The notes under the pieces were generated by a model that did not search any database, was not told the DNA's origin, and was given only the letters and a program-made list of their open reading frames with translations. From Marinobacter subterrani (GTDB lineage: Bacteria; Pseudomonadota; Gammaproteobacteria; Pseudomonadales; Oleiphilaceae), in contig NZ_LFBU01000001.1 in assembly GCF_001045555.1 (NCBI RefSeq), forward strand, positions 1,488,001 to 1,552,000: a stretch of DNA of 64,000 nucleotides, in the 5' to 3' direction. Below, in pieces: positions 1 through 64,000 of the stretch. Within the stretch, counting starts at the first letter, position 1, and every line of letters begins with the position of its first letter. The position numbers and the translations under genes were made by a program.

Positions 1-792
1 CAGGGTGGGATGCACCCGAAGCTCAATGCCCTCGTCCCGACGACGGGCGATACCCAGGTGCTTGATGCGATAGCCCAGCAGTTCGGCATGAGCGATATCG
101 TACGGCGTGATCTTTGAAATCCCCTCAGTGTAGGCTTTTTCAAACTGCAGGGGCACACCAAAGCCGGCCGAGGCAAGAATCGTCAGCTTGTGGGCGGCAT
201 CAATACCTTCAACATCAAAGGTCGGGTCTGCTTCGGCGTAGCCCAGGTCCTGAGCCTCCCTGAGCACTTCCGCAAACTCGCGCCCGGCGCGCATTTCGGT
301 GAGGATGTAATTGCCTGTGCCGTTGATAATACCGGCAATCCAGTCAATCCGGTTCGCCGCCATACCTTCACGCACGGCCTTGATAACCGGAATACCGCCG
401 GCAACACCGGCTTCATAGGCAACCACGACACCTGCCTGCTCGGCAGCCTCAAAAATTTCGTTGCCATGAACGGCAATCAGGGCCTTGTTGGCCGTTACAA
501 CGTGCTTGCCATTGCGGATGGCCGCCAGCACCAGCTCGCGGGCAGCATCGTAGCCGCCGATAAGCTCCACGACGATATCCACCCCCGGGTCGTTCACCAC
601 GTCATAAATGTCGGTGCTGAAGGGTACGTCTCCGAGATCCATGTCTTCGCGGGCCCGGCGACTGGCGATCCGGGTAATCCGGATGTTGCAGCCGGCCCGG
701 CCGGCAATGAGCCTGGCATTCCGGGTCAAGACATTAAAGGTACCGCCGCCGACGGTTCCCAGTCCGCAGATTCCGACACTGACGTCTTTCAA
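1..792 (-). CDS. hom: Homoserine dehydrogenase (N-terminal 264 residues; rest lies beyond the window)
   Basis: NAD(P)H-dependent reduction of aspartate semialdehyde to homoserine, the branch point to threonine and methionine. The visible part has the Rossmann nucleotide-binding motif GICGLGTVGGG near residues 7-17, the conserved ANKALIA segment, and the family signature region with GVAGGIPVIKA and INGTGNYILTEM. No ATG fits the N terminus. A TTG codon at 790-792 lies a few bases after a purine-rich GAGGTGAGAG stretch, and the protein then starts as expected for the family. The 3' end is cut by the window edge, not by a mutation. It is followed in the genome by dsbC and xerD upstream, the order known from Pseudomonas. 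The separate (non-aspartokinase-fused) form is usual in this group. Identity is confident; the TTG start is moderately sure. Confidence 0.95.
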   Translation of the reverse strand, partial: MKDVSVGICGLGTVGGGTFNVLTRNARLIAGRAGCNIRITRIASRRAREDMDLGDVPFSTDIYDVVNDPGVDIVVELIGGYDAARELVLAAIRNGKHVVTANKALIAVHGNEIFEAAEQAGVVVAYEAGVAGGIPVIKAVREGMAANRIDWIAGIINGTGNYILTEMRAGREFAEVLREAQDLGYAEADPTFDVEGIDAAHKLTILASAGFGVPLQFEKAYTEGISKITPYDIAHAELLGYRIKHLGIARRRDEGIELRVHPTL

Positions 793-937
793 ACTCTCAC
801 CTCTGATCCCGAAGGGGTGCTGATGAATTGCAATAAGGGGGGATAGTATACCGATTCAGGACCCACTGAATAAGCCCTGAACCGGAACCAACTCAAATAC
901 CGGAAATTTCCGCCAGTGGCGTCGACAGAAACTGCAG

Positions 938-1681
938 TCAGAGCAGTCCGAGGCCTTCCGCCAGACGCTGCGCCGGGACATAACCACGGATCATGGTACC
1001 ATCTTCGAGCACAATGGCAGGTGTTCCGGTGACCCCGACCTGCCCGCCAAGTCGGTACTGTTCCAGAACCGGATTTTCGCAGGTGACCGGCTCAATGCTC
1101 TTGCCCGCCTTGGCTGCCGTCATGGCTGCCTGCTGATCGTCAGAGCACCAAACCGATTCGTATTTGCTGAATGACGGTGTGTTCGGGCCCGAGCGTGGAA
1201 AGGCGTAGTACTTGACGGTAATGCCATAGTCATTGAGCTTGGACACTTCCGCGTGAAGCTTCCGGCAATACGGACAATCGATATCGGTAAAGACACTGAC
1301 GACCGCCTTCTCGTTTTTTGCCGGAAAACTGATCGCACCCTCGACGCCAAACTCGGCCAGCGCTGCCTTGCGGGCCTCCGCGCGGGCCGCTTCAGTAACG
1401 TTCGCAATGCCCTGGTCCGTAACCTTCAGCAGATCACCAGTCATCAGGTACTGGCCATCCTTGGTCGCATAAATGGTTTCGCCGTTATTGCTCTGCACTT
1501 GATAGAGGCCTTTCGCCTCGGATTCCTTCACCGAAATCACCTTGAGGCCCGGCACCACGCTGCTGAGGCGCTCGGCAATCCGGTCCTCCACCTCGCCGGC
1601 GCTGGCGCTGACAGCGCCGGCCAGACCGGCAAAAACACCCAGCACCATGACAAGTCGATTGATATTCATTCTGGCAAACAT
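938..1681 (-). CDS. dsbC: Thiol:disulfide interchange protein DsbC (periplasmic disulfide isomerase)
   Basis: A 247-residue exported protein that reshuffles wrong disulfide bonds in the periplasm and is kept reduced by DsbD. An N-terminal hydrophobic segment ending near SASA gives a signal peptide of about 28 residues. The N-terminal dimerisation region follows, then the thioredoxin fold with the active-site CPYC motif in DIDCPYCRKLH. A cis-proline loop (TGTPAIV) is present near the C terminus. The ATG at 1679-1681 has an AGGAAA ribosome site just upstream; an ATG four codons later is possible. It lies between hom and xerD on the same strand, with about 125-145 bases on each side, so it may have its own promoter. 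Confidence 0.95.
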   Translation of the reverse strand: MFARMNINRLVMVLGVFAGLAGAVSASAGEVEDRIAERLSSVVPGLKVISVKESEAKGLYQVQSNNGETIYATKDGQYLMTGDLLKVTDQGIANVTEAARAEARKAALAEFGVEGAISFPAKNEKAVVSVFTDIDCPYCRKLHAEVSKLNDYGITVKYYAFPRSGPNTPSFSKYESVWCSDDQQAAMTAAKAGKSIEPVTCENPVLEQYRLGGQVGVTGTPAIVLEDGTMIRGYVPAQRLAEGLGLL

Positions 1682-1807
1682 ATTGTTTCCTGTAGCAGGT
1701 TAAATAACCCGGGCAGTATTGTCACAGGCCGGGGGTCAAATCAATGCGACATCCGCGAACGGCGAAAGTTCATCCCGCACCCCGCCAACACCCGGCGGCA
1801 AAGGCAC

Positions 1808-2716
1808 TCAGCCGCGCGGATGATGCGCCTGATGCAGCGACTGAAGCCTCTGGCGGGCCACATGCGTATAAATCTGGGTGGTCGACAGGTCCGAATGGCC
1901 GAGCAGCATCTGCACAACCCGCAGGTCCGCGCCATGATTCAGAAGGTGGGTGGCAAACGCATGCCTGAGTGTGTGAGGAGAGAGGTGCTTGCGGATACCC
2001 ACTCGCACAGCGTAGTGCCGGATTCTGTGCCAGAAGGTCTGGCGCGTCATCGCCGCGGCCCGGTTACCCGGAAACAGGGCATCACAGGATCGGCCTTTGA
2101 GAAGTTCCGGGCGCCCTTCCTTCATATACCGTAACAACCAGTCCGCGGCTTCCTCACCCAGAGGAACGAGGCGCTCTTTGTCTCCCTTGCCGGTAATCCT
2201 CACCACACCCTGGCGCAGATTCACCTGATCAACCCGCAGCTCCGTCAGCTCGGACACCCGCAGGCCGCAACCGTAGAGAATCTCCAGCATGGCCCTGTCA
2301 CGAAGCTCAATGGCAATAGCGGGGTCTGGCTCCGACAACAGGGCGTCAACCTCCTCTTCGGTCAGGGAATCCGGGAGGCGCCGCGGCAACCGGGGGCTGT
2401 CAATCCGCAGGGTCGGGTCCTCGGAAATCACACCTTCCCGCAGCAAAAACCGGTAGAACCTCCGGAGCCCTGAAAGACGCCTTGCCGCCGTCGAGCTCTT
2501 GATACCGTCTGCAAGCCCGCGGGACATCCAGGCCAGGAGGTCGGTTCTGCTAACGTCCGTCAGCATCGGGCGACCCGGCCGGCCCTCCAGCCATCCGGAC
2601 AAGCTTAACAGATCGCTTCGGTATGCCTGCCTTGTCTTCTCGCCAAGCCCGTCTTCGAGCCAGATGGCATCGACAAACCGGGCGACCACTGATTCGTCTT
2701 CGGATCTCACGCCCAA
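1808..2716 (-). CDS. xerD: Site-specific tyrosine recombinase XerD
   Basis: Resolves chromosome dimers at dif together with XerC at the septum. The 302-residue length is normal. The N-terminal SAM-like DNA-binding half covers about residues 10-95. The catalytic half carries the tyrosine-recombinase residues: Arg in GCGLRVSEL, Lys in GKGDKER, HTLRH (His248, Arg251), GHSDLSTTQ (His274) and the nucleophile Tyr283 in IYTHV. Position next to dsbC and hom is the arrangement known in Pseudomonas and supports XerD over XerC. A terminator separates it from the upstream rplS operon, so it is probably transcribed independently. Confidence 0.95.
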   Translation of the reverse strand: MGVRSEDESVVARFVDAIWLEDGLGEKTRQAYRSDLLSLSGWLEGRPGRPMLTDVSRTDLLAWMSRGLADGIKSSTAARRLSGLRRFYRFLLREGVISEDPTLRIDSPRLPRRLPDSLTEEEVDALLSEPDPAIAIELRDRAMLEILYGCGLRVSELTELRVDQVNLRQGVVRITGKGDKERLVPLGEEAADWLLRYMKEGRPELLKGRSCDALFPGNRAAAMTRQTFWHRIRHYAVRVGIRKHLSPHTLRHAFATHLLNHGADLRVVQMLLGHSDLSTTQIYTHVARQRLQSLHQAHHPRG

Positions 2717-2774
2717 GCCCTCAAGCTGAGACTAACCGACAGCAGGCCCTTCGGACCGCCGGATCATTACCCAC

Positions 2775-2803
2775 AAAAAAGGCAGCCATGGGCTGCCTTT
2801 TTT
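2775..2803 (-). terminator. Intrinsic terminator of the rpsP-rimM-trmD-rplS operon
   Basis: A GGCAGCC/GGCTGCC stem with a 3-base loop, flanked by six A on one side and six T on the other. Because of this symmetry it can work on both strands. It lies 25 bases after the rplS stop on the minus strand and ahead of xerD. Confidence 0.85.
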
Positions 2804-2827
2804 GCCTGGTGTTCAGCAAAACGCTGA

Positions 2828-3184
2828 TCAGCCGAGCTTTTCCTTGATACGAGCTGCCTTGCCAGACAGGTCGCGCAGGTAGTAAAGCTTGGCCTGGCGT
2901 ACGTCACCACGACGCTTCACGCTGATGCTGTCGATCAGCTTGGAGAAGCTCTGGAAAGTACGCTCAACACCCACACCGTAAGAAATCTTACGAACGGTGA
3001 AAGAGGAGTTCATGCCGCGGTTACGCTTGCCGATAACAACACCTTCGAACGCCTGCAGACGCTCACGGTTACCCTCGGTTACGCGAACCTGGACAACCAC
3101 GGTATCGCCCGGCGCAAAAGCTGGGATTTCCTTGGTCATCTGTTCTGCTTCAAGTTGACTGATGATGTTGTTCTTGCCGCTCAT
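2828..3184 (-). CDS. rplS: 50S ribosomal protein bL19
   Basis: A 118-residue ribosomal protein located at the 30S-50S interface. It shows the family core [14 protein letters not shown], the basic segment [26 protein letters not shown], and the C-terminal [15 protein letters not shown]. The open frame continues 17 codons upstream, but the ATG at 3182-3184 is preceded by AGGAG at ideal spacing and gives the normal length and N terminus (MSGKNNII). Last gene of the rpsP-rimM-trmD-rplS operon; 37 bases separate it from trmD. Confidence 0.97.
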
Positions 3185-3221
3185 CGTAATGCTCCTGATA
3201 CCCAATCTGTTAATGCCCTGA

Positions 3222-3968
3222 TCATTCAGAGGCACCCGGTTCGTTCAAAATCTCTTCCAGCAACTGACGCTCTTCATCCGTAAACACCCGCTTTTCAAGC
3301 AGGTCGGGGCGCCGTTGCCGGGTTCGCCTCAGCGACTGCTTGAGTCGCCAACGCCGGATCTGATCATGGTGACCGCCCAATAAAACATCCGGCACCGCCA
3401 GGCCTTCGTAAACCTCGGGCCGGGTGTAGTGCGGACAATCCAGCAAACCGTCAGCAAAAGAATCCTGCTCTGCCGACTGCGCATGACCCAGCGCTCCGGG
3501 GATGAGGCGAGTAACCGCATCAATGACAGCCATAGCCGCCAGTTCGCCACCGGAAAGAACAAAATCACCCAGTGACACTTCCCGATCGACTTCTGTCGCA
3601 ATCAGGCGCTCATCAACACCTTCGTAACGGCCTGCCACGAGGATCAGCCGCTCTTCTGCCACCAAAGACTCGACCACAGACTGGTTCAGTGTCTCGCCCT
3701 GCGGCGACAGATAAACCACACAGGCCTTGCCCGGCGCTGCTTCCCGTGCCGCGCTGATGGCATCCCTCAGGGGCTGAATTTTCATCAGCATTCCCGGGCC
3801 ACCACCATAGGGCCGGTCATCCACGGTACGGTGCCGGTCATGGGTGTAATCACGGGGATTCCAGCTCCTGAACGCCAGAAGTCCGTCCCGAACCGCTCTA
3901 CCCGTGACTCCGTGCTCTGTTACCGCACTGAACATTTCCGGGAACAGACTGACTGCGCCAATCCACAC
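3222..3968 (-). CDS. trmD: tRNA (guanine-N1)-methyltransferase TrmD
   Basis: Uses S-adenosylmethionine to methylate G37 next to the anticodon in tRNAs, which prevents +1 frameshifting. The protein is 248 residues, normal for the family. It shows the N terminus [13 protein letters not shown], the [13 protein letters not shown] block, and the trefoil-knot cofactor site with [10 protein letters not shown] and [14 protein letters not shown]. The C-terminal domain has [19 protein letters not shown]. It starts 3 bases after rimM ends, so translation of the two is likely coupled. Confidence 0.97.
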
Positions 3969-3971
3969 CCG

Positions 3972-4499
3972 TTAGAACTCCGGATCCCAGTCTACAACCA
4001 TGCGCTGTGCGGCCAGGTCAACCGACAGAACCACCTGGTCCGGAAGGTACGGTATCAGGCGCTCACGCTGGTCGATGGAGCTGGCAGTTGCCTGCACCAC
4101 CAGAACATCGTTTGCCCCGGTTTCTATCAGATGGTGCACTTTACCAAGACACTCATCTTCAACCGTGAAAACTTCGAGACCTTCCAGTTGGAACCAGTAA
4201 AACTCCCCTTCAGGAAGCTCCGGCAACTCGGCCCTGGAAACCATCACCTCGGCGCCGCAGTACGTGCGCGCGAGATCACGATCATCAATTCCTTTCAGCC
4301 TGACGACGATAGCCTGCCCCTGGCGGCGACCCTCTTCAAGCCTGGCCGGAATACGCTTGCCATCCAGGGCCAGCGTCCAGTCCGGATAGTTCAGTATTCC
4401 TTCCTTGGGATCTGTGTAGGAGAAGACTTTCAGCCACCCCTTGACCCCAAACACCGAGGTAATCCGGCCGATCACAGTTTCCTGCGAATTCTGTGTCAT
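3972..4499 (-). CDS. rimM: Ribosome maturation factor RimM
   Basis: Assists late assembly of the 30S head domain and binds ribosomal protein uS19. The 175 residues carry the N-terminal RimM barrel (VIGRITSVFGVKGWLKV, about 9-25) and the C-terminal PRC-type barrel with EGEFYWFQLEGLEVF and LIPYLPDQVV. It is the second gene of the rpsP operon, between rpsP (27 bases upstream) and trmD (3 bases downstream). Confidence 0.96.
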   Translation of the reverse strand: MTQNSQETVIGRITSVFGVKGWLKVFSYTDPKEGILNYPDWTLALDGKRIPARLEEGRRQGQAIVVRLKGIDDRDLARTYCGAEVMVSRAELPELPEGEFYWFQLEGLEVFTVEDECLGKVHHLIETGANDVLVVQATASSIDQRERLIPYLPDQVVLSVDLAAQRMVVDWDPEF

Positions 4500-4526
4500 G
4501 CCACAAACCCCGGTGTCAGTACTGAG

Positions 4527-4766
4527 TTACTCAGCAGCCTTCAGCAGCTGGGCAACACGATCGCTGGTCTGTGCGCCCTGGCCCAGCCAGAACTCAACAC
4601 GATCGCGATCAACGCGCAGACGCTCTTCCTGACCGCGCGCGATCGGGTTGAAGAAGCCTACACGCTCAATGAAACGACCGTCGCGGGATTTGCGGCTGTC
4701 GGTGACTGTCAGATGGTAGAACGGGCGCTTCTTGGAGCCGCCGCGAGCCAAACGGATTGTTACCAT
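4527..4766 (-). CDS. rpsP: 30S ribosomal protein bS16
   Basis: A 79-residue 30S protein needed for early subunit assembly. It begins [26 protein letters not shown], the family consensus, and continues [14 protein letters not shown]. First gene of the rpsP-rimM-trmD-rplS operon. The 163 bases between it and ffh should hold the operon promoter; I could not pick out a convincing -35/-10 pair there. Confidence 0.97.
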
Positions 4767-4880
4767 TTAACCAATATCCTGTTCTGTTGTACGAACTTTG
4801 TACGATTCGCGCCTGCTGATGACCAGCTGGCACGAAGACCCATACTCGAAAGGGGCGCTATTCTATGCTAAATCAACGCC

Positions 4881-4920
4881 AAAGAAAACAGGAAAACAGG
4901 TTGTTTCCCAGTTTTCCCTG
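4881..4920 (-). terminator. Probable terminator downstream of ffh
   Basis: After the ffh stop the minus strand reads a CAGG(G)AAAAC arm at 4911-4920 and a GTTTTCCTG arm at 4889-4897 (one bulged base, 13-base loop), followed by TTTTCTTT. The stem is AT-rich, so strength is doubtful. Confidence 0.45.
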
Positions 4921-4929
4921 TAAGGCTTT

Positions 4930-6318
4930 TTACATACGACCAAATGGAGGCATGCCACCACCACCACCGCCCGGGGGCATCATGCCACCCAGGCCGCGCA
5001 TCATATTCGCCATGCCGCCCTTTTTGCCAAACTTTTTCATCATTTTCTGCATTTGCTTGTGCTGTTTCAGCAAGCGATTGACGTCCTGGATCTGTGTGCC
5101 CGAGCCGCTGGCAATACGGCGCTTGCGGGAATTGTTGATGACATCCGGGTAGCGGCGCTCCTTTGGCGTCATCGAGCAGATGATGGCCTCCATCTGCCCC
5201 ATGGACTTGTCATTGACCTGCTGCTGGGCCACCTGGGCCATCTGCCCCATGCCCGGAAGCTTGTCGAGCAGACCACCAATACCGCCCATACTCTTCATTT
5301 GCTGCAACTGATCCCGGAAATCCTCGAGATCAAAGCTTTTGCCCTTCTTGATCTTCTTGCTGAGTTTCTGGGCCTTCTTCTGATCCAGCTTGCGCTCCGC
5401 CTCCTCTATGAGGGAAAGCACATCGCCCATACCGAGAATCCGGGAGGCGACCCGGTCCGGGTAAAACGGCTCCAGGGCATCGGACTTCTCGCCCACGCCC
5501 AGGAACTTGATCGGCTTACCGGTAATGTGGCGGACCGACAGGGCCGCACCGCCCCTGGCATCGCCATCGGTTTTGGTCAGCACCACGCCCGTCAACGGCA
5601 AAGCGTCATTGAAGGCCTTGGCCGTGTTGGCCGCATCCTGGCCGGTCATGGCATCAACCACAAACAGGGTTTCCACCGGATTGACGGCTTTGTGCAGCCG
5701 GCCAATCTCACCCATCATCTGCTCGTCGACATGGAGGCGGCCGGCGGTATCAAGAATGACCACATCGATGTGCTTCTTACGGGCAGCCGCAATCGCGCCT
5801 TCGGCAATAGCAACCGGATCCTGATCCGCGGTACTCGGGAAAAACTCGACACCAACTTCACCGGCCAGGGTCTCCAACTGGCGAATCGCGGCCGGGCGGT
5901 ATACGTCGGCACTGACAACCAGCACAGACTTTTTCTGGCGCTCCTTGAGGAAACGGGAAAGCTTGGCAACCGTGGTTGTCTTACCGGCACCCTGCAGGCC
6001 GGCCATCATGATCACCGCCGGCGGCTGCACGCTCAGGTTGAGGGATTCGTTGCCCGCACCCATCACCCGCTCAAGCTCCTGCTGAACGACCTTGATAAAC
6101 ACCTGGCCCGGGGTCAGGCTGCGCTGCACCTCCTGCCCGATCGCACGCGCGCGCACTCCCTCGACAAAATCCTTCACCACTGGCAGGGCAACATCCGCCT
6201 CCAGCAGGGCCATTCGCACCTCTCTGAGGGTGTCCTTTATATTGTCATCGGTAAGGCGCGCCTGGCCGGAGATCTTGCGCAGACTGCCGGAAAGTCGATC
6301 TTGGAGGTTCTCAAACAT
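4930..6318 (-). CDS. ffh: Signal recognition particle protein Ffh (SRP54)
   Basis: GTPase that, with 4.5S RNA, binds signal sequences on nascent chains and docks with FtsY at the inner membrane. Of 462 residues, the N-terminal helical domain starts MFENLQDRLSGSLRKI, and the NG domain has the P-loop GLQGAGKTTT, DTAGRLH, TKTDGDARGG and the closing GVGEKSDALEPF. The M domain follows with MGQMEAII and a methionine/glycine-rich tail. The frame extends 17 codons further upstream, but the ATG at 6316-6318 gives the conserved N terminus. It is divergent from the CcsA-like gene, as in Pseudomonas. Confidence 0.96.
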   Translation of the reverse strand: MFENLQDRLSGSLRKISGQARLTDDNIKDTLREVRMALLEADVALPVVKDFVEGVRARAIGQEVQRSLTPGQVFIKVVQQELERVMGAGNESLNLSVQPPAVIMMAGLQGAGKTTTVAKLSRFLKERQKKSVLVVSADVYRPAAIRQLETLAGEVGVEFFPSTADQDPVAIAEGAIAAARKKHIDVVILDTAGRLHVDEQMMGEIGRLHKAVNPVETLFVVDAMTGQDAANTAKAFNDALPLTGVVLTKTDGDARGGAALSVRHITGKPIKFLGVGEKSDALEPFYPDRVASRILGMGDVLSLIEEAERKLDQKKAQKLSKKIKKGKSFDLEDFRDQLQQMKSMGGIGGLLDKLPGMGQMAQVAQQQVNDKSMGQMEAIICSMTPKERRYPDVINNSRKRRIASGSGTQIQDVNRLLKQHKQMQKMMKKFGKKGGMANMMRGLGGMMPPGGGGGGMPPFGRM

Positions 6319-6501
6319 GTTGCTCTTCCGTACCCCGGATAAATTGAGTGCCCGAACCAGGGAAGCCACCAGTGGCTCCTTGATTCCAGTTGCATAATCG
6401 CGACATTATAACCAGACTATCGCCCTGAAACGACCAGCCCGGTCAAATCGGCTGCCGCCAACGCCGATCCCCCAGTCAGAACAGTGGTTAATAAGGAAGT
6501 C

Positions 6502-7308
6502 ATGGGAACGCTGATTCTCGCGGTCACCTCTCTTTTTCTGTACAGCGTTGGTACTGCGCTGCAAGCCCTGCATTTCAGGGGGCGGGTTGAAAGCAATCTC
6601 GCCATCACCACGCTTATTGGCCTGCTTGCACTGACCAGCCATGGACTCCTCATCGCCCAGACCGTTCACCACGACGGAGGCTTTGATTTCAGCTTCTTCA
6701 AAAGCTCAGTACTGATTTCCTGGCTTATCGCGTTCCTTCTGCTCGGCCTCAATCTGAAAAAGCCGGTTCAGAATCTGTTCCTGGGCGTGTACCCGCTGGC
6801 CGGGCTCACGATTGTCATGGTGCTGATCGTCCATGGCCCTTCCCGACTGGTCTCGGACCAGAGCTATGGCATGCTCTCCCATATCGCCTTGTCGGTGACA
6901 GCCTACAGCCTGTTTACACTCGCGGCTATCCAGGCGGTGCTTCTGTATTTCCAGAACCGCCAGTTAAAGCACAATTACAACAGCCTCCTGGTACGCAACC
7001 TGCCTCCGCTGCAGACCATGGAGTCGCTGCTGTTCGAAATGGTCTGGGCCGGCGTAGTCCTGCTTATTCTGGCGATCATAACCGGCGCCCTCTTTGTCGA
7101 AGACCTTTTCGCCCAGAATCTCGCCCATAAAACCCTGTTCTCGATACTCTCCCTGATGGTCTTTGTGGCGCTCCTGGTCGGCCGGTATACCAAAGGCTGG
7201 CGCGGCATCACGGCCAGCCGCTGGACCCTGGCCGGCTGCGCACTGCTGATGCTGGCATTCTATGGCAGCAAGTTCGTTCTGGAACTGATTTTCCAGAGAG
7301 GCGGCTAG
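6502..7308 (+). CDS. CcsA-family cytochrome c assembly membrane protein (YpjD type)
   Basis: An integral membrane protein of 268 residues with about eight hydrophobic segments. The family shares the fold of CcsA/CcmC heme-handling proteins; members of this sub-branch beside ffh are conserved in Pseudomonas but their exact role is not settled. Conserved family features visible are the SYGMLSHIALSVTAYSLFTLAA block near residues 120-145 (His in a membrane helix) and FSILSLMVFVALLVGR near the end. The ATG at 6502 is chosen because AAGGAAG lies just upstream; an in-frame GTG six codons earlier is less likely. Divergent from ffh, and probably in one transcript with the transporter gene 84 bases downstream. 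Confidence 0.85.
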   Translation: MGTLILAVTSLFLYSVGTALQALHFRGRVESNLAITTLIGLLALTSHGLLIAQTVHHDGGFDFSFFKSSVLISWLIAFLLLGLNLKKPVQNLFLGVYPLAGLTIVMVLIVHGPSRLVSDQSYGMLSHIALSVTAYSLFTLAAIQAVLLYFQNRQLKHNYNSLLVRNLPPLQTMESLLFEMVWAGVVLLILAIITGALFVEDLFAQNLAHKTLFSILSLMVFVALLVGRYTKGWRGITASRWTLAGCALLMLAFYGSKFVLELIFQRGG

Positions 7309-7392
7309 AGCCACCGCCCACGCAGACCTGTTGACACAGCCACCCCCACACCCTATTTTCGCTACTTGTCTGCAATATAAGGACGTTATCTT

Positions 7393-8676
7393 TTGAACGA
7401 AACATCGCTTACCGCGCTGTTTATTCTTCTTGTCGGACTGATCCTGCTTTCCGCTTTCTTTTCCAGCTCGGAAACAGGGATGATGTCCCTCAATCGTTAC
7501 CGCCTCAAGCATATGGCCAAAACCGGCCATAAAGGCGCCAAACGTGCCCAGGACCTGCTGAAGCGGACAGACCAGCTGATCGGAATCATTCTGATCGGCA
7601 ACAACTTCGTCAATATCTTCGCCTCATCGATTGCCACGGTTATTGCAATACGCGTCTGGGGCGACGCCGGCATCGCGATCGCCACAGTCCTGCTGACCAT
7701 CGTAATCCTGATCTTTGCCGAGGTGACCCCGAAATCGCTGGCTGCCCTGTTTCCCGAGAAAATTGCGTTTCCCGCCAGCCACATTCTCGGGCCACTGCTG
7801 AAGATCCTTTACCCCTTTGTATGGGCTGTGAACCTGTTTACCGGGGGCATACTGAAGCTGCTCGGGGTTTCGGCGGCAGACGCCGCCAGTGACCACCTCA
7901 GCCGGGAGGAGCTCAGGACCCTGGTCAATGAGGCCGGCGCACTGATTCCCGCCAAGCACAAAGACATGCTGGTGAGCATTCTTGATCTGGAAAAAGTGAC
8001 GGTCAATGACATCATGGTGCCCCGTAACGAAGTGATCGGCATCGACCTGGAAGACGACACCGACACCATTCTTCGCCAGCTCCGCAGCAGCCAGCATACC
8101 CGGATGCCGGTCTACAAAGGTGACATCAACAACATCCAGGGCATTCTGCACCTGCGGAGCGTGTCCAAGCTGCTCCAGCATGATGAGATCAACAAGGCCA
8201 TGATCATGCAACTGTGCCAGGAACCCTATTTCATCCCGGAAAGCACGCCACTGAATACCCAACTGATCAACTTCCAGAAAGGCCGGCGCAGGTTTGGCGT
8301 GGTGGTCGACGAGTACGGTGATGTTCTTGGCCTGGCGACACTGGAGGACATACTGGAAGAGATCGTCGGTGACTTCACCACCGATTATGCAGCCACCAGC
8401 CCGGACATCATCCCCCAGGACAACGGCACCTTTATCATTGACGGCACGGCGGCAGTGCGCACCATCAACAAGACCCTGGGCTGGAAGTTGCCCACGGACG
8501 GACCGAAAACCCTCAACGGCCTGATTACCGAAACCCTGGAAAATATTCCGGACACCAACGTCTGCCTGAAAGTCAGCGGCCACCGTGTGGAAGTGTTGCA
8601 GATCAAGGACAATGTCGTGAAGGCCGCTATTGTGCACCCGAAAAAGCGCAAAAAGCGCGCACTTTCGCTGAGCTGA
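7393..8676 (+). CDS. CNNM/HlyC-CorC family membrane transporter (DUF21-CBS-CorC_HlyC)
   Basis: A 427-residue membrane protein of the CorB/CorC family, linked to Mg2+/Co2+ handling in other bacteria. The DUF21 domain fills residues 1-180 with four hydrophobic segments and the conserved FFSSSETGMMSLN and FAEVTPKSLAALFPE motifs. Two CBS repeats follow (VPRNEVIGIDLEDD and EPYFIPESTPLNTQL), then the C-terminal CorC_HlyC domain with DEYGDVLGLATLEDILEEIVG. Start is TTG at 7393, with AAGGA 9 bases upstream; no ATG fits. Basic tail KKRKKRA. The exact substrate cannot be read from sequence. Confidence 0.9.
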   Translation: MNETSLTALFILLVGLILLSAFFSSSETGMMSLNRYRLKHMAKTGHKGAKRAQDLLKRTDQLIGIILIGNNFVNIFASSIATVIAIRVWGDAGIAIATVLLTIVILIFAEVTPKSLAALFPEKIAFPASHILGPLLKILYPFVWAVNLFTGGILKLLGVSAADAASDHLSREELRTLVNEAGALIPAKHKDMLVSILDLEKVTVNDIMVPRNEVIGIDLEDDTDTILRQLRSSQHTRMPVYKGDINNIQGILHLRSVSKLLQHDEINKAMIMQLCQEPYFIPESTPLNTQLINFQKGRRRFGVVVDEYGDVLGLATLEDILEEIVGDFTTDYAATSPDIIPQDNGTFIIDGTAAVRTINKTLGWKLPTDGPKTLNGLITETLENIPDTNVCLKVSGHRVEVLQIKDNVVKAAIVHPKKRKKRALSLS

Positions 8677-8848
8677 ATGGATCCGGCACCCGGCCTTTTC
8701 TTATCACCGCTCCTTCCGCCATAGACGCTTCCGCTATAGCCACGCCTCCTGTTGGAAGATCAAAGTTTAACCAGCCGCTTGACCGCCACCAACCCGGCAC
8801 CAACACTGAAGATGCGTGCGACACAAAATAACCACAAGGAATGCATCC

Positions 8849-9451
8849 ATGAGCCTGACTCATAGTTTTGGCCTGCTTGCCCACCCGGATCGGGAATGGG
8901 AAGCGATCCGTAATGAATCCGAATCCGTCACAAGACTCTACGCCGGCCATATATTGTTGCTGGCACTGATACCGGCCGTCGCCGGCTTCTACGGCACTTC
9001 CCAGGTGGGCTGGCAAATAGGTGACGGCCAGATCACCCGGCTCTCTGTTGGCAGTGCATTGCAGCTATCGGTACTCTTTTACGCCGCGATGCTCGCGGGC
9101 ATCTTTGTGCTGGGCAAGTTCATCGATTTCTTTGCTGCCACCTACGATGCGGTTGAGCGGACACCCAGGGGCGTTGCCCTGGCTGCCTACACATCGACTC
9201 CTATTTTCCTGATCGGGGTAATTGCGGCTTACCCGAACATCTGGGTCAATATGCTGGCCGGTCTCGCGGCTGCCGCCTACGCTGTCTATCTGCTCTACGA
9301 AGGGCTGCCCATACTGATGAAAATCCCGGAAGACCGTGGATTCATGTTTGCGTCCGCGGTGCTTACGGTTGGGCTGGTGATGTTTGTCGCATTACTGGCC
9401 ATCAGCGTGGTTATCTGGAGCATGGGTATCGGCCCTGTCTACGTGAGCTGA
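8849..9451 (+). CDS. Yip1-family (DUF1282-type) membrane protein
   Basis: A 200-residue inner-membrane protein with five or so hydrophobic stretches. The N terminus SLTHSFGLLAHPDREWEAIRNE is the typical cytoplasmic motif of this family, which is named after a yeast Golgi protein but has no proven role in bacteria. The ATG at 8849 follows AAGGA by 8 bases. It lies 172 bases after the CorC-type gene with no clear terminator between, so it may be an independent unit. Identity to family is good; function unknown. Confidence 0.8.
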   Translation: MSLTHSFGLLAHPDREWEAIRNESESVTRLYAGHILLLALIPAVAGFYGTSQVGWQIGDGQITRLSVGSALQLSVLFYAAMLAGIFVLGKFIDFFAATYDAVERTPRGVALAAYTSTPIFLIGVIAAYPNIWVNMLAGLAAAAYAVYLLYEGLPILMKIPEDRGFMFASAVLTVGLVMFVALLAISVVIWSMGIGPVYVS

Positions 9452-9527
9452 ACGCAATTTCTTTCGCCGGGTCAGCAACCTGCATGTAGGTGCCCTGAGG
9501 GACACCCCATATTTTGTGATTTCGGTC

Positions 9528-9557
9528 CAAGGTTAGCGTTTAGTCATGTTAACCTTG
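9528..9557. promoter_or_regulatory. Inverted repeat, possible operator upstream of the DUF1631 gene
   Basis: Perfect 8-bp arms CAAGGTTA (9528-9535) and TAACCTTG (9550-9557) are separated by 14 bases. The right arm runs into TTGACG (9555-9560), a plausible -35 hexamer, though no -10 box at ideal spacing is obvious. The region 9452-9647 has no gene. A protein bound here would overlap the likely promoter. Confidence 0.4.
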
Positions 9558-9647
9558 ACGGAAATGCGGTAAATTTAACCGATAATCAGAATCAAAGGTT
9601 CTTAAGCTCGGTCATGTATCCGGTTGAGGCGTAAACAGGAGTCTGCC

Positions 9648-11870
9648 ATGAACAAGCAGTCCGGAATACATTACCTCCGTGAGCATCGGGAAGCGGGGAG
9701 TAACAAGCCGGTTCCTGCGGAGGTCACCCGCATCCGGGACACGGTAGTCGCCGGGCTGGGAGATTTGCTCCAGGGCGCCTTTGACGCCGTCGACGATTCA
9801 CTGTTTGAGCTGGCCAACAACGCGCGCAGCAATAATGAGCAGAATCGCTACTTCGAAGCCATGCGCGAAATCCGCATCAAGCGCAAGGGTGTGGAGCGGC
9901 ACTTCCAGAATACCGTCGCCCAGTATTTCGCCAACCCGCCCCATGCCGGGGCTGTCCAGGATAATAACCCGGCCGCGCAGGCCAGCGCCGATACCCTGTC
10001 CCTGGTGGGGAACGACGACCTGGAAGAGCAGGTTGCACTGAACGCCATGATCACCAAGGCGAAGGCCCATTTTCAGGGCCCGTTACTGCAACTCCAGACC
10101 CGCTTCAGCCAGGTTTACCCCGAAGCCACCGACGAGTCGCCGGTCAATCCGATGGCGCCGGAGCATCTTTGCAGCGCCTTTACCGAGGCGATTCAGGCCC
10201 TGGAAATCCAGATTCGGGAACGCCTGATTCTGCTCAAGCAGTTTGATCGCTACGTTGTCTCCAATCTCGGCATGCTGCTGGACGAAGCCAACCGCATTCT
10301 GATCCAGGCCGGCGTTATCCCCAACTTCCGGTATCACGGCAAAGCCGGGCACCAGCAGGACAGCTCAAAAGCACAAGCGCCGGGCACAGGGACAGCCGGA
10401 GCCCCGGACTCCGCAACTCACGCAACCGCCGGCGAATCCGTCCACAGCAGTGCCGTGTTCAACCAGATCCGGCAGATGCTGGCACTTCAGAGGGCCAATG
10501 CCGGGATACCGCCCCGATCATCCGATCCCAACGTTCGCGTCGTCAGTGATTCGGAGCTGGCCAGCCTGCTGAACTCGCTGCCTCTGGCCGATGCCCGCCC
10601 CAACCAGGGCGACCTGAGTAACGGAGAACCCCTCACCGTCGACCTGAGACAGTTGATGCAGCAACTGCTTGCCAGGGCTGATGCGGGGGATGGCCGGAAA
10701 CCGGCACTGAACGAAGTTGACGAAGATCTCATCAACCTGGTCTCCATGCTGTTCGAGTTTATCCTCGATGACTACAACCTGTCCGCCCCGGTTCAGGTTC
10801 TGATCAGCCGTCTTCAGATTCCGATCCTGAAGGTCGTCATTCGGGACAAGAGCTTTTTCAGCCAGGCCACACACCCGGCCCGACGACTGCTCAACTCCCT
10901 TGCGCGAGCGGGCATCGGCTGGAGCAGCAGTGATGAGAAAACCAGGGACAAACTGTATAACCAGATTCACAACATTGTTCAGCGGATTCTCAACGAATTC
11001 GACGGCGACGTTGCACTGTTCGAGACACTGAACCAGGAGTTCGAAAAGTTCCTGGAGAGAGAGAACCGCAAGGCTGCACTCGTTGAGCAGCGGACGCGGG
11101 AATCGGAAAGAGGACGCATCAAATCCCAGACGGCACAGCAAACAGTTGATAACCTGTTGAAAGAAAAGGTGGCTCGCTACAAACTGCCGGCATCGATTCA
11201 CGACATTCTGATGAATGGCTGGAGCCGGGTGATGTTTCTCGCCTACCTCAGGGACGACGTTGAACATCGCTGGCACGCGACGGTAAAAGTGGTTGATGAC
11301 CTGATCTGGTGCCTGCACCCCCATCAGCAAGATGAGGAGCGGGATCAATGGGTTCGGGTTGTGCCGGGCCTTCTGAAAGCCTTGAGATCAGGCCTGGATG
11401 AAGTGTCCTACAACTCGTCCAGGATGGATGAAATGATGGGCCACCTGAAGCATGAACTGGCCGAAGCTTTCAGAACCAATGCGGCCATCGAAGCTCGGCA
11501 GGACTCATCCGAAGAGGTTGAAGAAGAGGAAATCTCCACCCTGCACCAGACGGCGGTCGAGAGACAGCAGGAACTGGAGGAAGCCGCCATTTCCGAGTAT
11601 GTCGCCCAGATTGACAGCATTGAAATCGGTAACTGGGTAGAGTTCCGCCTTGTCAATGGGGCCAACTTCCGGTGCAAGCTTTCCGCCATCATCGATGAGG
11701 CCGACTGCTTTGTCTTTGTGAACCGGATGGGGCTCAAGGTGATCGAGAAAACCAGGGTCCAACTGGCCCATGAGATGCGCCGTGGTCGCCTGACCCTGCT
11801 GGAACAGGGCGCTCTGATCGATCGGGCGCTGGATGCGGTTGTCGGCACCTTGCGGAGCAAGACGGCCTGA
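9648..11870 (+). CDS. DUF1631 family protein
   Basis: A large (740 residues) soluble, mostly helical protein with acidic and coiled-coil-like stretches. The whole length fits DUF1631; relatives are sometimes mislabelled thymidine phosphorylase, and no activity is proven. The middle has several helical blocks (LINLVSMLFEFILDDYNL, PVQVLISRLQIPILKV); before the last 100 residues lies a very acidic segment (SSEEVEEEEIS). The C terminus (GNWVEFRLVNGANFRCKLSAI to FVNRMGLKVIE) looks like a small beta-rich domain. I see no canonical PilZ arginine motif there, so c-di-GMP binding should not be assumed. ATG at 9648 follows AGGAG. The TonB-like gene starts 5 bases after its stop, suggesting one transcript. 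Confidence 0.85.
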   Translation: MNKQSGIHYLREHREAGSNKPVPAEVTRIRDTVVAGLGDLLQGAFDAVDDSLFELANNARSNNEQNRYFEAMREIRIKRKGVERHFQNTVAQYFANPPHAGAVQDNNPAAQASADTLSLVGNDDLEEQVALNAMITKAKAHFQGPLLQLQTRFSQVYPEATDESPVNPMAPEHLCSAFTEAIQALEIQIRERLILLKQFDRYVVSNLGMLLDEANRILIQAGVIPNFRYHGKAGHQQDSSKAQAPGTGTAGAPDSATHATAGESVHSSAVFNQIRQMLALQRANAGIPPRSSDPNVRVVSDSELASLLNSLPLADARPNQGDLSNGEPLTVDLRQLMQQLLARADAGDGRKPALNEVDEDLINLVSMLFEFILDDYNLSAPVQVLISRLQIPILKVVIRDKSFFSQATHPARRLLNSLARAGIGWSSSDEKTRDKLYNQIHNIVQRILNEFDGDVALFETLNQEFEKFLERENRKAALVEQRTRESERGRIKSQTAQQTVDNLLKEKVARYKLPASIHDILMNGWSRVMFLAYLRDDVEHRWHATVKVVDDLIWCLHPHQQDEERDQWVRVVPGLLKALRSGLDEVSYNSSRMDEMMGHLKHELAEAFRTNAAIEARQDSSEEVEEEEISTLHQTAVERQQELEEAAISEYVAQIDSIEIGNWVEFRLVNGANFRCKLSAIIDEADCFVFVNRMGLKVIEKTRVQLAHEMRRGRLTLLEQGALIDRALDAVVGTLRSKTA

Positions 11871-11875
11871 CATCA

Positions 11876-12634
11876 ATGGTCGAAGAAGGCAATACCAGTG
11901 CCGTTCCGGCACGATACCGGATCGGTCTCGCGTTATCCCTGGCGCTCATGTTCCACACGCTCGTGCTCTCCGGCCTGCCTTCTCCGGTGACAGAGCAGAA
12001 GGTTGAGCACCGGCAAAGCCTGGAGTTTGAGCTGATCACCCCGGGCACTGACCAGACCGCCCGGCCAGCACCCGACGCCAATGCAACCAGCCGGCCCATA
12101 CCTCTCATTCCACGTTTCAGCGCGGAACCTGCGTCCGAGCCGGTGGTAACCCGTCAGGCGCCAGAATCCCCGAGGGTTCCGGAACCGGTTATCTCCGAAC
12201 CTCCGGCCCAAAAACCAGAAACCACAGAGGCTACCCGCCAATCATCACCCAGCCACAGCGCCCGCGCAGGCGAGGTAACACGGACGGAAACGCAAGAGAC
12301 TGAAGCGACGATCACGCGAATTACCAACTCGCCGGTTGAGCAGGATCCCTACGTGGTGACCCTGGCCACCCATCTGGGCCACCAACTTGAACAGGCCAGG
12401 GTTCCGGCCATGCGGGCGCTGTCCCGGATTGTGTCCATGGAAGTAGAGCTGCAACTGCTTGATAACGGCGCCCTGACCCGGGCAAGGGTACTGAAATCGA
12501 CGGGAATTGACGGTATTGATGAAGCGGCCTACCGGGCAGCCTTGGCGGCAAGCCCCTACCCGAGGCCACCTGAAGGGGAGAACAGCCAGAACCGTTTCGA
12601 AGTTGAACTGGTGTTCACCCCAAAACGGCTCTGA
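11876..12634 (+). CDS. TonB C-terminal domain protein (energy-transducer type)
   Basis: 252 residues with one N-terminal membrane segment (RIGLALSLALMFHTLVLSGL, about 15-34), a long Pro/Glu/Thr-rich periplasmic linker, and a TonB C-terminal domain (MEVELQLLDNGALTRARVLKSTG, DEAAYRAALAASPYPRPP). No exbB/exbD or receptor gene lies beside it. TonB proteins pass proton-motive energy to outer-membrane receptors, but the isolated setting and co-location with a DUF1631 gene leave its partner open. It converges on grxD with 13 bases between the stops. Confidence 0.82.
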   Translation: MVEEGNTSAVPARYRIGLALSLALMFHTLVLSGLPSPVTEQKVEHRQSLEFELITPGTDQTARPAPDANATSRPIPLIPRFSAEPASEPVVTRQAPESPRVPEPVISEPPAQKPETTEATRQSSPSHSARAGEVTRTETQETEATITRITNSPVEQDPYVVTLATHLGHQLEQARVPAMRALSRIVSMEVELQLLDNGALTRARVLKSTGIDGIDEAAYRAALAASPYPRPPEGENSQNRFEVELVFTPKRL

Positions 12635-12647
12635 CTAATGGCCTTGC

Positions 12648-12974
12648 TCAGGCTTCTGCCTGCTTAGCAGCCTCTTTGACCAACTTGGCCAGCTCACCAC
12701 TCTCGGACATCTCCAGAATTATGTCGCAGCCACCAACCAGCTCACCATTAATGTAGAGCTGTGGGTAGGTCGGCCAGCTGGAGTATACCTTGAGTGCCTC
12801 ACGAAGCTCCTGATTGTCCAGGATGTTCACGAATGCGAAGCGCTCGCCACAGGCCATCAGAGCCTGCGAGGTCTTGGCAGAAAAGCCACACTGCGGCGCC
12901 TGCGGGCTACCCTTCATATAGAGAATAATCGGGTTCTCATCGAGCTGGCTTTTAATGGTTTCATTGATATCCAT
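12648..12974 (-). CDS. grxD: Monothiol glutaredoxin, Grx4 family
   Basis: A 108-residue cytosolic glutaredoxin that binds a [2Fe-2S] cluster with glutathione and works with BolA proteins in iron-sulfur traffic. Conserved features: IILYMKGSPQAPQCGFS with the single active Cys where the family has CGFS, the WPTYPQLYINGELVGGCDI block and the GG motif for glutathione. The ATG at 12972-12974 is preferred because AGGGGA sits at a good distance; two earlier in-frame ATG codons lie too close to it. Confidence 0.95.
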   Translation of the reverse strand: MDINETIKSQLDENPIILYMKGSPQAPQCGFSAKTSQALMACGERFAFVNILDNQELREALKVYSSWPTYPQLYINGELVGGCDIILEMSESGELAKLVKEAAKQAEA

Positions 12975-13109
12975 GAACATTCCCCTCAGTTGGAACAGTC
13001 TTGCCACACGGCAATTCGTTTTACGACATTGTACACGGCTGCCTCACCGCTCACCAAACTCCACGATTTGACCTTTCGCAACACTGCCGGTTCCATGCCT
13101 GTTGCGGCG

Positions 13110-13138
13110 TTGTCATACCTGCTCCGACGGGCTAGACT
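13110..13138 (+). promoter_or_regulatory. Sigma-70 promoter for argF
   Basis: TTGTCA (13110-13115), 17-base spacer, TAGACT (13133-13138). Predicted start near 13145 would give an untranslated leader of about 65 bases. I saw no clear ARG-box palindrome overlapping it. Confidence 0.6.
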
Positions 13139-13211
13139 TGATGCCCCGTTTTTCAGGCAACGTTCAGGCAATCCCGCCAGCCACGGGATTCGTTGAGATA
13201 AGGGCCACTTC

Positions 13212-14126
13212 ATGGCGGCAAGACATTTTCTGACATTGAATGACATGACAACCAGTGAGCTGGAAAGCCTGGTTGATCATGCCACCGCGCTTCGCAAGGA
13301 GTGGCGGCAGGGTAAGCTGCGGGACTCGCTGAAGAATCGAATTCTTGCAATGATCTTCGAGAAGTCTTCAACGCGCACCCGGGTTTCCTTTGAAGCCGGC
13401 ATGGCCCAGCTCGGCGGCTCCGCCATGTTCCTGTCGCCACGGGACACCCAGCTTGGCCGGGGTGAACCCATTGAAGACTCTGCCATCGTCATCTCCAGTA
13501 TGGTGGATGCGGTAATGATCCGCACCTTTGCCCACGAGACGGTTGAACGCTTTGCCGCCGCTTCCCGGGTGCCGGTTATCAATGCCCTGACGGATGAGTT
13601 CCACCCCTGCCAGTTGCTGGCCGACATGCAGACCTACCGGGAACATCGCGGCAGCATTCGCGGTGCCACCGTGGCCTGGATCGGCGACGGCAATAATATG
13701 TGCCACTCCTACATTAACGCGGCGACCCAGTTTGATTTTCACCTGAATGTGGCATGCCCGGAAGGCTACGAGCCCTCAGACGACCTGATCAAGGTACACG
13801 CCGACCGGGTCACGCTGTTCCGCGAACCGGCAGAGGCAGCCCGTAATGCGGACCTGCTGGTCACGGATGTGTGGGCCTCCATGGGCCAGGAAGACGAGCA
13901 GAAAGCGCGCCGGGACGCATTCAGTGGCTACCAGATCAATCCGGAACTGCTGGCCGTCGCGGATAGAGACGCCCTCTTCATGCACTGCCTTCCGGCCCAC
14001 CGGGGCGAGGAGATTTCAGCAGACATGCTGGAGCACCCTGCCTCCGTCGTGTGGGAAGAGGCTGAGAACCGCCTGCACGCCCAGAAAGCCCTGCTTGAGT
14101 TTCTAATTCTCAATCGTCTGGACTGA
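13212..14126 (+). CDS. argF: Ornithine carbamoyltransferase (anabolic)
   Basis: Condenses carbamoyl phosphate with ornithine to citrulline in arginine synthesis. The 304 residues show all family motifs: carbamoyl-phosphate site [12 protein letters not shown] (about 54-65), [12 protein letters not shown] (about 129-140), the ornithine-binding DVWASMGQE, and the catalytic [11 protein letters not shown] (about 257-267). Anabolic length and lack of extra segments favour ArgF over the catabolic ArcB. The ABC ATPase gene starts 4 bases after its stop, so the two are likely co-transcribed. Ornithine is also the substrate of the olsB product about 5 kb away. Confidence 0.95.
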
Positions 14127-14130
14127 CCCC

Positions 14131-15204
14131 ATGAGTACCACCGCTCCACCTCCTGAAGACTGGCTGCTTGAGGTCAACAATCTGTCGTGTGGCTACGGCG
14201 GCGATTCCGTGGTCAAGGATGTCAGCTTTGCCTTGAGCCATGGCGACATTGGCTGCCTGCTGGGTCCCAGTGGCTGCGGCAAAAGCACCATCCTGCGGGC
14301 CCTGGCGGGGTTTCTGCCATTAACGGGGGGGGAGATCCGCCTTGAGTCCCAGGCCATCAGTCTGCCCGGCCGCACCCTGCCGCCGGAGAAGCGCCGAATC
14401 GGCATGGTGTTCCAGGACTACGCCCTGTTCCCGCACCTGACCATTGCCGACAACGTTGGTTTCGGGCTGCGTAATATGGCCAAGGCCGAGAGGCGGCAGA
14501 AAGTCATGGAACTGCTCAATGTGGTTCACCTCCAGGATCTCGCGGACAACTATCCGCATGAACTGTCCGGTGGCCAGCAGCAACGGGTTGCACTGGCACG
14601 TGCGCTGGCCCCCGAGCCCACCCTGATCCTGCTGGATGAGCCGTTTTCCAACCTCGATGCCGATCTGCGCCGGCGCCTGAGCCTGGATGTTCGTGAAATC
14701 CTCAAGACACTGGGCATCAGCGCTATCCTGGTGACCCACGATCAGCAGGAAGCCTTCGCCATGTGTGATCAGGTGGCGGTGTTGCGGGACGGCCGGATCC
14801 AGCAGTGGGACGTGCCGTACAATCTGTATCATGAGCCTGCCAACCGCTTCGTCGCCAGTTTCGTCGGCCAGGGCGGCTTCATTCCGGGCAAGGCCCTGGG
14901 GCCGGACACCATCGACTCGGAACTGGGCGTCATCCACGGCAACCGCGCCTACAGGTGGTCACCGGGCACCCTTCTGGATGTGCTGATACGGCCCGATGAT
15001 ATCGTCCACGACCCGGACTCGGATCTGCAGCCCAAGGTGGTCGAGAAAACCTTCGCAGGCACGTCCACCCTCTACCGGTTCCGCTGTTCCGAAGACACCG
15101 AGTTCGAAGCCCTGTTCCGGAGCCATCTGGATTTCCATCTGGGCGAGCATGTCCCGGTGCGCGTGGAGGCGGACCACCTGATCGCGTTCGAGCGCACCGC
15201 CTGA
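14131..15204 (+). CDS. ABC transporter ATP-binding protein (Fe3+/spermidine-like, FbpC/PotA type)
   Basis: Cytoplasmic ATPase subunit of an import-type ABC transporter, 357 residues. Walker [10 protein letters not shown] (about 42-50), Q-loop in [14 protein letters not shown], signature LSGGQQQR, Walker [13 protein letters not shown] and the H-loop VTHDQQEA are all intact. The C-terminal third has a degenerate TOBE-like region (VLIRPDDI). No permease or binding protein gene is adjacent; it is sandwiched between argF (4-base gap) and the convergent glpK (7-base gap). It must therefore pair with membrane subunits encoded elsewhere or have another role. Substrate cannot be assigned from this sequence alone. 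Confidence 0.85.
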
Positions 15205-15211
15205 ACCAGCG

Positions 15212-16693
15212 TCAGTTGTTACAGACCCGCTCCACGGCATCAAGCCAGCCGGCATAGAGCGATTCGCGCAGGGCTGGCCGCATGCCGGGGCGGAACCGGC
15301 GTTCACACGCCCAGAGCCCGGATATCTGCTCAAGACTATCGAATACGCCGGTCTGCAGCCCGGCGAGGTAGGCGGCCCCGAGCGCCGTGGTCTCTGTTAC
15401 CTTCGGCCGGTCAACGGTGACATTCAGAATGTCCGCCAGAAACTGCATCAGCCAGTCGTTCACCACCATACCGCCATCCACCCGCAGGGTCTCAAGCCGC
15501 GCGCCGTCGTTCTGGATGGCGCGCACCAGGTCCTTGGTCTGGTAACACACCGATTGCAGACCCGCCGTGACGATCTCGCCAATCCCCGTATCCCGGGTCA
15601 GGCCCATGATGGCCCCGCGGGCATGAGGGTCCCAGTGCGGCGCACCCAGGCCGGTAAATGCGGGCACCAGATAAACCGGGTTCTCCACCCCAACGGCCTC
15701 TGCATGCGCCGCAGACTCATTAGCGTGCGCGATCAGCTTCAGCCCGTCTCGCAGCCATTGCATGGCGGCCCCGGCAACAAAAATACTGCCCTCCACCGCA
15801 TAACAGGGTTTGCCATTCAGGCGGTAGGCCATGGTCGTCAGCAACCGATTCTCGGAACGAACCGCCTGATCCCCGGTGTTGAGCATCAGAAAGCATCCGG
15901 TACCGTAGGTGCTCTTGGCCATGCCCGGACTGAAACAGGCCTGGCCCACCAGGGCGGCGTGCTGGTCGCCGGCAATGCCCGCAATAATGACGGGGCTGCC
16001 CAGCCACCGGGATTCCGAAGTGCCGTAATCCGCCGCACTGTCCAGCACCTCCGGCAACAGGGCGCGGGGCACACGGAACAGGGCCAGAAGTTCGTCGTCC
16101 CAGTCCTGCGTGTGAATATTGAAAAGCGCCGTGCGTGAGGCATTGGTAGCGTCGGTGCGATGGGACTTGCCGTCGGTAAGGTTCCACAACAGCCAGCTGT
16201 CCACTGTGCCGAACGCCAGTTCGCCGGATTCTGCCCGGGCTCGGGCGCCGTCTACGTTATCCAGAATCCAGGCAATCTTGGTGGCGGAGAAATAGGGATC
16301 TATCAGCAGGCCGGTGCGCTCGACAACGCTGTCTTCGTGCCCGTCGGACTTGAGCTTGGTGCACCAGGAGGCGGTGCGACGATCCTGCCAGACAATGGCA
16401 TGGTAGATCGGCTCTCCGGTGGCGCGATCCCAGATGACGGTAGTTTCCCGCTGGTTGGTGATACCAATGCCGGCCAGATCACTGGCTTTGATACCGGCCT
16501 TGCCCAGGGCACTCCGACAGACGGCCAGACTGCTGTCCCAGATCTCCCGGGCATCGTGCTCAACCCAGCCGTCTTTGGGGAAATATTGATGGAACTCCTG
16601 CTGGTCGGCAGCAACACTGGTGCCCATCTGGTCAAAAACAATGGCACGGGAACTGGTTGTACCCTGATCAATCGCAAGAAGATAGCGGGTCAT
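15212..16693 (-). CDS. glpK: Glycerol kinase
   Basis: Phosphorylates glycerol to glycerol 3-phosphate with ATP. At 493 residues it is full length. FGGY-family features: [13 protein letters not shown] near the N terminus, [31 protein letters not shown], and the C-terminal nucleotide site with [20 protein letters not shown] and [11 protein letters not shown]. The start has a strong AAAGGAGG site 6-8 bases upstream. No glpF or glpD is adjacent in the window. Its product feeds glycerophospholipid synthesis. It converges on the ABC ATPase gene. Confidence 0.96.
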
Positions 16694-16777
16694 GGACGGC
16701 CTCCTTTTGTTTTCCCGATTCTAGCAGCAGTGCAGCCGGGAAAGAGTGACCAATCCTGAATTTGATGGCGGGCAAAC

Positions 16778-16803
16778 AAAAAAAAGGCCGGAAAACCGGC
16801 CTT
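16778..16803 (-). terminator. Intrinsic terminator after the RstA/RstB-like operon
   Basis: Perfect 8-bp stem AAGGCCGG/CCGGCCTT with AAAA loop; on the minus strand it is followed by a run of eight T. It lies 149 bases beyond the kinase stop and 85 bases before the glpK start, so it insulates glpK. The stretch 16804-16951 holds no gene. Confidence 0.85.
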
Positions 16804-16951
16804 CAAATGACGAATGAAACAAGGAAAGTTCGTAAGAACTACAACCTCAAAAGTCATCCCTTACGCTTTGAATTATCGGTGGGGATGCCGGAAACTTCAG
16901 TAGTGCTTGTGTAGCGGCTTTGTTACATCAGGTGAGGCAATGAGGACTGAT

Positions 16952-18526
16952 TCACACAACGGCTTCCAAAGACTTCTTTCGCGGCCAGACCAGACTGAAT
17001 CTGGCACCGCCCAGGGTGTCGCTCCTGCCGACGAAAGCCTGGCCGCCATGCCAGTAGAGTATCCGCCGGACGATGGACAAACCGAGGCCGTAGCCGCCTG
17101 ACGTGCGGGTCCGGCTGTCGTCCAGCCGGGCAAAGGCGGTAAACACCTTTTCCCAGTCCTGCTCCGGAATACCCGGGCCGTCGTCTTCCACGTCGATCCG
17201 GCAATTGTCTTCGTCAAAATGACAATTTACGACAACCCTGCCTTCGGCATAGCGGCCTGCGTTCCCTACGAGATTCTGGATCGCCCGATGCAGATAGCGC
17301 GGCTCCACATCGGACAGCGCCCAGGTTTCGGAGGCATCTTCGATCTTGCCTTCGATGCTCAACTGGGGCCTTATCAACTGTTGCTCCGCCACGACCTGAC
17401 GAACAATATCAGTCACCGAGCATTCCTGGAGGGAGAACACCGGTCCGCCCTGCTCGAGCCTGGCGTATGTGAGAATCTCATCAATCAGCTCATCGAGTTC
17501 CTGGATATCCCCGTCAATCCCGTCCAGTTGCCGCTGCATCGAGGCCTGGTCCTTGCAGTCCTCAATCATCTGGACGCCAAACCGGATTCGGGCCACAGGG
17601 GTACGCAACTCGTGGGACACCGCATGAATCATTTCCCGCTGCACCTGAACCAGCCGTTGCATATGCTCGGCCATACCATTAAAGGACGCTGCGAGCCGGG
17701 AAATCAGGGTCCCCTCGCCCGCCTGAACTCTTGCACTCATGTCCCCGCGAGCTATACGAACCGCCACTGACTCAACGGTTCTAAGGTTGCTGTCCACTTC
17801 CCGGAGGGCCAGGAACAGGGCCAGGCCAAGCACTCCGCCGAGCACCAGCACCAGCATGAGAACAACGGGCCAGGCCCAGGGGTTGAAAGGCGGGGGCATA
17901 TCAATCCGGTAAAGCTCCCCATCCGAGAGCCGGATAATCACTCTGCCATCGCCACCGGAGTCCGCCGGATAGAAGGCCAGCCCGCGCTCGGCCACCTGAT
18001 CCAGCACATCCGGCCCCGGCAGCAGAGCACGGTCATTCAGTGGCCGGACATCCACATGCAAAGCCCGGGCTATTTGCGAGGCAACGTCCGGGCGGTTCGC
18101 CAGCGTGGTCGAATCCAGGTGCCAGCGGAAGATCAGGCCGATGGTTTCGGACACATCATGGTAGGGATGGGCAAGACGCAGTTGAAGTACCTGCCCGGAA
18201 AGATCGGTGGCCAGCACCCGGTACCCGATGTCACTGTCGATGCTGACAACCTGACCATAACCCAGCCTCTCCAGTGCCACCCGGGACAGGGCGAATTCCG
18301 ATGCATCGGCAACCCTGAGATCGACCGTCTGCTTCAGCCAGTGATACTGATGTGCCGGTGCCGGTGCGGACGCCAGCCAACGCATCAGCGGCGCCGGGAA
18401 CTGTTCATGCCAGTACTGCGAACGAACGGAATTGAGGCCGGCAAACAGGAAAACACAGAGCAGGACAACCAGCGCAGACAGGCCGGCAAGGGGGGCATAG
18501 AGCTTAAGGAAGAACTTCAGGGGCAT
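16952..18526 (-). CDS. Sensor histidine kinase, RstB-like
   Basis: Inner-membrane sensor of 524 residues, partner of the response regulator that starts upstream. Two membrane segments (about 8-30 and 190-210: WPVVLMLVLVLGGVLGLALFL) bracket a periplasmic sensing region. A HAMP segment follows, then the HisKA box HAVSHELRTPVARIRFG with the phosphorylated His, and a HATPase domain with the N box NLVGNAGRY, G1 VEDDGPGIP and G2 GGYGLGLSIVRRI. The frame is open for 15 more codons, but MPLKFFLKLYAPL is a better N terminus. E. coli RstB is PhoP-controlled and linked to stress, but the ligand here is unknown. The terminator ends this two-gene operon. Confidence 0.85.
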   Translation of the reverse strand: MPLKFFLKLYAPLAGLSALVVLLCVFLFAGLNSVRSQYWHEQFPAPLMRWLASAPAPAHQYHWLKQTVDLRVADASEFALSRVALERLGYGQVVSIDSDIGYRVLATDLSGQVLQLRLAHPYHDVSETIGLIFRWHLDSTTLANRPDVASQIARALHVDVRPLNDRALLPGPDVLDQVAERGLAFYPADSGGDGRVIIRLSDGELYRIDMPPPFNPWAWPVVLMLVLVLGGVLGLALFLALREVDSNLRTVESVAVRIARGDMSARVQAGEGTLISRLAASFNGMAEHMQRLVQVQREMIHAVSHELRTPVARIRFGVQMIEDCKDQASMQRQLDGIDGDIQELDELIDEILTYARLEQGGPVFSLQECSVTDIVRQVVAEQQLIRPQLSIEGKIEDASETWALSDVEPRYLHRAIQNLVGNAGRYAEGRVVVNCHFDEDNCRIDVEDDGPGIPEQDWEKVFTAFARLDDSRTRTSGGYGLGLSIVRRILYWHGGQAFVGRSDTLGGARFSLVWPRKKSLEAVV

Positions 18527-18593
18527 TTTACCAACCCTGGCATGGAACACCGGAGTGCAGACTGCCCGCACCCCGGTTCCAGAGACTGAATCG

Positions 18594-19331
18594 TCAGGCT
18601 TCCTTTACGAACAGGTAACCTTTACTGCGAACGGTCTTGATACGTCGAGGGTGGATAGGATCATCCCCGATTTTGGGGCGAATCCGCGACACCCGCACAT
18701 CTATTGAGCGGTCCTGGCCGTCGTACTCGATGCCGCGCAGTGCGGTAAAGATCTCTTCCCGGCTGAGCACCCGGCCTGCGTTACTGGCCAACAGCCAGAG
18801 CAAGTCAAATTCAGCGCTGGTCAGATCAATACTCTGTTCGTTCAGCCAGGCTTCACGCATGGAGCGGTCAACCACAAGGTCATTGAACTGGAGGCGCACC
18901 GGCTCTTCACCCGCAGCGTCATCGCCCGCTCCCTGCCCGGTCTCTGTTACTCGCCTGAGCATGGCGCGGATACGGGCCAGCAGAACCCTGGGCTTGACCG
19001 GCTTGCCGATGTAATCGTCGGCGCCCATTTCAAGCCCGAGGACTTGGTCCAGATCATCCGTACGGGCCGTCAGCATGATAATCGGGCCGGAATAAAACGG
19101 CCGCACCCGGCGACAGATGGAAAGACCATCCTCCCCCGGCAGCATCAGATCCAGCACCACCAGATCGGGCTGCTCGTTGCGGATCCGCTCAACCGCAGGG
19201 CCACCATGAGTTTCAAGGGAGACGGTCAACCCGTTGCTTTCAAGGTATTCCCGGGTCAACTCAGCCAATCGCTCGTCGTCCTCGACAATCAGAATTCGCC
19301 AGCTTTCGTTTGTCTGTTCCACGCCATCCAT
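18594..19331 (-). CDS. OmpR/PhoB-type response regulator, RstA-like
   Basis: A 245-residue transcription regulator. Receiver domain: ILIVEDDERLAELTREYL with the acidic pair, the phospho-accepting Asp in LVVLDLMLPGEDG, and the conserved Lys in DYIGKPVKPR. The DNA-binding winged helix occupies the last 100 residues (LTSAEFDLLWLLASNAGRVLSREEI, RSIDVRVSRIRPKIGDD). The receiver resembles E. coli RstA closely (CRRVRPFYSGPIIMLTARTDD, LEMGADDYI). The kinase gene begins 68 bases after its stop. It is divergent from olsB across 246 bases; whether it acts on that region is unknown. Confidence 0.87.
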   Translation of the reverse strand: MDGVEQTNESWRILIVEDDERLAELTREYLESNGLTVSLETHGGPAVERIRNEQPDLVVLDLMLPGEDGLSICRRVRPFYSGPIIMLTARTDDLDQVLGLEMGADDYIGKPVKPRVLLARIRAMLRRVTETGQGAGDDAAGEEPVRLQFNDLVVDRSMREAWLNEQSIDLTSAEFDLLWLLASNAGRVLSREEIFTALRGIEYDGQDRSIDVRVSRIRPKIGDDPIHPRRIKTVRSKGYLFVKEA

Positions 19332-19490
19332 CTCTGGTTTTGTTATTCCGGTTTCAGGTCATTCTGTGTACCTGACAATACAGGCAACCTGCTGTAACAG
19401 CAATTATACATGCTATTCAGAAATATACATGGAACCGCTGCTTGGTTACAGCCTGTGACACAGCGCCCGGAAAAGTCACCTGGCACGGCG

Positions 19491-19546
19491 ATGTCACAGA
19501 TACGTCACCTCGTGGTCACCGGTGTGTCACACCGTATTCATAGGCT
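19491..19546 (+). promoter_or_regulatory. Tandem PhoB-box-like repeats and candidate -10 upstream of olsB
   Basis: GTCAC occurs at 19493, 19504, 19515 and 19526, exactly 11 bases apart. This is the spacing of Pho boxes (7-bp CTGTCAT/C half sites with 4-bp spacers), here as four half sites. Ten bases after the last half site is TAGGCT (19541-19546), a weak -10 at the position used in PhoB-dependent promoters. A fifth GTCAC at 19475 is out of phase. The olsB ATG is 48 bases beyond the last half site. Confidence 0.7.
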
Positions 19547-19577
19547 TTCGGGAAATGGATACAAAAGAGACCACGCC

Positions 19578-20339
19578 ATGACCACACAGACCGCGAAAGC
19601 CCGCCGCAATGCACGCCAGCTGAAAGCCGACCTGACCCGGTGCCCGAAAAGGTTGGAGGCGGCGCAGCGCCTGCGCTACCGGGTGTTCTCGGAAGAGTAC
19701 GAAAGCGATCTCGGAGCGGAAACACCGGGCCTCGATGCCGATGCATTCGACGCCGTGTGCGACCACCTCATTGTGACGGACCAGGACACCGGTGAACTGG
19801 TGGCAACCACCCGGATCCTGCATCAGGAAAACTCCCGGGCCGTAGGCGGTTTCTACTCGGCCGGCGAGTTTGATCTGAGCGCCCTGGATAATCTGCCGGG
19901 CACAATCGCCGAACTGGGCCGCACCTGCGTCCACCCGGACTATCGCAACGGCGCCACCATCAGCCTGCTCTGGTCTGCCGTAGCCGACTATCTGGTTGAA
20001 CGGGATGTCGAATATATGATCGGGTGTGCCAGCATCGGTATGTCCGATGGCGGCCTGAAAGCCTGGCGTATTGCCCGCCACCTGCAGAAGGAATATCTGG
20101 CCGACCCGGCGTTCCTGGTCAAACCACGCCGGGAACTGCCCCATCTGACCGACACCCGGGACAACGACCGCCCGGTTGACGTACCCGCCCTTATCCGGGC
20201 CTACATGCGGCTGGGCGCGAGAGTCTGTGGCGAGCCGTGCTGGGACCCGGATTTCCGCTGCGCGGACCTGCTGGTCCTGCTGGAAGTCCGGAAACTGGCC
20301 GGCCGGTACAGCCGGCATTACATGCGTTCGGTGCCCTGA
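19578..20339 (+). CDS. olsB: L-ornithine N-alpha-acyltransferase (OlsB, GNAT fold)
   Basis: First step of ornithine-lipid synthesis: transfers a 3-hydroxyacyl chain from ACP to the alpha-amino group of ornithine, giving lyso-ornithine lipid. The 253 residues show the OlsB-type GNAT core: AAQRLRYRVFSEEYESDL, DHLIVTDQDTGELVATTRIL, and the acyl-carrier region IAELGRTCVHPDYRNG. The frame is open for 56 codons upstream, but that segment covers the promoter repeats and has no ribosome site. ATG at 19578 has AAGAGA upstream. The olsA gene follows after 27 bases. Phosphate-free ornithine lipids replace phospholipids in phosphate-starved bacteria, which fits the Pho-type repeats upstream. Confidence 0.88.
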   Translation: MTTQTAKARRNARQLKADLTRCPKRLEAAQRLRYRVFSEEYESDLGAETPGLDADAFDAVCDHLIVTDQDTGELVATTRILHQENSRAVGGFYSAGEFDLSALDNLPGTIAELGRTCVHPDYRNGATISLLWSAVADYLVERDVEYMIGCASIGMSDGGLKAWRIARHLQKEYLADPAFLVKPRRELPHLTDTRDNDRPVDVPALIRAYMRLGARVCGEPCWDPDFRCADLLVLLEVRKLAGRYSRHYMRSVP

Positions 20340-20366
20340 AGCCGGAACCCGCAGGAGGTCAAAAGC

Positions 20367-21227
20367 ATGGGCTGGCTCCGACTGGGCGTTCGCCTCACCA
20401 CCTTTACACTTTTTCTGGCGGCCACCACGTCCATCGCGACGGCCTTGCGCCTGGCGGATGGCATAACCCGGCGAACCGCCGACCGAACCCCCTGGGCCCG
20501 GTTCTGCTTCCGCTGGGCCTGCCGCTGCCTGGGACTGGACATCCACCAGCACGGTGCACCCGCAGACACCAACGTTCTGTTTGTCAGCAATCACATCAGC
20601 TGGACAGACATCCCGATCCTGGGCAGCCTGGCGCCGACCCGCTTCCTCTCGAAGGCAGAAGTCGGCCAGTGGCCGCTCATCGGCTGGCTTGCCAGGGAAG
20701 CGGGCACGCTCTTTATCAGGCGAGGCGGCGGACAGGCCAGGCGGGTCCGCAACCAGATCAGCGAAAACCTGAAAGCCGGTGAGTCCGTCCTGGTCTTCCC
20801 GGAGGGCACAACCAGCGCTGGCCTGACCGTGCTACCTCTCCACGGGCTCCTGCTCAAAGCCGCGTCAGAAAGCAACACGCCCATTCAGCCCGTCACCATC
20901 AGTTACCGTCGCGCGGGGCGGCCGGACCATCTGGCCCCGTTCATTGGTGACGATGACTTTCACCGCCACCTTCCGAGAATGCTCCGGCAGCCACCGGCAA
21001 GAGTGGATGTGGTTTTCCATCCGGTGGTCACAGTACCGGCAGAGACCGGAGCCGGCGATCTTACCCGCCAGCTACGTGAGGTGATGCTCGAAGGACTCGC
21101 CCGCGTTCACCGGGGCGAGCTGGATGATGGCGAAGCGTGCCCGGTCAGAACAGCGGGCGGCCCTGAGCGACCTCATCTTCCGTCGCTTCACGGCGGCCAA
21201 CAATCTCCAGATCAAAGTACAGGGTGA
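20367..21227 (+). CDS. olsA: Lyso-ornithine lipid O-acyltransferase (OlsA, PlsC family)
   Basis: Second step of ornithine-lipid synthesis: O-acylation of lyso-ornithine lipid at the membrane. The 286 residues begin with a hydrophobic anchor (about 10-30). The PlsC catalytic motif NHISWTD gives His76 and Asp81 (HX4D), and FPEGTTS is the third acyltransferase motif. A strong AGGAGG site precedes the ATG. Being downstream of olsB makes OlsA more likely than a general PlsC, though family members can do both. Its last 83 bases overlap the end of the convergent FKBP gene. Confidence 0.85.
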   Translation: MGWLRLGVRLTTFTLFLAATTSIATALRLADGITRRTADRTPWARFCFRWACRCLGLDIHQHGAPADTNVLFVSNHISWTDIPILGSLAPTRFLSKAEVGQWPLIGWLAREAGTLFIRRGGGQARRVRNQISENLKAGESVLVFPEGTTSAGLTVLPLHGLLLKAASESNTPIQPVTISYRRAGRPDHLAPFIGDDDFHRHLPRMLRQPPARVDVVFHPVVTVPAETGAGDLTRQLREVMLEGLARVHRGELDDGEACPVRTAGGPERPHLPSLHGGQQSPDQSTG

Positions 21228-21615
21228 AACCCGCCAGCGGGTGGTTGGCGTCTACCCTCACCAGATTACCATCGATACCGACCACCTGAACGATTTGCGC
21301 CTCATCCCCGGTGTTGGTCTGGAACTTCATGCCCACCTGAAGGTTTTCCACCCCCTCAAACAGTGAGCGGGGCACCTTGCGCACCAGCTCCGGCTTGGGC
21401 TCGCCATAGGCCATCGCCGGCGGCACCGTTACCTCCAGACAATCGCCCACATTGCGGTCTTTCACCGCCTGCTGGATGCCCTCGATAATCTCGGGGCTGC
21501 CGTAGACAAAATGCAGCGGCTCGCTGCCCTCGGAAGTATCGACCAGCTCGCCAATCTTGTTCTTCAACACATAATGAACGGTAAAAACGTCGGGTCTTGC
21601 TTGTGAAGCTGTCAT
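21145..21615 (-). CDS. FKBP-type peptidyl-prolyl isomerase, SlyD-like
   Basis: Predicted cytosolic prolyl isomerase/chaperone of 156 residues. It has the FKBP core split by an insert-in-flap region as in SlyD: VHYVLKNKIGELVDTSEGSEPLHFVYG, then GIQQAVKDRNVGDCLEVTVPPAMAYGE, then VDANHPLAGFTLYFDLEIVG. It lacks the His/Cys-rich metal-binding tail of E. coli SlyD. Its ATG overlaps the stop of the acetyl-CoA hydrolase gene by one base (TGATG), so translation is coupled. The 3' end overlaps olsA on the other strand by 83 bases. Confidence 0.9.
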   Translation of the reverse strand: MTASQARPDVFTVHYVLKNKIGELVDTSEGSEPLHFVYGSPEIIEGIQQAVKDRNVGDCLEVTVPPAMAYGEPKPELVRKVPRSLFEGVENLQVGMKFQTNTGDEAQIVQVVGIDGNLVRVDANHPLAGFTLYFDLEIVGRREATEDEVAQGRPLF

Positions 21616-23825
21616 CAGGGTTTCGAGTTTCCTGTATCCGGTGGTGTTTCGAGCTGCTGCAGGCCGTGAATAACCAGTCGCCGGTCCAGCTTGTCCCGCA
21701 ATCCGGAAGGGCTGGTCAGGCCCATGCGCTCAAGCAGGGCGCCATAGCGGCTTTCGTCGTCCCGGGCCCGGAGGGCCTGCCACAGGGTCGCCAGTTTACC
21801 ACGGCGAGTCGACGTTGCGGCCTTCAGCCCCTTAAGGGCTTTCCCTAAGGTCAGTTCTTCATCGGTGAAATCCCGGCCAAAGGGGAACGGCGGGAACAGC
21901 CCGGTATCGCCACTCAGCGATACTGCATGCCGGACTGCCTCGGGCGTGTTATTGCACCAGGAAGCCGGCAGCCTGAAAGCGGAATCCACCTTGCCCACTT
22001 TCTGGGCCTGCTCAAGAAGTTCCTGCTGGAAGCGGGAGTCGGCAATCCGAATCAGCCTCAGATACACCTGTTCATCCGGCTGCCCCCTCAGATCCGCAAT
22101 GCCGTACTCGGTGATCACGATGTCCCGGAGGTGCCGCGGAATGGTGCAGTGGCCGTAGTTGAACACAATGTTCGACAACACCTTGCCATGGGACTGCCGG
22201 GTGCTGCGAAGCGTCAGTATGGACCGGGCACCCGGCAGCTCATGAGCCATCGCCACAAAGTTGTACTGCCCACCTACACCACTGACCACCCGGCCATCCT
22301 CCAGCCCATCCGACACGCCGGCGCCGTTGAGGGTGTACATCATCGCCGAATTGATAAACCGGCCGTGAACCCGCTGCGCCGCCTTCAGCTTCTGATCACC
22401 AAACCGGTGATCATACAGATGGTTTATAAAGTTCACGCTGGTCATGCTGATCCGGGCACGCTGGTCGTCCGGCAATTCCCTGAGCGACTGGTAGAACCTT
22501 TCCGGGCCCACGTAGAAGCCCCCGTGCATGACAATGCCGCCGGTGAGCCGGTCGCCCAGAATCAGGGTCTGAATGGCTTCCCGGGCCTCGGGATCGTCCA
22601 GATCGCCTTCCACAGACTGATCCCCCGCACACAGCCGACCACCCCTGAATTCCACGGTGTCCCGGAAGATGCCGTAGCGGATCAACCAGCGCACATCCCG
22701 GGCCCGCAAGGGGCTGTCGATCAGTTTCTCCCGGCGCAATACATCCAGCGTCACCAGCGACACCTGCCCAGTGACGTCCCCGCGATTGAGCAGTGCCTGA
22801 AGGCCCGCATGGTCATACACCTCACGCCGGAGGATGCCCTGTTCCATCAGGTAGAGAAAGCCATCGACCATCATCTCGCTGCAGCCATAGAGTCCCTGCT
22901 CGAACGGACCGGTACCACCTGCTTCGGTGACCACCGGAAAATGCTCGTCAACCCGAAGGTGATCGAAGACAGCACGCCAGGCCTGGTTGTGTCTGTGCCG
23001 GAGTATGGCACTGTGAACCAGGGCGGCGCCCAGCGAACCGATGCCGACCTGGAGGGTGCCGCCGTCCTTCAGCAGGGCGCTGGCGTAGAATCCGATCAGA
23101 TGATCTTCCGGGCTTACCGACATTTCCGGGGCCGAGAAAAGCGGGTAATCACTGGAAGGCTGCTCAAGCACCATATCAAAACGGTCGGCCCCGATAGCGG
23201 CATCGTGCCCGAACCATGGCAGATTCCGGTTCAGTTCCGCCACCAGGGCGACGGGCGTGCCCGCCTCTTCCCGCTCCCGCAGCAGCGGGATCAGATCCAG
23301 CGTCAGATCCGGATTACAACTCAGGCTCACCTGCCCCGGTTGGCCGTGGGCATCGCCCGGTGCCACCATCTGTGCGACCACATTGACACTCAGGGCCATC
23401 AGGTCACGAACCGCGTGGGTGTAGTTGGTACAGACGTAATGGCGCTGCTGGGAACGATTGTTGAGATAGCTCCCGGCCTTGAAAAAGAACTCGGAGACCT
23501 GGACGTTTTGCGGCAGGCGATTGGCGGATACGTCCCGGGCATAGGCCAGCTCCGGGATGGCGCCGTAAAGGCGCTCCACGAACGGCCCCAGGAACCGCTG
23601 CTCCAGCGATGAACTGCCTTTCGGGGCCAGAAGCGAAAGTGCGGTGACAATGTGCAGGCGGATCTCGGGGTCATCCTTGGCCCGCTGATAGAGCGCATTC
23701 ACGAACCGGACGGGCTTGCCCAGCCCCAGCGGCAACCCCAGGGTAATGTTTTTGCCGACCCGGCGAATCACCTCATCAACGCAGGCGTTCACATCATTCG
23801 AAACCTGCCCTCTTGTCCCTGCCAT
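21615..23825 (-). CDS. Large acetyl-CoA hydrolase/transferase family protein
   Basis: A 736-residue member of the class I CoA-transferase/acetyl-CoA hydrolase family. Two CoA-transferase halves can be seen; the second includes TEYGIADLRGQPDEQVYLRLIRIADSRFQQ, the hallmark C-terminal motif, and VGGQYNFVAMAHELPGARSI. Family members such as butyryl-CoA:acetate CoA-transferases and succinyl-CoA:acetate transferases are about 430-500 residues. This protein is longer, with an inserted middle segment (roughly 340-430), a form I know from marine gammaproteobacteria without a defined substrate. ATG at 23825 follows AAGGAG. Coupled to the FKBP gene downstream. CoA donor and acceptor are not readable from the sequence. 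Confidence 0.8.
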   Translation of the reverse strand: MAGTRGQVSNDVNACVDEVIRRVGKNITLGLPLGLGKPVRFVNALYQRAKDDPEIRLHIVTALSLLAPKGSSSLEQRFLGPFVERLYGAIPELAYARDVSANRLPQNVQVSEFFFKAGSYLNNRSQQRHYVCTNYTHAVRDLMALSVNVVAQMVAPGDAHGQPGQVSLSCNPDLTLDLIPLLREREEAGTPVALVAELNRNLPWFGHDAAIGADRFDMVLEQPSSDYPLFSAPEMSVSPEDHLIGFYASALLKDGGTLQVGIGSLGAALVHSAILRHRHNQAWRAVFDHLRVDEHFPVVTEAGGTGPFEQGLYGCSEMMVDGFLYLMEQGILRREVYDHAGLQALLNRGDVTGQVSLVTLDVLRREKLIDSPLRARDVRWLIRYGIFRDTVEFRGGRLCAGDQSVEGDLDDPEAREAIQTLILGDRLTGGIVMHGGFYVGPERFYQSLRELPDDQRARISMTSVNFINHLYDHRFGDQKLKAAQRVHGRFINSAMMYTLNGAGVSDGLEDGRVVSGVGGQYNFVAMAHELPGARSILTLRSTRQSHGKVLSNIVFNYGHCTIPRHLRDIVITEYGIADLRGQPDEQVYLRLIRIADSRFQQELLEQAQKVGKVDSAFRLPASWCNNTPEAVRHAVSLSGDTGLFPPFPFGRDFTDEELTLGKALKGLKAATSTRRGKLATLWQALRARDDESRYGALLERMGLTSPSGLRDKLDRRLVIHGLQQLETPPDTGNSKP

Positions 23826-23996
23826 TACAAAGCTCCTTATCGGCTGAACCACATGTCACCAGAGGGGATGATCACACGAGCTACCAGCTCAGACAATGCG
23901 CGAGGTCATGATTGCGAGGCGTGGGACAGAGAGATGTCGTGGCGGGCGAACGCGGGCGCCGGGTAGAAGTAAGTCAGCAGGGAATACGAAAAGCGG

Positions 23997-24320
23997 TCAG
24001 AACTTCCATCTCAGGTTCAGGCAGGCGCCCTCGTTCAGCAGTGCAATTCCGTGGTCGGCCTGGGCGGGGTCGGAGGCATAGTGCTTGCCGGAATCCTTGG
24101 AGCGGCTCAATGTAAGGCTCAAAAGGCGCGATCCGATTTCGGTAAAGGCCTCGGACTCGTCGTCCTTGAAATCCCCGGACATCCGTTCCTGCAGCTCATA
24201 GAGCTGCTCGGCTGTCGGGGCTTTTTCGATCTCTTCGAACACACGCCCGGCGGCTTCGGCACGGACGACGAAAGCGACGAGATTGAGGGCGAGTAATGCG
24301 ACAAAGATGCGAATAATCAT
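23997..24320 (-). CDS. Small exported hypothetical protein
   Basis: A 107-residue protein with a clear signal peptide (IIRIFVALLALNLVAFVVRAEAAG, cleavage near AEA-AG). The mature part is acidic and helical (EEIEKAPTAEQLYELQERMSGDFKDDESEAF) with one Cys near the end and no recognised domain. It is alone on its strand: 171 gene-free bases lie before the acetyl-CoA hydrolase gene and 225 before the reductase gene. It may be a periplasmic protein of unknown role. Coding is supported by the signal peptide and base use. Confidence 0.6.
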   Translation of the reverse strand: MIIRIFVALLALNLVAFVVRAEAAGRVFEEIEKAPTAEQLYELQERMSGDFKDDESEAFTEIGSRLLSLTLSRSKDSGKHYASDPAQADHGIALLNEGACLNLRWKF

Positions 24321-24545
24321 GACACTGACAGAGACCTTTTTTCCGAAGCGGGAGTCTACGGATACCTATGGCTAAAGTCTAATGATTCAGCGCCAGAAAG
24401 ATGTGAGTTTGCACACAAACACGCCGCCTTTTTGTCACGAGATCAGCGCTTTTTTGTCAAAAAAAGATCCCCGATGTTTCAGTCTGTAACAACACCCCCA
24501 TCCATCCGGAGATGGACAGGAGTTCCGCTTATCCAACGGGGACGT

Positions 24546-25583
24546 TCACGGGCAGGGGTAGGTGAACTCCTGGTGAATCGCCTCAATGGCCTGCTGCACC
24601 TCCGGGCTCAGGGTGACACCGGCGGAGCCAATGTTTTCGCGCAGTTGCTCCATGGATGTCGCCCCAATGATGTTACTGGTGACAAAGCTGCGGCTGTTGA
24701 CATAGGCAAGCGCCATCTGGACCGGCGACAGCCCGTGCTGGCGGGCGAGCTCGACATAGGCCCGGGTGGCTTCCATGCCGCGGCTGTTGGTATAACGGCT
24801 GAACCGCTCATACAGGGTCATCCGCGCTTTTTCCGGCCACTTGCCGCCCAGATACTTGCCGGACAGCATACCGAAGGCCAGCGGCGAATAGGCCAGCAAG
24901 CCTGCCTGCTCCCGGTGGGCAATTTCCGCCATACCCACCTCGAACGACCGGTTCAGGAGGTTGTACGGGTTCTGGATGCTGGCCACCCGTGGCCAGCTCT
25001 TCTCGCGGGCCAGGCGCAGGTATTCCATGGTGCCCCAGGGCGTTTCGTTGGACAGGCCGACATGCCGGATCTTGCCCGCCTTGACCAGTTCATCCAGCGC
25101 CCCGAGGGTTTCTTCGATGGGCGTAAACTGTTCGTCCGGGTTGTTTTCATACCCCAGCTTGCCAAAGAAATTGGTCGCGCGGTCCGGCCAGTGCACCTGG
25201 TACAGATCGATGTAATCCGTCTGAAGGCGCTGCAGGCTGGCGTCGCAGGCGGCAACGATATGATCGCGGGTCAGGCGCGGCCCGTTACGCAGGTAACTCA
25301 GGCCATTGCCGGGGCCGGCGACCTTGGACGCAATCACCAGATCATCGCGCCGGCCTCTCCTGGCCAGCCAGTTGCCCAGATAGGTCTCGGTCAGCCCCTG
25401 GGTCTCCGCCTTCGGGGGCACCGGGTACATCTCCGCGGCATCAATGAAGTTGATGCCCTCGGCCATGGCGTAATCCAGCTGCTCGAATGCTTCCTGCTCG
25501 GTGTTCTGCTCGCCCCAGGTCATGGTGCCCAGGCAGATCAGGGTAACGTCGATATCCGTCTTTCCAAGCTTTCGTGTTTGCAT
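24546..25583 (-). CDS. Aldo/keto reductase, Tas-like
   Basis: NADP(H)-dependent oxidoreductase of 345 residues with the AKR TIM barrel. Visible catalytic set: Asp and Tyr in NFIDAAEMYP (about 51-60), Lys in VIASKVAG, His in YQVHWPDR. The long insert after EMYP and the Tas-type motif GNWLARRGRRDDLVIASK match E. coli Tas. Cofactor region ATSMEQLRENI lies near the C terminus. Substrate is unknown; Tas can rescue tyrosine auxotrophs in E. coli. Divergent from the glycosyltransferase gene across 114 bases that hold a Pho-type promoter on the other strand. Confidence 0.9.
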   Translation of the reverse strand: MQTRKLGKTDIDVTLICLGTMTWGEQNTEQEAFEQLDYAMAEGINFIDAAEMYPVPPKAETQGLTETYLGNWLARRGRRDDLVIASKVAGPGNGLSYLRNGPRLTRDHIVAACDASLQRLQTDYIDLYQVHWPDRATNFFGKLGYENNPDEQFTPIEETLGALDELVKAGKIRHVGLSNETPWGTMEYLRLAREKSWPRVASIQNPYNLLNRSFEVGMAEIAHREQAGLLAYSPLAFGMLSGKYLGGKWPEKARMTLYERFSRYTNSRGMEATRAYVELARQHGLSPVQMALAYVNSRSFVTSNIIGATSMEQLRENIGSAGVTLSPEVQQAIEAIHQEFTYPCP

Positions 25584-25620
25584 ATCGTCTCCGATTCGTT
25601 GCGATTAACGGGTAAAGGGA

Positions 25621-25665
25621 ATGTCACGGGAGTGTCGCAGAACTGTCATGCCAGGTTTCCATAGT
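25621..25665 (+). promoter_or_regulatory. PhoB-box promoter upstream of the glycosyltransferase gene
   Basis: Three 7-bp half sites on an 11-bp repeat: ATGTCAC (25621-25627), GTGTCGC (25632-25638) and CTGTCAT (25643-25649). The last is a perfect PhoB half site. Exactly 10 bases later is CATAGT (25660-25665), a -10 that differs by one base from the TATAGT of E. coli phoA at the same distance. The GTG start of the glycosyltransferase is 33 bases further. Confidence 0.75.
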
Positions 25666-25697
25666 AGAAGCATGTCAGAAGAAGCACAGGAAACACC

Positions 25698-26918
25698 GTG
25701 ACCAAGACCACGCAGGCCACCCGGCGCCAACAACACATTACCATTGTTTCGGAGACTTTTCCCCCGGAAATCAATGGCGTGGCAAACACGCTCAGGCACC
25801 TGTGCCAGGGGCTGATGCAGCGTGGGCACCGGGTAACCGTTATACGGCCGCGACAGCAACATGAGAGCAAGGGGTATTTCGCCAGCGCCGGAGAGGCCCT
25901 GTTCAACCGCGAGCATCTGGTTACCGGGTTGCCGCTGCCCGGCTACGCCAATCTGCGATTCGGCCTGGTACGCAGCAGCCGGCTGGAGAGACTCTGGGCA
26001 GCGGACCGCCCCGACGCGGTTTACGTGGCCACCCAGGGGCCGCTTGGTGTCGCCGCCACCACCGCGGCAAAGCAACTGGGCATTCCGGTGAGTTCCGGAT
26101 TCCATACCAATTTCCACAGCTACAGCCGCTACTACGGTGTCGGCATGCTTGAACGGCTGCTCTGCCTCTACGGGCGATGGTTCCATAACCGCACCGCCAT
26201 CACCCTGGTCCCCACCCGAAAAATGCAACAGAAAACCGGCGCCATGGGCATCCCGGCGACAGGGCTTTGGAGCCGGGGGGTTGATTGTCACCGTTTCAGC
26301 CCTCATCTAAGGGATAATGCTCTGCGCCAATCCTGGGGGCTTGAGGCCAACGACCGGGCCATCCTCTATGTGGGTCGACTGGCACCGGAGAAAAACCTTC
26401 GCATGGCAGTTGCCTGCTTCGAGCGCATCCGCGGGCTTCACCCCCAGGCAAAGTTTGTGCTGGTGGGCGATGGCCCGCTTCGGCGACAACTGGCCGAACG
26501 TCATCCGGACTACATTTTCTGTGGCACCCGCCGGGGCAACGACCTGGCCCGGCATTTCGCATCCGGTGATCTGTTCCTGTTCCCCAGCAAAACCGACACC
26601 TTCGGCAATGTTGTTCTCGAAGCCATGGCCAGTGGGCTTGGCGTGGTTGCCTTTGATGACGCCGCTGCCGCGGAACACATCCGGCACGAAGAAAACGGCA
26701 TGAAAGTGCCGCTGGACCAGGACGAGGCCTATGTGGACAGCGCCCTCCGGCTGGTCGACCAGCCGACACTGCTGAACCGGATTCGGGCCCAGGCCCGCCT
26801 GGACGCCCTGGAACTGAGCTGGAATTCGCAAATCGAACAGTTTGAACAACTGGTTTTCAACCAAACCGCAAAGGCCGGATACCATGTCATCAACAAGCAA
26901 AGCGTCTCGCTTCTTTGA
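25698..26918 (+). CDS. GT4-family glycosyltransferase (GT-B fold; SqdX/MgtA/Agt-like)
   Basis: A 406-residue glycosyltransferase. N-terminal acceptor domain: ITIVSETFPPEINGVANTLRHLCQGLMQRGH and SGFHTNFHSYSRYYGVG. The C-terminal nucleotide-sugar domain has LYVGRLAPEKNL and the retaining-GT4 EX7E region FPSKTDTFGNVVLEAMASGL. These are shared with lipid glycosyltransferases such as SqdX and Agt-type diacylglycerol glycosyltransferases and with mannosyltransferases MgtA. GTG start at 25698, AGGAAA upstream. Overlaps the PAP2 gene by 35 bases. The Pho-type promoter and PAP2 partner favour a glycolipid role (sugar onto diacylglycerol), but donor and acceptor are inferred, not shown. Confidence 0.8.
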   Translation: MTKTTQATRRQQHITIVSETFPPEINGVANTLRHLCQGLMQRGHRVTVIRPRQQHESKGYFASAGEALFNREHLVTGLPLPGYANLRFGLVRSSRLERLWAADRPDAVYVATQGPLGVAATTAAKQLGIPVSSGFHTNFHSYSRYYGVGMLERLLCLYGRWFHNRTAITLVPTRKMQQKTGAMGIPATGLWSRGVDCHRFSPHLRDNALRQSWGLEANDRAILYVGRLAPEKNLRMAVACFERIRGLHPQAKFVLVGDGPLRRQLAERHPDYIFCGTRRGNDLARHFASGDLFLFPSKTDTFGNVVLEAMASGLGVVAFDDAAAAEHIRHEENGMKVPLDQDEAYVDSALRLVDQPTLLNRIRAQARLDALELSWNSQIEQFEQLVFNQTAKAGYHVINKQSVSLL

Positions 26919-27462
26919 TCTGGCGGATCAGCGGGAATACGCGTTCTGCCAGTCCATCAACCGCGCCGTTCGGTTCAGGGCAGCACTGGGTTACTTGCGG
27001 CTGACCAGCCGGCTCGGAGACGGCTGGTTCTGGTATGCCCTGATTCTTGTCATTCCCCTGATCTACCCGGTCTCGGGGCCTGGCCTGGCTCTGCTGATGG
27101 CACTGACCGGACTTTCCTGCACTCTTGCTTACAAGCTGCTCAAACGATGGCTGATCCGGGAACGGCCGTTTATTTCATTTCCGGCCATCAACTGCGGCAC
27201 GCCGCCGCTGGACCGCTACAGTTTTCCCTCCGGCCACACACTCCATGCCGCCTGCTTTCAGGTTATGCTGGCCCTGGCAGAGCCGGTCCTGGCGTTGGCG
27301 GTACTGCCCTTCACCCTCAGTGTTGCCGCGTCACGGGTGATACTCGGATTGCATTACCCCAGCGATGTTCTCGCGGGCGCCCTGATCGGCGGACTGATGG
27401 GGTACGCAGCCATGGCCCTGGCCTACAGTGATTTTGTATTGCTCTTCGGCGGGGCGGCCTAA
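26884..27462 (+). CDS. PAP2-family phosphatase (membrane)
   Basis: A 192-residue integral membrane phosphatase. The three phosphatase motifs are intact: KRWLIRERP (KX6RP), YSFPSGH (PSGH) and [12 protein letters not shown] (SRX5HX3D). About five hydrophobic segments surround them. The frame is open upstream, but the ATG at 26884 has AAGG close by; it overlaps the glycosyltransferase end by 35 bases, implying co-translation. Family substrates include phosphatidate, phosphatidylglycerophosphate and undecaprenyl pyrophosphate. With the upstream glycosyltransferase, making diacylglycerol from phosphatidate is a sensible guess. Stops 4 bases inside the convergent dinB gene. Confidence 0.88.
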
Positions 27463-28523
27463 TCAAACAGACGTAACTGGGTAACCGGTGCGTCATCGTT
27501 ACGAAAACGCACGCCCAGCCCCAGCAATCGTACCGGTCTTTCCCGGTTAGTCACCAGCTCGGCAAGCAACGGCCGATAATCTTCCAGGGCAGGTTCCCGA
27601 ATATGCTCGCGCACCCGCTCCAGGGTGTGCGTGGAAAAGTCGCTATATCGGATCTTGATAAACAGCTTGTGGATGGGCTTCTGTCTCGCCTTGCGGGATA
27701 GCCGCAGATTCAGGTCAGCCACCAGGGAAGCCATGACCGTCTCGCACGCCGCCATATCCGGCAGATCCTGGGAAAAGGTCTTTTCCACACTGACCGACTT
27801 GGCGATCCGCGACACCACCACCGGCCGCTCATCCCGGCCATGGGCCATTTCATGCAGGCGATAGCCCTGTTTGCCGAAACGATCGATCAGAATCTCCGCC
27901 CCGAGCGCCTGCATATCACCGCAGGTCTGAACCCCCAAAGCATGCAGTTTCGCTGCAGTCACCTGGCCGACCCCGAACAACTTTTCAACGGGGAGTTGCC
28001 GGACAAACCCTTCAACATCCTGCGGCCGGATCACAAACAGCCCGTCCGGCTTTTCCCAGTCGCTGGCAATCTTGGCCAGAAACTTGTTGGGGGCGACACC
28101 GGCCGAAATGGTAATGCCGACTTCCTGGCAAACCCGCTCCCGCAAGTGGCGAGCCATGAGGGTAGCGCTGCCCTTGTAGTCGGAAATGTCGGAGACATCG
28201 AGGAAAGCCTCATCCAGGGACAGGGGCTCGACCAGATCGGTCAGTTCCCTGAGTATCGCCATCACCTGCTGCGATACTGCCCGATACCGCGCCATATCCG
28301 GCGGCACGGTTACCAGCCCCGGGCACAGCCGCCGGGCCTCACTGCCCGGCATGGCGGAGCGAACCCCGAAGGCACGGGCCTTGTAGTTGCAGGTGGTTAC
28401 CACGCCCCGGCCACCGTCGCCACCCACCGCCAGCGGAACCTCGCGCAGGCTGGGGTCGTCCCGCATTTCCACTGCCGCGTAGAAGCAGTCACAATCCACA
28501 TGGATGATCTTGCGTTGTGGCAT
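27459..28523 (-). CDS. dinB: DNA polymerase IV (Y family)
   Basis: Error-prone translesion polymerase, 354 residues. N-terminal [17 protein letters not shown] contains the metal-binding Asp and the steric-gate region; [10 protein letters not shown] carries the catalytic Asp-Glu pair. The little-finger domain follows with [13 protein letters not shown]. The C-terminal end ([20 protein letters not shown]) resembles the beta-clamp binding tail (QLRLF). A LexA box lies 25 bases upstream of the ATG, so it is most likely SOS-induced. Confidence 0.96.
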
Positions 28524-28547
28524 AATCAGGGGGCTCGCGTCGGCATT

Positions 28548-28563
28548 CTGTACATTTATACAG
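28548..28563. promoter_or_regulatory. LexA (SOS) box for dinB
   Basis: CTG-N10-CAG with A/T-rich interior (TACATTTATA), matching the LexA operator consensus core CTGTATATATATACAG at 13 of 16 positions by eye. It is between dinB and the divergent DUF1244 gene and 25 bases from the dinB start codon. Confidence 0.85.
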
Positions 28564-28638
28564 CCTTGTATCTTAAGCTAACATGCAGAGAATGTCAGGA
28601 ACCCTGATCACCGGCGCACAATCCACTGCGAGGTCCCT

Positions 28639-28917
28639 ATGAGCAACCCGATTCCCGAATCAGAACGCACCGAAATTGAAGCTGCGGCATTCCGCTATCT
28701 GGTCAAGCACCTGCGCGACCATACCGACGTCCAGAACATCGACCTGATGAACCTGGCCGGTTTCTGCCGAAATTGCCTATCCAAATGGTACCGCGCCGAG
28801 GCCAGCGAGCGCGGCTTCGAGATTTCCGACCCGCAGGCCCGGGAAGAAATCTACGGCATGCCCTACGAAGACTGGAAAGCCCTCTACCAGACCGGCCCGA
28901 AGCAGGACCACAAGTAA
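28639..28917 (+). CDS. DUF1244 family protein
   Basis: A 92-residue soluble protein conserved in proteobacteria. Recognisable core: AAAFRYLVKHLRDHTDVQNIDLMNLAGFCRNCLSKWY with a CxxC pair (FCRNC), then GMPYEDWKALYQ. Known structures of the family are small helical dimers; no function is proven. Ribosome site GAGG upstream of ATG. It lies ahead of minC (103 bases) on the same strand. Confidence 0.88.
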   Translation: MSNPIPESERTEIEAAAFRYLVKHLRDHTDVQNIDLMNLAGFCRNCLSKWYRAEASERGFEISDPQAREEIYGMPYEDWKALYQTGPKQDHK

Positions 28918-29020
28918 TGACGGTCAACGCCGCCGGCTGGTCCGGCATCCGGTTTGACGGCGCTCCACTCCGGCAGCGTTCCAACCCATCTGATCACACC
29001 ACCAGGGAAGACACGCATTC

Positions 29021-29776
29021 ATGAGCGATACCGCCACCTCCGGGGTACAACAGGGTTTTCAGCTAAAAAGCGCCAGCGTATCCATGACCGCCCTGGAGCT
29101 CTATTATTTTGATGACCGGGAGTTCGAGGAAATCCTGCGCGACAAGATCAGCCAGGCACCGGGCTTCTTCAAGGACACCCCGCTAATCATCAGCCTGGAA
29201 AAGTACCAGGGGCTGGACAGCGAGCTCGATTTCTTCAAGATCATCGGTACCTGCCGACGCAACCATATCCACGTGATCGGTGTTCGCGGTGGCAATGACG
29301 ACCAGCGCCGGCTGGCCCGGGGCGCCGCACTGGCTCTCCTGCCCGGCAGCGGCCAGCGCGACCGGGCCCATGAAACCGACCAGCCCGCTGCTGCGGAGGC
29401 CGAAACCGCCCCCGCACCGTCGGCCAGTGCCGGTGACCCGCCCCCTGCGCGAATCATCAGCCAGCCGGTTCGCTCCGGCCAGCAAATCCACGCACCGGAA
29501 GGTGACCTGGTGATTCTGGCGCCGGTCCAGGCCGGGGCCGAAGTACTCGCGGCAGGCAATATTCACGTGTACGGTCCATTACGGGGCCGGGCCCTGGCAG
29601 GCATCCACGGGGCGGAGTCCGCAAGGATATTCTGCCAATCCCTTGAGGCAGAGCTTGTGTCCATTGCGGGACACTATAAAATCTCCGAGGATCTTCAGGA
29701 TAATGGCTGGAAAAGCGCTGTGCAGATCCAGCTCAGGGACGACCTGCTGGTGGTGACGCCACTGGACAAGGCCTGA
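29021..29776 (+). CDS. minC: Septum site-determining protein MinC
   Basis: Blocks FtsZ ring formation near the cell poles. 251 residues: the N-terminal FtsZ-binding domain (FQLKSASVSMTALELYYFD, residues 10-100), a Pro/Ala/Glu-rich linker (about 112-145), and the C-terminal beta-helix domain with QPVRSGQQIHAPEGDLVILAPVQAGAEVLAAGNIHVYGPLRGRALAG. This last motif is the MinD-binding signature. First gene of minCDE. Confidence 0.96.
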   Translation: MSDTATSGVQQGFQLKSASVSMTALELYYFDDREFEEILRDKISQAPGFFKDTPLIISLEKYQGLDSELDFFKIIGTCRRNHIHVIGVRGGNDDQRRLARGAALALLPGSGQRDRAHETDQPAAAEAETAPAPSASAGDPPPARIISQPVRSGQQIHAPEGDLVILAPVQAGAEVLAAGNIHVYGPLRGRALAGIHGAESARIFCQSLEAELVSIAGHYKISEDLQDNGWKSAVQIQLRDDLLVVTPLDKA

Positions 29777-29853
29777 TATTGGAGCGCAATACAATAACTT
29801 GACCGGATAATTCGGCAGACACGACGAATCCACCGAGAAACAGGAACAGAACC

Positions 29854-30666
29854 TTGGCTAGAATCATTGTCGTTACCTCAGGAAAGGGCGGCGTTGGCAA
29901 AACCACCACCAGCGCCTCGATCAGCACCGGCCTTGCCAAACGGGGCCACAAAACCGTTGTTATTGATTTTGACGTGGGCCTGCGCAACCTGGACCTGATC
30001 ATGAACTGCGAGCGTCGGGTAGTGTACGACTTCGTCAACGTGATCCAGGGCGAAGCCTCCCTGAACCAGGCCCTGATCCGGGACAAGCGCGTCAACACGC
30101 TGTATATCCTTCCCGCGTCCCAGACCCGGGAAAAGGAAGCGCTTACCAAGGAAGGCGTCGAAAAAGTCATTAACGAGTTGTCCGAGACCTTCGACTACAT
30201 CGTCTGCGATTCTCCCGCCGGCATTGAACATGGCGCCATGATGGCCCTGTACTACGCGGACGAAGCCGTGGTGGTCACCAATCCGGAAGTATCCTCGGTA
30301 CGGGATTCGGATCGCATTCTGGGCATCTTGCAGAGCAAATCCCGGCGGGCCGAGATGAGCCAGGACCCGGTCAAGGAGCACCTCCTGCTCACCCGCTACA
30401 ACCCTTCACGGGTAGAGAAAGGCGAAATGCTGTCGGTGGCCGACGTTGAGGAAATTCTCGCCATCCCACTGCTCGGGGTTATCCCGGAAAGCCAGATTGT
30501 GCTGAACGCCTCCAACCAGGGCGTGCCGGTGATTCTGGAGGAAGACAGCGACGCCGGCCAGGCATACGATGACGCGGTCGCACGGCTGCTGGGCGAGGAG
30601 CGGGAACACCGCTTCATGACCTCCCAGAAGAAGGGCTTTTTCTCACGGATGTTCAAGGGAGGCTAA
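29854..30666 (+). CDS. minD: Septum site-determining ATPase MinD
   Basis: Membrane-associated ATPase that recruits MinC and is driven off by MinE. 270 residues with deviant Walker A GKGGVGKTTTSA (about 10-21), DFDVGLRNLDLIMNCERRV, and the C-terminal amphipathic membrane-targeting helix KKGFFSRMFKGG. Start is TTG at 29854 (LARIIVV); no ATG is suitably placed and the frame upstream does not match the family. MinE starts 4 bases after the stop. Confidence 0.97.
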   Translation: MARIIVVTSGKGGVGKTTTSASISTGLAKRGHKTVVIDFDVGLRNLDLIMNCERRVVYDFVNVIQGEASLNQALIRDKRVNTLYILPASQTREKEALTKEGVEKVINELSETFDYIVCDSPAGIEHGAMMALYYADEAVVVTNPEVSSVRDSDRILGILQSKSRRAEMSQDPVKEHLLLTRYNPSRVEKGEMLSVADVEEILAIPLLGVIPESQIVLNASNQGVPVILEEDSDAGQAYDDAVARLLGEEREHRFMTSQKKGFFSRMFKGG

Positions 30667-30669
30667 GGG

Positions 30670-30924
30670 ATGAGTTTCCTGGATTACTTCAAAGGCAAAA
30701 AGAGCAAAAACACGGCCAATGTGGCCAAAGAACGGCTCCAGATCATTGTCGCCCACGAACGGGGTCAGCGGGACCAGCCGGACTACCTGCCACAGCTGCA
30801 ACAGGAACTGCTGGCGGTTATCCGCAAGTATGTCCAGATCAGCGACGACATGGTTCAGGTAGAAGTCGACCGGAATGAAAGCTGTTCCGTACTGGAACTG
30901 AACGTCACGCTTCCCGAACGATAA
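30670..30924 (+). CDS. minE: Cell division topological specificity factor MinE
   Basis: 84-residue activator of MinD ATPase. Typical N-terminal amphipathic membrane helix ([16 protein letters not shown]), the MinD-contact segment [13 protein letters not shown], and the C-terminal dimer domain. Starts 4 bases after minD with GGCTAAGGG forming its ribosome site. Confidence 0.97.
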
Positions 30925-30932
30925 CCACGAAC

Positions 30933-30958
30933 GCCTGCCCCTCCCGGGGCAGGCTTTT
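30933..30958 (+). terminator. Terminator of the minCDE operon
   Basis: Perfect 9-bp stem GCCTGCCCC/GGGGCAGGC with TCCC loop, followed by TTTT. It begins 9 bases after the minE stop. Confidence 0.9.
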
Positions 30959-31081
30959 GCCCGTCATCAGCGCCCCCCGATCAACAAGCCGTTACCTGGT
31001 TCACAATCCCCCGCTTCCATCGCCAAGCCAAGCTGAGCCTCATGCTAGACTCGGCCCACCATCATCAAGGAAGTGTGCGTT

Positions 31082-31816
31082 ATGAGAGAGACCAGAGCCC
31101 ACGGCACTGCGGGCCGGGCGTCTGCTATCAGAGGGCTGGCATGGGTATGTCTGATTTCTGCACTGGCCGCTTCTGCCCGGGCCGAACTGCCGGCGGAAAA
31201 TGACAACGCCTGGACACTGCGCAAGGAAGACGGCCAGATCCGTGTCTATACCATCGATCAGCCCGGCTCCAGCTTCAAGGCCTTCAAGGCCGTCGGCGTG
31301 ATCGATGCCCCCATCGAAAACCTGATGGCAGTAATGATCAACCCCGGTTCCTGTGTTGAATGGGTCTACAACTGCACCGAGTCCCGCGTCCTGGGTGAAG
31401 GTGGCTTCCACGACCGGTATGCCTATTCGGTCAATGACATGCCCTGGCCGGTTACGGACCGGGACTACGTGTTGCGCATCCGCACCCGGGGTGACCAGTC
31501 GTCCGGAGAAGTGGTCATGGATCTCAACGCCACGCCGAACAAGCTGGCGGCAAATGAGGATCGGGTCCGGGTCGACCGCTCCGACACCCTGTACCGGTTC
31601 ACGCCCGAGGGCGACAGCACCCGGATGGTCTGGGTCCAGCATACCGACCCCAACGGGTCACTGCCCGGCTGGCTGGTGAACTCCCTGCTGGTGGACATTC
31701 CCGTGCGCTCCATGCAGGCACTGGAGCGGGTCGCCAATTTTGAGAAGTACCAGGGATACGAGCTGATCTACGGCCAACAGGGCGAGCTGGTCGGGGTAGA
31801 CCGGCGAAAACCCTGA
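31082..31816 (+). CDS. Exported START-domain protein
   Basis: 244 residues. The first 35 residues form a signal peptide (GLAWVCLISALAASARAE). The mature protein matches the START lipid-binding fold: WTLRKEDGQIRVYTIDQPGSSFKAFKAVGVIDAP near its start, DMPWPVTDRDYV in the middle, and the C-terminal helix LLVDIPVRSMQALERVANFEKY. Bacterial START proteins with signal peptides are expected to bind lipid in the periplasm, but no ligand is known. ATG at 31082 is chosen over GTG at 31073 because AAGGAAG is too close to the latter. Confidence 0.8.
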   Translation: MRETRAHGTAGRASAIRGLAWVCLISALAASARAELPAENDNAWTLRKEDGQIRVYTIDQPGSSFKAFKAVGVIDAPIENLMAVMINPGSCVEWVYNCTESRVLGEGGFHDRYAYSVNDMPWPVTDRDYVLRIRTRGDQSSGEVVMDLNATPNKLAANEDRVRVDRSDTLYRFTPEGDSTRMVWVQHTDPNGSLPGWLVNSLLVDIPVRSMQALERVANFEKYQGYELIYGQQGELVGVDRRKP

Positions 31817-31899
31817 GCCAAGGTACTCCGGAAAGGATGACGCCCGATGCATCACACGCTAAGCTGCATGCAGGGACTTCAACAGGCAGGCACCGTTTA

Positions 31900-32391
31900 A
31901 TGACCGTTCTCGCTTACGAGATCATGACTCCAAGCATCAAGGCCGTTCCACAATCCTGGACCATGGATCGGCTCGCCCGCTTCCTCACCGACAACGAAAT
32001 AACCGGCAGTCCCGTTACTGACGATGACGGCGAGATTGTCGGCATTGCCACCCTGAAAGACATCACCGAGTTCCGGTGGAATGCCACCCGCTCCGATGCC
32101 GACCGGCACCTGACACCGGAAGAACACGAGGCAGCCCGCCACCTGCGCATGGTTCTCTTTGAAGAAATGGGCAAGGTACCGGTGGAAGTGCGGGATATCA
32201 TGACGCCCATCGTTTTATCGGTTGACGAGACGACGCCCGTGCGCGACATTGCGAATATCATGATGCGCGAACACCTGCACCGGATCTTTGTCACCAGCGA
32301 CTCAAAAATCACCGGCATCATAACCACTTACGATATGCTGAAAGTGATCTCGGATAAGGAGCTCACGCAACGCTGTGCCCGTAACGACTGA
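31900..32391 (+). CDS. Two-CBS-domain protein
   Basis: 163-residue soluble protein made almost only of a Bateman pair: CBS1 (IMTPSIKAVPQSWTMDRLARFLTDN, then GSPVTDDDGEIVGIATLKDI) and CBS2 (VRDIMTPIVLSVDETTPVRDIANIM, then RIFVTSDSKITGIITTYDM). Such modules bind adenosyl nucleotides and regulate partners. No partner is fused. ATG at 31900 gives the best N terminus; an in-frame ATG at 31837 sits against a purine run and would add 21 unusual residues. The PhoH gene follows 24 bases downstream. Confidence 0.82.
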   Translation: MTVLAYEIMTPSIKAVPQSWTMDRLARFLTDNEITGSPVTDDDGEIVGIATLKDITEFRWNATRSDADRHLTPEEHEAARHLRMVLFEEMGKVPVEVRDIMTPIVLSVDETTPVRDIANIMMREHLHRIFVTSDSKITGIITTYDMLKVISDKELTQRCARND

Positions 32392-32415
32392 GCCACCAGA
32401 GAGGTAGCGCCACCT

Positions 32416-33801
32416 ATGCCCAGAGCATCGCAAGCTCGCAGAAAGATGTACGTCCTCGACACCAACGTCCTGATTCACGACCCGAACGCCCTCCTGAACT
32501 TTGAAGAACACGATGTCATCATCCCGATGACGGTCCTCGAAGAACTCGACAGTCTCAAAACCGGCAAACAGGCCGTGGCCGCCGACTGCCGGCAGGCCAT
32601 CCGTAACATCGACAAACTGCTGGGCGATGCCAGTCCGAAGGAAATCGAGAAAGGCGTGCCCATCGTTCGGGGCAAGAAGGCCGCCCCCCTGGGCAGTCTG
32701 TCGATTCTGATGAGCACGGAGCAGACCGGCGACCACTCTCTCCCCGAGCATCTTAACGACAACAAGATCATCAACACCCTGGCCGCTTTGCAGAACCGGC
32801 ACAAGTCCCGGGACATCATCCTGGTGTCCAAGGACATCAATATGCGCCTGAAGGCCCGGGGCTTCGGGGTGGAAGCCCAGGACTACCACAACGATCAACT
32901 GCTCGACGATATTGATTTGCTACCCAAGGGCTACCGGGAATTCCCGAATTCGTTCTGGGATACCATTGAGAAGGTTGAAACCGTCCAGAGGGAAGGCAGC
33001 ACCGAGCACATTCTGAAACGCGAGGGCGACCTGGCCAGGCTCAATATCAACGAGTTCGTCGTGGACGAGCTAGGCTTTGTCGGCAAGGTGGTCGACCTGA
33101 GCGACACCCAGATCGTGATCAAGGATCTGCACCAGCATGACCTTATGAATGAAGAGGTCTGGGGCCTGGTACCCCGTGACATTTACCAGGCCATGGCCCT
33201 GAATCTGTTGCTGGACCCGGACATCCACCTGGTCAACCTCACCGGTTCCGCCGGCTCGGGCAAGACGATCCTGGCTCTGGCTGCCTGCATCGAAATGACC
33301 GTGGCCAGCAAACTGTACAAGCGCATCATCGCCACCCGCTCCACCCAGGGGCTGGATGAAGACATCGGTTTCCTGCCCGGCACCGAAGCAGAGAAAATGG
33401 AGCCCTGGCTCGGGGCCATCGTCGATAACCTGGAAGCGCTGCACGAAGACGATGAGAACATGACCGCCAGCGTGGACTACATCCTCAGCAAGGTGCCGCT
33501 GCACTTCAAATCGATGAACTACATCCGCGGCCGCAGTTTCCAGCACAGCCTGATCATCATCGATGAATCCCAGAACCTGACGCCACACCAGATCAAGACC
33601 ATCATTACCCGCGCCGGCAACGGCTCCAAGGTGATCTGCCTGGGCAACCTGGCGCAGATCGACACTCCCTACCTGAGCGCCCTGAGCTCCGGCCTGACCT
33701 ACATGACCGAACGCTTCAAGGGTTTCCGCCATGGTGGCCACATCCATCTGCAGGGTGTGCCGCGCTCGGTTCTGGCCGAGTTTGCTGAAGCAAACCTGTA
33801 A
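32416..33801 (+). CDS. PIN-PhoH fusion ATPase (PhoH2-like)
   Basis: 461 residues. The N-terminal PIN ribonuclease-like domain (KMYVLDTNVLIHDPNALLNFEEHDVIIPMTVLEELD) carries the acidic Asp and Glu residues; DLGF-type VSKDINMRLKARG completes it. The C-terminal PhoH P-loop domain has GSAGSGKTILALAAC (Walker A) and IIDESQNLTPHQIKT (Walker B). PhoH2 proteins of other bacteria couple RNA unwinding with cleavage. Despite the name, I see no Pho box near it. Substrate RNA unknown. Confidence 0.88.
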   Translation: MPRASQARRKMYVLDTNVLIHDPNALLNFEEHDVIIPMTVLEELDSLKTGKQAVAADCRQAIRNIDKLLGDASPKEIEKGVPIVRGKKAAPLGSLSILMSTEQTGDHSLPEHLNDNKIINTLAALQNRHKSRDIILVSKDINMRLKARGFGVEAQDYHNDQLLDDIDLLPKGYREFPNSFWDTIEKVETVQREGSTEHILKREGDLARLNINEFVVDELGFVGKVVDLSDTQIVIKDLHQHDLMNEEVWGLVPRDIYQAMALNLLLDPDIHLVNLTGSAGSGKTILALAACIEMTVASKLYKRIIATRSTQGLDEDIGFLPGTEAEKMEPWLGAIVDNLEALHEDDENMTASVDYILSKVPLHFKSMNYIRGRSFQHSLIIIDESQNLTPHQIKTIITRAGNGSKVICLGNLAQIDTPYLSALSSGLTYMTERFKGFRHGGHIHLQGVPRSVLAEFAEANL

Positions 33802-33814
33802 TCGGAGGTTGGTG

Positions 33815-33845
33815 AAAAAGGGGTCAGAACCTCGGTTCTGACCCC
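33815..33845 (-). terminator. Perfect hairpin, terminator for the dctB-dctD operon
   Basis: 11-bp perfect stem GGGGTCAGAAC/GTTCTGACCCC with CTCG loop. On the minus strand the stem is followed by five T. It sits 14 bases after the PhoH stop and 40 bases after the dctD stop, so it may stop both strands. The GGGGTCAGA arm recurs as an intergenic hairpin in many proteobacteria. Confidence 0.75.
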
Positions 33846-33884
33846 GTCTTCAGGCAGGCTGGAATCTGGCGCGTACTCCAGGGG

Positions 33885-35237
33885 TCAGTCCTTGAACTGC
33901 GCCTTGTCCAGGCCATGCTTGCGCATCTTGTCGTACAGGGTCTTGCGGGCGATGCCGAGCTGCACCATGGTGTCCTTGATGCTGCCATGGCAGGTGTTCA
34001 GGGCGTTGACAATGGCAGAACGCTCGAACCCGTCCATCATCTCGCCCAGGGTCTGGCGACCGGCCACGCTGGCGGTGTCGTTTGGCTCGTTCTCGCTCAG
34101 GGCGGCGGGCCCGAGCAGGACATAACGCTCGGCCAGATTCCTCAGTTCCCGGACATTACCGGGCCAGGAGTGCTGCATCAGGCGGGCCGCCTGCCCGGCA
34201 TCCAGGGGAATACTCTCCCGGTCGTACCGGGCGGCGGCGATCAGGACAAAATGGTGAAACAGCACCGGAATATCGTCCTTGCGTTCCCGTAACGGCGGGA
34301 TATCCACCTTTACCACGTTCAGCCGGTAGTACAGGTCGGAGCGGAACTCGCCGTCATCGCTGAGTTTTTTCAGATCCGCCTTGGTGGCGGCGATAATACG
34401 CACATCCACTTCCTGCACCTGATTGCTGCCCAGGCGCTCCACCCGCTGCTCCTCCAGCACGCGCAGCAGCTTGACCTGCAGCGCCATGGGCATGCTTTCC
34501 ACTTCGTCCAGGAACAGCGTCCCCTTGTGGGCATGCTCAATCTTGCCGATCCGGCGCTTGTCCGCACCGGTAAAGGCGCCCGCCTCATGGCCGAACAGCT
34601 CACTCTCGATCAGGTTCTCGGGCACAGCACCACAGTTAATGGCGACAAAGTTGTGCGCACTCCGGGCGCTGTTCTCGTGGATATAGCGGGCCAGCGCATC
34701 CTTACCGGAGCCGGTCTCCCCGTGCAGAAGAATGTTGGCGGAAATATCCAGGAGCGGATCAATGGTCGCCATCACTTTCTGCATTGATGGCGAATCCCCC
34801 AGAATCCGCGGCCCGGGCCTGGCCAGGTGCCGCAGCTGGGCTTTCAGCCTACGGTTCTCCAGAGCCAGATGGCGCTTTTCCAGGGCATGCCGGAGCAGCT
34901 CGATCAGTTCGTCCTGATCAAAAGGCTTCTCGATAAAATCGTAGGCACCCTGCTGCATGGCGGTGACCGCGGTGCTGATATCCCCCTGGCCAGTCAGGAT
35001 AATCACCGGAATGGTCTCATCCATGGCACGGATCCGCTCCAGCATCTGCAGGCCGGTCATCTCTGGCATGTTGTAGTCACAGAGCACCACCCCGTCGTAA
35101 TCGGCGCTGATGCGCTTCAGGGCGGACGGGCCATCTTCAAAACAGCTGACCGGCAACTCTTCCAGAGTCAGGGTCTGGGCAATGGCCTGCCTGATATGGG
35201 GGTCATCATCGACAAAAATTACCGAGGGTTCTGTCAT
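33885..35237 (-). CDS. dctD: Sigma-54-dependent response regulator, DctD-like
   Basis: 450-residue NtrC-family activator. Receiver domain about 1-120 (IFVDDDPHIRQAIAQTL, phospho-Asp in VVLCDYNMPEMTG). AAA+ domain with Walker A GETGSGKDALARY and the sigma-54 contact motif GAFTGA in HEAGAFTGADKR, then VDVRIIAATKADL. The C-terminal Fis-type helix-turn-helix ends IKDTMVQLGIARKTLYDKMRKHG. Its ATG overlaps dctB by 4 bases. The likely target is the TAXI-TRAP operon, which has a -24/-12 type element. By analogy with DctD it responds to transported dicarboxylates, but the ligand here is not proven. Confidence 0.88.
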   Translation of the reverse strand: MTEPSVIFVDDDPHIRQAIAQTLTLEELPVSCFEDGPSALKRISADYDGVVLCDYNMPEMTGLQMLERIRAMDETIPVIILTGQGDISTAVTAMQQGAYDFIEKPFDQDELIELLRHALEKRHLALENRRLKAQLRHLARPGPRILGDSPSMQKVMATIDPLLDISANILLHGETGSGKDALARYIHENSARSAHNFVAINCGAVPENLIESELFGHEAGAFTGADKRRIGKIEHAHKGTLFLDEVESMPMALQVKLLRVLEEQRVERLGSNQVQEVDVRIIAATKADLKKLSDDGEFRSDLYYRLNVVKVDIPPLRERKDDIPVLFHHFVLIAAARYDRESIPLDAGQAARLMQHSWPGNVRELRNLAERYVLLGPAALSENEPNDTASVAGRQTLGEMMDGFERSAIVNALNTCHGSIKDTMVQLGIARKTLYDKMRKHGLDKAQFKD

Positions 35238-37048
35238 TCCGTGGCCTCCCGCTTTTTAAGCGTCAATACGAATTCGGCACCCGGGCCGTCCAGCCGGTTC
35301 CGGCCGGTGAGAGTACCGCCAAGAGCATCGACAATCTGGCGGGAAATGGACAATCCCAGCCCGAGACCCTGCTTGACCGATTTGGTGGTAAAAAAGGGCT
35401 CAAAAATCTGCTCCGTATTGCCCTGCAGGCCTGGCCCGTTATCCCGCACCAGACACTTCCAGAACGCATCGGTTTGCTCAATATCAATGAGTATCTGCGG
35501 CTGCGCCACATCCTCCACCGCCTGCACCGCATTGGCCAGCAGATTCACCATCACCTGCTCGATACGGATCAGGTCACCGTGACACAGCGCGGGACGCTCG
35601 GGACGGTGCCACTGCATATCAATATCCGAGCTGGCCTGCTGGGCCGTAATGATCTTGAGCGAGGCGTCGACCGGCAGCCGCAAGTCGACGACTGCCGGCG
35701 GCCCCTCGGATTTGCGGGCAAACACCTTGAACTGGCGCGTGAGCTCGGCCATCTTGTCGCACAACTGGACAATCTCCGAGAGGTTGGCATCCACCATGTC
35801 GTCCGCGCCCTTCTCCAGGAACCGGCGGCTGTTTCTGGCGTAGGTCTGAATGGCGGTCAGTGGCTGGTTCATCTCGTGGTTCAGCCCGGCCGACATCTGC
35901 CCCAGCACCGCCAGTTTGGCGGCCTGGATCAGCTCCTGCTGGGTTTCGCGGAGCTCGTTCTGGGTACGCTCCCGCTCCCGTATCTCTTCCAGGAGCTGCC
36001 GGTTCGAACTCTCCAGGTCTGCGGTTCTCTCGGCCACCCGCCGCTCCAGCTGCTCTCCCCGCAACGCAAGTTCCGCTTCCCGGCGATAGCGTTCACGCAG
36101 ATACAGCCAGGTCAGTAACCCACCGAAAAACAGGGCCGCGCCACCCAGCACAAAGGCAAGGCGCGTCCAGAGAACCGACCGAGTACTGACCATAACCTGC
36201 AGGGTCCAGTCCAGCCTGGGCAAGGCGGTACGGACGCTCAGGTACTCCATCCCGTTACCGTTGCCCAGGAGCCGTATTTTCTCAGACTGCTCAGACACGC
36301 CCAACGGGCTGCCGAGCTTTTGCATCGGGATAGGCGCAAGATCCCGCCCCGGATATCGCTGATGTGATTCCGCCTCCGGCGTGACGCCCGAATCCGGCTC
36401 AAAATCACGGTAAAGCCAGCCTGGCTCACTGGCCAGAAAGCTGATGCCCGCCTTATCCAGCACCACCATTTCCGCTTCACTGAGCGAAGCGGGTCGATGC
36501 CACTGGGATTCCAGCTCGTGCACCAGAACCTTCACGACAATAACACCCAGCAATGTGCCGCGGCTGTCCAGTATAGGGTGGGAAAAATACAGCCCGCGTT
36601 CACGGGACATCAGCCCCAGGGCGAAATAAATGGCCGAATCCCTGGATTCCACGGCCTCATAGAAGTAGGGGCGAAACGCATAGTTGCTACCAACAAAACT
36701 GTCCTCCTGCTGGTAGTTGTTGGCTGCGATGGTCAGGCCGTTCACATCAATCAGGTAGACATCGGAACTGCCAACGATGGTGGCCATCCGCTGCATCTCT
36801 TCGTTGGCCTGCAGAATGACTCCCGGCGCATCCGGGTTTTCCAGAGCTTTCTCGAGCAGCGGGTGCTCGGCCATCAGCTCAGGGATCGGAAGGTATCGAT
36901 TCAGCTCGTTGGCGACGAGCTGGCGGTAGCGGAAAGACTCCTCGAGGCTTTCCTGTTCTACCTGCCGGTAACCGGCCCAGCCGCCCAGTGCCCAGGACAC
37001 CAGGAGGGTAAGGCCGAAAACCAGAAAGGCTGCAATCCTGAAGGACAT
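35234..37048 (-). CDS. dctB: Sensor histidine kinase, DctB-like
   Basis: 604-residue membrane kinase, cognate partner of the DctD-like regulator. Two membrane helices (about 5-25 and 290-312) flank a periplasmic PDC/dCACHE sensing domain (FVGSNYAFRPYFYEAVESRD, YFALGLMSRERGLYFSHPI), the type that binds C4-dicarboxylates in DctB. A coiled coil (ADLESSNRQLLEEIRERERTQ) leads to the His box GQMSAGLNHEMNQPLTAIQTYA and HATPase with LGLGLSISRQIVDALGG. First gene of the operon; 91 bases separate it from the TRAP permease stop. Confidence 0.88.
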   Translation of the reverse strand: MSFRIAAFLVFGLTLLVSWALGGWAGYRQVEQESLEESFRYRQLVANELNRYLPIPELMAEHPLLEKALENPDAPGVILQANEEMQRMATIVGSSDVYLIDVNGLTIAANNYQQEDSFVGSNYAFRPYFYEAVESRDSAIYFALGLMSRERGLYFSHPILDSRGTLLGVIVVKVLVHELESQWHRPASLSEAEMVVLDKAGISFLASEPGWLYRDFEPDSGVTPEAESHQRYPGRDLAPIPMQKLGSPLGVSEQSEKIRLLGNGNGMEYLSVRTALPRLDWTLQVMVSTRSVLWTRLAFVLGGAALFFGGLLTWLYLRERYRREAELALRGEQLERRVAERTADLESSNRQLLEEIRERERTQNELRETQQELIQAAKLAVLGQMSAGLNHEMNQPLTAIQTYARNSRRFLEKGADDMVDANLSEIVQLCDKMAELTRQFKVFARKSEGPPAVVDLRLPVDASLKIITAQQASSDIDMQWHRPERPALCHGDLIRIEQVMVNLLANAVQAVEDVAQPQILIDIEQTDAFWKCLVRDNGPGLQGNTEQIFEPFFTTKSVKQGLGLGLSISRQIVDALGGTLTGRNRLDGPGAEFVLTLKKREATE

Positions 37049-37139
37049 AAATCCCGGTTCCTGACAAAATCGCTAGGGTAGCGCCCGGAACCGGGCAGAA
37101 CAACCACGCCTTGACGCGGCTGCCCTGCCCTTCAATGGA

Positions 37140-39326
37140 TCAGGCGGCCACAGATGCCAACCGCTGCCTGCGCTGACGCTGGGCCAGAAACACGACCACC
37201 GCAATCACCACACCGACCAGATCTGTCCAGATACCACCTTCAATCATCAGCAGTGCAGACGCAATCAGCAGGATACGAACCAGCCAGGAAGCCCGGACCT
37301 CACCAAACCAGCCCAGAACACCGCCCGACAGCAGGTATACACCAAAGGTTGCGGTTACCAGGGCCCGGGCAATATCGAACCAGGGCGCATCCATCAGCAA
37401 GGCGCCGTTATAGAAGAACATGAACGGCACGATAAACGCGGCGATACCGATGCGGAACGAGGCGACCGAGGTTTCCATGGCATTGGCTCCGGAAATGCCT
37501 GCCGCCGCATAGGAGGCCAGGGCCACCGGTGGCGTAATGGCCGACACCACGGCGAAGTAGAACACAAAGAAATGCGCCGTGAGTGGTTCTATACCCAACT
37601 GCACAAGCCCCGGTGCCACCACCGATGCCGCCACGGCGTAGGCTGCCGTTGTCGGCATGCCCATACCCAGCAGTATCGAAATGAACATGGCGAAAATCAG
37701 TGCCAGCAGTTGGCTGGTCGCCGCCACATCAAGCAGCAGAACCGAGAAGCGCGCGCCCACACCCGTCAGCGAGATGACACCGACAATCACACCGGCTGCC
37801 GCACAAACCACGATAATCTGGATCGACATCATGGACGCGATATCCAGCGCACGCAGGATTGAACGGAAACCCATCTTGTTCGGCGACAGCCAGCTCACCA
37901 CAGCCGCCGAGATGGTCGCCAGAGTACCGGCACGGATCACCGAATAGCCCTGAAACAGCGCATAGATAAGAATGATAATGGGGATAAACAGATAGACCTG
38001 CTTGATCAGCTTACGCAACTTCGGCAGCTCATCTTCGCGCATGCCCCGCATGCCCATCTTGGCAGCCTCGAAGTCGACCATGAAGTAGACCGAAGCGAAG
38101 TACAGGATGGAAGGAATGATCGCGGCGATGGCAATTTCCGTGTAGGGAATGCCGGTAATCTCCGCCATGATGAACGCGCCTGCGCCCATGATCGGCGGCA
38201 TGATCTGCCCGCCGGTAGAGGCCGCCGCTTCAACTGCGCCGGCGGACTTCTTGGAGTAACCCACCTTCTTCATCAGCGGGATGGTCAGGGAACCGGTGGA
38301 GACCACGTTACCGGCGCTGGTGCCGTTGATCATGCCCATCAGGCCGGACGCAAAAATGGCCACCTTGGCCGGGCCACCGCGGGAGCGACCGGCTGCCGCG
38401 AAGGCAAAGTTCACAAAGTAATCCCCCACCTTCGAGGCCTGCAGGAAGGCTGCAAAAATGATGAACAGAATAATGTAGGTGGAAGACACCGCCGTGGTTG
38501 GCCCCAGAATACCGGCATCGGTATACACCTGGCTGAAAAAGCGCTGCACAGACAACCCCGGGTACCCCAGGAAGCCCGGCAAGTATGGGCCGACAAACAC
38601 ATAAACCAGGAACACCAGCCCGATCACCACCAGTGCCAGGCCGGCAACCCGCCGGGTCAGCTCCATGATCAGCGCCGTGCCAGCGACAGCAGCAAAAGAA
38701 ATACCCACAGGTGCGAACGAGGTACCCGTGGTCATCCGCATCGTGGTGTTGTAAACCACCAGGAAATACGACGCAACGGCAATGGCACAGACAACCAGCA
38801 CCATGTCGGGAACGCTCAACCGCGATCGTTCACGCTGGTGGAACCAGCTCAGCACAATCCCGATAGCGGAGGCCGCCAGCAGGGGCCAGCCGAAATGCCA
38901 GGTTTCCAGCTCGGGCGGAATACGCATGGCGCCATTGGCAACCATCTGGCTGAAAGAAAACGTCTGATAAAGCGCATAGAGTGCGGGCAACAGTGCAACA
39001 GCACCAAACCAGGTAGTCCACCTGTTACGGGCGCCACCGTCCTCTCGGGACACAAAGCGGGCACCGGCAAACAGAACAAAGCCCAACACCAGGGCACCGG
39101 CTACGTGAACAATCCGGTAGCTCCAGGTTTCCATCGGGGCAATATTCAGGGTGTAAAGATGGAACGACGAGAACGCAATCGTCAGAGCGGTAACAAATTT
39201 CAGCATCCCACCCTCGAATAACCGGCGATTGGGCTCAACCGGCTCTTCGTCGACGTCGTGGGCAAGAATATGGTCATCGTCCGGCAGTGCCGGGGTCGGA
39301 TCCTTGGGAGAGTGTTCGGTGGTCAT
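37140..39326 (-). CDS. TRAP transporter fused permease (4TM/12TM, DctQM-type)
   Basis: 728-residue inner-membrane permease in which the small DctQ-like and large DctM-like subunits are one chain, the form used by TAXI-TRAP systems. About 17 hydrophobic segments. DctM signature stretches: GLMGMINGTSAGNVVSTGSLTIPLMKKVGYSKKSAGAVEAAASTGGQIMPPIMGAGAFIMAE and LGMGMPTTAAYAVAASVVAPGL. Uses a Na+/H+ gradient with the periplasmic binding protein encoded upstream. A double hairpin in the 89-base gap to the binding protein gene should lower its expression relative to that gene. Confidence 0.92.
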   Translation of the reverse strand: MTTEHSPKDPTPALPDDDHILAHDVDEEPVEPNRRLFEGGMLKFVTALTIAFSSFHLYTLNIAPMETWSYRIVHVAGALVLGFVLFAGARFVSREDGGARNRWTTWFGAVALLPALYALYQTFSFSQMVANGAMRIPPELETWHFGWPLLAASAIGIVLSWFHQRERSRLSVPDMVLVVCAIAVASYFLVVYNTTMRMTTGTSFAPVGISFAAVAGTALIMELTRRVAGLALVVIGLVFLVYVFVGPYLPGFLGYPGLSVQRFFSQVYTDAGILGPTTAVSSTYIILFIIFAAFLQASKVGDYFVNFAFAAAGRSRGGPAKVAIFASGLMGMINGTSAGNVVSTGSLTIPLMKKVGYSKKSAGAVEAAASTGGQIMPPIMGAGAFIMAEITGIPYTEIAIAAIIPSILYFASVYFMVDFEAAKMGMRGMREDELPKLRKLIKQVYLFIPIIILIYALFQGYSVIRAGTLATISAAVVSWLSPNKMGFRSILRALDIASMMSIQIIVVCAAAGVIVGVISLTGVGARFSVLLLDVAATSQLLALIFAMFISILLGMGMPTTAAYAVAASVVAPGLVQLGIEPLTAHFFVFYFAVVSAITPPVALASYAAAGISGANAMETSVASFRIGIAAFIVPFMFFYNGALLMDAPWFDIARALVTATFGVYLLSGGVLGWFGEVRASWLVRILLIASALLMIEGGIWTDLVGVVIAVVVFLAQRQRRQRLASVAA

Positions 39327-39343
39327 GATAAACCCTGCCTACA

Positions 39344-39398
39344 GGAAAAACTGGGCCGGCATTAAGCCGGCCGGCCGACGGGGGCCAGTGCGGCCCCC
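39344..39398 (-). terminator. Two hairpins between the TAXI binding protein and permease genes (leaky terminator)
   Basis: Minus strand after the TAXI stop: stem GGGGGCC-GCACT-GGCCCCC (39380-39398), then stem GGCCGGC-TTAAT-GCCGGCC (39354-39372) followed by CAGTTTTTCC (39344-39353). The second has the form of an intrinsic terminator. It lies between two genes of one operon, so partial read-through or 3'-end protection is likely. Confidence 0.7.
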
Positions 39399-39415
39399 TT
39401 TACACACAACGGTAG

Positions 39416-40393
39416 TTACTTGATCTGGCTTTCAGGGATCTCGTAACCGTTTTCGTTGAACCAGCGAGCTGCGCCCGGATGCCAGGGCAGAACGGTGTTC
39501 TTGGTGTAGTTTTTCGGGATAGACGTACGGGCCGCCTTGTGGATGGAAACCATCTTGTCATTGTTCTCCATGGTCAGCTTGGTGATTTCATACACCAGGC
39601 TTTCCGGAACGTCACAGTTGGCGATGGCAAAGTTCCACATGGAGACCACGCGGGAATCTTTCTCCAGGGACTGATAAGTACTTGCAGGAATCACGAACTC
39701 GGAAACAGGGAAGTTGTCAGTGATCTTCTTGGCTTCCTCGTCCGTCATGCCAATGATGTTCACGTCAGTCTGCACTTCCAGCTGGCTGACCGCCGGAATG
39801 GGAATACCCGCAGCAAAGGCAACAACGTCGATCAGGCCATCCTGCAGTTGGGTTCCCAGATCGGACCAGCTACCGTTGCGACGCTCGAAGTTCACGCCCA
39901 GGGTTTCCATCATGCGCGGGAAGTAGGTATCAGAGGTGGAACCTGCAGGGCCGAAGCCAATGGTAGCACCGTCTGGAATGTCAGAAATGGAGGTAATGCC
40001 TGAATCAGACAGTGCGGTTACGGAGAACGGAGTCTCGTACATCGGGAAGATGGCGCAAACGTTGTCCATCTTCACACCCGGCGCCAGCGGGCTGTTGCCT
40101 TCCATGGATTCCCGTGCCGGGCCCATGGTGGTCAGGCCAAACTGCAGGTTGCCGGTGTGCACCAGCGCCATGTTCTGCATCGGGCCACCGGTAATTTCGG
40201 CGCCACCGGAAATGCCAAGGTTCTCGGCCACAAAGTTGGCCCAGCCAGAACCGTAGGCGAAGTAAGTACCGCCCTGGCTTGCCGTACCCACGGTAAAGCT
40301 GTCAGGCCAGCCCTCACGATCCTGTGCGGAAGCCGGATTGGCCACAACCAGAGTAGAAGCGAACGCTGCCGCCATGACGAGTTGGGTTTTCAT
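39416..40393 (-). CDS. TAXI-family TRAP solute-binding protein
   Basis: Periplasmic binding protein of 325 residues. Signal peptide MKTQLVMAAAFASTLVVANPASAQ, cleavage after ASA. The TAXI fold shows FTVGTASQGGTYFAYGSGWANFVAENLGI (the T-A-x-x-G pattern), GGPMQNMALVHTGNLQFGL and GFGPAGSTSDTYFPRMMETLGVN. Known TAXI proteins bind glutamate or 2-oxoglutarate-like ligands; this one is unassigned. The frame is open 69 codons upstream, but the ATG at 40393 with GGGGAGC upstream is clearly the start. First gene of the TRAP operon with the sigma-54 type promoter. Confidence 0.92.
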   Translation of the reverse strand: MKTQLVMAAAFASTLVVANPASAQDREGWPDSFTVGTASQGGTYFAYGSGWANFVAENLGISGGAEITGGPMQNMALVHTGNLQFGLTTMGPARESMEGNSPLAPGVKMDNVCAIFPMYETPFSVTALSDSGITSISDIPDGATIGFGPAGSTSDTYFPRMMETLGVNFERRNGSWSDLGTQLQDGLIDVVAFAAGIPIPAVSQLEVQTDVNIIGMTDEEAKKITDNFPVSEFVIPASTYQSLEKDSRVVSMWNFAIANCDVPESLVYEITKLTMENNDKMVSIHKAARTSIPKNYTKNTVLPWHPGAARWFNENGYEIPESQIK

Positions 40394-40470
40394 GAAGAAT
40401 GCTCCCCGTTTCATTTTGTTTGTTTGGGTATTTGGCGCTGCCCGGTTCGGACCACGCTGCCTCATGCAAA

Positions 40471-40487
40471 GGCAAGGACCAGGCCAG
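40471..40487 (-). promoter_or_regulatory. Sigma-54 (-24/-12) promoter for the TAXI-TRAP operon
   Basis: The minus strand reads CTGGCCTGGTCCTTGCC. Against the consensus YTGGCACGRNNNTTGCW it keeps the invariant GG and GC exactly 12 bases apart, plus the flanking TGGC and TTGC. The last position and two middle bases differ. It ends 78 bases before the TAXI start codon. No convincing sigma-70 promoter competes for this role. Confidence 0.7.
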
Positions 40488-40549
40488 GTTCTAAAACTGC
40501 TTAAAAAACAATTTTCTTTTGAGTAAATCTGGACCATAGGGCTCAGGAA

Positions 40550-40567
40550 TGGGTGAGATATCACCCA
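40550..40567. promoter_or_regulatory. Palindrome, candidate DctD enhancer site
   Basis: Perfect 7-bp arms TGGGTGA/TCACCCA around GATA. It lies 63 bases upstream of the -24 element, the range used by NtrC-family activators. The 334-base region 40394-40727 contains no gene; this site and the sigma-54 element are its recognisable contents, and the promoter of the divergent cyclase should also be there. Confidence 0.5.
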
Positions 40568-40727
40568 CCCAATTCTGGCAATGAGTGAAAATCGCCCCAA
40601 ACTGTCAAATGTTGTGCAACGTCTTCCATTGCCGGAATTTACTGTTCAAACTCTGATCAGGTCAGGGTCACCATTTATATTGTGCCCAGCCCAACCTGGA
40701 ACAGCTGCCCGCATCAAGGCCAAAGCC

Positions 40728-42389
40728 ATGTCGATTTCCGCAAAGACCACTGCATTGATTGTGCTGATGGGCGTTTTGCTTTCATTATCGGCCTTTGTTG
40801 TCCAACGAAGCATTGTCTATCCCGCCTTTCACGAAATCGAGGTCGACTACGCCAGGAACAACATTGACCGGGTGGTCCGGAAATTGGATACCCAGCGACA
40901 AGCCATTGATTTCACCGTGTACGACTGGTCGGCATGGAATGATACCTACTCGTTCATACAAAGCGGCGATCCGGAGTACATCGAATCCAATCTGTATCCG
41001 GACACCTTCCTCAACTTCGGGTTCGATGTTGCGCTATTTCTTAACCTTGACGGGGAGGTGGTCTGGGGCAGCGTTTACGACTTCCCATCGGACGGCGGCA
41101 TCGTCGACCTGACCGCAGCCCACCTTGATGACGTAGTGGCGGCTACGGCCAAATTCACTGGCCGAATTGATCCGGAAGAAGACATTGATGACCAGGCAAC
41201 GAGCGGTGTTGTCCAGGTGGCCGGCATCCCGGTTCTATTTGCCATGCGGCCGATTGTGCAGAGCGACGGATCTGGCCCTCACAAGGGTTATGTGGTGTTT
41301 GGCCAGTTTCTGGATGACGAGCTGATAACCACACTTTCAGAGCAGATTGTCCAGGATTTCAGCATCGAGCCAGTCCCGGAAAACACCGCCCCGGCTGCCC
41401 CCGACAACTACTCGCTGAAAATCATTGACCAGAGCACGCTCTCCGCCTCGAAGATCTACAGTATCGAAGGCATACCAACCCTGCGGGCAACAGCCATTCT
41501 GCCCCGCAACATCACCGAACTTGGCAGAGACATTACCTATTACGGTATCGCCCTTCTAATTTTGTTGTGCATTGCTCTCGCAACGGCACTACTGGCACTG
41601 TTCCGCTGGATTGTCGTAAAGCCGATCATGAGCCTGAGGACTGATATATCGAGTATATCCAGTGCCATGGATTATTCTCTTCGGGCCAGTATCAAGAACA
41701 ACGACGAAATCGGAGCCCTGTCACGGGAGTTCAACTCCATGCTGCAGATGATTGAATCCAACAACACAGAATTGCTGCGGCTGAATGACGAGTTGACCTC
41801 GAAGCATCAAACGGTGCTTGAAGTCCAGAGTGACCTACAGGCAGCCAATGCTGAACTGAAACGTCTTTCAGAGCACGACCCTCTCACCGGCCTCTCAAAC
41901 CGACTGGCCCTCGAGAAGAAATTGGAGCAGGCCTGGGGAATACTCTGCCGAACCGGCGACCCTCTCACCGTCATGCTCGTCGATATCGACTTATTCAAAC
42001 TGTACAATGACCGTTATGGGCATCAGGCGGGCGACCGAACCCTGAAGCAGGTTGCGGACATCCTGGCGAACGCCATGAAGCGAAAATCGGACATGGCCGC
42101 ACGATACGGTGGTGAGGAATTCCTTTTGGTGCTCCCGGGCACAAACGCCGAAGACGCCCTGAGTATTGCCGCGTCCATAAGGGAACAAGTCATTGCAGCA
42201 AATATTGAGCACGACTGCAGCGCTATCGAGCCCTTCCTGACTATCAGCATCGGAATTTCATCGGTAGTGCCCCACGCTGGTCTTACGACGGGGGATCTTG
42301 TCAGGGCGGCAGACAAGGCCCTTTACACAGTCAAAGGGAGTGGCAGAAACAATTTCAGGTACGAGCCAGTTGATACAACTGGCCAATAA
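40728..42389 (+). CDS. Membrane diguanylate cyclase, CHASE4-HAMP-GGDEF
   Basis: Predicted to make cyclic di-GMP from GTP. 553 residues: an N-terminal membrane helix (TTALIVLMGVLLSLSAFVVQ), a periplasmic CHASE4 domain (DFTVYDWSAWNDTYSFIQSGDPEYIESNL), a second helix near 270-300 (YYGIALLILLCIALATALLALF), HAMP, a short coiled coil and the GGDEF domain with DIDLFKLYNDRYGHQAGD and the active-site motif GGEEF in RYGGEEFLLVLPG. The inhibitory RxxD site is not seen at its usual place before GGEEF. ATG at 40728 gives a compact signal anchor; the frame is open 49 codons further upstream. It appears less GC-rich than its neighbours. Divergent from the TAXI gene. Confidence 0.85.
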   Translation: MSISAKTTALIVLMGVLLSLSAFVVQRSIVYPAFHEIEVDYARNNIDRVVRKLDTQRQAIDFTVYDWSAWNDTYSFIQSGDPEYIESNLYPDTFLNFGFDVALFLNLDGEVVWGSVYDFPSDGGIVDLTAAHLDDVVAATAKFTGRIDPEEDIDDQATSGVVQVAGIPVLFAMRPIVQSDGSGPHKGYVVFGQFLDDELITTLSEQIVQDFSIEPVPENTAPAAPDNYSLKIIDQSTLSASKIYSIEGIPTLRATAILPRNITELGRDITYYGIALLILLCIALATALLALFRWIVVKPIMSLRTDISSISSAMDYSLRASIKNNDEIGALSREFNSMLQMIESNNTELLRLNDELTSKHQTVLEVQSDLQAANAELKRLSEHDPLTGLSNRLALEKKLEQAWGILCRTGDPLTVMLVDIDLFKLYNDRYGHQAGDRTLKQVADILANAMKRKSDMAARYGGEEFLLVLPGTNAEDALSIAASIREQVIAANIEHDCSAIEPFLTISIGISSVVPHAGLTTGDLVRAADKALYTVKGSGRNNFRYEPVDTTGQ

Positions 42390-42403
42390 AAGCGTCCATC
42401 GGC

Positions 42404-42829
42404 TCACCAACGGCCCTGCAGCGTCGCCACAATCCGGCGGCTGGCTGCACGATCGCGGTGTTCACACAGGTAAATGCCCTGCCAGGTGCCGAGCGCAAGC
42501 CGGCCGTGGCTAACCGGCAGCATCAACGAGGGACCGATCAGGATGCTCTTGATGTGGGCCGGCATGTCATCCGGCCCTTCCATGACGTGCTGATAATGCG
42601 GCGCGTTCTCCGGCACCATCACGTTGAAGTGGCGCTCCAGATCGCCGCGCACATCCGGGTCTGCGTTTTCATTGACCGCCAGCGAGGCCGAGGTGTGCTG
42701 GATAAACAGGTGCAGCAGCCCGACCTCACAGTTGGTCAGTTGCGGCGCCTGGGCAACGATTTCATTAGTCACCAGATGAAACCCCCGAGGTAGGGGCGCC
42801 AGTTCAATAAAACTCTGATCCCAGATCAT
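42404..42829 (-). CDS. YjbQ-type protein (UPF0047, secondary thiamine-phosphate synthase)
   Basis: 141-residue family member. The conserved core is present: GLLHLFIQHTSASLAVNENADPDVRGDLERHFNVMVPE and the C-terminal SHGRLALGTWQGIYLCEHRD. E. coli YjbQ has weak thiamine-phosphate synthase activity, but the biological role of the family is unsettled. 14 bases after the deacylase-type gene's stop, so likely the end of that transcription unit. Confidence 0.88.
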   Translation of the reverse strand: MIWDQSFIELAPLPRGFHLVTNEIVAQAPQLTNCEVGLLHLFIQHTSASLAVNENADPDVRGDLERHFNVMVPENAPHYQHVMEGPDDMPAHIKSILIGPSLMLPVSHGRLALGTWQGIYLCEHRDRAASRRIVATLQGRW

Positions 42830-42843
42830 GGCTAACCTCGCGC

Positions 42844-43908
42844 TTATTTCTGCCGGTCATCCCAGGGGTGAACGGGCACAACAGCATCGCCCACGTCGCT
42901 CTCATAGCTGCTGCGGAAATAATCCATGGCCTTTTCCGCCTCACTGAGCTCATCGAACCGGGCAATGTGGTAGATCGCCTCCCCTTCGTTCACCAGGGGC
43001 AGGTTATTCACACAGATGACGATGCCGGAACAGGGGGAGAGTACCGCCGTCTCGGACTCACCAAACGGGTCCGCCACCATGGCCAGTTTCTGGCCCTTGC
43101 GAACCTTCTGGCCCAGGCTCGCCACCGGGCGCATGATGCCGTCTATGTCGGTTCGCACCCACTGGGAGTTGGCGGCGGTCTCCGAACGCTTTCTTGGCGC
43201 CTTCGGGCCCTTCTTGGCGGGGATCATTTCCAGTTCCCGCATCACCCGGATCACGCCCTTCACGCCACTGGAGATCACCACATCGTCGAACCTCAGGGCT
43301 TCCCCGCCCTCGAAGGTGACCACCGGAATATCCTGGGAATCGGCGTAGGCCCGCAGGCTGCCCTCGCGCAAGCCGGCATTGATGATGATGGGCGCGCCAA
43401 AGGCCTCCGCCATGCGGGTGGTTTCCGGATTTTTCAGTTCGGCCCGGATCTGGGGCAGGTTGAAGCGGTGGATGGCGCCGGTGTGAAGATCGATGATGTG
43501 GGTGACCTTCTCCATGATCTGCGTGCGCAGCAAGTAGGCAATCCGGCCGCCCAGGGAACCGGTTTCGCTGCCTGGAAAACACCGATTCAGGTCCCGCCGG
43601 TCCGGCAGGTAGCGGGTGCGCTGCACAAACCCGAATATGTTGACGATGGGCACTGCCACCAGGGTGCCGCGCAGGTGGCGCAGCGCGGAATTGGTCAGCA
43701 CCCGCCGGACGATCTCCACCCCGTTGATTTCGTCGCCGTGAATGGCGCCACACACCATCAGAACGGGCCCGTCGCGCCGGCCATGCACCACTTCCACCGG
43801 AATATGCAGTGGTGTGTGGGTGTAGAGTTTGGCCACGGGCACTTCCACGGTCTGGCGGGTGCCTGCCTTGATCTGGGTACCAATGAATTCAAAGGGTGCT
43901 CGGGCCAT
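42844..43908 (-). CDS. Succinylglutamate desuccinylase/aspartoacylase family protein
   Basis: 354-residue zinc-dependent deacylase-type protein. M14-like metal site: GAIHGDEINGVEIVRRVL (His and Glu) and the third His in HIIDLHTGAIHRFNLPQIRAE. The C-terminal part resembles a lipoyl-like barrel (AVLSPCSGIVICVNN). Proteins of this subgroup near RimK are of unproven substrate; removal of an acyl or amino-acid cap would suit the neighbouring ligase. Starts 4 bases from the rimK stop. Confidence 0.85.
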   Translation of the reverse strand: MARAPFEFIGTQIKAGTRQTVEVPVAKLYTHTPLHIPVEVVHGRRDGPVLMVCGAIHGDEINGVEIVRRVLTNSALRHLRGTLVAVPIVNIFGFVQRTRYLPDRRDLNRCFPGSETGSLGGRIAYLLRTQIMEKVTHIIDLHTGAIHRFNLPQIRAELKNPETTRMAEAFGAPIIINAGLREGSLRAYADSQDIPVVTFEGGEALRFDDVVISSGVKGVIRVMRELEMIPAKKGPKAPRKRSETAANSQWVRTDIDGIMRPVASLGQKVRKGQKLAMVADPFGESETAVLSPCSGIVICVNNLPLVNEGEAIYHIARFDELSEAEKAMDYFRSSYESDVGDAVVPVHPWDDRQK

Positions 43909-43911
43909 GGT

Positions 43912-44817
43912 CTAGCCCCTACCCTTGGTTCGGGTTTTCCAGGGCTGCTGATTCTTTTCCAGCCAGTTCACAATCATGCCGGCCACGTTCTTGCCCGTTG
44001 CGTTTTCAATGCCCTCAAGGCCCGGGGATGAATTCACCTCCATCACCAGGGGCCCGCGGCTGGAGCGCAGCAGGTCAACGCCCGCCACATTCAGGCCCAT
44101 GGCCTTGGCGGCAGTGATCGCGGTACGGCGCTCTTCCGGTGTAATCCGGATCAGCGAGGCGGTGCCGCCACGATGCAGGTTGGATCGGAATTCGCCCTCG
44201 GCGCCCTGGCGCTTCATGGCGGCAATCACCTTGTCGCCAATCACAAAGCAGCGGATGTCTGCACCACCGGCTTCCTTGATAAATTCCTGCACCAGAATGT
44301 CTGCCTTCAGGCCCATGAAGGCCTCGATAACGCTCTCCGCCGCCTTCCGGGTTTCCGCCAGCACAACACCGATGCCCTGGGTGCCCTGCAGCAGTTTGAT
44401 CACCACCGGCGCGCCGCCCACCATCTTCAGCAATTCCGGCACGTTATCCGGCTTGTTGGCGAAGCCGGTCACCGGCATTCCCACGCCCTTGCGCGCCAGC
44501 AGCTGCAGCGAGCGCAACTTGTCCCGGGAGCGGGTGATGGCCACCGATTCGTTAACCGGAAACACCCCCATCATCTCGAACTGGCGCAACACAGCGGTGC
44601 CGTAGAAGGTCACCGAGGCCCCGATTCGCGGGATCACCACATCAAAGTTCTCCAGAACCTCTTCGTGATAGTGGATCTGGGGGTTCGCCGAGGTGATGTT
44701 CATGGAGCAGTGCAGGCAGTCAATCACCTTCACTTCATGGCCACGGTTAAGGCCTTCCTCAACCAGACGGCGGGTCGAGTAGAGATGGCGGTTTCGCGAC
44801 AATACTGCAATTTTCAT
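43912..44817 (-). CDS. rimK: RimK-type glutamate ligase (ATP-grasp)
   Basis: 301 residues. Adds glutamates to the C terminus of ribosomal protein bS6 in other bacteria, altering ribosome composition. ATP-grasp core: [21 protein letters not shown] at the N terminus, [19 protein letters not shown] in the ATP loop, [19 protein letters not shown], and the metal site [26 protein letters not shown]. Of two consecutive ATG codons the second (44817) has better spacing to AAGGAA. It follows the zinc-protease gene with overlap and precedes the deacylase gene, and in Pseudomonas the protease partner RimB and RimK act together under c-di-GMP. Confidence 0.93.
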
Positions 44818-44820
44818 CAT

Positions 44821-45312
44821 TCATTCCTTAGGGGCCGGTTCACCGGCAAGATAGGAAGCTTCAGGATAGATCTGTGAGCGCCCGGCCATGGCGGTTCGGC
44901 CCAGCAGCATCCGGAACCGCATGGAATCGCGGTTGGTCAATGTCATTTCAATGGGCCAGCTCTGGCCGCCGATCACCAGTGTGGTTTCGATCACCAGGCG
45001 CATTTCCTTGTGCCCCCCGGAATCGGAGACGTTTCGCTCGTCCAGCACCCGGGCATCGCACTCCACCACCTGATGCAGATCGTTCTGCACCGGGTGCACC
45101 CAGAAGCGCACACGCCGCTCGCCGTTGGCGGTGTAGGGCTCGGTGCGGAAGGTGTGCAGGCAGGACGTGCGGGCCCCGGTATCAATCTTCGCCTTGATGC
45201 GGCGGATATCCAGATCCGGCAACGCCACCCATTCGCGCCACCCGAGGCTGACCTTGTTCTCGGCGGGTGTCGGGGCAATGGTTTTGATGACTTCAGCTGT
45301 CTTTGTTGGCAT
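44821..45312 (-). CDS. rimB: RimB-like retropepsin-type protease (often annotated ATP-dependent zinc protease)
   Basis: 163 residues after choosing the ATG at 45312. The retropepsin-like fold is indicated by [17 protein letters not shown] (D-T-G-A active-site triad) and the end motif [11 protein letters not shown]. In Pseudomonas the homologue RimB works with RimK. The upstream 35 in-frame codons do not fit the family. It overlaps the MscS gene by 20 bases; its TGA is 3 bases before the rimK start. No zinc site is obvious, so the zinc-protease name should be treated with caution. Confidence 0.87.
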
Positions 45313-46180
45313 CCAGCAGATCCTTTTCAGTGTTTGTTCCCGGCCCCAGCAACTGAACACGGAAGGGCTCAGAATGGCTACCGGCATACACGCTGGTATG
45401 GGGGAACGGGATTTCAATCTCCGCGTGGTCCAGGGCTTTCTTGATAGCGACCATCATGCCGCTCCGGCCCTCAAGTACCCTCTCCTTTGGCACCCAGAAA
45501 GAAAACTGCACATCCACAGAAGACGGACCGAAGGCCGTGACAAGCGTGAAAGGCTTGGGCTCTTCCAGGCAGCTCGGGTCTTTTTCCGCCAGTTCCAGGA
45601 GCAATGCCTCCACCCGTTCCACATCCTCAGCGTAGGCAATTCCCAGCATCAGGTCGAGCCGGCGGATGGGGAACCGGGAGCGGTTGATCACCCGGGTCTT
45701 GATCAGGGTTTCATTGGGAATGCGAACAAACAGGTTATCGGCCGTCCGCAACTTCACGCTGAGCATGTCGATGCCGATCACTTCGCCAAGGGTTGCATCC
45801 ACTTCGATGAAATCACCAATCTCAAAGGGTTTCTCGACCAGCAGGAACAGGCCGCTGATCATATTCGATGCCGAGGTCTGCGAGGCAAAACCGATAGCCA
45901 CGGTGAGAATACCCGCCGCCCCCAGAACCACATCCAGGGAGAACCCGGCCTCCCGCAGCGACGCAATACTGAACAGAACCACAATCACGTAAAACACCAG
46001 GCGGCGCACCATCACCGTGTGATGGCGGGAAGACCGCCCCGCCATAAACCGGGAAACACTCCGGCCCGCAAGAGACCCGAGAAACAGGCCAAGAACCAGC
46101 AAAAAACCAGAGCTCAGCCACTGTCCCCAGGCGATGTCGGTAAAGACCTTCATTGCGCCCGCTTGAATTGACTCCAGCAA
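45293..46180 (-). CDS. Small mechanosensitive channel, MscS family
   Basis: 295-residue channel protein. Three membrane segments (about 20-40, 60-80, 87-110), with the pore helix [65 protein letters not shown], the characteristic Gly/Ala pore followed by the beta domain. Senses membrane tension and releases solutes on hypo-osmotic shock. The stop overlaps the RimB-like start, and the DUF432 gene lies 24 bases upstream on the same strand, forming a run of closely spaced genes. Confidence 0.93.
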
Positions 46181-46204
46181 AGTATCGACTCCGTCAGATC
46201 CGTT

Positions 46205-47014
46205 TTAACCAAACATCCGGTCGAAGGCCCGCACCAGGCGCCCCCGGGCCAGTTTTTCCCGAGCGTCTGCCACCGGTCGGCAGGTTCCCGCGGCCGCCAG
46301 CAGGAATTGATCCACATGCAGGCTGGCAGAATTCATATCGGTTTCCACCTCCACCGTTACCCCGGGCGTCCACAACTGGCCCCGTTCATTCTGGTGCAAC
46401 GACAGCAACGGAGTGGGCAGACTGAACCGTTCAAGCAACAAGGGCTCGGAGCGCCGGTTGATCAGGGTGACTGGCGTTACCGCTCGCCACGGCCGCTTGG
46501 GCACGGCCTCAAGCACCATCCGCGCATAACTCGTTGAGGAATAGCAAAGCTCCCCTTCCATAGTGTTCCGGCCGACCCAGGTCAGCGAGGGGAGCGCCAG
46601 CGGGACTTCCGCCAACATGGTTTGCCTTTCACCCACACAGACCTTCATCCATACCGGTGTTCCCACATAGATCGTGCAGCGGCCGCCGGCGGGAATCGTC
46701 AGAGGCTGATAGGGGCGGATCACGGTGGGAAGATTGGCGACCGCCGGCACAAAGGTTACCGCCGACGACTGTTTCTCCCGGACAAACCGCTGCAGGGGAA
46801 CGCTGGCAGCGGGTAATGTATGGCCTATGGTTTCCGTCCAACTGGCCGGATCGGTATCCAGCTCCAGGGTTTCCGAACGAATCTGCCACTCCAGATCGAG
46901 CAGCGTCACCCACAGACGGATATGGCCCAGTTGGTGAAACTGGGTCTGACCAGAGGCCAGGGCGTATGGCTGGCCCCAGACGCCGTCACGGCGGTTCTCG
47001 TTATTATTCTCCAT
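46205..47014 (-). CDS. DUF432 family protein
   Basis: 269 residues, soluble, no signal peptide. The pattern RFSLPTPLLSLH and TPVTLINRRSEPLLLERFSLP resembles DUF432 proteins, which in other gammaproteobacteria also sit beside a MscS gene. No catalytic residues can be named. The ATG at 47014 follows a GGGA run; an upstream TTG start is possible. Function unknown, but position in the same run as MscS suggests a link to osmotic adaptation. 24 bases from mscS. Confidence 0.65.
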   Translation of the reverse strand: MENNNENRRDGVWGQPYALASGQTQFHQLGHIRLWVTLLDLEWQIRSETLELDTDPASWTETIGHTLPAASVPLQRFVREKQSSAVTFVPAVANLPTVIRPYQPLTIPAGGRCTIYVGTPVWMKVCVGERQTMLAEVPLALPSLTWVGRNTMEGELCYSSTSYARMVLEAVPKRPWRAVTPVTLINRRSEPLLLERFSLPTPLLSLHQNERGQLWTPGVTVEVETDMNSASLHVDQFLLAAAGTCRPVADAREKLARGRLVRAFDRMFG

Positions 47015-47192
47015 TCCCGGCACAGAACTCCCCAAAGCGCGACGGCCTGAATTGCAGGCAAGGTTGTAGGCAAAGTTGGCTTAACTATAATCCAATCAGC
47101 CACCCCGGGCGAATATCCAAGTCAGTGATTTTATTGAAGCACCGGGATGTAATTACCCCTACGCCCGCTCCTCAGATGACGATGGATTACGG

Positions 47193-48596
47193 ATGACACA
47201 ACTGGTCTGGTTCCGAAACGATCTCCGGCTCGCCGACAACCCGGCCCTCACGGCCGCCTGCGAGAGCACCGAACAGGTCCGGGCCTGTTTTATCCTCACC
47301 CCGGGCCAATGGCAGGTCCACGACTGGTCCCCGGCCCGGGTGCAGTTTGTTATCGCCCACGCCAATGCCCTCGCGGCAGAACTGGCCGGGCTGGGCATAC
47401 CGCTCTGCTTTATCTACGCCGAACGTTTCGAAGACAGCCTCGGGAAACTGGAAAGCCACTGCCGGGAACACGGCATCCAAACGCTGCACTTCAACGAGGA
47501 ATATGGCGTTAACGAACGCAAACGGGACAAGGCCATCAAACACCGCCTTGATGAGCTCGATATCGCCGTTCGCAAATACCGCGACCAGACCGTAGCACCG
47601 GTGGGCGAGATCCTGACCCAACAAAATGAGCCCTATTCCGTCTTTACACCCTTTTCGAGACGCTGGCGCAGCTGGATAGACGAAACCCATCCTGGCCTGT
47701 TCCCGACTCCCACCGCCAGGGGCAATGCGGTTGCCCCGGAAAAGATCGACACCGTTCCAGAGGCCTTTCGAGACGCCCCGGAGCCTCTAGTACCCACCGG
47801 CGAAAACGCCGCCCACGATCAGCTCGAACACTTCCTGGAAAAACGCGGCGGAGCGTACAAGGAAAAACGGGACTTCCCAGCCATCGACGGAACCAGCCTG
47901 ATCTCCCCCTATCTGGCCAACGGCGTTCTGTCCGGCCGGCAATGCCTGATCGCGGCAAGGCAGGCCCAGGGCTCCGGCGGCAACCAGGAGGGCCTGGGAA
48001 CCTGGATCAACGAAATCGCCTGGCGCGACTTCTACATCAACATCCTCTACCACTACCCCCGGGTCAGCATGCACCGAGCCTTCAAACCGGAAACCGAGAA
48101 TCTCGAGTGGAACACCCCCGGCGGCCATTTTGAAGCCTGGAAAACCGGCAACACCGGCGTCCCCATCGTCGACGCCGCCATGCGCCAGCTCAACCAGACC
48201 GGCTGGATGCACAACCGCCTGCGCATGATCACCGCCATGTACCTCACCAAGAACCTGTTCATCGACTGGCGCCTGGGCGAGGCTTACTTCATGTCCCGGC
48301 TGGTGGATGGCTTCCTGGCCTCCAACAACGGCGGCTGGCAATGGAGCGCCTCCACCGGCACCGACGCCGCCCCCTACTTCCGGGTCTTCAACCCGGTCAC
48401 CCAGAGCGAACGCTTCGACCCCAATGGCGACTTCATCCGCCAATGGGTGCCGGAACTGGCCAGGCTGGACAAAAAACGGATTCACGACCCCGGCGCGAAA
48501 GGCGGTGTAATTCCAAAAGGGTATCCCAGACAGATTGTTGATCTTAAGGAAAGCAGAAAAGAGGCCATCGCAAAATTTCAGGCACTTAAAAACTGA
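47193..48596 (+). CDS. phrB: Deoxyribodipyrimidine photolyase (CPD, PhrB type)
   Basis: 467-residue FAD enzyme repairing cyclobutane dimers with blue light. N-terminal antenna domain (QLVWFRNDLRLADNPAL); C-terminal FAD domain with GGEEF-unrelated RDFYINILYHYPRVSMHRAF, FEAWKTGNTGVPIVDAAMRQLNQTGWMHNRLRMITAMYLTKNLFIDWRLGEAYFMSRLVDGFLASNNGGWQWSASTGTDAAPYFRVFNP, the family signature. The ATG at 47193 has a GGATTACGG site upstream. Divergent from DUF432. Identity is certain; photolyase rather than cryptochrome is likely from these motifs. Confidence 0.95.
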   Translation: MTQLVWFRNDLRLADNPALTAACESTEQVRACFILTPGQWQVHDWSPARVQFVIAHANALAAELAGLGIPLCFIYAERFEDSLGKLESHCREHGIQTLHFNEEYGVNERKRDKAIKHRLDELDIAVRKYRDQTVAPVGEILTQQNEPYSVFTPFSRRWRSWIDETHPGLFPTPTARGNAVAPEKIDTVPEAFRDAPEPLVPTGENAAHDQLEHFLEKRGGAYKEKRDFPAIDGTSLISPYLANGVLSGRQCLIAARQAQGSGGNQEGLGTWINEIAWRDFYINILYHYPRVSMHRAFKPETENLEWNTPGGHFEAWKTGNTGVPIVDAAMRQLNQTGWMHNRLRMITAMYLTKNLFIDWRLGEAYFMSRLVDGFLASNNGGWQWSASTGTDAAPYFRVFNPVTQSERFDPNGDFIRQWVPELARLDKKRIHDPGAKGGVIPKGYPRQIVDLKESRKEAIAKFQALKN

Positions 48597-48628
48597 AAAA
48601 GTTTGGACGGCTGACTCAAAACCCGGAA

Positions 48629-48737
48629 GCGGGCTTGGCGATGGTCTGCCCAAAACCCTGCGGAGCCATGGATGGCGGAGCGGAGCCTACAGGGACGTAT
48701 TCACGGCGTGTTTTGGGCAGACCATCGCCAAGCCCGC
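48629..48737. repeat. 109-bp element with perfect 28-bp inverted terminal arms
   Basis: Arms at 48629-48656 and 48710-48737 are perfect reverse complements (start GCGGGCTTGGCGATGG). They flank a 53-base centre with GGAGCCATGGATGGCGGAGC and GGGACGTATTCACGGCG, a sequence type that I recall as a common intergenic repeat in Marinobacter and relatives. It lies between the photolyase and moeB stops (convergent). No transposase is present, so it is either a miniature element or a strong RNA hairpin/terminator. Confidence 0.85.
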
Positions 48738-48748
48738 CGGCACAGAAG

Positions 48749-49495
48749 TCAGACAGAACAAACCGGACAGGACGGATCCCGGGCCAGCTTCATTTCCCGC
48801 CACTGCATCTCCCAGGCATCCAGAATCAGCAACCGCCCGACCAGAGGCGTCCCCACCCCGGAAATCACCTTGATGGCCTCCATAGCCTGGGCCGCCCCGA
48901 TCATTCCCACCAGAGGTGCAATCACCCCCGCCTCCGAACAGGTCAGATCCTCATTGCCCTGCTCCGGATACAGGCAGTGATAACAGGGGCTGTTCTCCTG
49001 CCGGCTGTCATACACCGAAAGCTGCCCCTCGCCCCGTATCGCGGCACCGGACACCAGCGGCACTTTTGCCGCCACACAGGCACGATTCAGCGCAAACCGG
49101 GTCTTGAAATTATCCGTGCAGTCCACCACCAGGCTCGCCTCCTCAACCTGCCGGGCCAGTGCCTGCCCCTCAAGGCGCTGGTTCAAGGCAGTCACCGATA
49201 CCAGCGGATTGATTCGCCGAACATGGTCAGCCAGTTTTTCCGCCTTGTACTCACCCAACTGGCCCTGCTCAAAACCAATCTGGCGCTGAAGGTTGGCCAG
49301 CTCAATGGTGTCGTTATCTACCAGGGTAAGATGGCCAACGCCAGCCGCGCCGAGGTAAAGCGCCACCGGGCAGCCCAGCCCCCCGGCACCGATGACCAGC
49401 ACCCGGGCTGATTTCAGGGCCTCCTGCCCGGCAATGTCGAACCTTGGCAACAGAATCTGCCGGCTGTAGCGCAATAATTCGTCGTCACTGAGCAT
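48749..49495 (-). CDS. moeB: MoeB/ThiF-family adenylyltransferase
   Basis: 248-residue E1-like enzyme that adenylates the C terminus of a small sulfur-carrier protein (MoaD in molybdopterin synthesis). Nucleotide site VLVIGAGGLGCPVALYLGAAGVG (about 34-56), LVDNDTIELANLQRQIGF, and zinc-binding CYHC and CPVC pairs. Start ATG at 49495 (MLSDDELLRYSRQI) has AGGGGG at good distance. Follows prmC by 16 bases. It could serve another carrier such as ThiS; the neighbourhood (prmC-moeB) matches Pseudomonas MoeB. Confidence 0.88.
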   Translation of the reverse strand: MLSDDELLRYSRQILLPRFDIAGQEALKSARVLVIGAGGLGCPVALYLGAAGVGHLTLVDNDTIELANLQRQIGFEQGQLGEYKAEKLADHVRRINPLVSVTALNQRLEGQALARQVEEASLVVDCTDNFKTRFALNRACVAAKVPLVSGAAIRGEGQLSVYDSRQENSPCYHCLYPEQGNEDLTCSEAGVIAPLVGMIGAAQAMEAIKVISGVGTPLVGRLLILDAWEMQWREMKLARDPSCPVCSV

Positions 49496-49511
49496 CTGCA
49501 TCCCCCTGTTA

Positions 49512-50381
49512 TCAAACCGACCGGTTACCGGGGCCAGACTGGCCCCACTGCCCAAGGGTCATCCGGTCACGACCACCATAGTCCTGCAAGCCCTGCACAT
49601 TGGCAAACCCCCGGTCACGGAATAGCAATGCGACCGGTTCTGCCTGGTCAAACCCATGCTCCACCAACAACCAGCCACCCTCAACCAGCCAGTCCGGCGC
49701 CTGTTCCACAATCAACCGGAGATCATCCAGGCCATCTCGGCCGGAGACCAGGGCCGAGGCCGGCTCGAAGCGCACATCGCCCTCGGCCAGGTGGTGGTCA
49801 TTGTCCGGTATATAGGGTGGATTGGAGACAATCAGATCAAAACGGGCGGTTTCCAGCTGCGAGAACCAGGAACTCTTGACCACCGACACCGGCAACCCCA
49901 GCGATGCGGCATTCTCACGCGCCAGCGCCACGGCCTCATCCACCGCATCGCACGCCGTTACCCGCCAGCCCGGGTGTTCACTGGCAAGTGCCAGGGCGAT
50001 GGCACCGGTGCCGGTCCCCAGATCGAGAACGCTGGCCCGCTCCGGCAAGGGTAAACCCAGGGCGGTCTCCACCAGGCACTCGGTATCCGGGCGGGGAATC
50101 AGGGTGGCAGCACTCACTTTCAGTGCCAGTGACCAGAACGCCTGTTCCCCGAGCAGGTAGGCCACCGGCGTGCCGGCAACGCGTTCGGCCACCAGCCTCT
50201 CGAAGGCCTCGGCCTGCGATTCGGTGACTTCACGCTCCGGCCAGGCCCGGAAGCTGGTTCGGCTGAGCCCGGTAATGTGGCTCAGCAGCAGCTCGGCGTC
50301 CAGTCTCGGAGAATCGCTGCCAATGCGGGCAGAGGCCTCAGTCAGAAGGGCCTCACAAGTCAGTGAGGGTTTACTGGTCAT
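49512..50381 (-). CDS. prmC: Peptide chain release factor N5-glutamine methyltransferase PrmC
   Basis: 289 residues. Methylates the Gln of the GGQ loop in RF1 and RF2. SAM site [16 protein letters not shown] and the catalytic NPPY in [11 protein letters not shown], with the N-terminal helical domain before. The ATG at 50381 overlaps the prfA end by 11 bases; upstream in-frame codons belong to prfA sequence. Genes hemA-prfA-prmC-moeB form one operon. Confidence 0.95.
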
Positions 50382-51459
50382 CGGCAAGGGCGGCGAGGAG
50401 CTCCGCCTGGTGCTCCTGCTGCAGCGGCACAACCACGGCATCGAGATCGCCGGCAATGACTTCGTCGAGCTTGTAGAGCGTCAGGTTGATACGGTGGTCA
50501 GTCACCCGCCCCTGGGGGAAATTGTAGGTGCGAATGCGCTCGGAACGATCCCCGCTGCCAACCAGGCTCTTGCGGGTTTCCGCCATGGATTTCTGCTGCC
50601 GCTCGGTCTCGGCATTCTGCAACCTCGAGGCCAGAAGGCTCATGGCCTTGGCCCGGTTCTTGTGCTGCGAACGCTCTTCCTGGCACTCCACCACTATGCC
50701 GGTGGGCAGATGGGTAATACGAATGGCGGAATCCGTCTTGTTAACATGCTGGCCGCCGGCCCCCGAAGACCGGAAGGTATCCACCCGAAGATCCGCCTTG
50801 TTGATCTCGATGGCCTCGGCTTCATCGGCTTCCGGCATTACCGCGACAGTGCAGGCCGAGGTATGGATACGACCCTGGGATTCGGTTTCCGGAACGCGCT
50901 GCACCCGGTGGGCGCCGGATTCAAATTTCAAGGCCCCGTAGACGCCTTCACCGGCCACCCGGGCAATCAGCTCCTTGTAGCCGCCATGCTCACCTTCGCT
51001 CTCGCTCAGCACCTCAACCTGCCAGCGGCGGCGCTCGGCGTAGCGCGCATACATCCTGAACAGATCCCCGGCAAAAATGGCGGCCTCGTCGCCACCGGTG
51101 CCGGCGCGGATCTCGAGAAACACGTTCTTGCCGTCGTTCGGGTCTTTTGGCAGCATCAGGCGCTGGAGTTCCTCGTCCAGCTCCTCGTTTTTCTGCTGCG
51201 CCAGCTCCATCTCTTCCTTGGCCATATCGCGCATGTCGGCATCACCATCCTTCGCCAACTCCCGGGCAGCCTCGATATCATCGAGCGACTCCCGCCAGGC
51301 CTGGAAGCAATGAACAATGGGCTCGATCTCGGCAAACTCCCGGGAAAGGTCCCTGAATTTGTCCTGCTGCGAGATAATCGAAGAATCACTGAGCAAAGCG
51401 CTGACTTCCTCGAAGCGGTCTGTCAGCTGCTCGAGGCGGGATTGAATCGAAGGTTTCAT
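50371..51459 (-). CDS. prfA: Peptide chain release factor 1
   Basis: 362 residues. Reads UAA and UAG. The codon-recognition tripeptide is P-E-T in [17 protein letters not shown] and the catalytic GGQ is in [17 protein letters not shown]. All expected domains are present. Its ATG overlaps the hemA stop by 4 bases; it overlaps prmC by 11. Relevant to the amber codon noted in the phage gene at the right end, which this factor would terminate. Confidence 0.97.
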
Positions 51460-52745
51460 AGTTTTTCCGGGGTCGTCGTCGCGTCCGCGTCCAGTGCATC
51501 CAGCTGGTGCAACTCACGCAGCCACTCTGTCACCTCGGTGCGACCTTCTGTGGTGGCCTTGCGAACCTGAACAGAAGGCTCATGCAGGAGTTTGTTGGTA
51601 AGACCCCGGGCCATGCCACGCAGCACTGTCTCAGGGTCAGCGCCATTGCGCAGGGCGCGCAGGGCTTTTTCGGTCTCGGCATCACGCAGGAGCTCGGCGC
51701 GCTGACGGAACTGTTTGAGTGTAGACACCGCATCCAGAGCTCTCAGCTGGCTCAGGAAATCCTGAACCCCCGCGACCACAAGATTCTCCGCTTCCCGGGC
51801 AGCGCCCTCGCGGGAACGGATGTTTTCTTCGATCACCTGGCGCAGGTCATCAACGGTGTACAGGTAGACATCGGCCAGCGAGGCCACCTCCGGCTCGATA
51901 TCCCGGGGCACCGCGATATCCACCATGAAATAGGGCCGGTGCTTGCGCTGCTTCAGGGCACGCTCAACGGCGCCCTTGCCAAGAATCGGCAGCGGGCTCG
52001 CGGTGGAGGAGATAATAATGTCGACATCCGCCAGGTGTTGTGGAATATCGGAAAGAATAATGCCCTTGCCACCCCGGGACTCGGCCAGTGCCTGGGCCCG
52101 CTCCAGGGTGCGGTTGGCCACCAGGAAATCTTTCACGCCGGCGTCCGCCAGATGCCGGGCCACCAGCTCAATGGTCTTGCCGGCCCCGATCAGCAATGCC
52201 TTGTTACGGGACATGTCGGCAAAAATATGGTGCGCCATGCTCACCGCGGCATAGGCAACGGAAACGGGGTTCTCACCAATGGCGGTCTGGGTGCGCACCC
52301 GCTTTGCCACTGAAAAGGTGTGCTCAAACAAACGGGACAGGAAGGCACCGCTGGCGCCGTGCTCCCGGGCCAGCACGTAGGCGTCCTTGAGCTGGCCAAG
52401 AATCTGCGGCTCGCCAAGCACCATGGAATCCAGGCCGGCAGCCACACGCATCATATGGCGCACGGCATCACCGTCACGATGCAGGTAAAGGGCCTGTTCC
52501 AGCTCGGCTACATCCATGTCATGAAAGCCGGCAAGCCAGCGAAGCACCATGGGGACGCAGTCATCATCGCCCGCCAGATAGAGTTCGGTACGGTTGCAGG
52601 TGGAGAGAATGGCCGCCTCACTGGCACCGGACGTAGCCCGGAGCTCGGCAAACGCCTCGGCCATGCGCTCGGGCGTGAACGCCACCCGCTCCCGTAATTC
52701 AACGGGGGCCGTGCGATGATTGATTCCCAGCGTTACCAGTGCCAT
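51456..52745 (-). CDS. hemA: Glutamyl-tRNA reductase
   Basis: First step of the C5 route to 5-aminolevulinate and heme. 429 residues. Catalytic Cys in [11 protein letters not shown] (about 49-59), the NADPH-binding Rossmann segment [17 protein letters not shown], and the C-terminal dimerisation helix domain. The ATG at 52745 is the family start ([11 protein letters not shown]); the frame is open 16 codons further. Divergent from the TPR lipoprotein gene across 248 bases, as in Pseudomonas. Confidence 0.96.
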
Positions 52746-52993
52746 TTCGTTGTTACACAACCTTCTGCCGATGAGCGGTGCAAATACGCGCAATTACCAG
52801 CCATTTTAACGGCCAGAGGCCCGGGCTGCCACCCAAAACCGCTGCGGCTTCGGCAAGTGCGGACGGGTTGGGCAAGATCAGGCGCTTATGCCATTATAGG
52901 GTCTCGGCTGCTGCCGGAACCCGATCTACCTCAAGAAAAGGGGCTGGAGCGTGGTTATTTCTGATGCGTTTTCGACATATCATGGGAAGTTGC

Positions 52994-54739
52994 ATGCACA
53001 AATCCGTACCGTTTCTGGCTACCTGCCTGCTTGGCCTGACACTGACAGGCTGCGCCAGCTTCACCGGCACCAGCGAAATGCCCGCCCCCAAAGAAGCCGC
53101 CACGACGGAGAAGAAACCAGAGACACAGACTCCGATTGAATACGCCGACTTCGAGCCGGAAACACTGTACCTGCTGCTGTCCGCGGAAATCGCCGCCCAG
53201 CGGGGCCGTTACGACATTACGTTGGTGAATTACCTCAAGGCCGCCAAACAGTCCCGGGATCAGGGCGTGATCGAACGCGCCATGCGAATCGCCCAGTCCC
53301 TGAATGGCGACAATGCCCAGCGGCAGCTGGCCGAACTCTGGCTGGAGGTCGACCCCAACAACCTGCAGGCGCACCGGATTTCCGCGATCCAGGCGGTAAA
53401 GGGCAGCGATCTCAAGACTGCCATCTATCACATGGAGCAGATCATGGAGCAAGGGGGCGATGCCGATTTCGACAGCCTTGCCGCCATGGCCTCCAACCTG
53501 CCTCCGGAGCAGCAGCAGGAACTGCTGGCTTTATATGAAGAGATGGCCCAACGCCACCCCGACAGTCCCGAGCTTGGTTACAGCATCGCCCTGCTGCTCA
53601 AGGTTACAGGGCAGCCGGAGCAGGCCCTTGACCGGCTCGAGCCGCTGCTGGAAGAGAACCCCAACTTCCAGCCCGCAATAGTTCTCAAGGGCGACCTGCT
53701 TTACCAGACCGGCAAAAAAGGCCGCGCCCTCGACTACCTCATGGCCAATACCCGGCGCTTTCCCGACAACCGGCAGTTGGGCACCCTCTATGGGCGGATG
53801 CTGATTAACGAAGGTGAACTGCAGGCCGCCCAGGACGAATTCAGCCGCCTGGTACAGCAGCACCCGGATATCCCGGGCCTCCGGCTGTCCCACGCGCTGG
53901 TGGCACTGGAAAACGGCCAGACAGACCTGGCAAAAGAAGAGCTGACCCGGCTGTCCGAGCGGGGCCACCACACCAGCGAAGCCAACTATTACCTGGGCCG
54001 CATTGCAGACCAGGCCGGCAACACCGAACAGGCCATTGGGTACTACCAGAGCGTCGAAGAGGGCAATTACTACTTTCCCGCACTGGCCCGTGCCAGTTCG
54101 CTGCTGGCAGAAAACGGCCAACTCGATGACGCCATTGACAGAATCCGGAGGCTCCGGGATGCCAACCCGAGGCAGTCGGAAAACTTCTGGCTGCTGGAGG
54201 TAAACCTGCTTCTGGACGAAGGGCAGCAGCAGGAGGCCCTGAGCACTGCAACCGAAGCCCTGGCGGAACATCCGGACAATATCGAGATCCGCTATGCCCG
54301 GGCCATGCTTTACGACACGCTGGATCATCCGGCCAAGGCCGAAGCGGACCTCAGGCAGATTATTGAACAGGACCCTGAAAACGCCGTCGCGCTGAATGCC
54401 CTCGGCTATATTCTGACCACCCGAACCGACCGGCTCCAGGAAGCCCGCCGTTACATCGAAAGGGCACTGGCACTGGACCCGGAAAACCCGGCGATTCTCG
54501 ACAGCATGGGCTGGGTGTTGTTTCTTGAGGGCCAGATCCAGCCCGCACTGAAGTATCTGTCCCGCGCCTGGGCCGCCTATCCGGACCCGGAAGTGGCGGC
54601 CCATTACGGCGAAGCCCTCTGGATGAATGGCGCCGAGGAACAGGCCCGAATCATCTGGCAGAAAGGCCTGGACCAGGATCCGGATCATGAAATTCTTAAC
54701 GAAACCATTGACCGGTTGACGAACGGTGGTGTGCAGTAA
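52994..54739 (+). CDS. TPR-repeat lipoprotein
   Basis: 581 residues. Lipoprotein signal peptide CLLGLTLTGCASF with lipobox LTGC (Cys near residue 19), then a long array of TPR helices (for example YLKAAKQSRDQGVIERAMRIAQ, EQALDRLEPLLEENPNFQPA and EAEADLRQIIEQDPENAVALNALGYIL). TPR lipoproteins may bind outer-membrane partners. The homologue sits beside hemA and lolB in Pseudomonas. Start ATG 52994 with GGGAAG upstream; the frame is open 72 codons further. Its TAA overlaps the lolB ATG by one base. Specific role unproven. Confidence 0.87.
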   Translation: MHKSVPFLATCLLGLTLTGCASFTGTSEMPAPKEAATTEKKPETQTPIEYADFEPETLYLLLSAEIAAQRGRYDITLVNYLKAAKQSRDQGVIERAMRIAQSLNGDNAQRQLAELWLEVDPNNLQAHRISAIQAVKGSDLKTAIYHMEQIMEQGGDADFDSLAAMASNLPPEQQQELLALYEEMAQRHPDSPELGYSIALLLKVTGQPEQALDRLEPLLEENPNFQPAIVLKGDLLYQTGKKGRALDYLMANTRRFPDNRQLGTLYGRMLINEGELQAAQDEFSRLVQQHPDIPGLRLSHALVALENGQTDLAKEELTRLSERGHHTSEANYYLGRIADQAGNTEQAIGYYQSVEEGNYYFPALARASSLLAENGQLDDAIDRIRRLRDANPRQSENFWLLEVNLLLDEGQQQEALSTATEALAEHPDNIEIRYARAMLYDTLDHPAKAEADLRQIIEQDPENAVALNALGYILTTRTDRLQEARRYIERALALDPENPAILDSMGWVLFLEGQIQPALKYLSRAWAAYPDPEVAAHYGEALWMNGAEEQARIIWQKGLDQDPDHEILNETIDRLTNGGVQ

Positions 54740-55371
54740 TGAAACTTGCGCGGACCCTGGCTGCATGCCTCATGCTCGCCACCCTAGGCGCCTGCACCAG
54801 CATTCAGGTCGAACCCCTGCCGGAGGGGATGACAGACCAGCCGCCTGAGAACTGGACGACCCGATCGGCCAGTCTCGGGCAACTTGATCACTGGACGCTC
54901 TCGGGCAAGCTGGCCGTCCGCCAGCCATCGGACAGCGGCACCGCCATCATCAACCACTGGATCCAGGACGGCGAAGCCTATGATCTGGCACTGTCCTCGT
55001 CTTTCCTGGGCATGGGCAGCACCAGGCTCAAAGGCGTTCCCGGGTTCATCGAGCTGACCCTGCCCAACGGGGAGACCTACCGCTCCGGCGACCCGGAGTC
55101 TCTGGTGAAAGCGGCCACCGGCTGGCAACTGCCCCTGGACAATCTGGCCTGGTGGATCCGCGGCCTGCCCTCACCCGGCAGCGATTATCGCCTGCTGTTT
55201 GATGAACAGGGCAGCCTGGCGATCATCCGGCAAAACGGCTGGGAGATTCGCTACGACCGCTGGCACGAGTTTCTTGCCAGCTATCCGGCACTGCCCGCCC
55301 GCATCACGGCCCTGAAAAACGACAAAAGGGTACGGCTGGTGGTGAGCAACTGGCAGGAGCTGCGGCCGTGA
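54739..55371 (+). CDS. lolB: Outer-membrane lipoprotein receptor LolB
   Basis: 210-residue lipoprotein that takes lipoproteins from LolA and inserts them in the outer membrane. Signal peptide with lipobox LGAC (ACLMLATLGAC), and the LolB region DHWTLSGKLAVRQPSDSGTAI, GMGSTRLKGVPGFIELTLPNGETY and LPLDNLAWWIRGLP. Start overlaps the TPR gene stop (TAATG). Stop overlaps ispE start by 4 bases (GTGA). Essential in many Gram-negatives. Confidence 0.95.
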   Translation: MKLARTLAACLMLATLGACTSIQVEPLPEGMTDQPPENWTTRSASLGQLDHWTLSGKLAVRQPSDSGTAIINHWIQDGEAYDLALSSSFLGMGSTRLKGVPGFIELTLPNGETYRSGDPESLVKAATGWQLPLDNLAWWIRGLPSPGSDYRLLFDEQGSLAIIRQNGWEIRYDRWHEFLASYPALPARITALKNDKRVRLVVSNWQELRP

Positions 55372-56231
55372 GTCCCGGCATCAGCCTGCCGTCACCGGCC
55401 AAGCTGAATCTGTTCCTGCACATTGTCGGCCGCCGGCCAGACGGCTACCACGAGCTGCAGACCCTGTTCCAGTTTCTGGAATACGGCGATGAGCTCAGCT
55501 TCACCCTGACCCCCGATCAGCCCGGCGTAAGACTTGCCAGCTCCATCCCGAACGTCCCCGATAACGACAACCTGGTCATCCGCGCCGCCAAAGCCCTGAT
55601 GACACTCAGCGACAAAGGGCTGCCTGGGGTCACCATCACCATCGACAAGCGACTGCCCATGGGCGGAGGCCTCGGGGGCGGCAGCTCCAACGCCGCAACC
55701 ACTCTGCTTGGGCTGAACCACCTTTGGAACCTGGGCCTCAGCAACGATGAACTGGCCGGTATCGGCCTGACCCTGGGCGCCGACGTGCCGGTATTTGTGC
55801 GCGGCCACGCGGCCTTTGGTGAAGGGGTTGGCGAAAAGCTGACCAACGCCAATCCACCGCAAGACTGGTTCGTGGTGATCAAGCCTGCCTGTAACCTGAA
55901 CACTGGCAAGATTTTTTCCGAGCAAGGGTTGACAAGGAACACCCCGAGAATCAAAATAGCGCCCGCTTTTGAGGGAGACGCCTCGAGGTACCGAAACGAC
56001 TGTGAGGGTGTAGTTCGCAAACTGTATCCTGAGGTTAACCAGAGCCTGGAATGGCTTTCAAAATTCGGACCTGCAAGATTAACCGGAACCGGGGCTTGCA
56101 TATTTGGACGTTTCCCGACAGAATCCGCAGCCCGGATCATCTGGGAAAGCAAACCCTCCGGCGTCACGGGGTTCGTAGCTAAAGGGGTGAACATCTCACC
56201 TCTACACAAAAAGCTAGCTGAGCTGAAATGA
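55368..56231 (+). CDS. ispE: 4-diphosphocytidyl-2-C-methyl-D-erythritol kinase
   Basis: 287-residue GHMP kinase of the MEP isoprenoid pathway. N-terminal [32 protein letters not shown] loop [22 protein letters not shown], and C-terminal [16 protein letters not shown] motif, all intact. GTG start overlapping lolB by 4 bases. From codon 188 onward codon use changes: AGG, ATA, TTA and CTA appear, which the first 187 codons do not use. tRNA-Gln follows 19 bases after the stop. Confidence 0.95.
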
Positions 56232-56250
56232 TGCCAAAAAAGCACGATAC

Positions 56251-56325
56251 TGGGGTGTCGCCAAGTGGTAAGGCAACGGGTTTTGATCCCGTCATGCGCA
56301 GGTTCGAATCCTGCCACCCCAGCCA
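56251..56325 (+). tRNA. tRNA-Gln (anticodon TTG)
   Basis: 75 bases including CCA. Acceptor stem TGGGGTG/CACCCCA, D arm, anticodon stem-loop ACGGG-TTTTGAT-CCCGT with TTG, and T arm GCAGG-TTCGAAT-CCTGC. The encoded 3' CCA is present. It lies between ispE and prs, the order known in Pseudomonas. Confidence 0.97.
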
Positions 56326-56377
56326 CCTTTCTCCCGCTTCTTCTGAATCAAACGCCGATACTGAGAAGGATGCCGTC

Positions 56378-57328
56378 GTGTCCAAACTGATGATTTTTGC
56401 TGGCAATGCCAACCCGGACCTTGCCAGGGCCATCGCCCAGAAACTGCATATTCCCATGGGCCAGGCCACTGTAGGCCGCTTCAGCGACGGCGAAACCACC
56501 GTCGAGATCAACGAGAACGTACGCGGCCATGATGTGTTCATCATCCAGCCGACCTGCTACCCCACCAACGATAACCTGATGGAACTGATCGTGATGGCCG
56601 ACGCACTTCGCCGTGCATCCGCAACACGCGTCACTGCCGTTATCCCCTACTATGGATACGCCCGCCAGGATCGCCGGGTCCGCTCAACCCGTGTCGCCAT
56701 CAGCGCCAAAGTGGTCGCCGACATGATCTCCAGCATCGGTGTTGACCGCGTGCTGACAGTCGACCTGCACGCCGACCAGATTCAGGGCTTCTTTGATATC
56801 CCGGTAGACAACATCTACGCCACACCGGTGATGCTCGACGACATCTTCAAGCAGCGTTTCGAGAATTTCATCGTGGTATCCCCGGATGTTGGCGGCGTTG
56901 TTCGCGCCCGCGCCGTGGCCAAGCGCCTCGACGACGCGGATCTTGCCATCATCGACAAACGCCGCCCGAAGGCCAACGTTTCCCAGGTAATGCACATCAT
57001 CGGTGATGTCAAAGACAAGACCTGTATTCTGGTGGATGACATCATTGATACCGCCGGCACCCTGTGCAAGGCCGCCAACGCCCTGAAAGAGCACGGTGCC
57101 GCCCGGGTGGTTGCCTACATCACCCATCCGGTGCTGTCCGGTCCGGCCATTGACAACATCAACGCCTCACAACTGGACGAACTTGTGGTGTGCGATACCA
57201 TTCCTCTGGGTGACAAAGCGAAGAATTGTGATAGAATCCGCGTCCTCGAAATGGCGGGCCTGCTTGCGGAGTCTATTCGACGAGTAAGCAACGAAGAATC
57301 CATCAGCGCCATGTTCGAGAATGTCTGA
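56378..57328 (+). CDS. prs: Ribose-phosphate pyrophosphokinase (PRPP synthase)
   Basis: 316-residue hexameric enzyme making PRPP from ribose 5-phosphate and ATP. N-terminal [18 protein letters not shown], pyrophosphate-binding [10 protein letters not shown], and PRPP signature [19 protein letters not shown] start at 56378 has GAAGGA upstream; longer frames run through the tRNA gene and are excluded. Two hairpins follow its stop. Confidence 0.96.
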
Positions 57329-57375
57329 CCGGCCATCCGGCCCTTTTGTTCAGGCATAACAAGCAGTTACCGGGT

Positions 57376-57405
57376 CGGGAGCCTACACAGGCTCCCGTCT
57401 CTTTT
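57376..57405 (+). terminator. Terminator after prs
   Basis: Stem CGGGAGCCT/AGGCTCCCG, 9 bp with ACAC loop, followed by TCTCTTTT. It is 47 bases past the prs stop. Confidence 0.85.
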
Positions 57406-57409
57406 AGTC

Positions 57410-57430
57410 AGCCGGAAACATCCGGCTTTT
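57410..57430 (+). terminator. Second, weaker terminator hairpin before rplY
   Basis: AGCCGG/CCGGCT, 6-bp stem with AAACAT loop and four T downstream, directly behind the first terminator. Confidence 0.55.
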
Positions 57431-57494
57431 CAGAAACATCACCTGATCCAACGCCTGGTCGCGGGCAGTTCAGGTGACGATTGAGGTTAATACC

Positions 57495-58139
57495 ATGTCT
57501 CAGGAATTTGTTATCGAAGCATTTCCTCGCGACGATCAGGGGAGAGGTGCGAGCCGCCGCCTGCGTCGTGAGGAGCGTAAAATTCCGGCCATCATCTATG
57601 GTGGCGGAAAAGACGCAACTGCGATTTCCATCTGGCACAACGAGCTGAAAAAGGCCCTGGAAAACGAAGCGTTCTTCTCTCACGTCCTGACCGTTGAGCT
57701 GAACGGCAAGAAAGAAAGCGTGATCCTGAAGGACCTGCAGCGTCACCCGTACAAGCCGCTGCTGACCCACGCTGACTTCCTGCGTGTCGACAAGGACCAC
57801 GAGATCCACGTCAACGTTCCGCTGCACTTCATGAATGAAGAAAGCGCACCGGCCATCAAGCTCCAGGGCGGCGTAGCGAACCACCAGATCACCGAAGTGG
57901 AAGTGATCTGTCTGCCGCAGAACCTGCCAGAGTTCATCGAAGTGGACATGGCGACCGTGGAAATGGATCAGGTAGTTCACCTGAGCGACCTGAAACTGCC
58001 GAATGGCGTCAAGATTGCCGCTCTGCTTCAGGGCGAAGATCACGACCTGCCTGTTGTGGCTATCCACAAGCCGCGCGGTGCCAAGGTTGATGATGCCGAA
58101 GACGGCGAAGAAGGTGAAGAAGGCGAAGACAAGGAGTAA
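57495..58139 (+). CDS. rplY: 50S ribosomal protein bL25, long CTC-type
   Basis: 214 residues, the long form with an N-terminal L25 domain that binds 5S rRNA (FVIEAFPRDDQGRGASRRLRREERKIPAIIYGGG) and a C-terminal TL5/CTC domain. The tail is highly acidic (EDGEEGEEGEDKE). The ATG at 57495 follows GAGG; 7 in-frame codons upstream are not needed. The pth gene follows 30 bases downstream. Confidence 0.96.
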   Translation: MSQEFVIEAFPRDDQGRGASRRLRREERKIPAIIYGGGKDATAISIWHNELKKALENEAFFSHVLTVELNGKKESVILKDLQRHPYKPLLTHADFLRVDKDHEIHVNVPLHFMNEESAPAIKLQGGVANHQITEVEVICLPQNLPEFIEVDMATVEMDQVVHLSDLKLPNGVKIAALLQGEDHDLPVVAIHKPRGAKVDDAEDGEEGEEGEDKE

Positions 58140-58169
58140 TTGCTCCTGTACTGAGGAGGGCAGCGGCGA

Positions 58170-58757
58170 ATGGCGCAGGATATTGTCATGGTGGTTGGCC
58201 TGGGGAATCCCGGCGCCGACTACGAGAATACCCGCCACAATGCCGGTGCCCTTTTCGTCGAAGCTCTGGCCCGCGCCGCGGGCCAGACGCTCCGCCCCGA
58301 AAAGAAGTACCACGGGCTATACGCACGCATACAATGGCAGGGTCTCGACCTGCACCTCCTGAATCCCACCACGTTTATGAATCGCAGCGGCCTGGCCATC
58401 AAGGCGCTGGCGGATTTTTTCAAGATTCAGCCCCAACAGATTCTGGTCGCCCACGACGAACTCGACCTGCCCCCGGGTACCGCCAAACTCAAGAAAGGCG
58501 GCGGGCACGGTGGACACAACGGCCTGCGGGACACCATCGCTCACCTGGGCACCAACGAGTTCCAGAGACTGCGCATCGGCATCGGCCACCCCGGTGACAG
58601 CCGCAAGGTAACCGGTTACGTTCTCGGCCGCCTGGGCAAACAGGAAACCGAAGAGCTGAGCGCGGTAATTGATGAAATCATGCGGGTGCTGCCCGATGCA
58701 GCCAGTGGCAAACTCCCTGCCGCGATGAATCGCTTGCACAGCTTCAAACCGGTATAA
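58170..58757 (+). CDS. pth: Peptidyl-tRNA hydrolase
   Basis: 195 residues; frees tRNA from prematurely dropped peptidyl-tRNA. Signature [18 protein letters not shown] with the catalytic His, [10 protein letters not shown] and [11 protein letters not shown]. ychF follows 35 bases later, the usual pairing. Confidence 0.97.
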
Positions 58758-58792
58758 TCCGGCAAAATTTCCAGTACCAGCAGAGGCATTCC

Positions 58793-59884
58793 ATGGGATT
58801 TAACTGCGGCATCGTCGGCCTTCCCAACGTCGGCAAATCCACCCTGTTCAACGCGCTCACCAAATCCGGCATCGGTGCGGAGAACTTCCCGTTCTGCACC
58901 ATTGAGCCCAACGCCGGGGTTGTCGCCATGCCGGACCCGCGTCTGACCAAACTGGCCGAGATCGTGAAGCCCGAACGCGTGGTGCCCACCACCATGGAAT
59001 TCGTCGACATCGCTGGTCTGGTCGCAGGCGCCTCCAAGGGCGAAGGCCTCGGCAACCAGTTCCTGGCCAACATCCGCCAGACCGACGCCATTGCCCATGT
59101 AGTGCGCTGCTTTGAAGACGGCAACGTTATTCACGTGGCCAACAAGGTCGACCCGGCCTCCGACATCGAGGTGATCAACACCGAACTGGCCCTGGCCGAT
59201 CTGGAAACCGTGGAGAAAGCCATCAAGCGGGTTCAGCGCGTAGCCAAAAGCGGCGACAAGGAAGCCAAGGCCCAACTTGAGATCTTCGAGAAGCTTCTGC
59301 CGGTGCTGAACGAAGGCAAACCCGTGCGCAGCATGAACCTGGACAAGGACCGGATGGCTCTGATCCGTGAACTCTGCCTGCTCACCGTCAAGCCCACTAT
59401 GTACATTGCCAACGTCAGCGAAGACGGGTTCGAGAACAACCCGCACCTGGACACCGTGAAAAAGATTGCGGAATCCGAGAACGCGGTTGTCGTGCCTATC
59501 TGCAACAAGATAGAAGCCGAAATCTCCGAACTGGAAGACGATGAAAAGTCCATGTTCCTGGAAGAAATGGGCATGGAAGAGCCGGGCCTCGACCGAGTAA
59601 TCCGCGCTGGCTACAGCCTGCTGGGCCTGCAGACCTACTTTACCGCCGGTGTGAAAGAAGTGCGCGCCTGGACGGTGAAGATCGGCGCCACAGCGCCTCA
59701 GGCTGCGGGCGTTATCCACACCGACTTCGAGCGTGGTTTTATCCGGGCCGAAGTGGTGAGCTACGACGATTTCGTCAAGTACAACGGCGAAGCCGGCGCC
59801 AAGGATGCCGGTAAATGGCGCCTGGAAGGCAAGGAATATATTGTTAAGGACGGCGACGTTATCCACTTCCGCTTCAACGTGTAA
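58793..59884 (+). CDS. ychF: Redox-regulated ATPase YchF (Obg family)
   Basis: 363 residues, full length. G1 [16 protein letters not shown]3 region [17 protein letters not shown], and the altered G4 motif NKIE ([10 protein letters not shown]) that makes the family prefer ATP. C-terminal TGS domain starts near [18 protein letters not shown]. Associates with ribosomes. Last gene of the core block before tRNA-Met. Confidence 0.97.
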
Positions 59885-59911
59885 TTTTTCAGGAAAATCC
59901 GGGACCAAGTC

Positions 59912-59940
59912 TTGACACCAAGGGCCCAAATACTGAAAAT
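59912..59940 (+). promoter_or_regulatory. Sigma-70 promoter of tRNA-Met
   Basis: Perfect TTGACA (59912-59917), 17-base spacer, GAAAAT (59935-59940), followed by a GC-rich discriminator ACGCGCC as in stringently controlled stable-RNA promoters. tRNA begins 35 bases after the -10. Confidence 0.75.
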
Positions 59941-59975
59941 ACGCGCCTCGTTCGGGGCGATGCCCAAAGCGAAAT

Positions 59976-60052
59976 GGCAAGGTAGCTCAGTTGGTTAGAG
60001 CACAGCACTCATAATGCTGGGGTCGGCGGTTCGACTCCGCCCCTTGCTACCA
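59976..60052 (+). tRNA. tRNA-Met (elongator, anticodon CAT)
   Basis: 77 bases with CCA. Acceptor GGCAAGG/CCTTGCT (first pair G-T), D arm AGCTCAGTTGGTTAGAGC, anticodon arm CAGCA-CTCATAA-TGCTG, T arm GGCGG-TTCGACT-CCGCC. The elongator form is indicated by similarity to E. coli tRNA-Met(m); an initiator would have an A-U-mismatched first pair and three G-C pairs at the anticodon stem. An integrase gene starts right beyond it. Confidence 0.95.
60031..60052 (+). other. Likely attachment site in the 3' end of tRNA-Met
   Basis: The tyrosine integrase gene ends 22 bases past the tRNA 3' end and faces it, the usual arrangement where the core att site is in the T arm/acceptor end of a tRNA. Only this end is inside the window; the matching copy would be at the far end of the element, out of view. 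Exact core limits cannot be fixed. Confidence 0.5.
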
Positions 60053-60060
60053 AGATTTAC

Positions 60061-60095
60061 AAAGGGTTGCGACTCACGTCGTGACCCTTTTTTTT
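60061..60095 (+). terminator. Terminator of tRNA-Met, overlapping the end of int
   Basis: AAAGGGT (60061-60067) pairs with ACCCTTT (60084-60090), with an inner GAC/GTC pair, and is followed by further T to a run of eight. It is placed 9 bases after the tRNA and covers the last codons of the integrase gene on the other strand. Confidence 0.8.
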
Positions 60096-61189
60096 GCCTC
60101 TGTGGGCATTTTGTGCCCAAACCGGAATTTCACCACGGCCACGCCATCGGAATCCGGTCCTCTCTTCTCCGCGATCAGCTCCACCGCTTTCACCAGTTCA
60201 GCGACCTCCGCCCCCGAGTAGTGTGTGGTAACCGATCCGCGTTTGTGCCCCAGCAGCTCTGCCCGGGTTTCTTCATTTACCCCTGCGGCCCTCAGCCTCC
60301 TGCCGAAGGTGTGCCGGAGATCGTGCCCGCGGACATGTGTGAGCCCTGCCTTCTTCCGCCCTTTCCTCCAGGCGTTATTGAAGATAGAGGCCACCGGCCG
60401 GCTGCTGAAGGTAAACACCTGGTGTTCGTGCTTCCCTCGCTGGCGGTTTACCACTGCTCTCGCCGTTGCATTCAGGACCACCAGCCGGTCACAACCGTTC
60501 TTCGTGGCGCTGGCGGGCAGGATGAACCCGAACCCCTTACCAGGTAACGACACCTCCCACTCCCACTTCAGAGCGCAGATCTCGCTTTCCCGGCACCCGG
60601 TATGAACCGCGAACTCGGCCATATCCTTCAGGTGCTCCGGCAGCTCCTGGAAGAGCCTGCCCTGCTCTGCCCAGGTCACCGGTGCCGGGTCCCGCTTGTC
60701 CTTCCAGTCCACATCCGGAATCATCGGGGCGGTTTCCAGCCAGGTCATCCCGTATTCGTCCCGCCACAGCTCCGCGCATAGCCTGAGAATCCTCCGGGCC
60801 ACGGCCAGCGATCGGTTAACCGTGCCAGCCTTCACCCCCTCTTTCCGGCGCATCTCAATGAAGCGTTGCAGCGTTCCTGAGTGCACCTGGTTCAAGGGCA
60901 TCTTCCCGATGTATGGATCCAGGGCCTTCAGATCCTGCACGTCCCGCTTTATACTCCGTTTGTGTGCAAACTCCCGGGCGTACCTGAGAGCTGCCTCCCG
61001 CCAGATTCGGCTTGGCCGAACACCGTAGACCGAAGCCTGGCGGATTTCCTCGAGCCTTCGGACGAGGTACTGCTCTGCCTCTACCCGATCGCTCGTTCCA
61101 GTGCTTTCGCGAATCCTCCGTCCGTTAATTCGCTTCTCGATGTGCCATGTCCCGCCACGGAGGCGGAGACCGTTCCCACTTTTCGACAT
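60074..61189 (-). CDS. int: Tyrosine recombinase / phage-type integrase
   Basis: 371 residues. N-terminal arm-binding domain (RGGTWHIEKRINGRRIRESTGTSDRVEAEQYL), core-binding helical domain, and catalytic domain with Arg in HTGCRESEI (about 210-218), HDLRHTFGRRL and Tyr in SVTTHYSGAE. Start MSKSGNGLRLRGG has GGAGTGAAG upstream, supporting 61189. It overlaps the excisionase-like gene by 109 bases. It faces and nearly abuts tRNA-Met. It is unlike XerD above. Identity certain; whether the element is a prophage or other island cannot be told from the visible part. Confidence 0.95.
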   Translation of the reverse strand: MSKSGNGLRLRGGTWHIEKRINGRRIRESTGTSDRVEAEQYLVRRLEEIRQASVYGVRPSRIWREAALRYAREFAHKRSIKRDVQDLKALDPYIGKMPLNQVHSGTLQRFIEMRRKEGVKAGTVNRSLAVARRILRLCAELWRDEYGMTWLETAPMIPDVDWKDKRDPAPVTWAEQGRLFQELPEHLKDMAEFAVHTGCRESEICALKWEWEVSLPGKGFGFILPASATKNGCDRLVVLNATARAVVNRQRGKHEHQVFTFSSRPVASIFNNAWRKGRKKAGLTHVRGHDLRHTFGRRLRAAGVNEETRAELLGHKRGSVTTHYSGAEVAELVKAVELIAEKRGPDSDGVAVVKFRFGHKMPTEAKKRVTT

Positions 61190-61413
61190 GCTACTTCACT
61201 CCATTTTTGGGCCGGAGCACGCCCTCGCCGAGAAATATACTCGTCCAGGGCACTGTCCAAATCAAGGCGATCGAATCCCTTTCCGATCTCGCCTATCGGA
61301 ATTTCAGTGAGATACGGCCGAATTTCTTTATTAAAAACTTCCCGCCCCATCCCGCAATAGTCCGGGGCCTGGCCTGCCCGAATGATCCGCGGCTGAATCA
61401 TTACTTCCGTCAT
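61081..61413 (-). CDS. Small excisionase-like protein (putative)
   Basis: 110-residue protein. The stretch IIRAGQAPDYCGMGREVFNKEIRPYLTEIPIGEIGKGFDRLDLDSALDEYISR resembles AlpA/excisionase helix-turn-helix proteins that guide integrase. Ends inside the int gene (109-base overlap). ATG at 61413 has AGGGGG upstream and overlaps the next gene's stop (ATGA). The role is inferred from sequence style and position; no exact family match can be confirmed by eye. Confidence 0.6.
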   Translation of the reverse strand: MTEVMIQPRIIRAGQAPDYCGMGREVFNKEIRPYLTEIPIGEIGKGFDRLDLDSALDEYISRRGRAPAQKWSEVACRKVGTVSASVAGHGTSRSELTDGGFAKALERAIG

Positions 61414-61805
61414 GAAGGCACCCCCTCTGGCAGTGAATAGCGATACTGAAAGCCCCGATAGTTCCCCAGGTGCGGGGATGAACTCCCGAAGTAGACCGGC
61501 TCCGCATGAATCAGGCCCCGACTTGCCATCAGGTCCAGGTGCCGCGACAGGGTGCACCTATCAACTGGCAACCCGATCGCCTTGTCCATGTCATACCAAT
61601 GAACAGTCCCGCCTCTTAGTACCTCTATCACCCGATCCATCAGCCAGAATAGAGTTGGCACCTCCAGAGTGATAAGGCCATGCAGATCTTTGTACTTGGC
61701 CAGAAACTCCTCGGCTCGATAGGTCCGAGTTGCTGGCGGCATGTAGCCCCCATGCTCAAAAGTTGGTGCTGGCGGTTCAGAGGCAAACATTTCTATCTGG
61801 CTCAC
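61410..61805 (-). CDS. Hypothetical phage-type protein with possible winged helix
   Basis: 131 residues. The middle (TLFWLMDRVIEVLRGGTVHWYDMDKAIGLPVDRCTLSRHLDLMASRGLIHAEPVYFG) looks like a winged-helix DNA-binding or dimerisation module, from the pattern of a helix, turn, recognition helix and a wing. I do not recognise a named family. Starts overlap by 4 bases with the downstream and upstream genes (ATGA), as expected for phage operons. Confidence 0.5.
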   Translation of the reverse strand: MSQIEMFASEPPAPTFEHGGYMPPATRTYRAEEFLAKYKDLHGLITLEVPTLFWLMDRVIEVLRGGTVHWYDMDKAIGLPVDRCTLSRHLDLMASRGLIHAEPVYFGSSSPHLGNYRGFQYRYSLPEGVPS

Positions 61806-62128
61806 GCTGCGTCCTCCCGCTCTTCGGCACAGGTCTCGCAGTAGCCAGACTCCTCCAGCTCGTCAAACCAAAGTTCGCAGCCTTTGCAGGATGGCGGGCT
61901 GTCTATAACGTGAGGCTCGCCAGCTGCCAGCTTCTTCTGATCAGCAGCGCGTTCTTTTAGCCAGGCGTCGCGCCCGATTCGGTGCCCGCGAATATCGGTG
62001 TATTCGCAGCCATCGCAGACGCAAGACTGGTTGAAAGCCAGAACCTTTGCCTGCCGGAATGATTCGGCGAAAACGAGAGCCGCTCCATCAATGGGTTCGC
62101 CAGCGTGCATCATGTAGGCTTTAAGCAT
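61802..62128 (-). CDS. Hypothetical protein with CxxC pairs
   Basis: 108 residues. Two CxxC pairs (VCDGCEY, SCKGCELW) plus a C-terminal CETC pair (GYCETCAEE), suggesting one or two zinc ribbons. N terminus MLKAYMMHAGEPIDGAALVFAES. Ribosome site AGGAG lies at the end of the upstream gene. No family recognised. Overlaps the next gene by 4 bases. Confidence 0.6.
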   Translation of the reverse strand: MLKAYMMHAGEPIDGAALVFAESFRQAKVLAFNQSCVCDGCEYTDIRGHRIGRDAWLKERAADQKKLAAGEPHVIDSPPSCKGCELWFDELEESGYCETCAEEREDAA

Positions 62129-62137
62129 TTCTATCTC

Positions 62138-62500
62138 CTACCAGGCAAATTCAGGCCGCACTGGCGGAAGCCACAAGTGCCGCATGTTTGCATCTTTGAT
62201 CAGCCGGCTATCCTCCGGGAAAACCTCGAGGGCCAGCCACTAACCGAAACCGCATTCCTTCTTGATCTGCTGAAGCTCATCCCAGGTAATGCCGTCCTTC
62301 CACTTCCCGCCGGCCTTTCGCTTAACCCGGTTCACACTCAGCCGGCAATAGCCGCCCCGCTCTGCGAACACCTGGACCATGAACTTTTTGCTGACCAGAA
62401 CCCGAATCGGTTTGTTGTTGCCCCGGTAAACGGGCCAGCGTTCTTCTGGAAGCTCGGTCAGCTGGCGGGGCAGCGGATCGAGTAACGTTTTTTGGCTCAT
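62138..62500 (-). pseudogene. Phage protein (DUF7694-like) interrupted by an in-frame amber codon
   Basis: The reading frame from ATG at 62500 runs 86 codons to TAG at 62240-62242 and continues in the same frame for 33 more sense codons to a second TAG at 62138-62140. Before the stop: GNNKPIRVLVSKKFMVQVFA, RGGYCRLSVNR, DGITWDELQQIKKECGFG. After it: WLALEVFPEDSRLIKDANM then RHLWLPPVRPEFAW. The C-terminal part looks like the usual end of this phage family as I recall it. The most likely reading is a nonsense mutation in a longer gene; amber read-through is the alternative. The second TAG overlaps the ribosome site of the next gene, as normal in this operon. Start overlaps the upstream gene by 4 bases. 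Confidence 0.7.
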
Positions 62501-63726
62501 TGGTCACGCCCCGCCCTGTCGGCTTCGTCGGCTTGCTGGCGGAGTCGTTGGGCAACGTGAGCAGCTGCAGTGCCTATGATTTGTTTCTGAGAAGTCCAGG
62601 GGATCTGGAAGTCCTGAGCGTAGGTGACGTCGCCCCCGCAAACCTCGCAGTCATTGTCCGGCTCGTCGAAGTAGCAAGCGCTGCAAGTCATTTCCTCTGT
62701 GAATTTAAAGCTGCCCAGCATTTCAGCTTTCATTTCAGAAGTTGGCTTTATCGCCTCAACTGCCTCTGCCTGCTTCCGCAAAATAAATGGGTCGGGGTCG
62801 GCTCCGATGCCTTTCGTTATGAGCTCGTACATTTCCTTGCTCAAATTGCCCGCATCCTTCAGGGCCACGGCAATGTTTTCCAGAACGTCAGATTGGACTG
62901 CAACCATTGCCTCGGCTGATTCGAGCTGACCTCTCAAAGCTTCAACTTCTCCCCCAGAAGCCACCTCAGCGCCTTTGGCTGATTGTGCTCGATTGTTCCA
63001 AAGCTCGACGGCATAGGCTGTATTTGCGTTTTGAACTGCAATCTCAGCAGGGCATCGATAACAGCCAACAGTGCCCCCAGCACCGCCAACATCAGAGGAA
63101 CCGCAGAACGGGCATGGCAGAGGATCGGATTTAGGCTCAGTTTCTGGAGGCTTGGGATCGTCTTTAAGATGCTCATCATTGAGGCGCCGTTCTTCCTCCA
63201 TTGCTCCGAGAGCATCTCCAATAGGTACATCAGGCCCCTCAAACAGCGGGTCAATGTCCCTCTCCGGAACAGGCTTGGTACCGCCATCAATGTCGGCACC
63301 ATCCTCTGAGTCCGCTGGCTCATTGAATCCGCACTCGTTGCAGTACAAAGCATCGCAATATGGATCGGCTGGGTTCGCCTGAGTCATCTTTGCCCCGCAG
63401 TCTGGGCAGCTGTAATCAGAGGTATGTTCGGCTGGCGGATCTTCACCTTTATCGCTTTCCAGCCAGGTAACTCGGCCAAGGTCAGAGACCGCTGCCCAAG
63501 CTCCTGCCTCGTTCTTCACCAGCACGCCATGAACGGTAGCGCCCATCTGCTCGAGCTTCTTTTGTGCGATGCTGGACAGGCCGCCGCCGGCTGAAGCCAT
63601 GGCCGATTGCAGCGCTTCGTATTCGTCCTGCCACAGCCGGAAGATTGCTCGGCCTTCCTCGTCTTTAGCGAACTGGTCGAACTCGTGGTTTAGCACGAAG
63701 TCTCGGAATTCGTGGTGTTTGCTCAC
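62497..63726 (-). CDS. Multi-zinc-ribbon protein with Lar-like (restriction alleviation) segment
   Basis: 409 residues after choosing GTG at 63726 (VSKHHEFRDFVLNHEFDQF), which has GAGG upstream and overlaps the previous gene stop (GTGA). Three Cys-rich sites: SCPDCGAKMTQ with CNECGF, PCPFCGSSDVGG with CYRCPAE, and SACYFDEPDNDCEVCGG. The middle one has the form of Lar-family proteins (CPFCG...CxxC...WNNRA). N terminus carries charged helices, and a long acidic Pro-rich region joins the parts. Lar-type proteins can modulate host restriction, but only this segment supports it; the rest is unrecognised. Confidence 0.65.
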   Translation of the reverse strand: MSKHHEFRDFVLNHEFDQFAKDEEGRAIFRLWQDEYEALQSAMASAGGGLSSIAQKKLEQMGATVHGVLVKNEAGAWAAVSDLGRVTWLESDKGEDPPAEHTSDYSCPDCGAKMTQANPADPYCDALYCNECGFNEPADSEDGADIDGGTKPVPERDIDPLFEGPDVPIGDALGAMEEERRLNDEHLKDDPKPPETEPKSDPLPCPFCGSSDVGGAGGTVGCYRCPAEIAVQNANTAYAVELWNNRAQSAKGAEVASGGEVEALRGQLESAEAMVAVQSDVLENIAVALKDAGNLSKEMYELITKGIGADPDPFILRKQAEAVEAIKPTSEMKAEMLGSFKFTEEMTCSACYFDEPDNDCEVCGGDVTYAQDFQIPWTSQKQIIGTAAAHVAQRLRQQADEADRAGRDQ

Positions 63727-63998
63727 AGCAACCTCTCCTGTATTGCAGTTCTCGGCTCCGGCCTGTTGGTCACGTCCACCAGGTGAACGAACGGCTCCGG
63801 CTCGTGGCTGTTGCATATCTCGGTGGCGAACACCTCGGCGCCGTGCAGATCGCACCTGCCCCAGGGTGTGCGTGTTGGTTTTGGTGCGCTGGCGTAGCGG
63901 GCCTTGAAGGGGCAGTGCTTGTCCTCGTCCCACCCGACCGGCTTATAGTGTTCGCAGCTATCACAGGCCCGGGGCATCTGTATAAGTGACTGGCTCAC
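63723..63998 (-). CDS. Cys-rich phage-type hypothetical protein (start near window edge)
   Basis: About 91 residues. CDSCEHYKPVGWDEDKHCPFKARYASAPK gives a zinc-ribbon-like Cys set, plus two later cysteines (RCDLHG, ICNSH). GTG at 63998 or ATG at 63979 would both serve; the region upstream is cut. Stop overlaps the next gene start by 4 bases. No family recognised. Confidence 0.55.
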   Translation of the reverse strand: MSQSLIQMPRACDSCEHYKPVGWDEDKHCPFKARYASAPKPTRTPWGRCDLHGAEVFATEICNSHEPEPFVHLVDVTNRPEPRTAIQERLL

Positions 63999-64000
63999 GG

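Follow-up and report, generated by a model that had tools for sequence, protein, structure and literature searches.

Organization of the GT4–PAP2 locus

The window analyzed here is the whole 64,000-nucleotide stretch of the Marinobacter subterrani genome. Within it, an intergenic region lies between a divergent aldo-keto reductase gene and a glycosyltransferase gene of the GT4 type, and the latter overlaps a gene for a PAP2 lipid phosphatase. The features of this locus are as follows.

24546–25583, minus strand: divergent aldo-keto reductase gene (NF007912, 468 bits, over the cut-off), sharing its intergenic region with the Pho box
25610–25616, plus strand: degenerate fourth half site GGGTAAA, in register, one step 5′ of the box (from the sequence, relatives, and conserved columns)
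25621–25649, plus strand: Pho box of three 11-bp direct repeats, ATGTCAC (25621–25627), GTGTCGC (25632–25638), and CTGTCAT (25643–25649) (from the sequence, a chance control, and conservation)
25660–25665, plus strand: −10 element CATAGT, separated from the last half site by a 10-base spacer (25650–25659)
25698–26918, plus strand: GT4 glycosyltransferase gene, Agt2 (PA0842) orthologue, with a conserved AGGAA-like stretch before its GTG start
26884–27462, plus strand: PAP2 lipid phosphatase gene, with an ATG start, a 35-base overlap with the 3′ end of GT4, and the motifs K-x6-RP, PSGH, and SR-x5-H-x3-D

Between the aldo-keto reductase and GT4 genes, the promoter reads ATGTCAC-GGGA-GTGTCGC-AGAA-CTGTCAT-N10-CATAGT. 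A preliminary description of this DNA had noted three half sites at exact 11-bp steps, the last one being CTGTCAT, with CATAGT 10 bases further on, and the sequence confirms this arrangement. Its reading of the region as a Pho-type promoter is backed by position, spacing, genus-wide conservation, and the presence of a bona fide PhoB in the genome. The position of the fourth half site reads CTGTCAT in L140 and CTGTCAC in L142, both from Marinobacter relatives. The aldo-keto reductase is probably not a target of the Pho box.

Conservation of the Pho box

On both strands, each site was scored by comparing three heptamers with CTGTCA[TC], for a maximum of 21. The window site scores 18, the top score in 64 kb. 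A first-order Markov control yielded a single match of at least 18 in 12.9 million positions (CATAGT not counted), and the sites expected by chance amount to ∼0.01 per 64-kb window and 0.7 per genome. In a first set of Marinobacter sequences, all 49 distinct upstream sequences score at least 17, the best-scoring triple of L055 sitting one step downstream. In a larger set, a triple site scoring at least 16 is found 5′ of GT4 in 54 of 54 distinct promoter sequences. One and the same species appears among the 69 Marinobacter loci in named as well as unnamed copies, and upstream sequences that are identical were counted once, giving 54. The 49-sequence set is without L070 and L071, and a motif filter removed L062 and L064 (L064 does have the box, and L062 has its 3′ part); L139 was left out of the 54-sequence set, too. 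Across the 54 sequences, the mean majority fraction is 0.978 for the CATAGT columns, 0.867 for the box, 0.698 for the 10-base spacer, and 0.721 and 0.775 for the flanks. CACACT replaces CATAGT in L023, L029, and L030. A chance origin of the Pho box was rejected on the grounds of the Markov control and its conservation in 54 of 54 promoters.

Pho-like boxes were also found upstream of GT4 in related groups, which are given here by family label (f20 is Pseudomonas by the names of its members, and the second genus of f20 was placed by inference). Scores of at least 16 were obtained for both loci from other f1 genera, five of seven in f38, four of seven in f36, 12 of 16 in Pseudomonas, and one each in f43 and f9. 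At most 0.1% of shuffled sequences reach this score, and at most 1.7% of random stretches taken from these loci. Weaker promoters account for the remaining loci of f36 (3/7, with scores of 14, 15, and 15), f38 (2/7; 14 and 15), and Pseudomonas (4/16; 13, 15, 15, and 15). No box of at least 16 was present upstream of GT4 in the three f35 loci (10, 12, and 15) or the single f5 locus (13).

When the genome (4.45 Mb, two contigs) was scanned with a loose pattern allowing up to three mismatches, the 26 matches showed no excess over the 27 of a reversed control, and the motif alone therefore defines no regulon. Only the window site matches without a mismatch, but the pattern had been loosened with an eye to this site. 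The pattern CTGTCATN4CTGTCAT with up to three mismatches gave 303 matches versus 171 in the control; the window site needs three mismatches to match it. The case for the Pho site stands on conservation and context, not on motif counts, and on these grounds Pho control of the GT4–PAP2 pair is very likely.

Other Pho-type boxes in the genome

The genome encodes PhoB (354 bits versus a family cut-off of 296.2). Ten matches of the loose pattern have at most two mismatches and lie at six places, four of which precede GT4, olsB, plcP, and phnC. The phnC gene has a gene for a phosphonate-binding protein behind it, and the genes behind the other two places (L080 and L081) show no evident phosphate link. 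The olsBA genes are situated 5 kb from the GT4 site, inside the window.

19480–19530, plus strand: olsBA box of the Pho type, with five half sites in 11-bp steps and TAGGCT 10 bases later (from the sequence and relatives)
19578–20339, plus strand: olsB-like gene of the ornithine N-acyltransferase family (best NCBIfam match 158 bits, below the cut-off), start taken as ATG 19578
20367–21227, plus strand: olsA-like gene of the lyso-ornithine-lipid acyltransferase family (144 bits, below the cut-off)

Among 33 Marinobacter loci examined, all 27 relatives' loci with olsB within 8 kb carry an olsB box scoring at least 16. In the window genome, plcP lies on contig C2, encodes a metallophosphoesterase resembling PlcP, and has a Pho-type box upstream. 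Its name comes from 46% identity to the gene next to Agt1 in Pseudomonas, and it is below the cut-off for LpxH models. Twenty-nine of 30 plcP promoters score at least 16, and L131 scores 15. At GT4, olsBA, and plcP alike, a hexamer of the form xAxxxT follows 10 bases after the last half site (CATAGT, TAGGCT, and CAAGGT, respectively). The similar boxes at olsBA and the distant plcP add to the earlier observation of the GT4 site, and the three boxes plausibly form one Pho lipid module.

Divergent from olsBA lies a two-component pair (16952–19331) that is most like RstB/RstA, below the cut-off. Elsewhere in the genome, porin-type genes (Porin_4, DcaP-like) at L098 and L090 are preceded by weaker Pho-like repeats with three mismatches.

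The GT4 protein as an orthologue of Agt2

Thirty-three of 34 named loci matching the GT4 protein belong to Marinobacter, with identities of up to 92%. The family domains are present, and the protein is below every NCBIfam cut-off shown; its best matches are GlcN-PG synthase (131 bits) and MGlcDAG synthase (85 bits), both below cut-off. A tree of 63 rows places GT4 among genes of related families, this group next being joined by one Pseudomonas clade, with the plcP-adjacent Agt1 clade standing separately. The branch joining the window clade and the Pseudomonas clade has a support of 94/87, just under the mark. For the Agt1 rows, eight of 12 plcP loci passed a 90-bit filter, two of them being the same gene. 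The deeper order of the tree is unsure because Agt1 and a fusion glycosyltransferase (see below) are long branches.

The Pseudomonas member L210 (genome G503) has the gene order ceramidase-like, plcH, plcR, GT4, degV-like, and oxidoreductase. Its plcH and plcR are profile matches over the cut-off, and the names of the ceramidase-like, degV-like, and oxidoreductase genes are our own assignments. This order presumably corresponds to PA0845–PA0840 of Pseudomonas aeruginosa. P0241, a P. aeruginosa record, shares 97% identity with the L210 GT4 protein, and the anchoring to PA0842 combines this record with the gene order. Judged by tree and gene order, the window GT4 is an orthologue of Agt2 (PA0842). 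The lipid-type GT4 of the preliminary description is thereby supported and sharpened, as the tree places the window protein with Agt2 and rejects an Agt1 identity. A SqdX identity is unlikely because GT4 groups with Agt2. At L210, the agt2-like gene follows plcH-plcR, the secreted phospholipase C operon, and a lipid-cleaving enzyme thus again stands beside Agt2.

Expression of PA0842 in Escherichia coli leads to GlcA-DAG; the protein becomes more abundant when phosphate is depleted, and its gene carries a Pho box (available text of PMC8528852). Glycosylation of diacylglycerol by the window GT4 is likely, judging from this kinship. The protein is 48–51% identical to the Pseudomonas Agt2-type proteins, and we therefore infer its donor sugar. 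Three NDP-sugar dehydrogenases over the cut-off are encoded in the genome and could supply the donor. The model of GT4 (pLDDT 84) adopts a GT-B fold and is nearest to BshA, MshA, and PimB′, matches that settle neither donor nor acceptor.

The genome also codes for a 747-amino acid protein (L102:3330–5573; G000:C1:2386329–2388572), in which a calcineurin-like phosphoesterase (weak match) is fused to a GT4 domain. Its gene sits behind that of a polytopic membrane protein. Among the matches listed, ∼28% identity matches in long frames occur in many of the 120 Marinobacter genomes. As an Agt2 orthologue this protein was rejected, being a phosphoesterase–GT4 fusion of 28% identity with a best Pho score nearby of 14. 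Its GT4 part matches MGlcDAG synthase with 202 bits (below the cut-off of 400), so that the window GT4 is not the sole candidate diacylglycerol glycosyltransferase of the genome. The fusion is possibly a one-protein diacylglycerol-to-glycolipid enzyme.

The PAP2 phosphatase and its coupling to GT4

Across 28 aligned PAP2 sequences, none of the residues of the three catalytic motifs varies. The PAP2 model has an overall pLDDT of 82 (<50 at residues 95–110) and is nearest to Bacillus subtilis PgpB (E 3.8e-5), followed by Aquifex aeolicus LpxE (E 1.6e-3). LpxE is also the best PDB sequence match, and the family matches (PgpB, LpxE, SepP-type) are all weak. The three intact motifs and the fold bear out the earlier assignment as a PAP2 phosphatase. 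Phosphatidate is only a putative substrate, because fold and sequence are nearest to phosphatases of PGP and lipid A and because some records label the protein undecaprenyl-diphosphatase.

In Marinobacter, all 69 loci have PAP2 motifs behind GT4, and PAP2 adjoins GT4 in 21 of 21 first-copy loci of six other groups (f36, 7/7; f38, 7/7 first copies; f35, 3/3; f43, 1/1; f5, 1/1; other f1 genera, 2/2). The two genes overlap in f1, f36, f38, and f43, whereas f35 has gaps of 16–135 bases. No PAP2 gene was found beside GT4 in seven Pseudomonas loci, the one f9 locus, or three f38 second copies. A cruder motif test of 11 further Pseudomonas loci left nine without a PAP2 motif; L147 has a spurious out-of-frame string, and L155 was unread.

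Two GT4 matches occur in each of 11 f38 genomes. In L177, L220, and L221, the second copy has 40–44% identity, is without PAP2, and lies ∼5–11 kb from the first copy on the opposite strand.

Distribution of plcP

According to the available text of PMC4796936, diacylglycerol requires either dephosphorylation of phosphatidate or a phospholipase C, PlcP is the expected major diacylglycerol source in marine heterotrophs and phosphatidate phosphatase in cyanobacteria, and adjacency of plcP to a glycosyltransferase gene is common, but not universal, in the PlcP–Agt pathway. On contig C2 of the window genome, plcP has no glycosyltransferase neighbor in the 7.5 kb listed.

Among 120 Marinobacter genomes, plcP is present in 67. 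Sixty-five genomes have GT4 and plcP, 33 GT4 only, two plcP only, and 20 neither (Fisher p = 1.2e-6 for co-occurrence, with relatedness ignored). The two plcP-only genomes are G059 (83% complete) and G107 (82%). In G036, G045, G055, and G071, four of the 98 genomes positive for GT4, the copies are partial or split.

In a sample of 390 genomes of the order (GT4 orthologue at E <1e-75, plcP at E ≤1e-30), 68 carry a GT4 orthologue, 31 of them with plcP and 37 without. At a looser E of 1e-10, 14 plcP-negative genomes (among 28 rechecked) were still negative. Of the GT4-bearing genomes, plcP is found in 14/14 of Pseudomonas, 4/4 of f9, 1/1 of f5, 9/17 of f1, and 3/17 of f36, and in none of f35 (0/3), f38 (0/11), and f43 (0/1). 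In three of the four f9 genomes, plcP and GT4 are ∼3.5 kb apart. The PAP2-less lineages seen (Pseudomonas and f9) thus have plcP and the PAP2-bearing ones are often without it, a contrast drawn from related, non-independent genomes in part of which PAP2 adjacency was read.

Proposed pathway and alternatives

We propose that, at low phosphate, PhoB~P would bind the 11-bp repeats (25610–25649) in place of a −35 element. Transcription would start ∼25 bases upstream of GTG 25698 and give one transcript for two coupled enzymes. PAP2 would dephosphorylate phosphatidate, or a similar phospholipid phosphate, to diacylglycerol, a role in the pathway that is plausible for this putative phosphatase. The Agt2-type GT4 would then add a sugar to diacylglycerol, a uronic acid or hexose and most likely glucuronic acid from UDP-glucuronate. 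The product would be a phosphorus-free anionic glycolipid able to replace phosphatidylglycerol. In the M. subterrani strain, PlcP, encoded elsewhere with a box of its own, would also feed diacylglycerol, and olsBA would add ornithine lipids. Taken as a whole, we consider this explanation probable.

We think it rather unlikely that GT4 is instead a Pho-controlled Agt2 synthase fed by PlcP or head-group turnover, with PAP2 serving in housekeeping (PGP or undecaprenyl-diphosphate) or in phosphate recovery from lipid phosphates. Such a division of labor would agree with the near-constant company of plcP and GT4 in Marinobacter (65 of 67 plcP genomes), with the weak matches of PAP2 to PgpB, LpxE, and SepP-type families, with a Pseudomonas Agt2 that has no PAP2 partner, and with P. 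aeruginosa plcP mutants being called glycolipid-deficient in the available text of PMC8528852. However, 37 of the 68 GT4-bearing genomes of the order sample are without plcP, and six other groups retain the pairing, the genes overlapping in four of them (f1, f36, f38, and f43), which is unusual for an unrelated housekeeping gene.

GT4 families vary in their acceptors, and the best PDB sequence match of PAP2 is LpxE. Both would suit a low-phosphate modification by GT4 of an acceptor other than a glyceride (lipid A, LPS core, or an undecaprenyl-linked sugar), with PAP2 dephosphorylating the same acceptor in an LpxE-like manner. We regard this as very improbable in view of the orthology to PA0842, which made GlcA-DAG in E. 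coli (PMC8528852, available text), and of the two best NCBIfam matches of GT4, which are lipid glycosyltransferases, both below cut-off. The slightest chance is left to the notion that another regulator of the OmpR family recognizes the repeats or that they act on the divergent aldo-keto reductase gene. OmpR-family sites can resemble each other, an RstA-like regulator is encoded at 18594–19331, and the box starts 38 bases from the start of the aldo-keto reductase. Yet the −10 element is directed toward GT4, boxes like this one stand before phnC, plcP, and olsBA, and the heptamer, 11-bp step, and −10 distance are those of phoA. They are also those of the consensus printed in PMC8528852.

The pair is thus best read as a Pho-controlled phosphatidate-to-glycolipid operon able to run without PlcP. 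The conserved pairing and the many GT4 genomes lacking plcP strengthen the proposed path from phosphatidate to glycolipid. More tentatively, and short of calling it probable, we suggest that the PAP2–Agt2 operon may be a widespread PlcP-independent remodeling route in Marinobacter and several related gammaproteobacterial families, which would tap phosphatidate directly and not the head groups of finished phospholipid, and that Pseudomonas may have lost PAP2 where PlcP–Agt1 is present. In work on phosphorus-free lipid remodeling of marine heterotrophs, plcP is used as the marker (available text of PMC4796936). Should PAP2–Agt2 provide diacylglycerol by itself, plcP-based surveys would underestimate the trait, given the 37 of 68 GT4 genomes without it, and the diacylglycerol source would become a testable question in culturable Marinobacter.

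Comparison with known systems

The E. coli phoA promoter has TGTCA repeats at 11 bp and a TATAGT −10 element placed 10 bases after them. The window promoter shares with phoA the 11-bp TGTCA repeats and the 10-base distance to the −10 element, but has three clear half sites plus a degenerate one, and CATAGT instead of TATAGT. With Agt2 (PA0842), the window GT4 has its clade, domains, upstream Pho-type box, and a plcP in the genome in common; in contrast to Agt2, the Marinobacter GT4 is coupled to PAP2, whereas the P. aeruginosa-type L210 has plcH-plcR upstream and no PAP2. PgpB and LpxE share the fold and the three catalytic motifs with the window PAP2, which differs from them by low identity (23–25% in the fold alignment), a Pho-type promoter, and its coupling to a glycosyltransferase.

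The open-licence literature searched yielded no description of a Pho-controlled phosphatidate-phosphatase route in heterotrophs, and nothing on PlcP lipid remodeling in Marinobacter or on PlcP together with PAP2. Within it, work since 2021 on Agt2 and glucuronic acid glycolipids concerns P. aeruginosa, papers on the Pho regulon and phosphate starvation name Marinobacter a single time each, and PMC4796936 is the one that takes up phosphatidate phosphatase, phosphate starvation, and glycolipids together. The PlcP–Agt pathway is a phosphate-controlled swap of phospholipid for glycolipid via diacylglycerol, and the window genome, too, possesses a Pho-boxed plcP. Unlike in that pathway, this plcP is unlinked to a glycosyltransferase gene, and many GT4 genomes are without plcP. 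The glycosyltransferase, the box, and the pathway each belong to a kind already known; what is new is the coupling to PAP2 under Pho control, together with the spread of this coupling among genomes that lack plcP.
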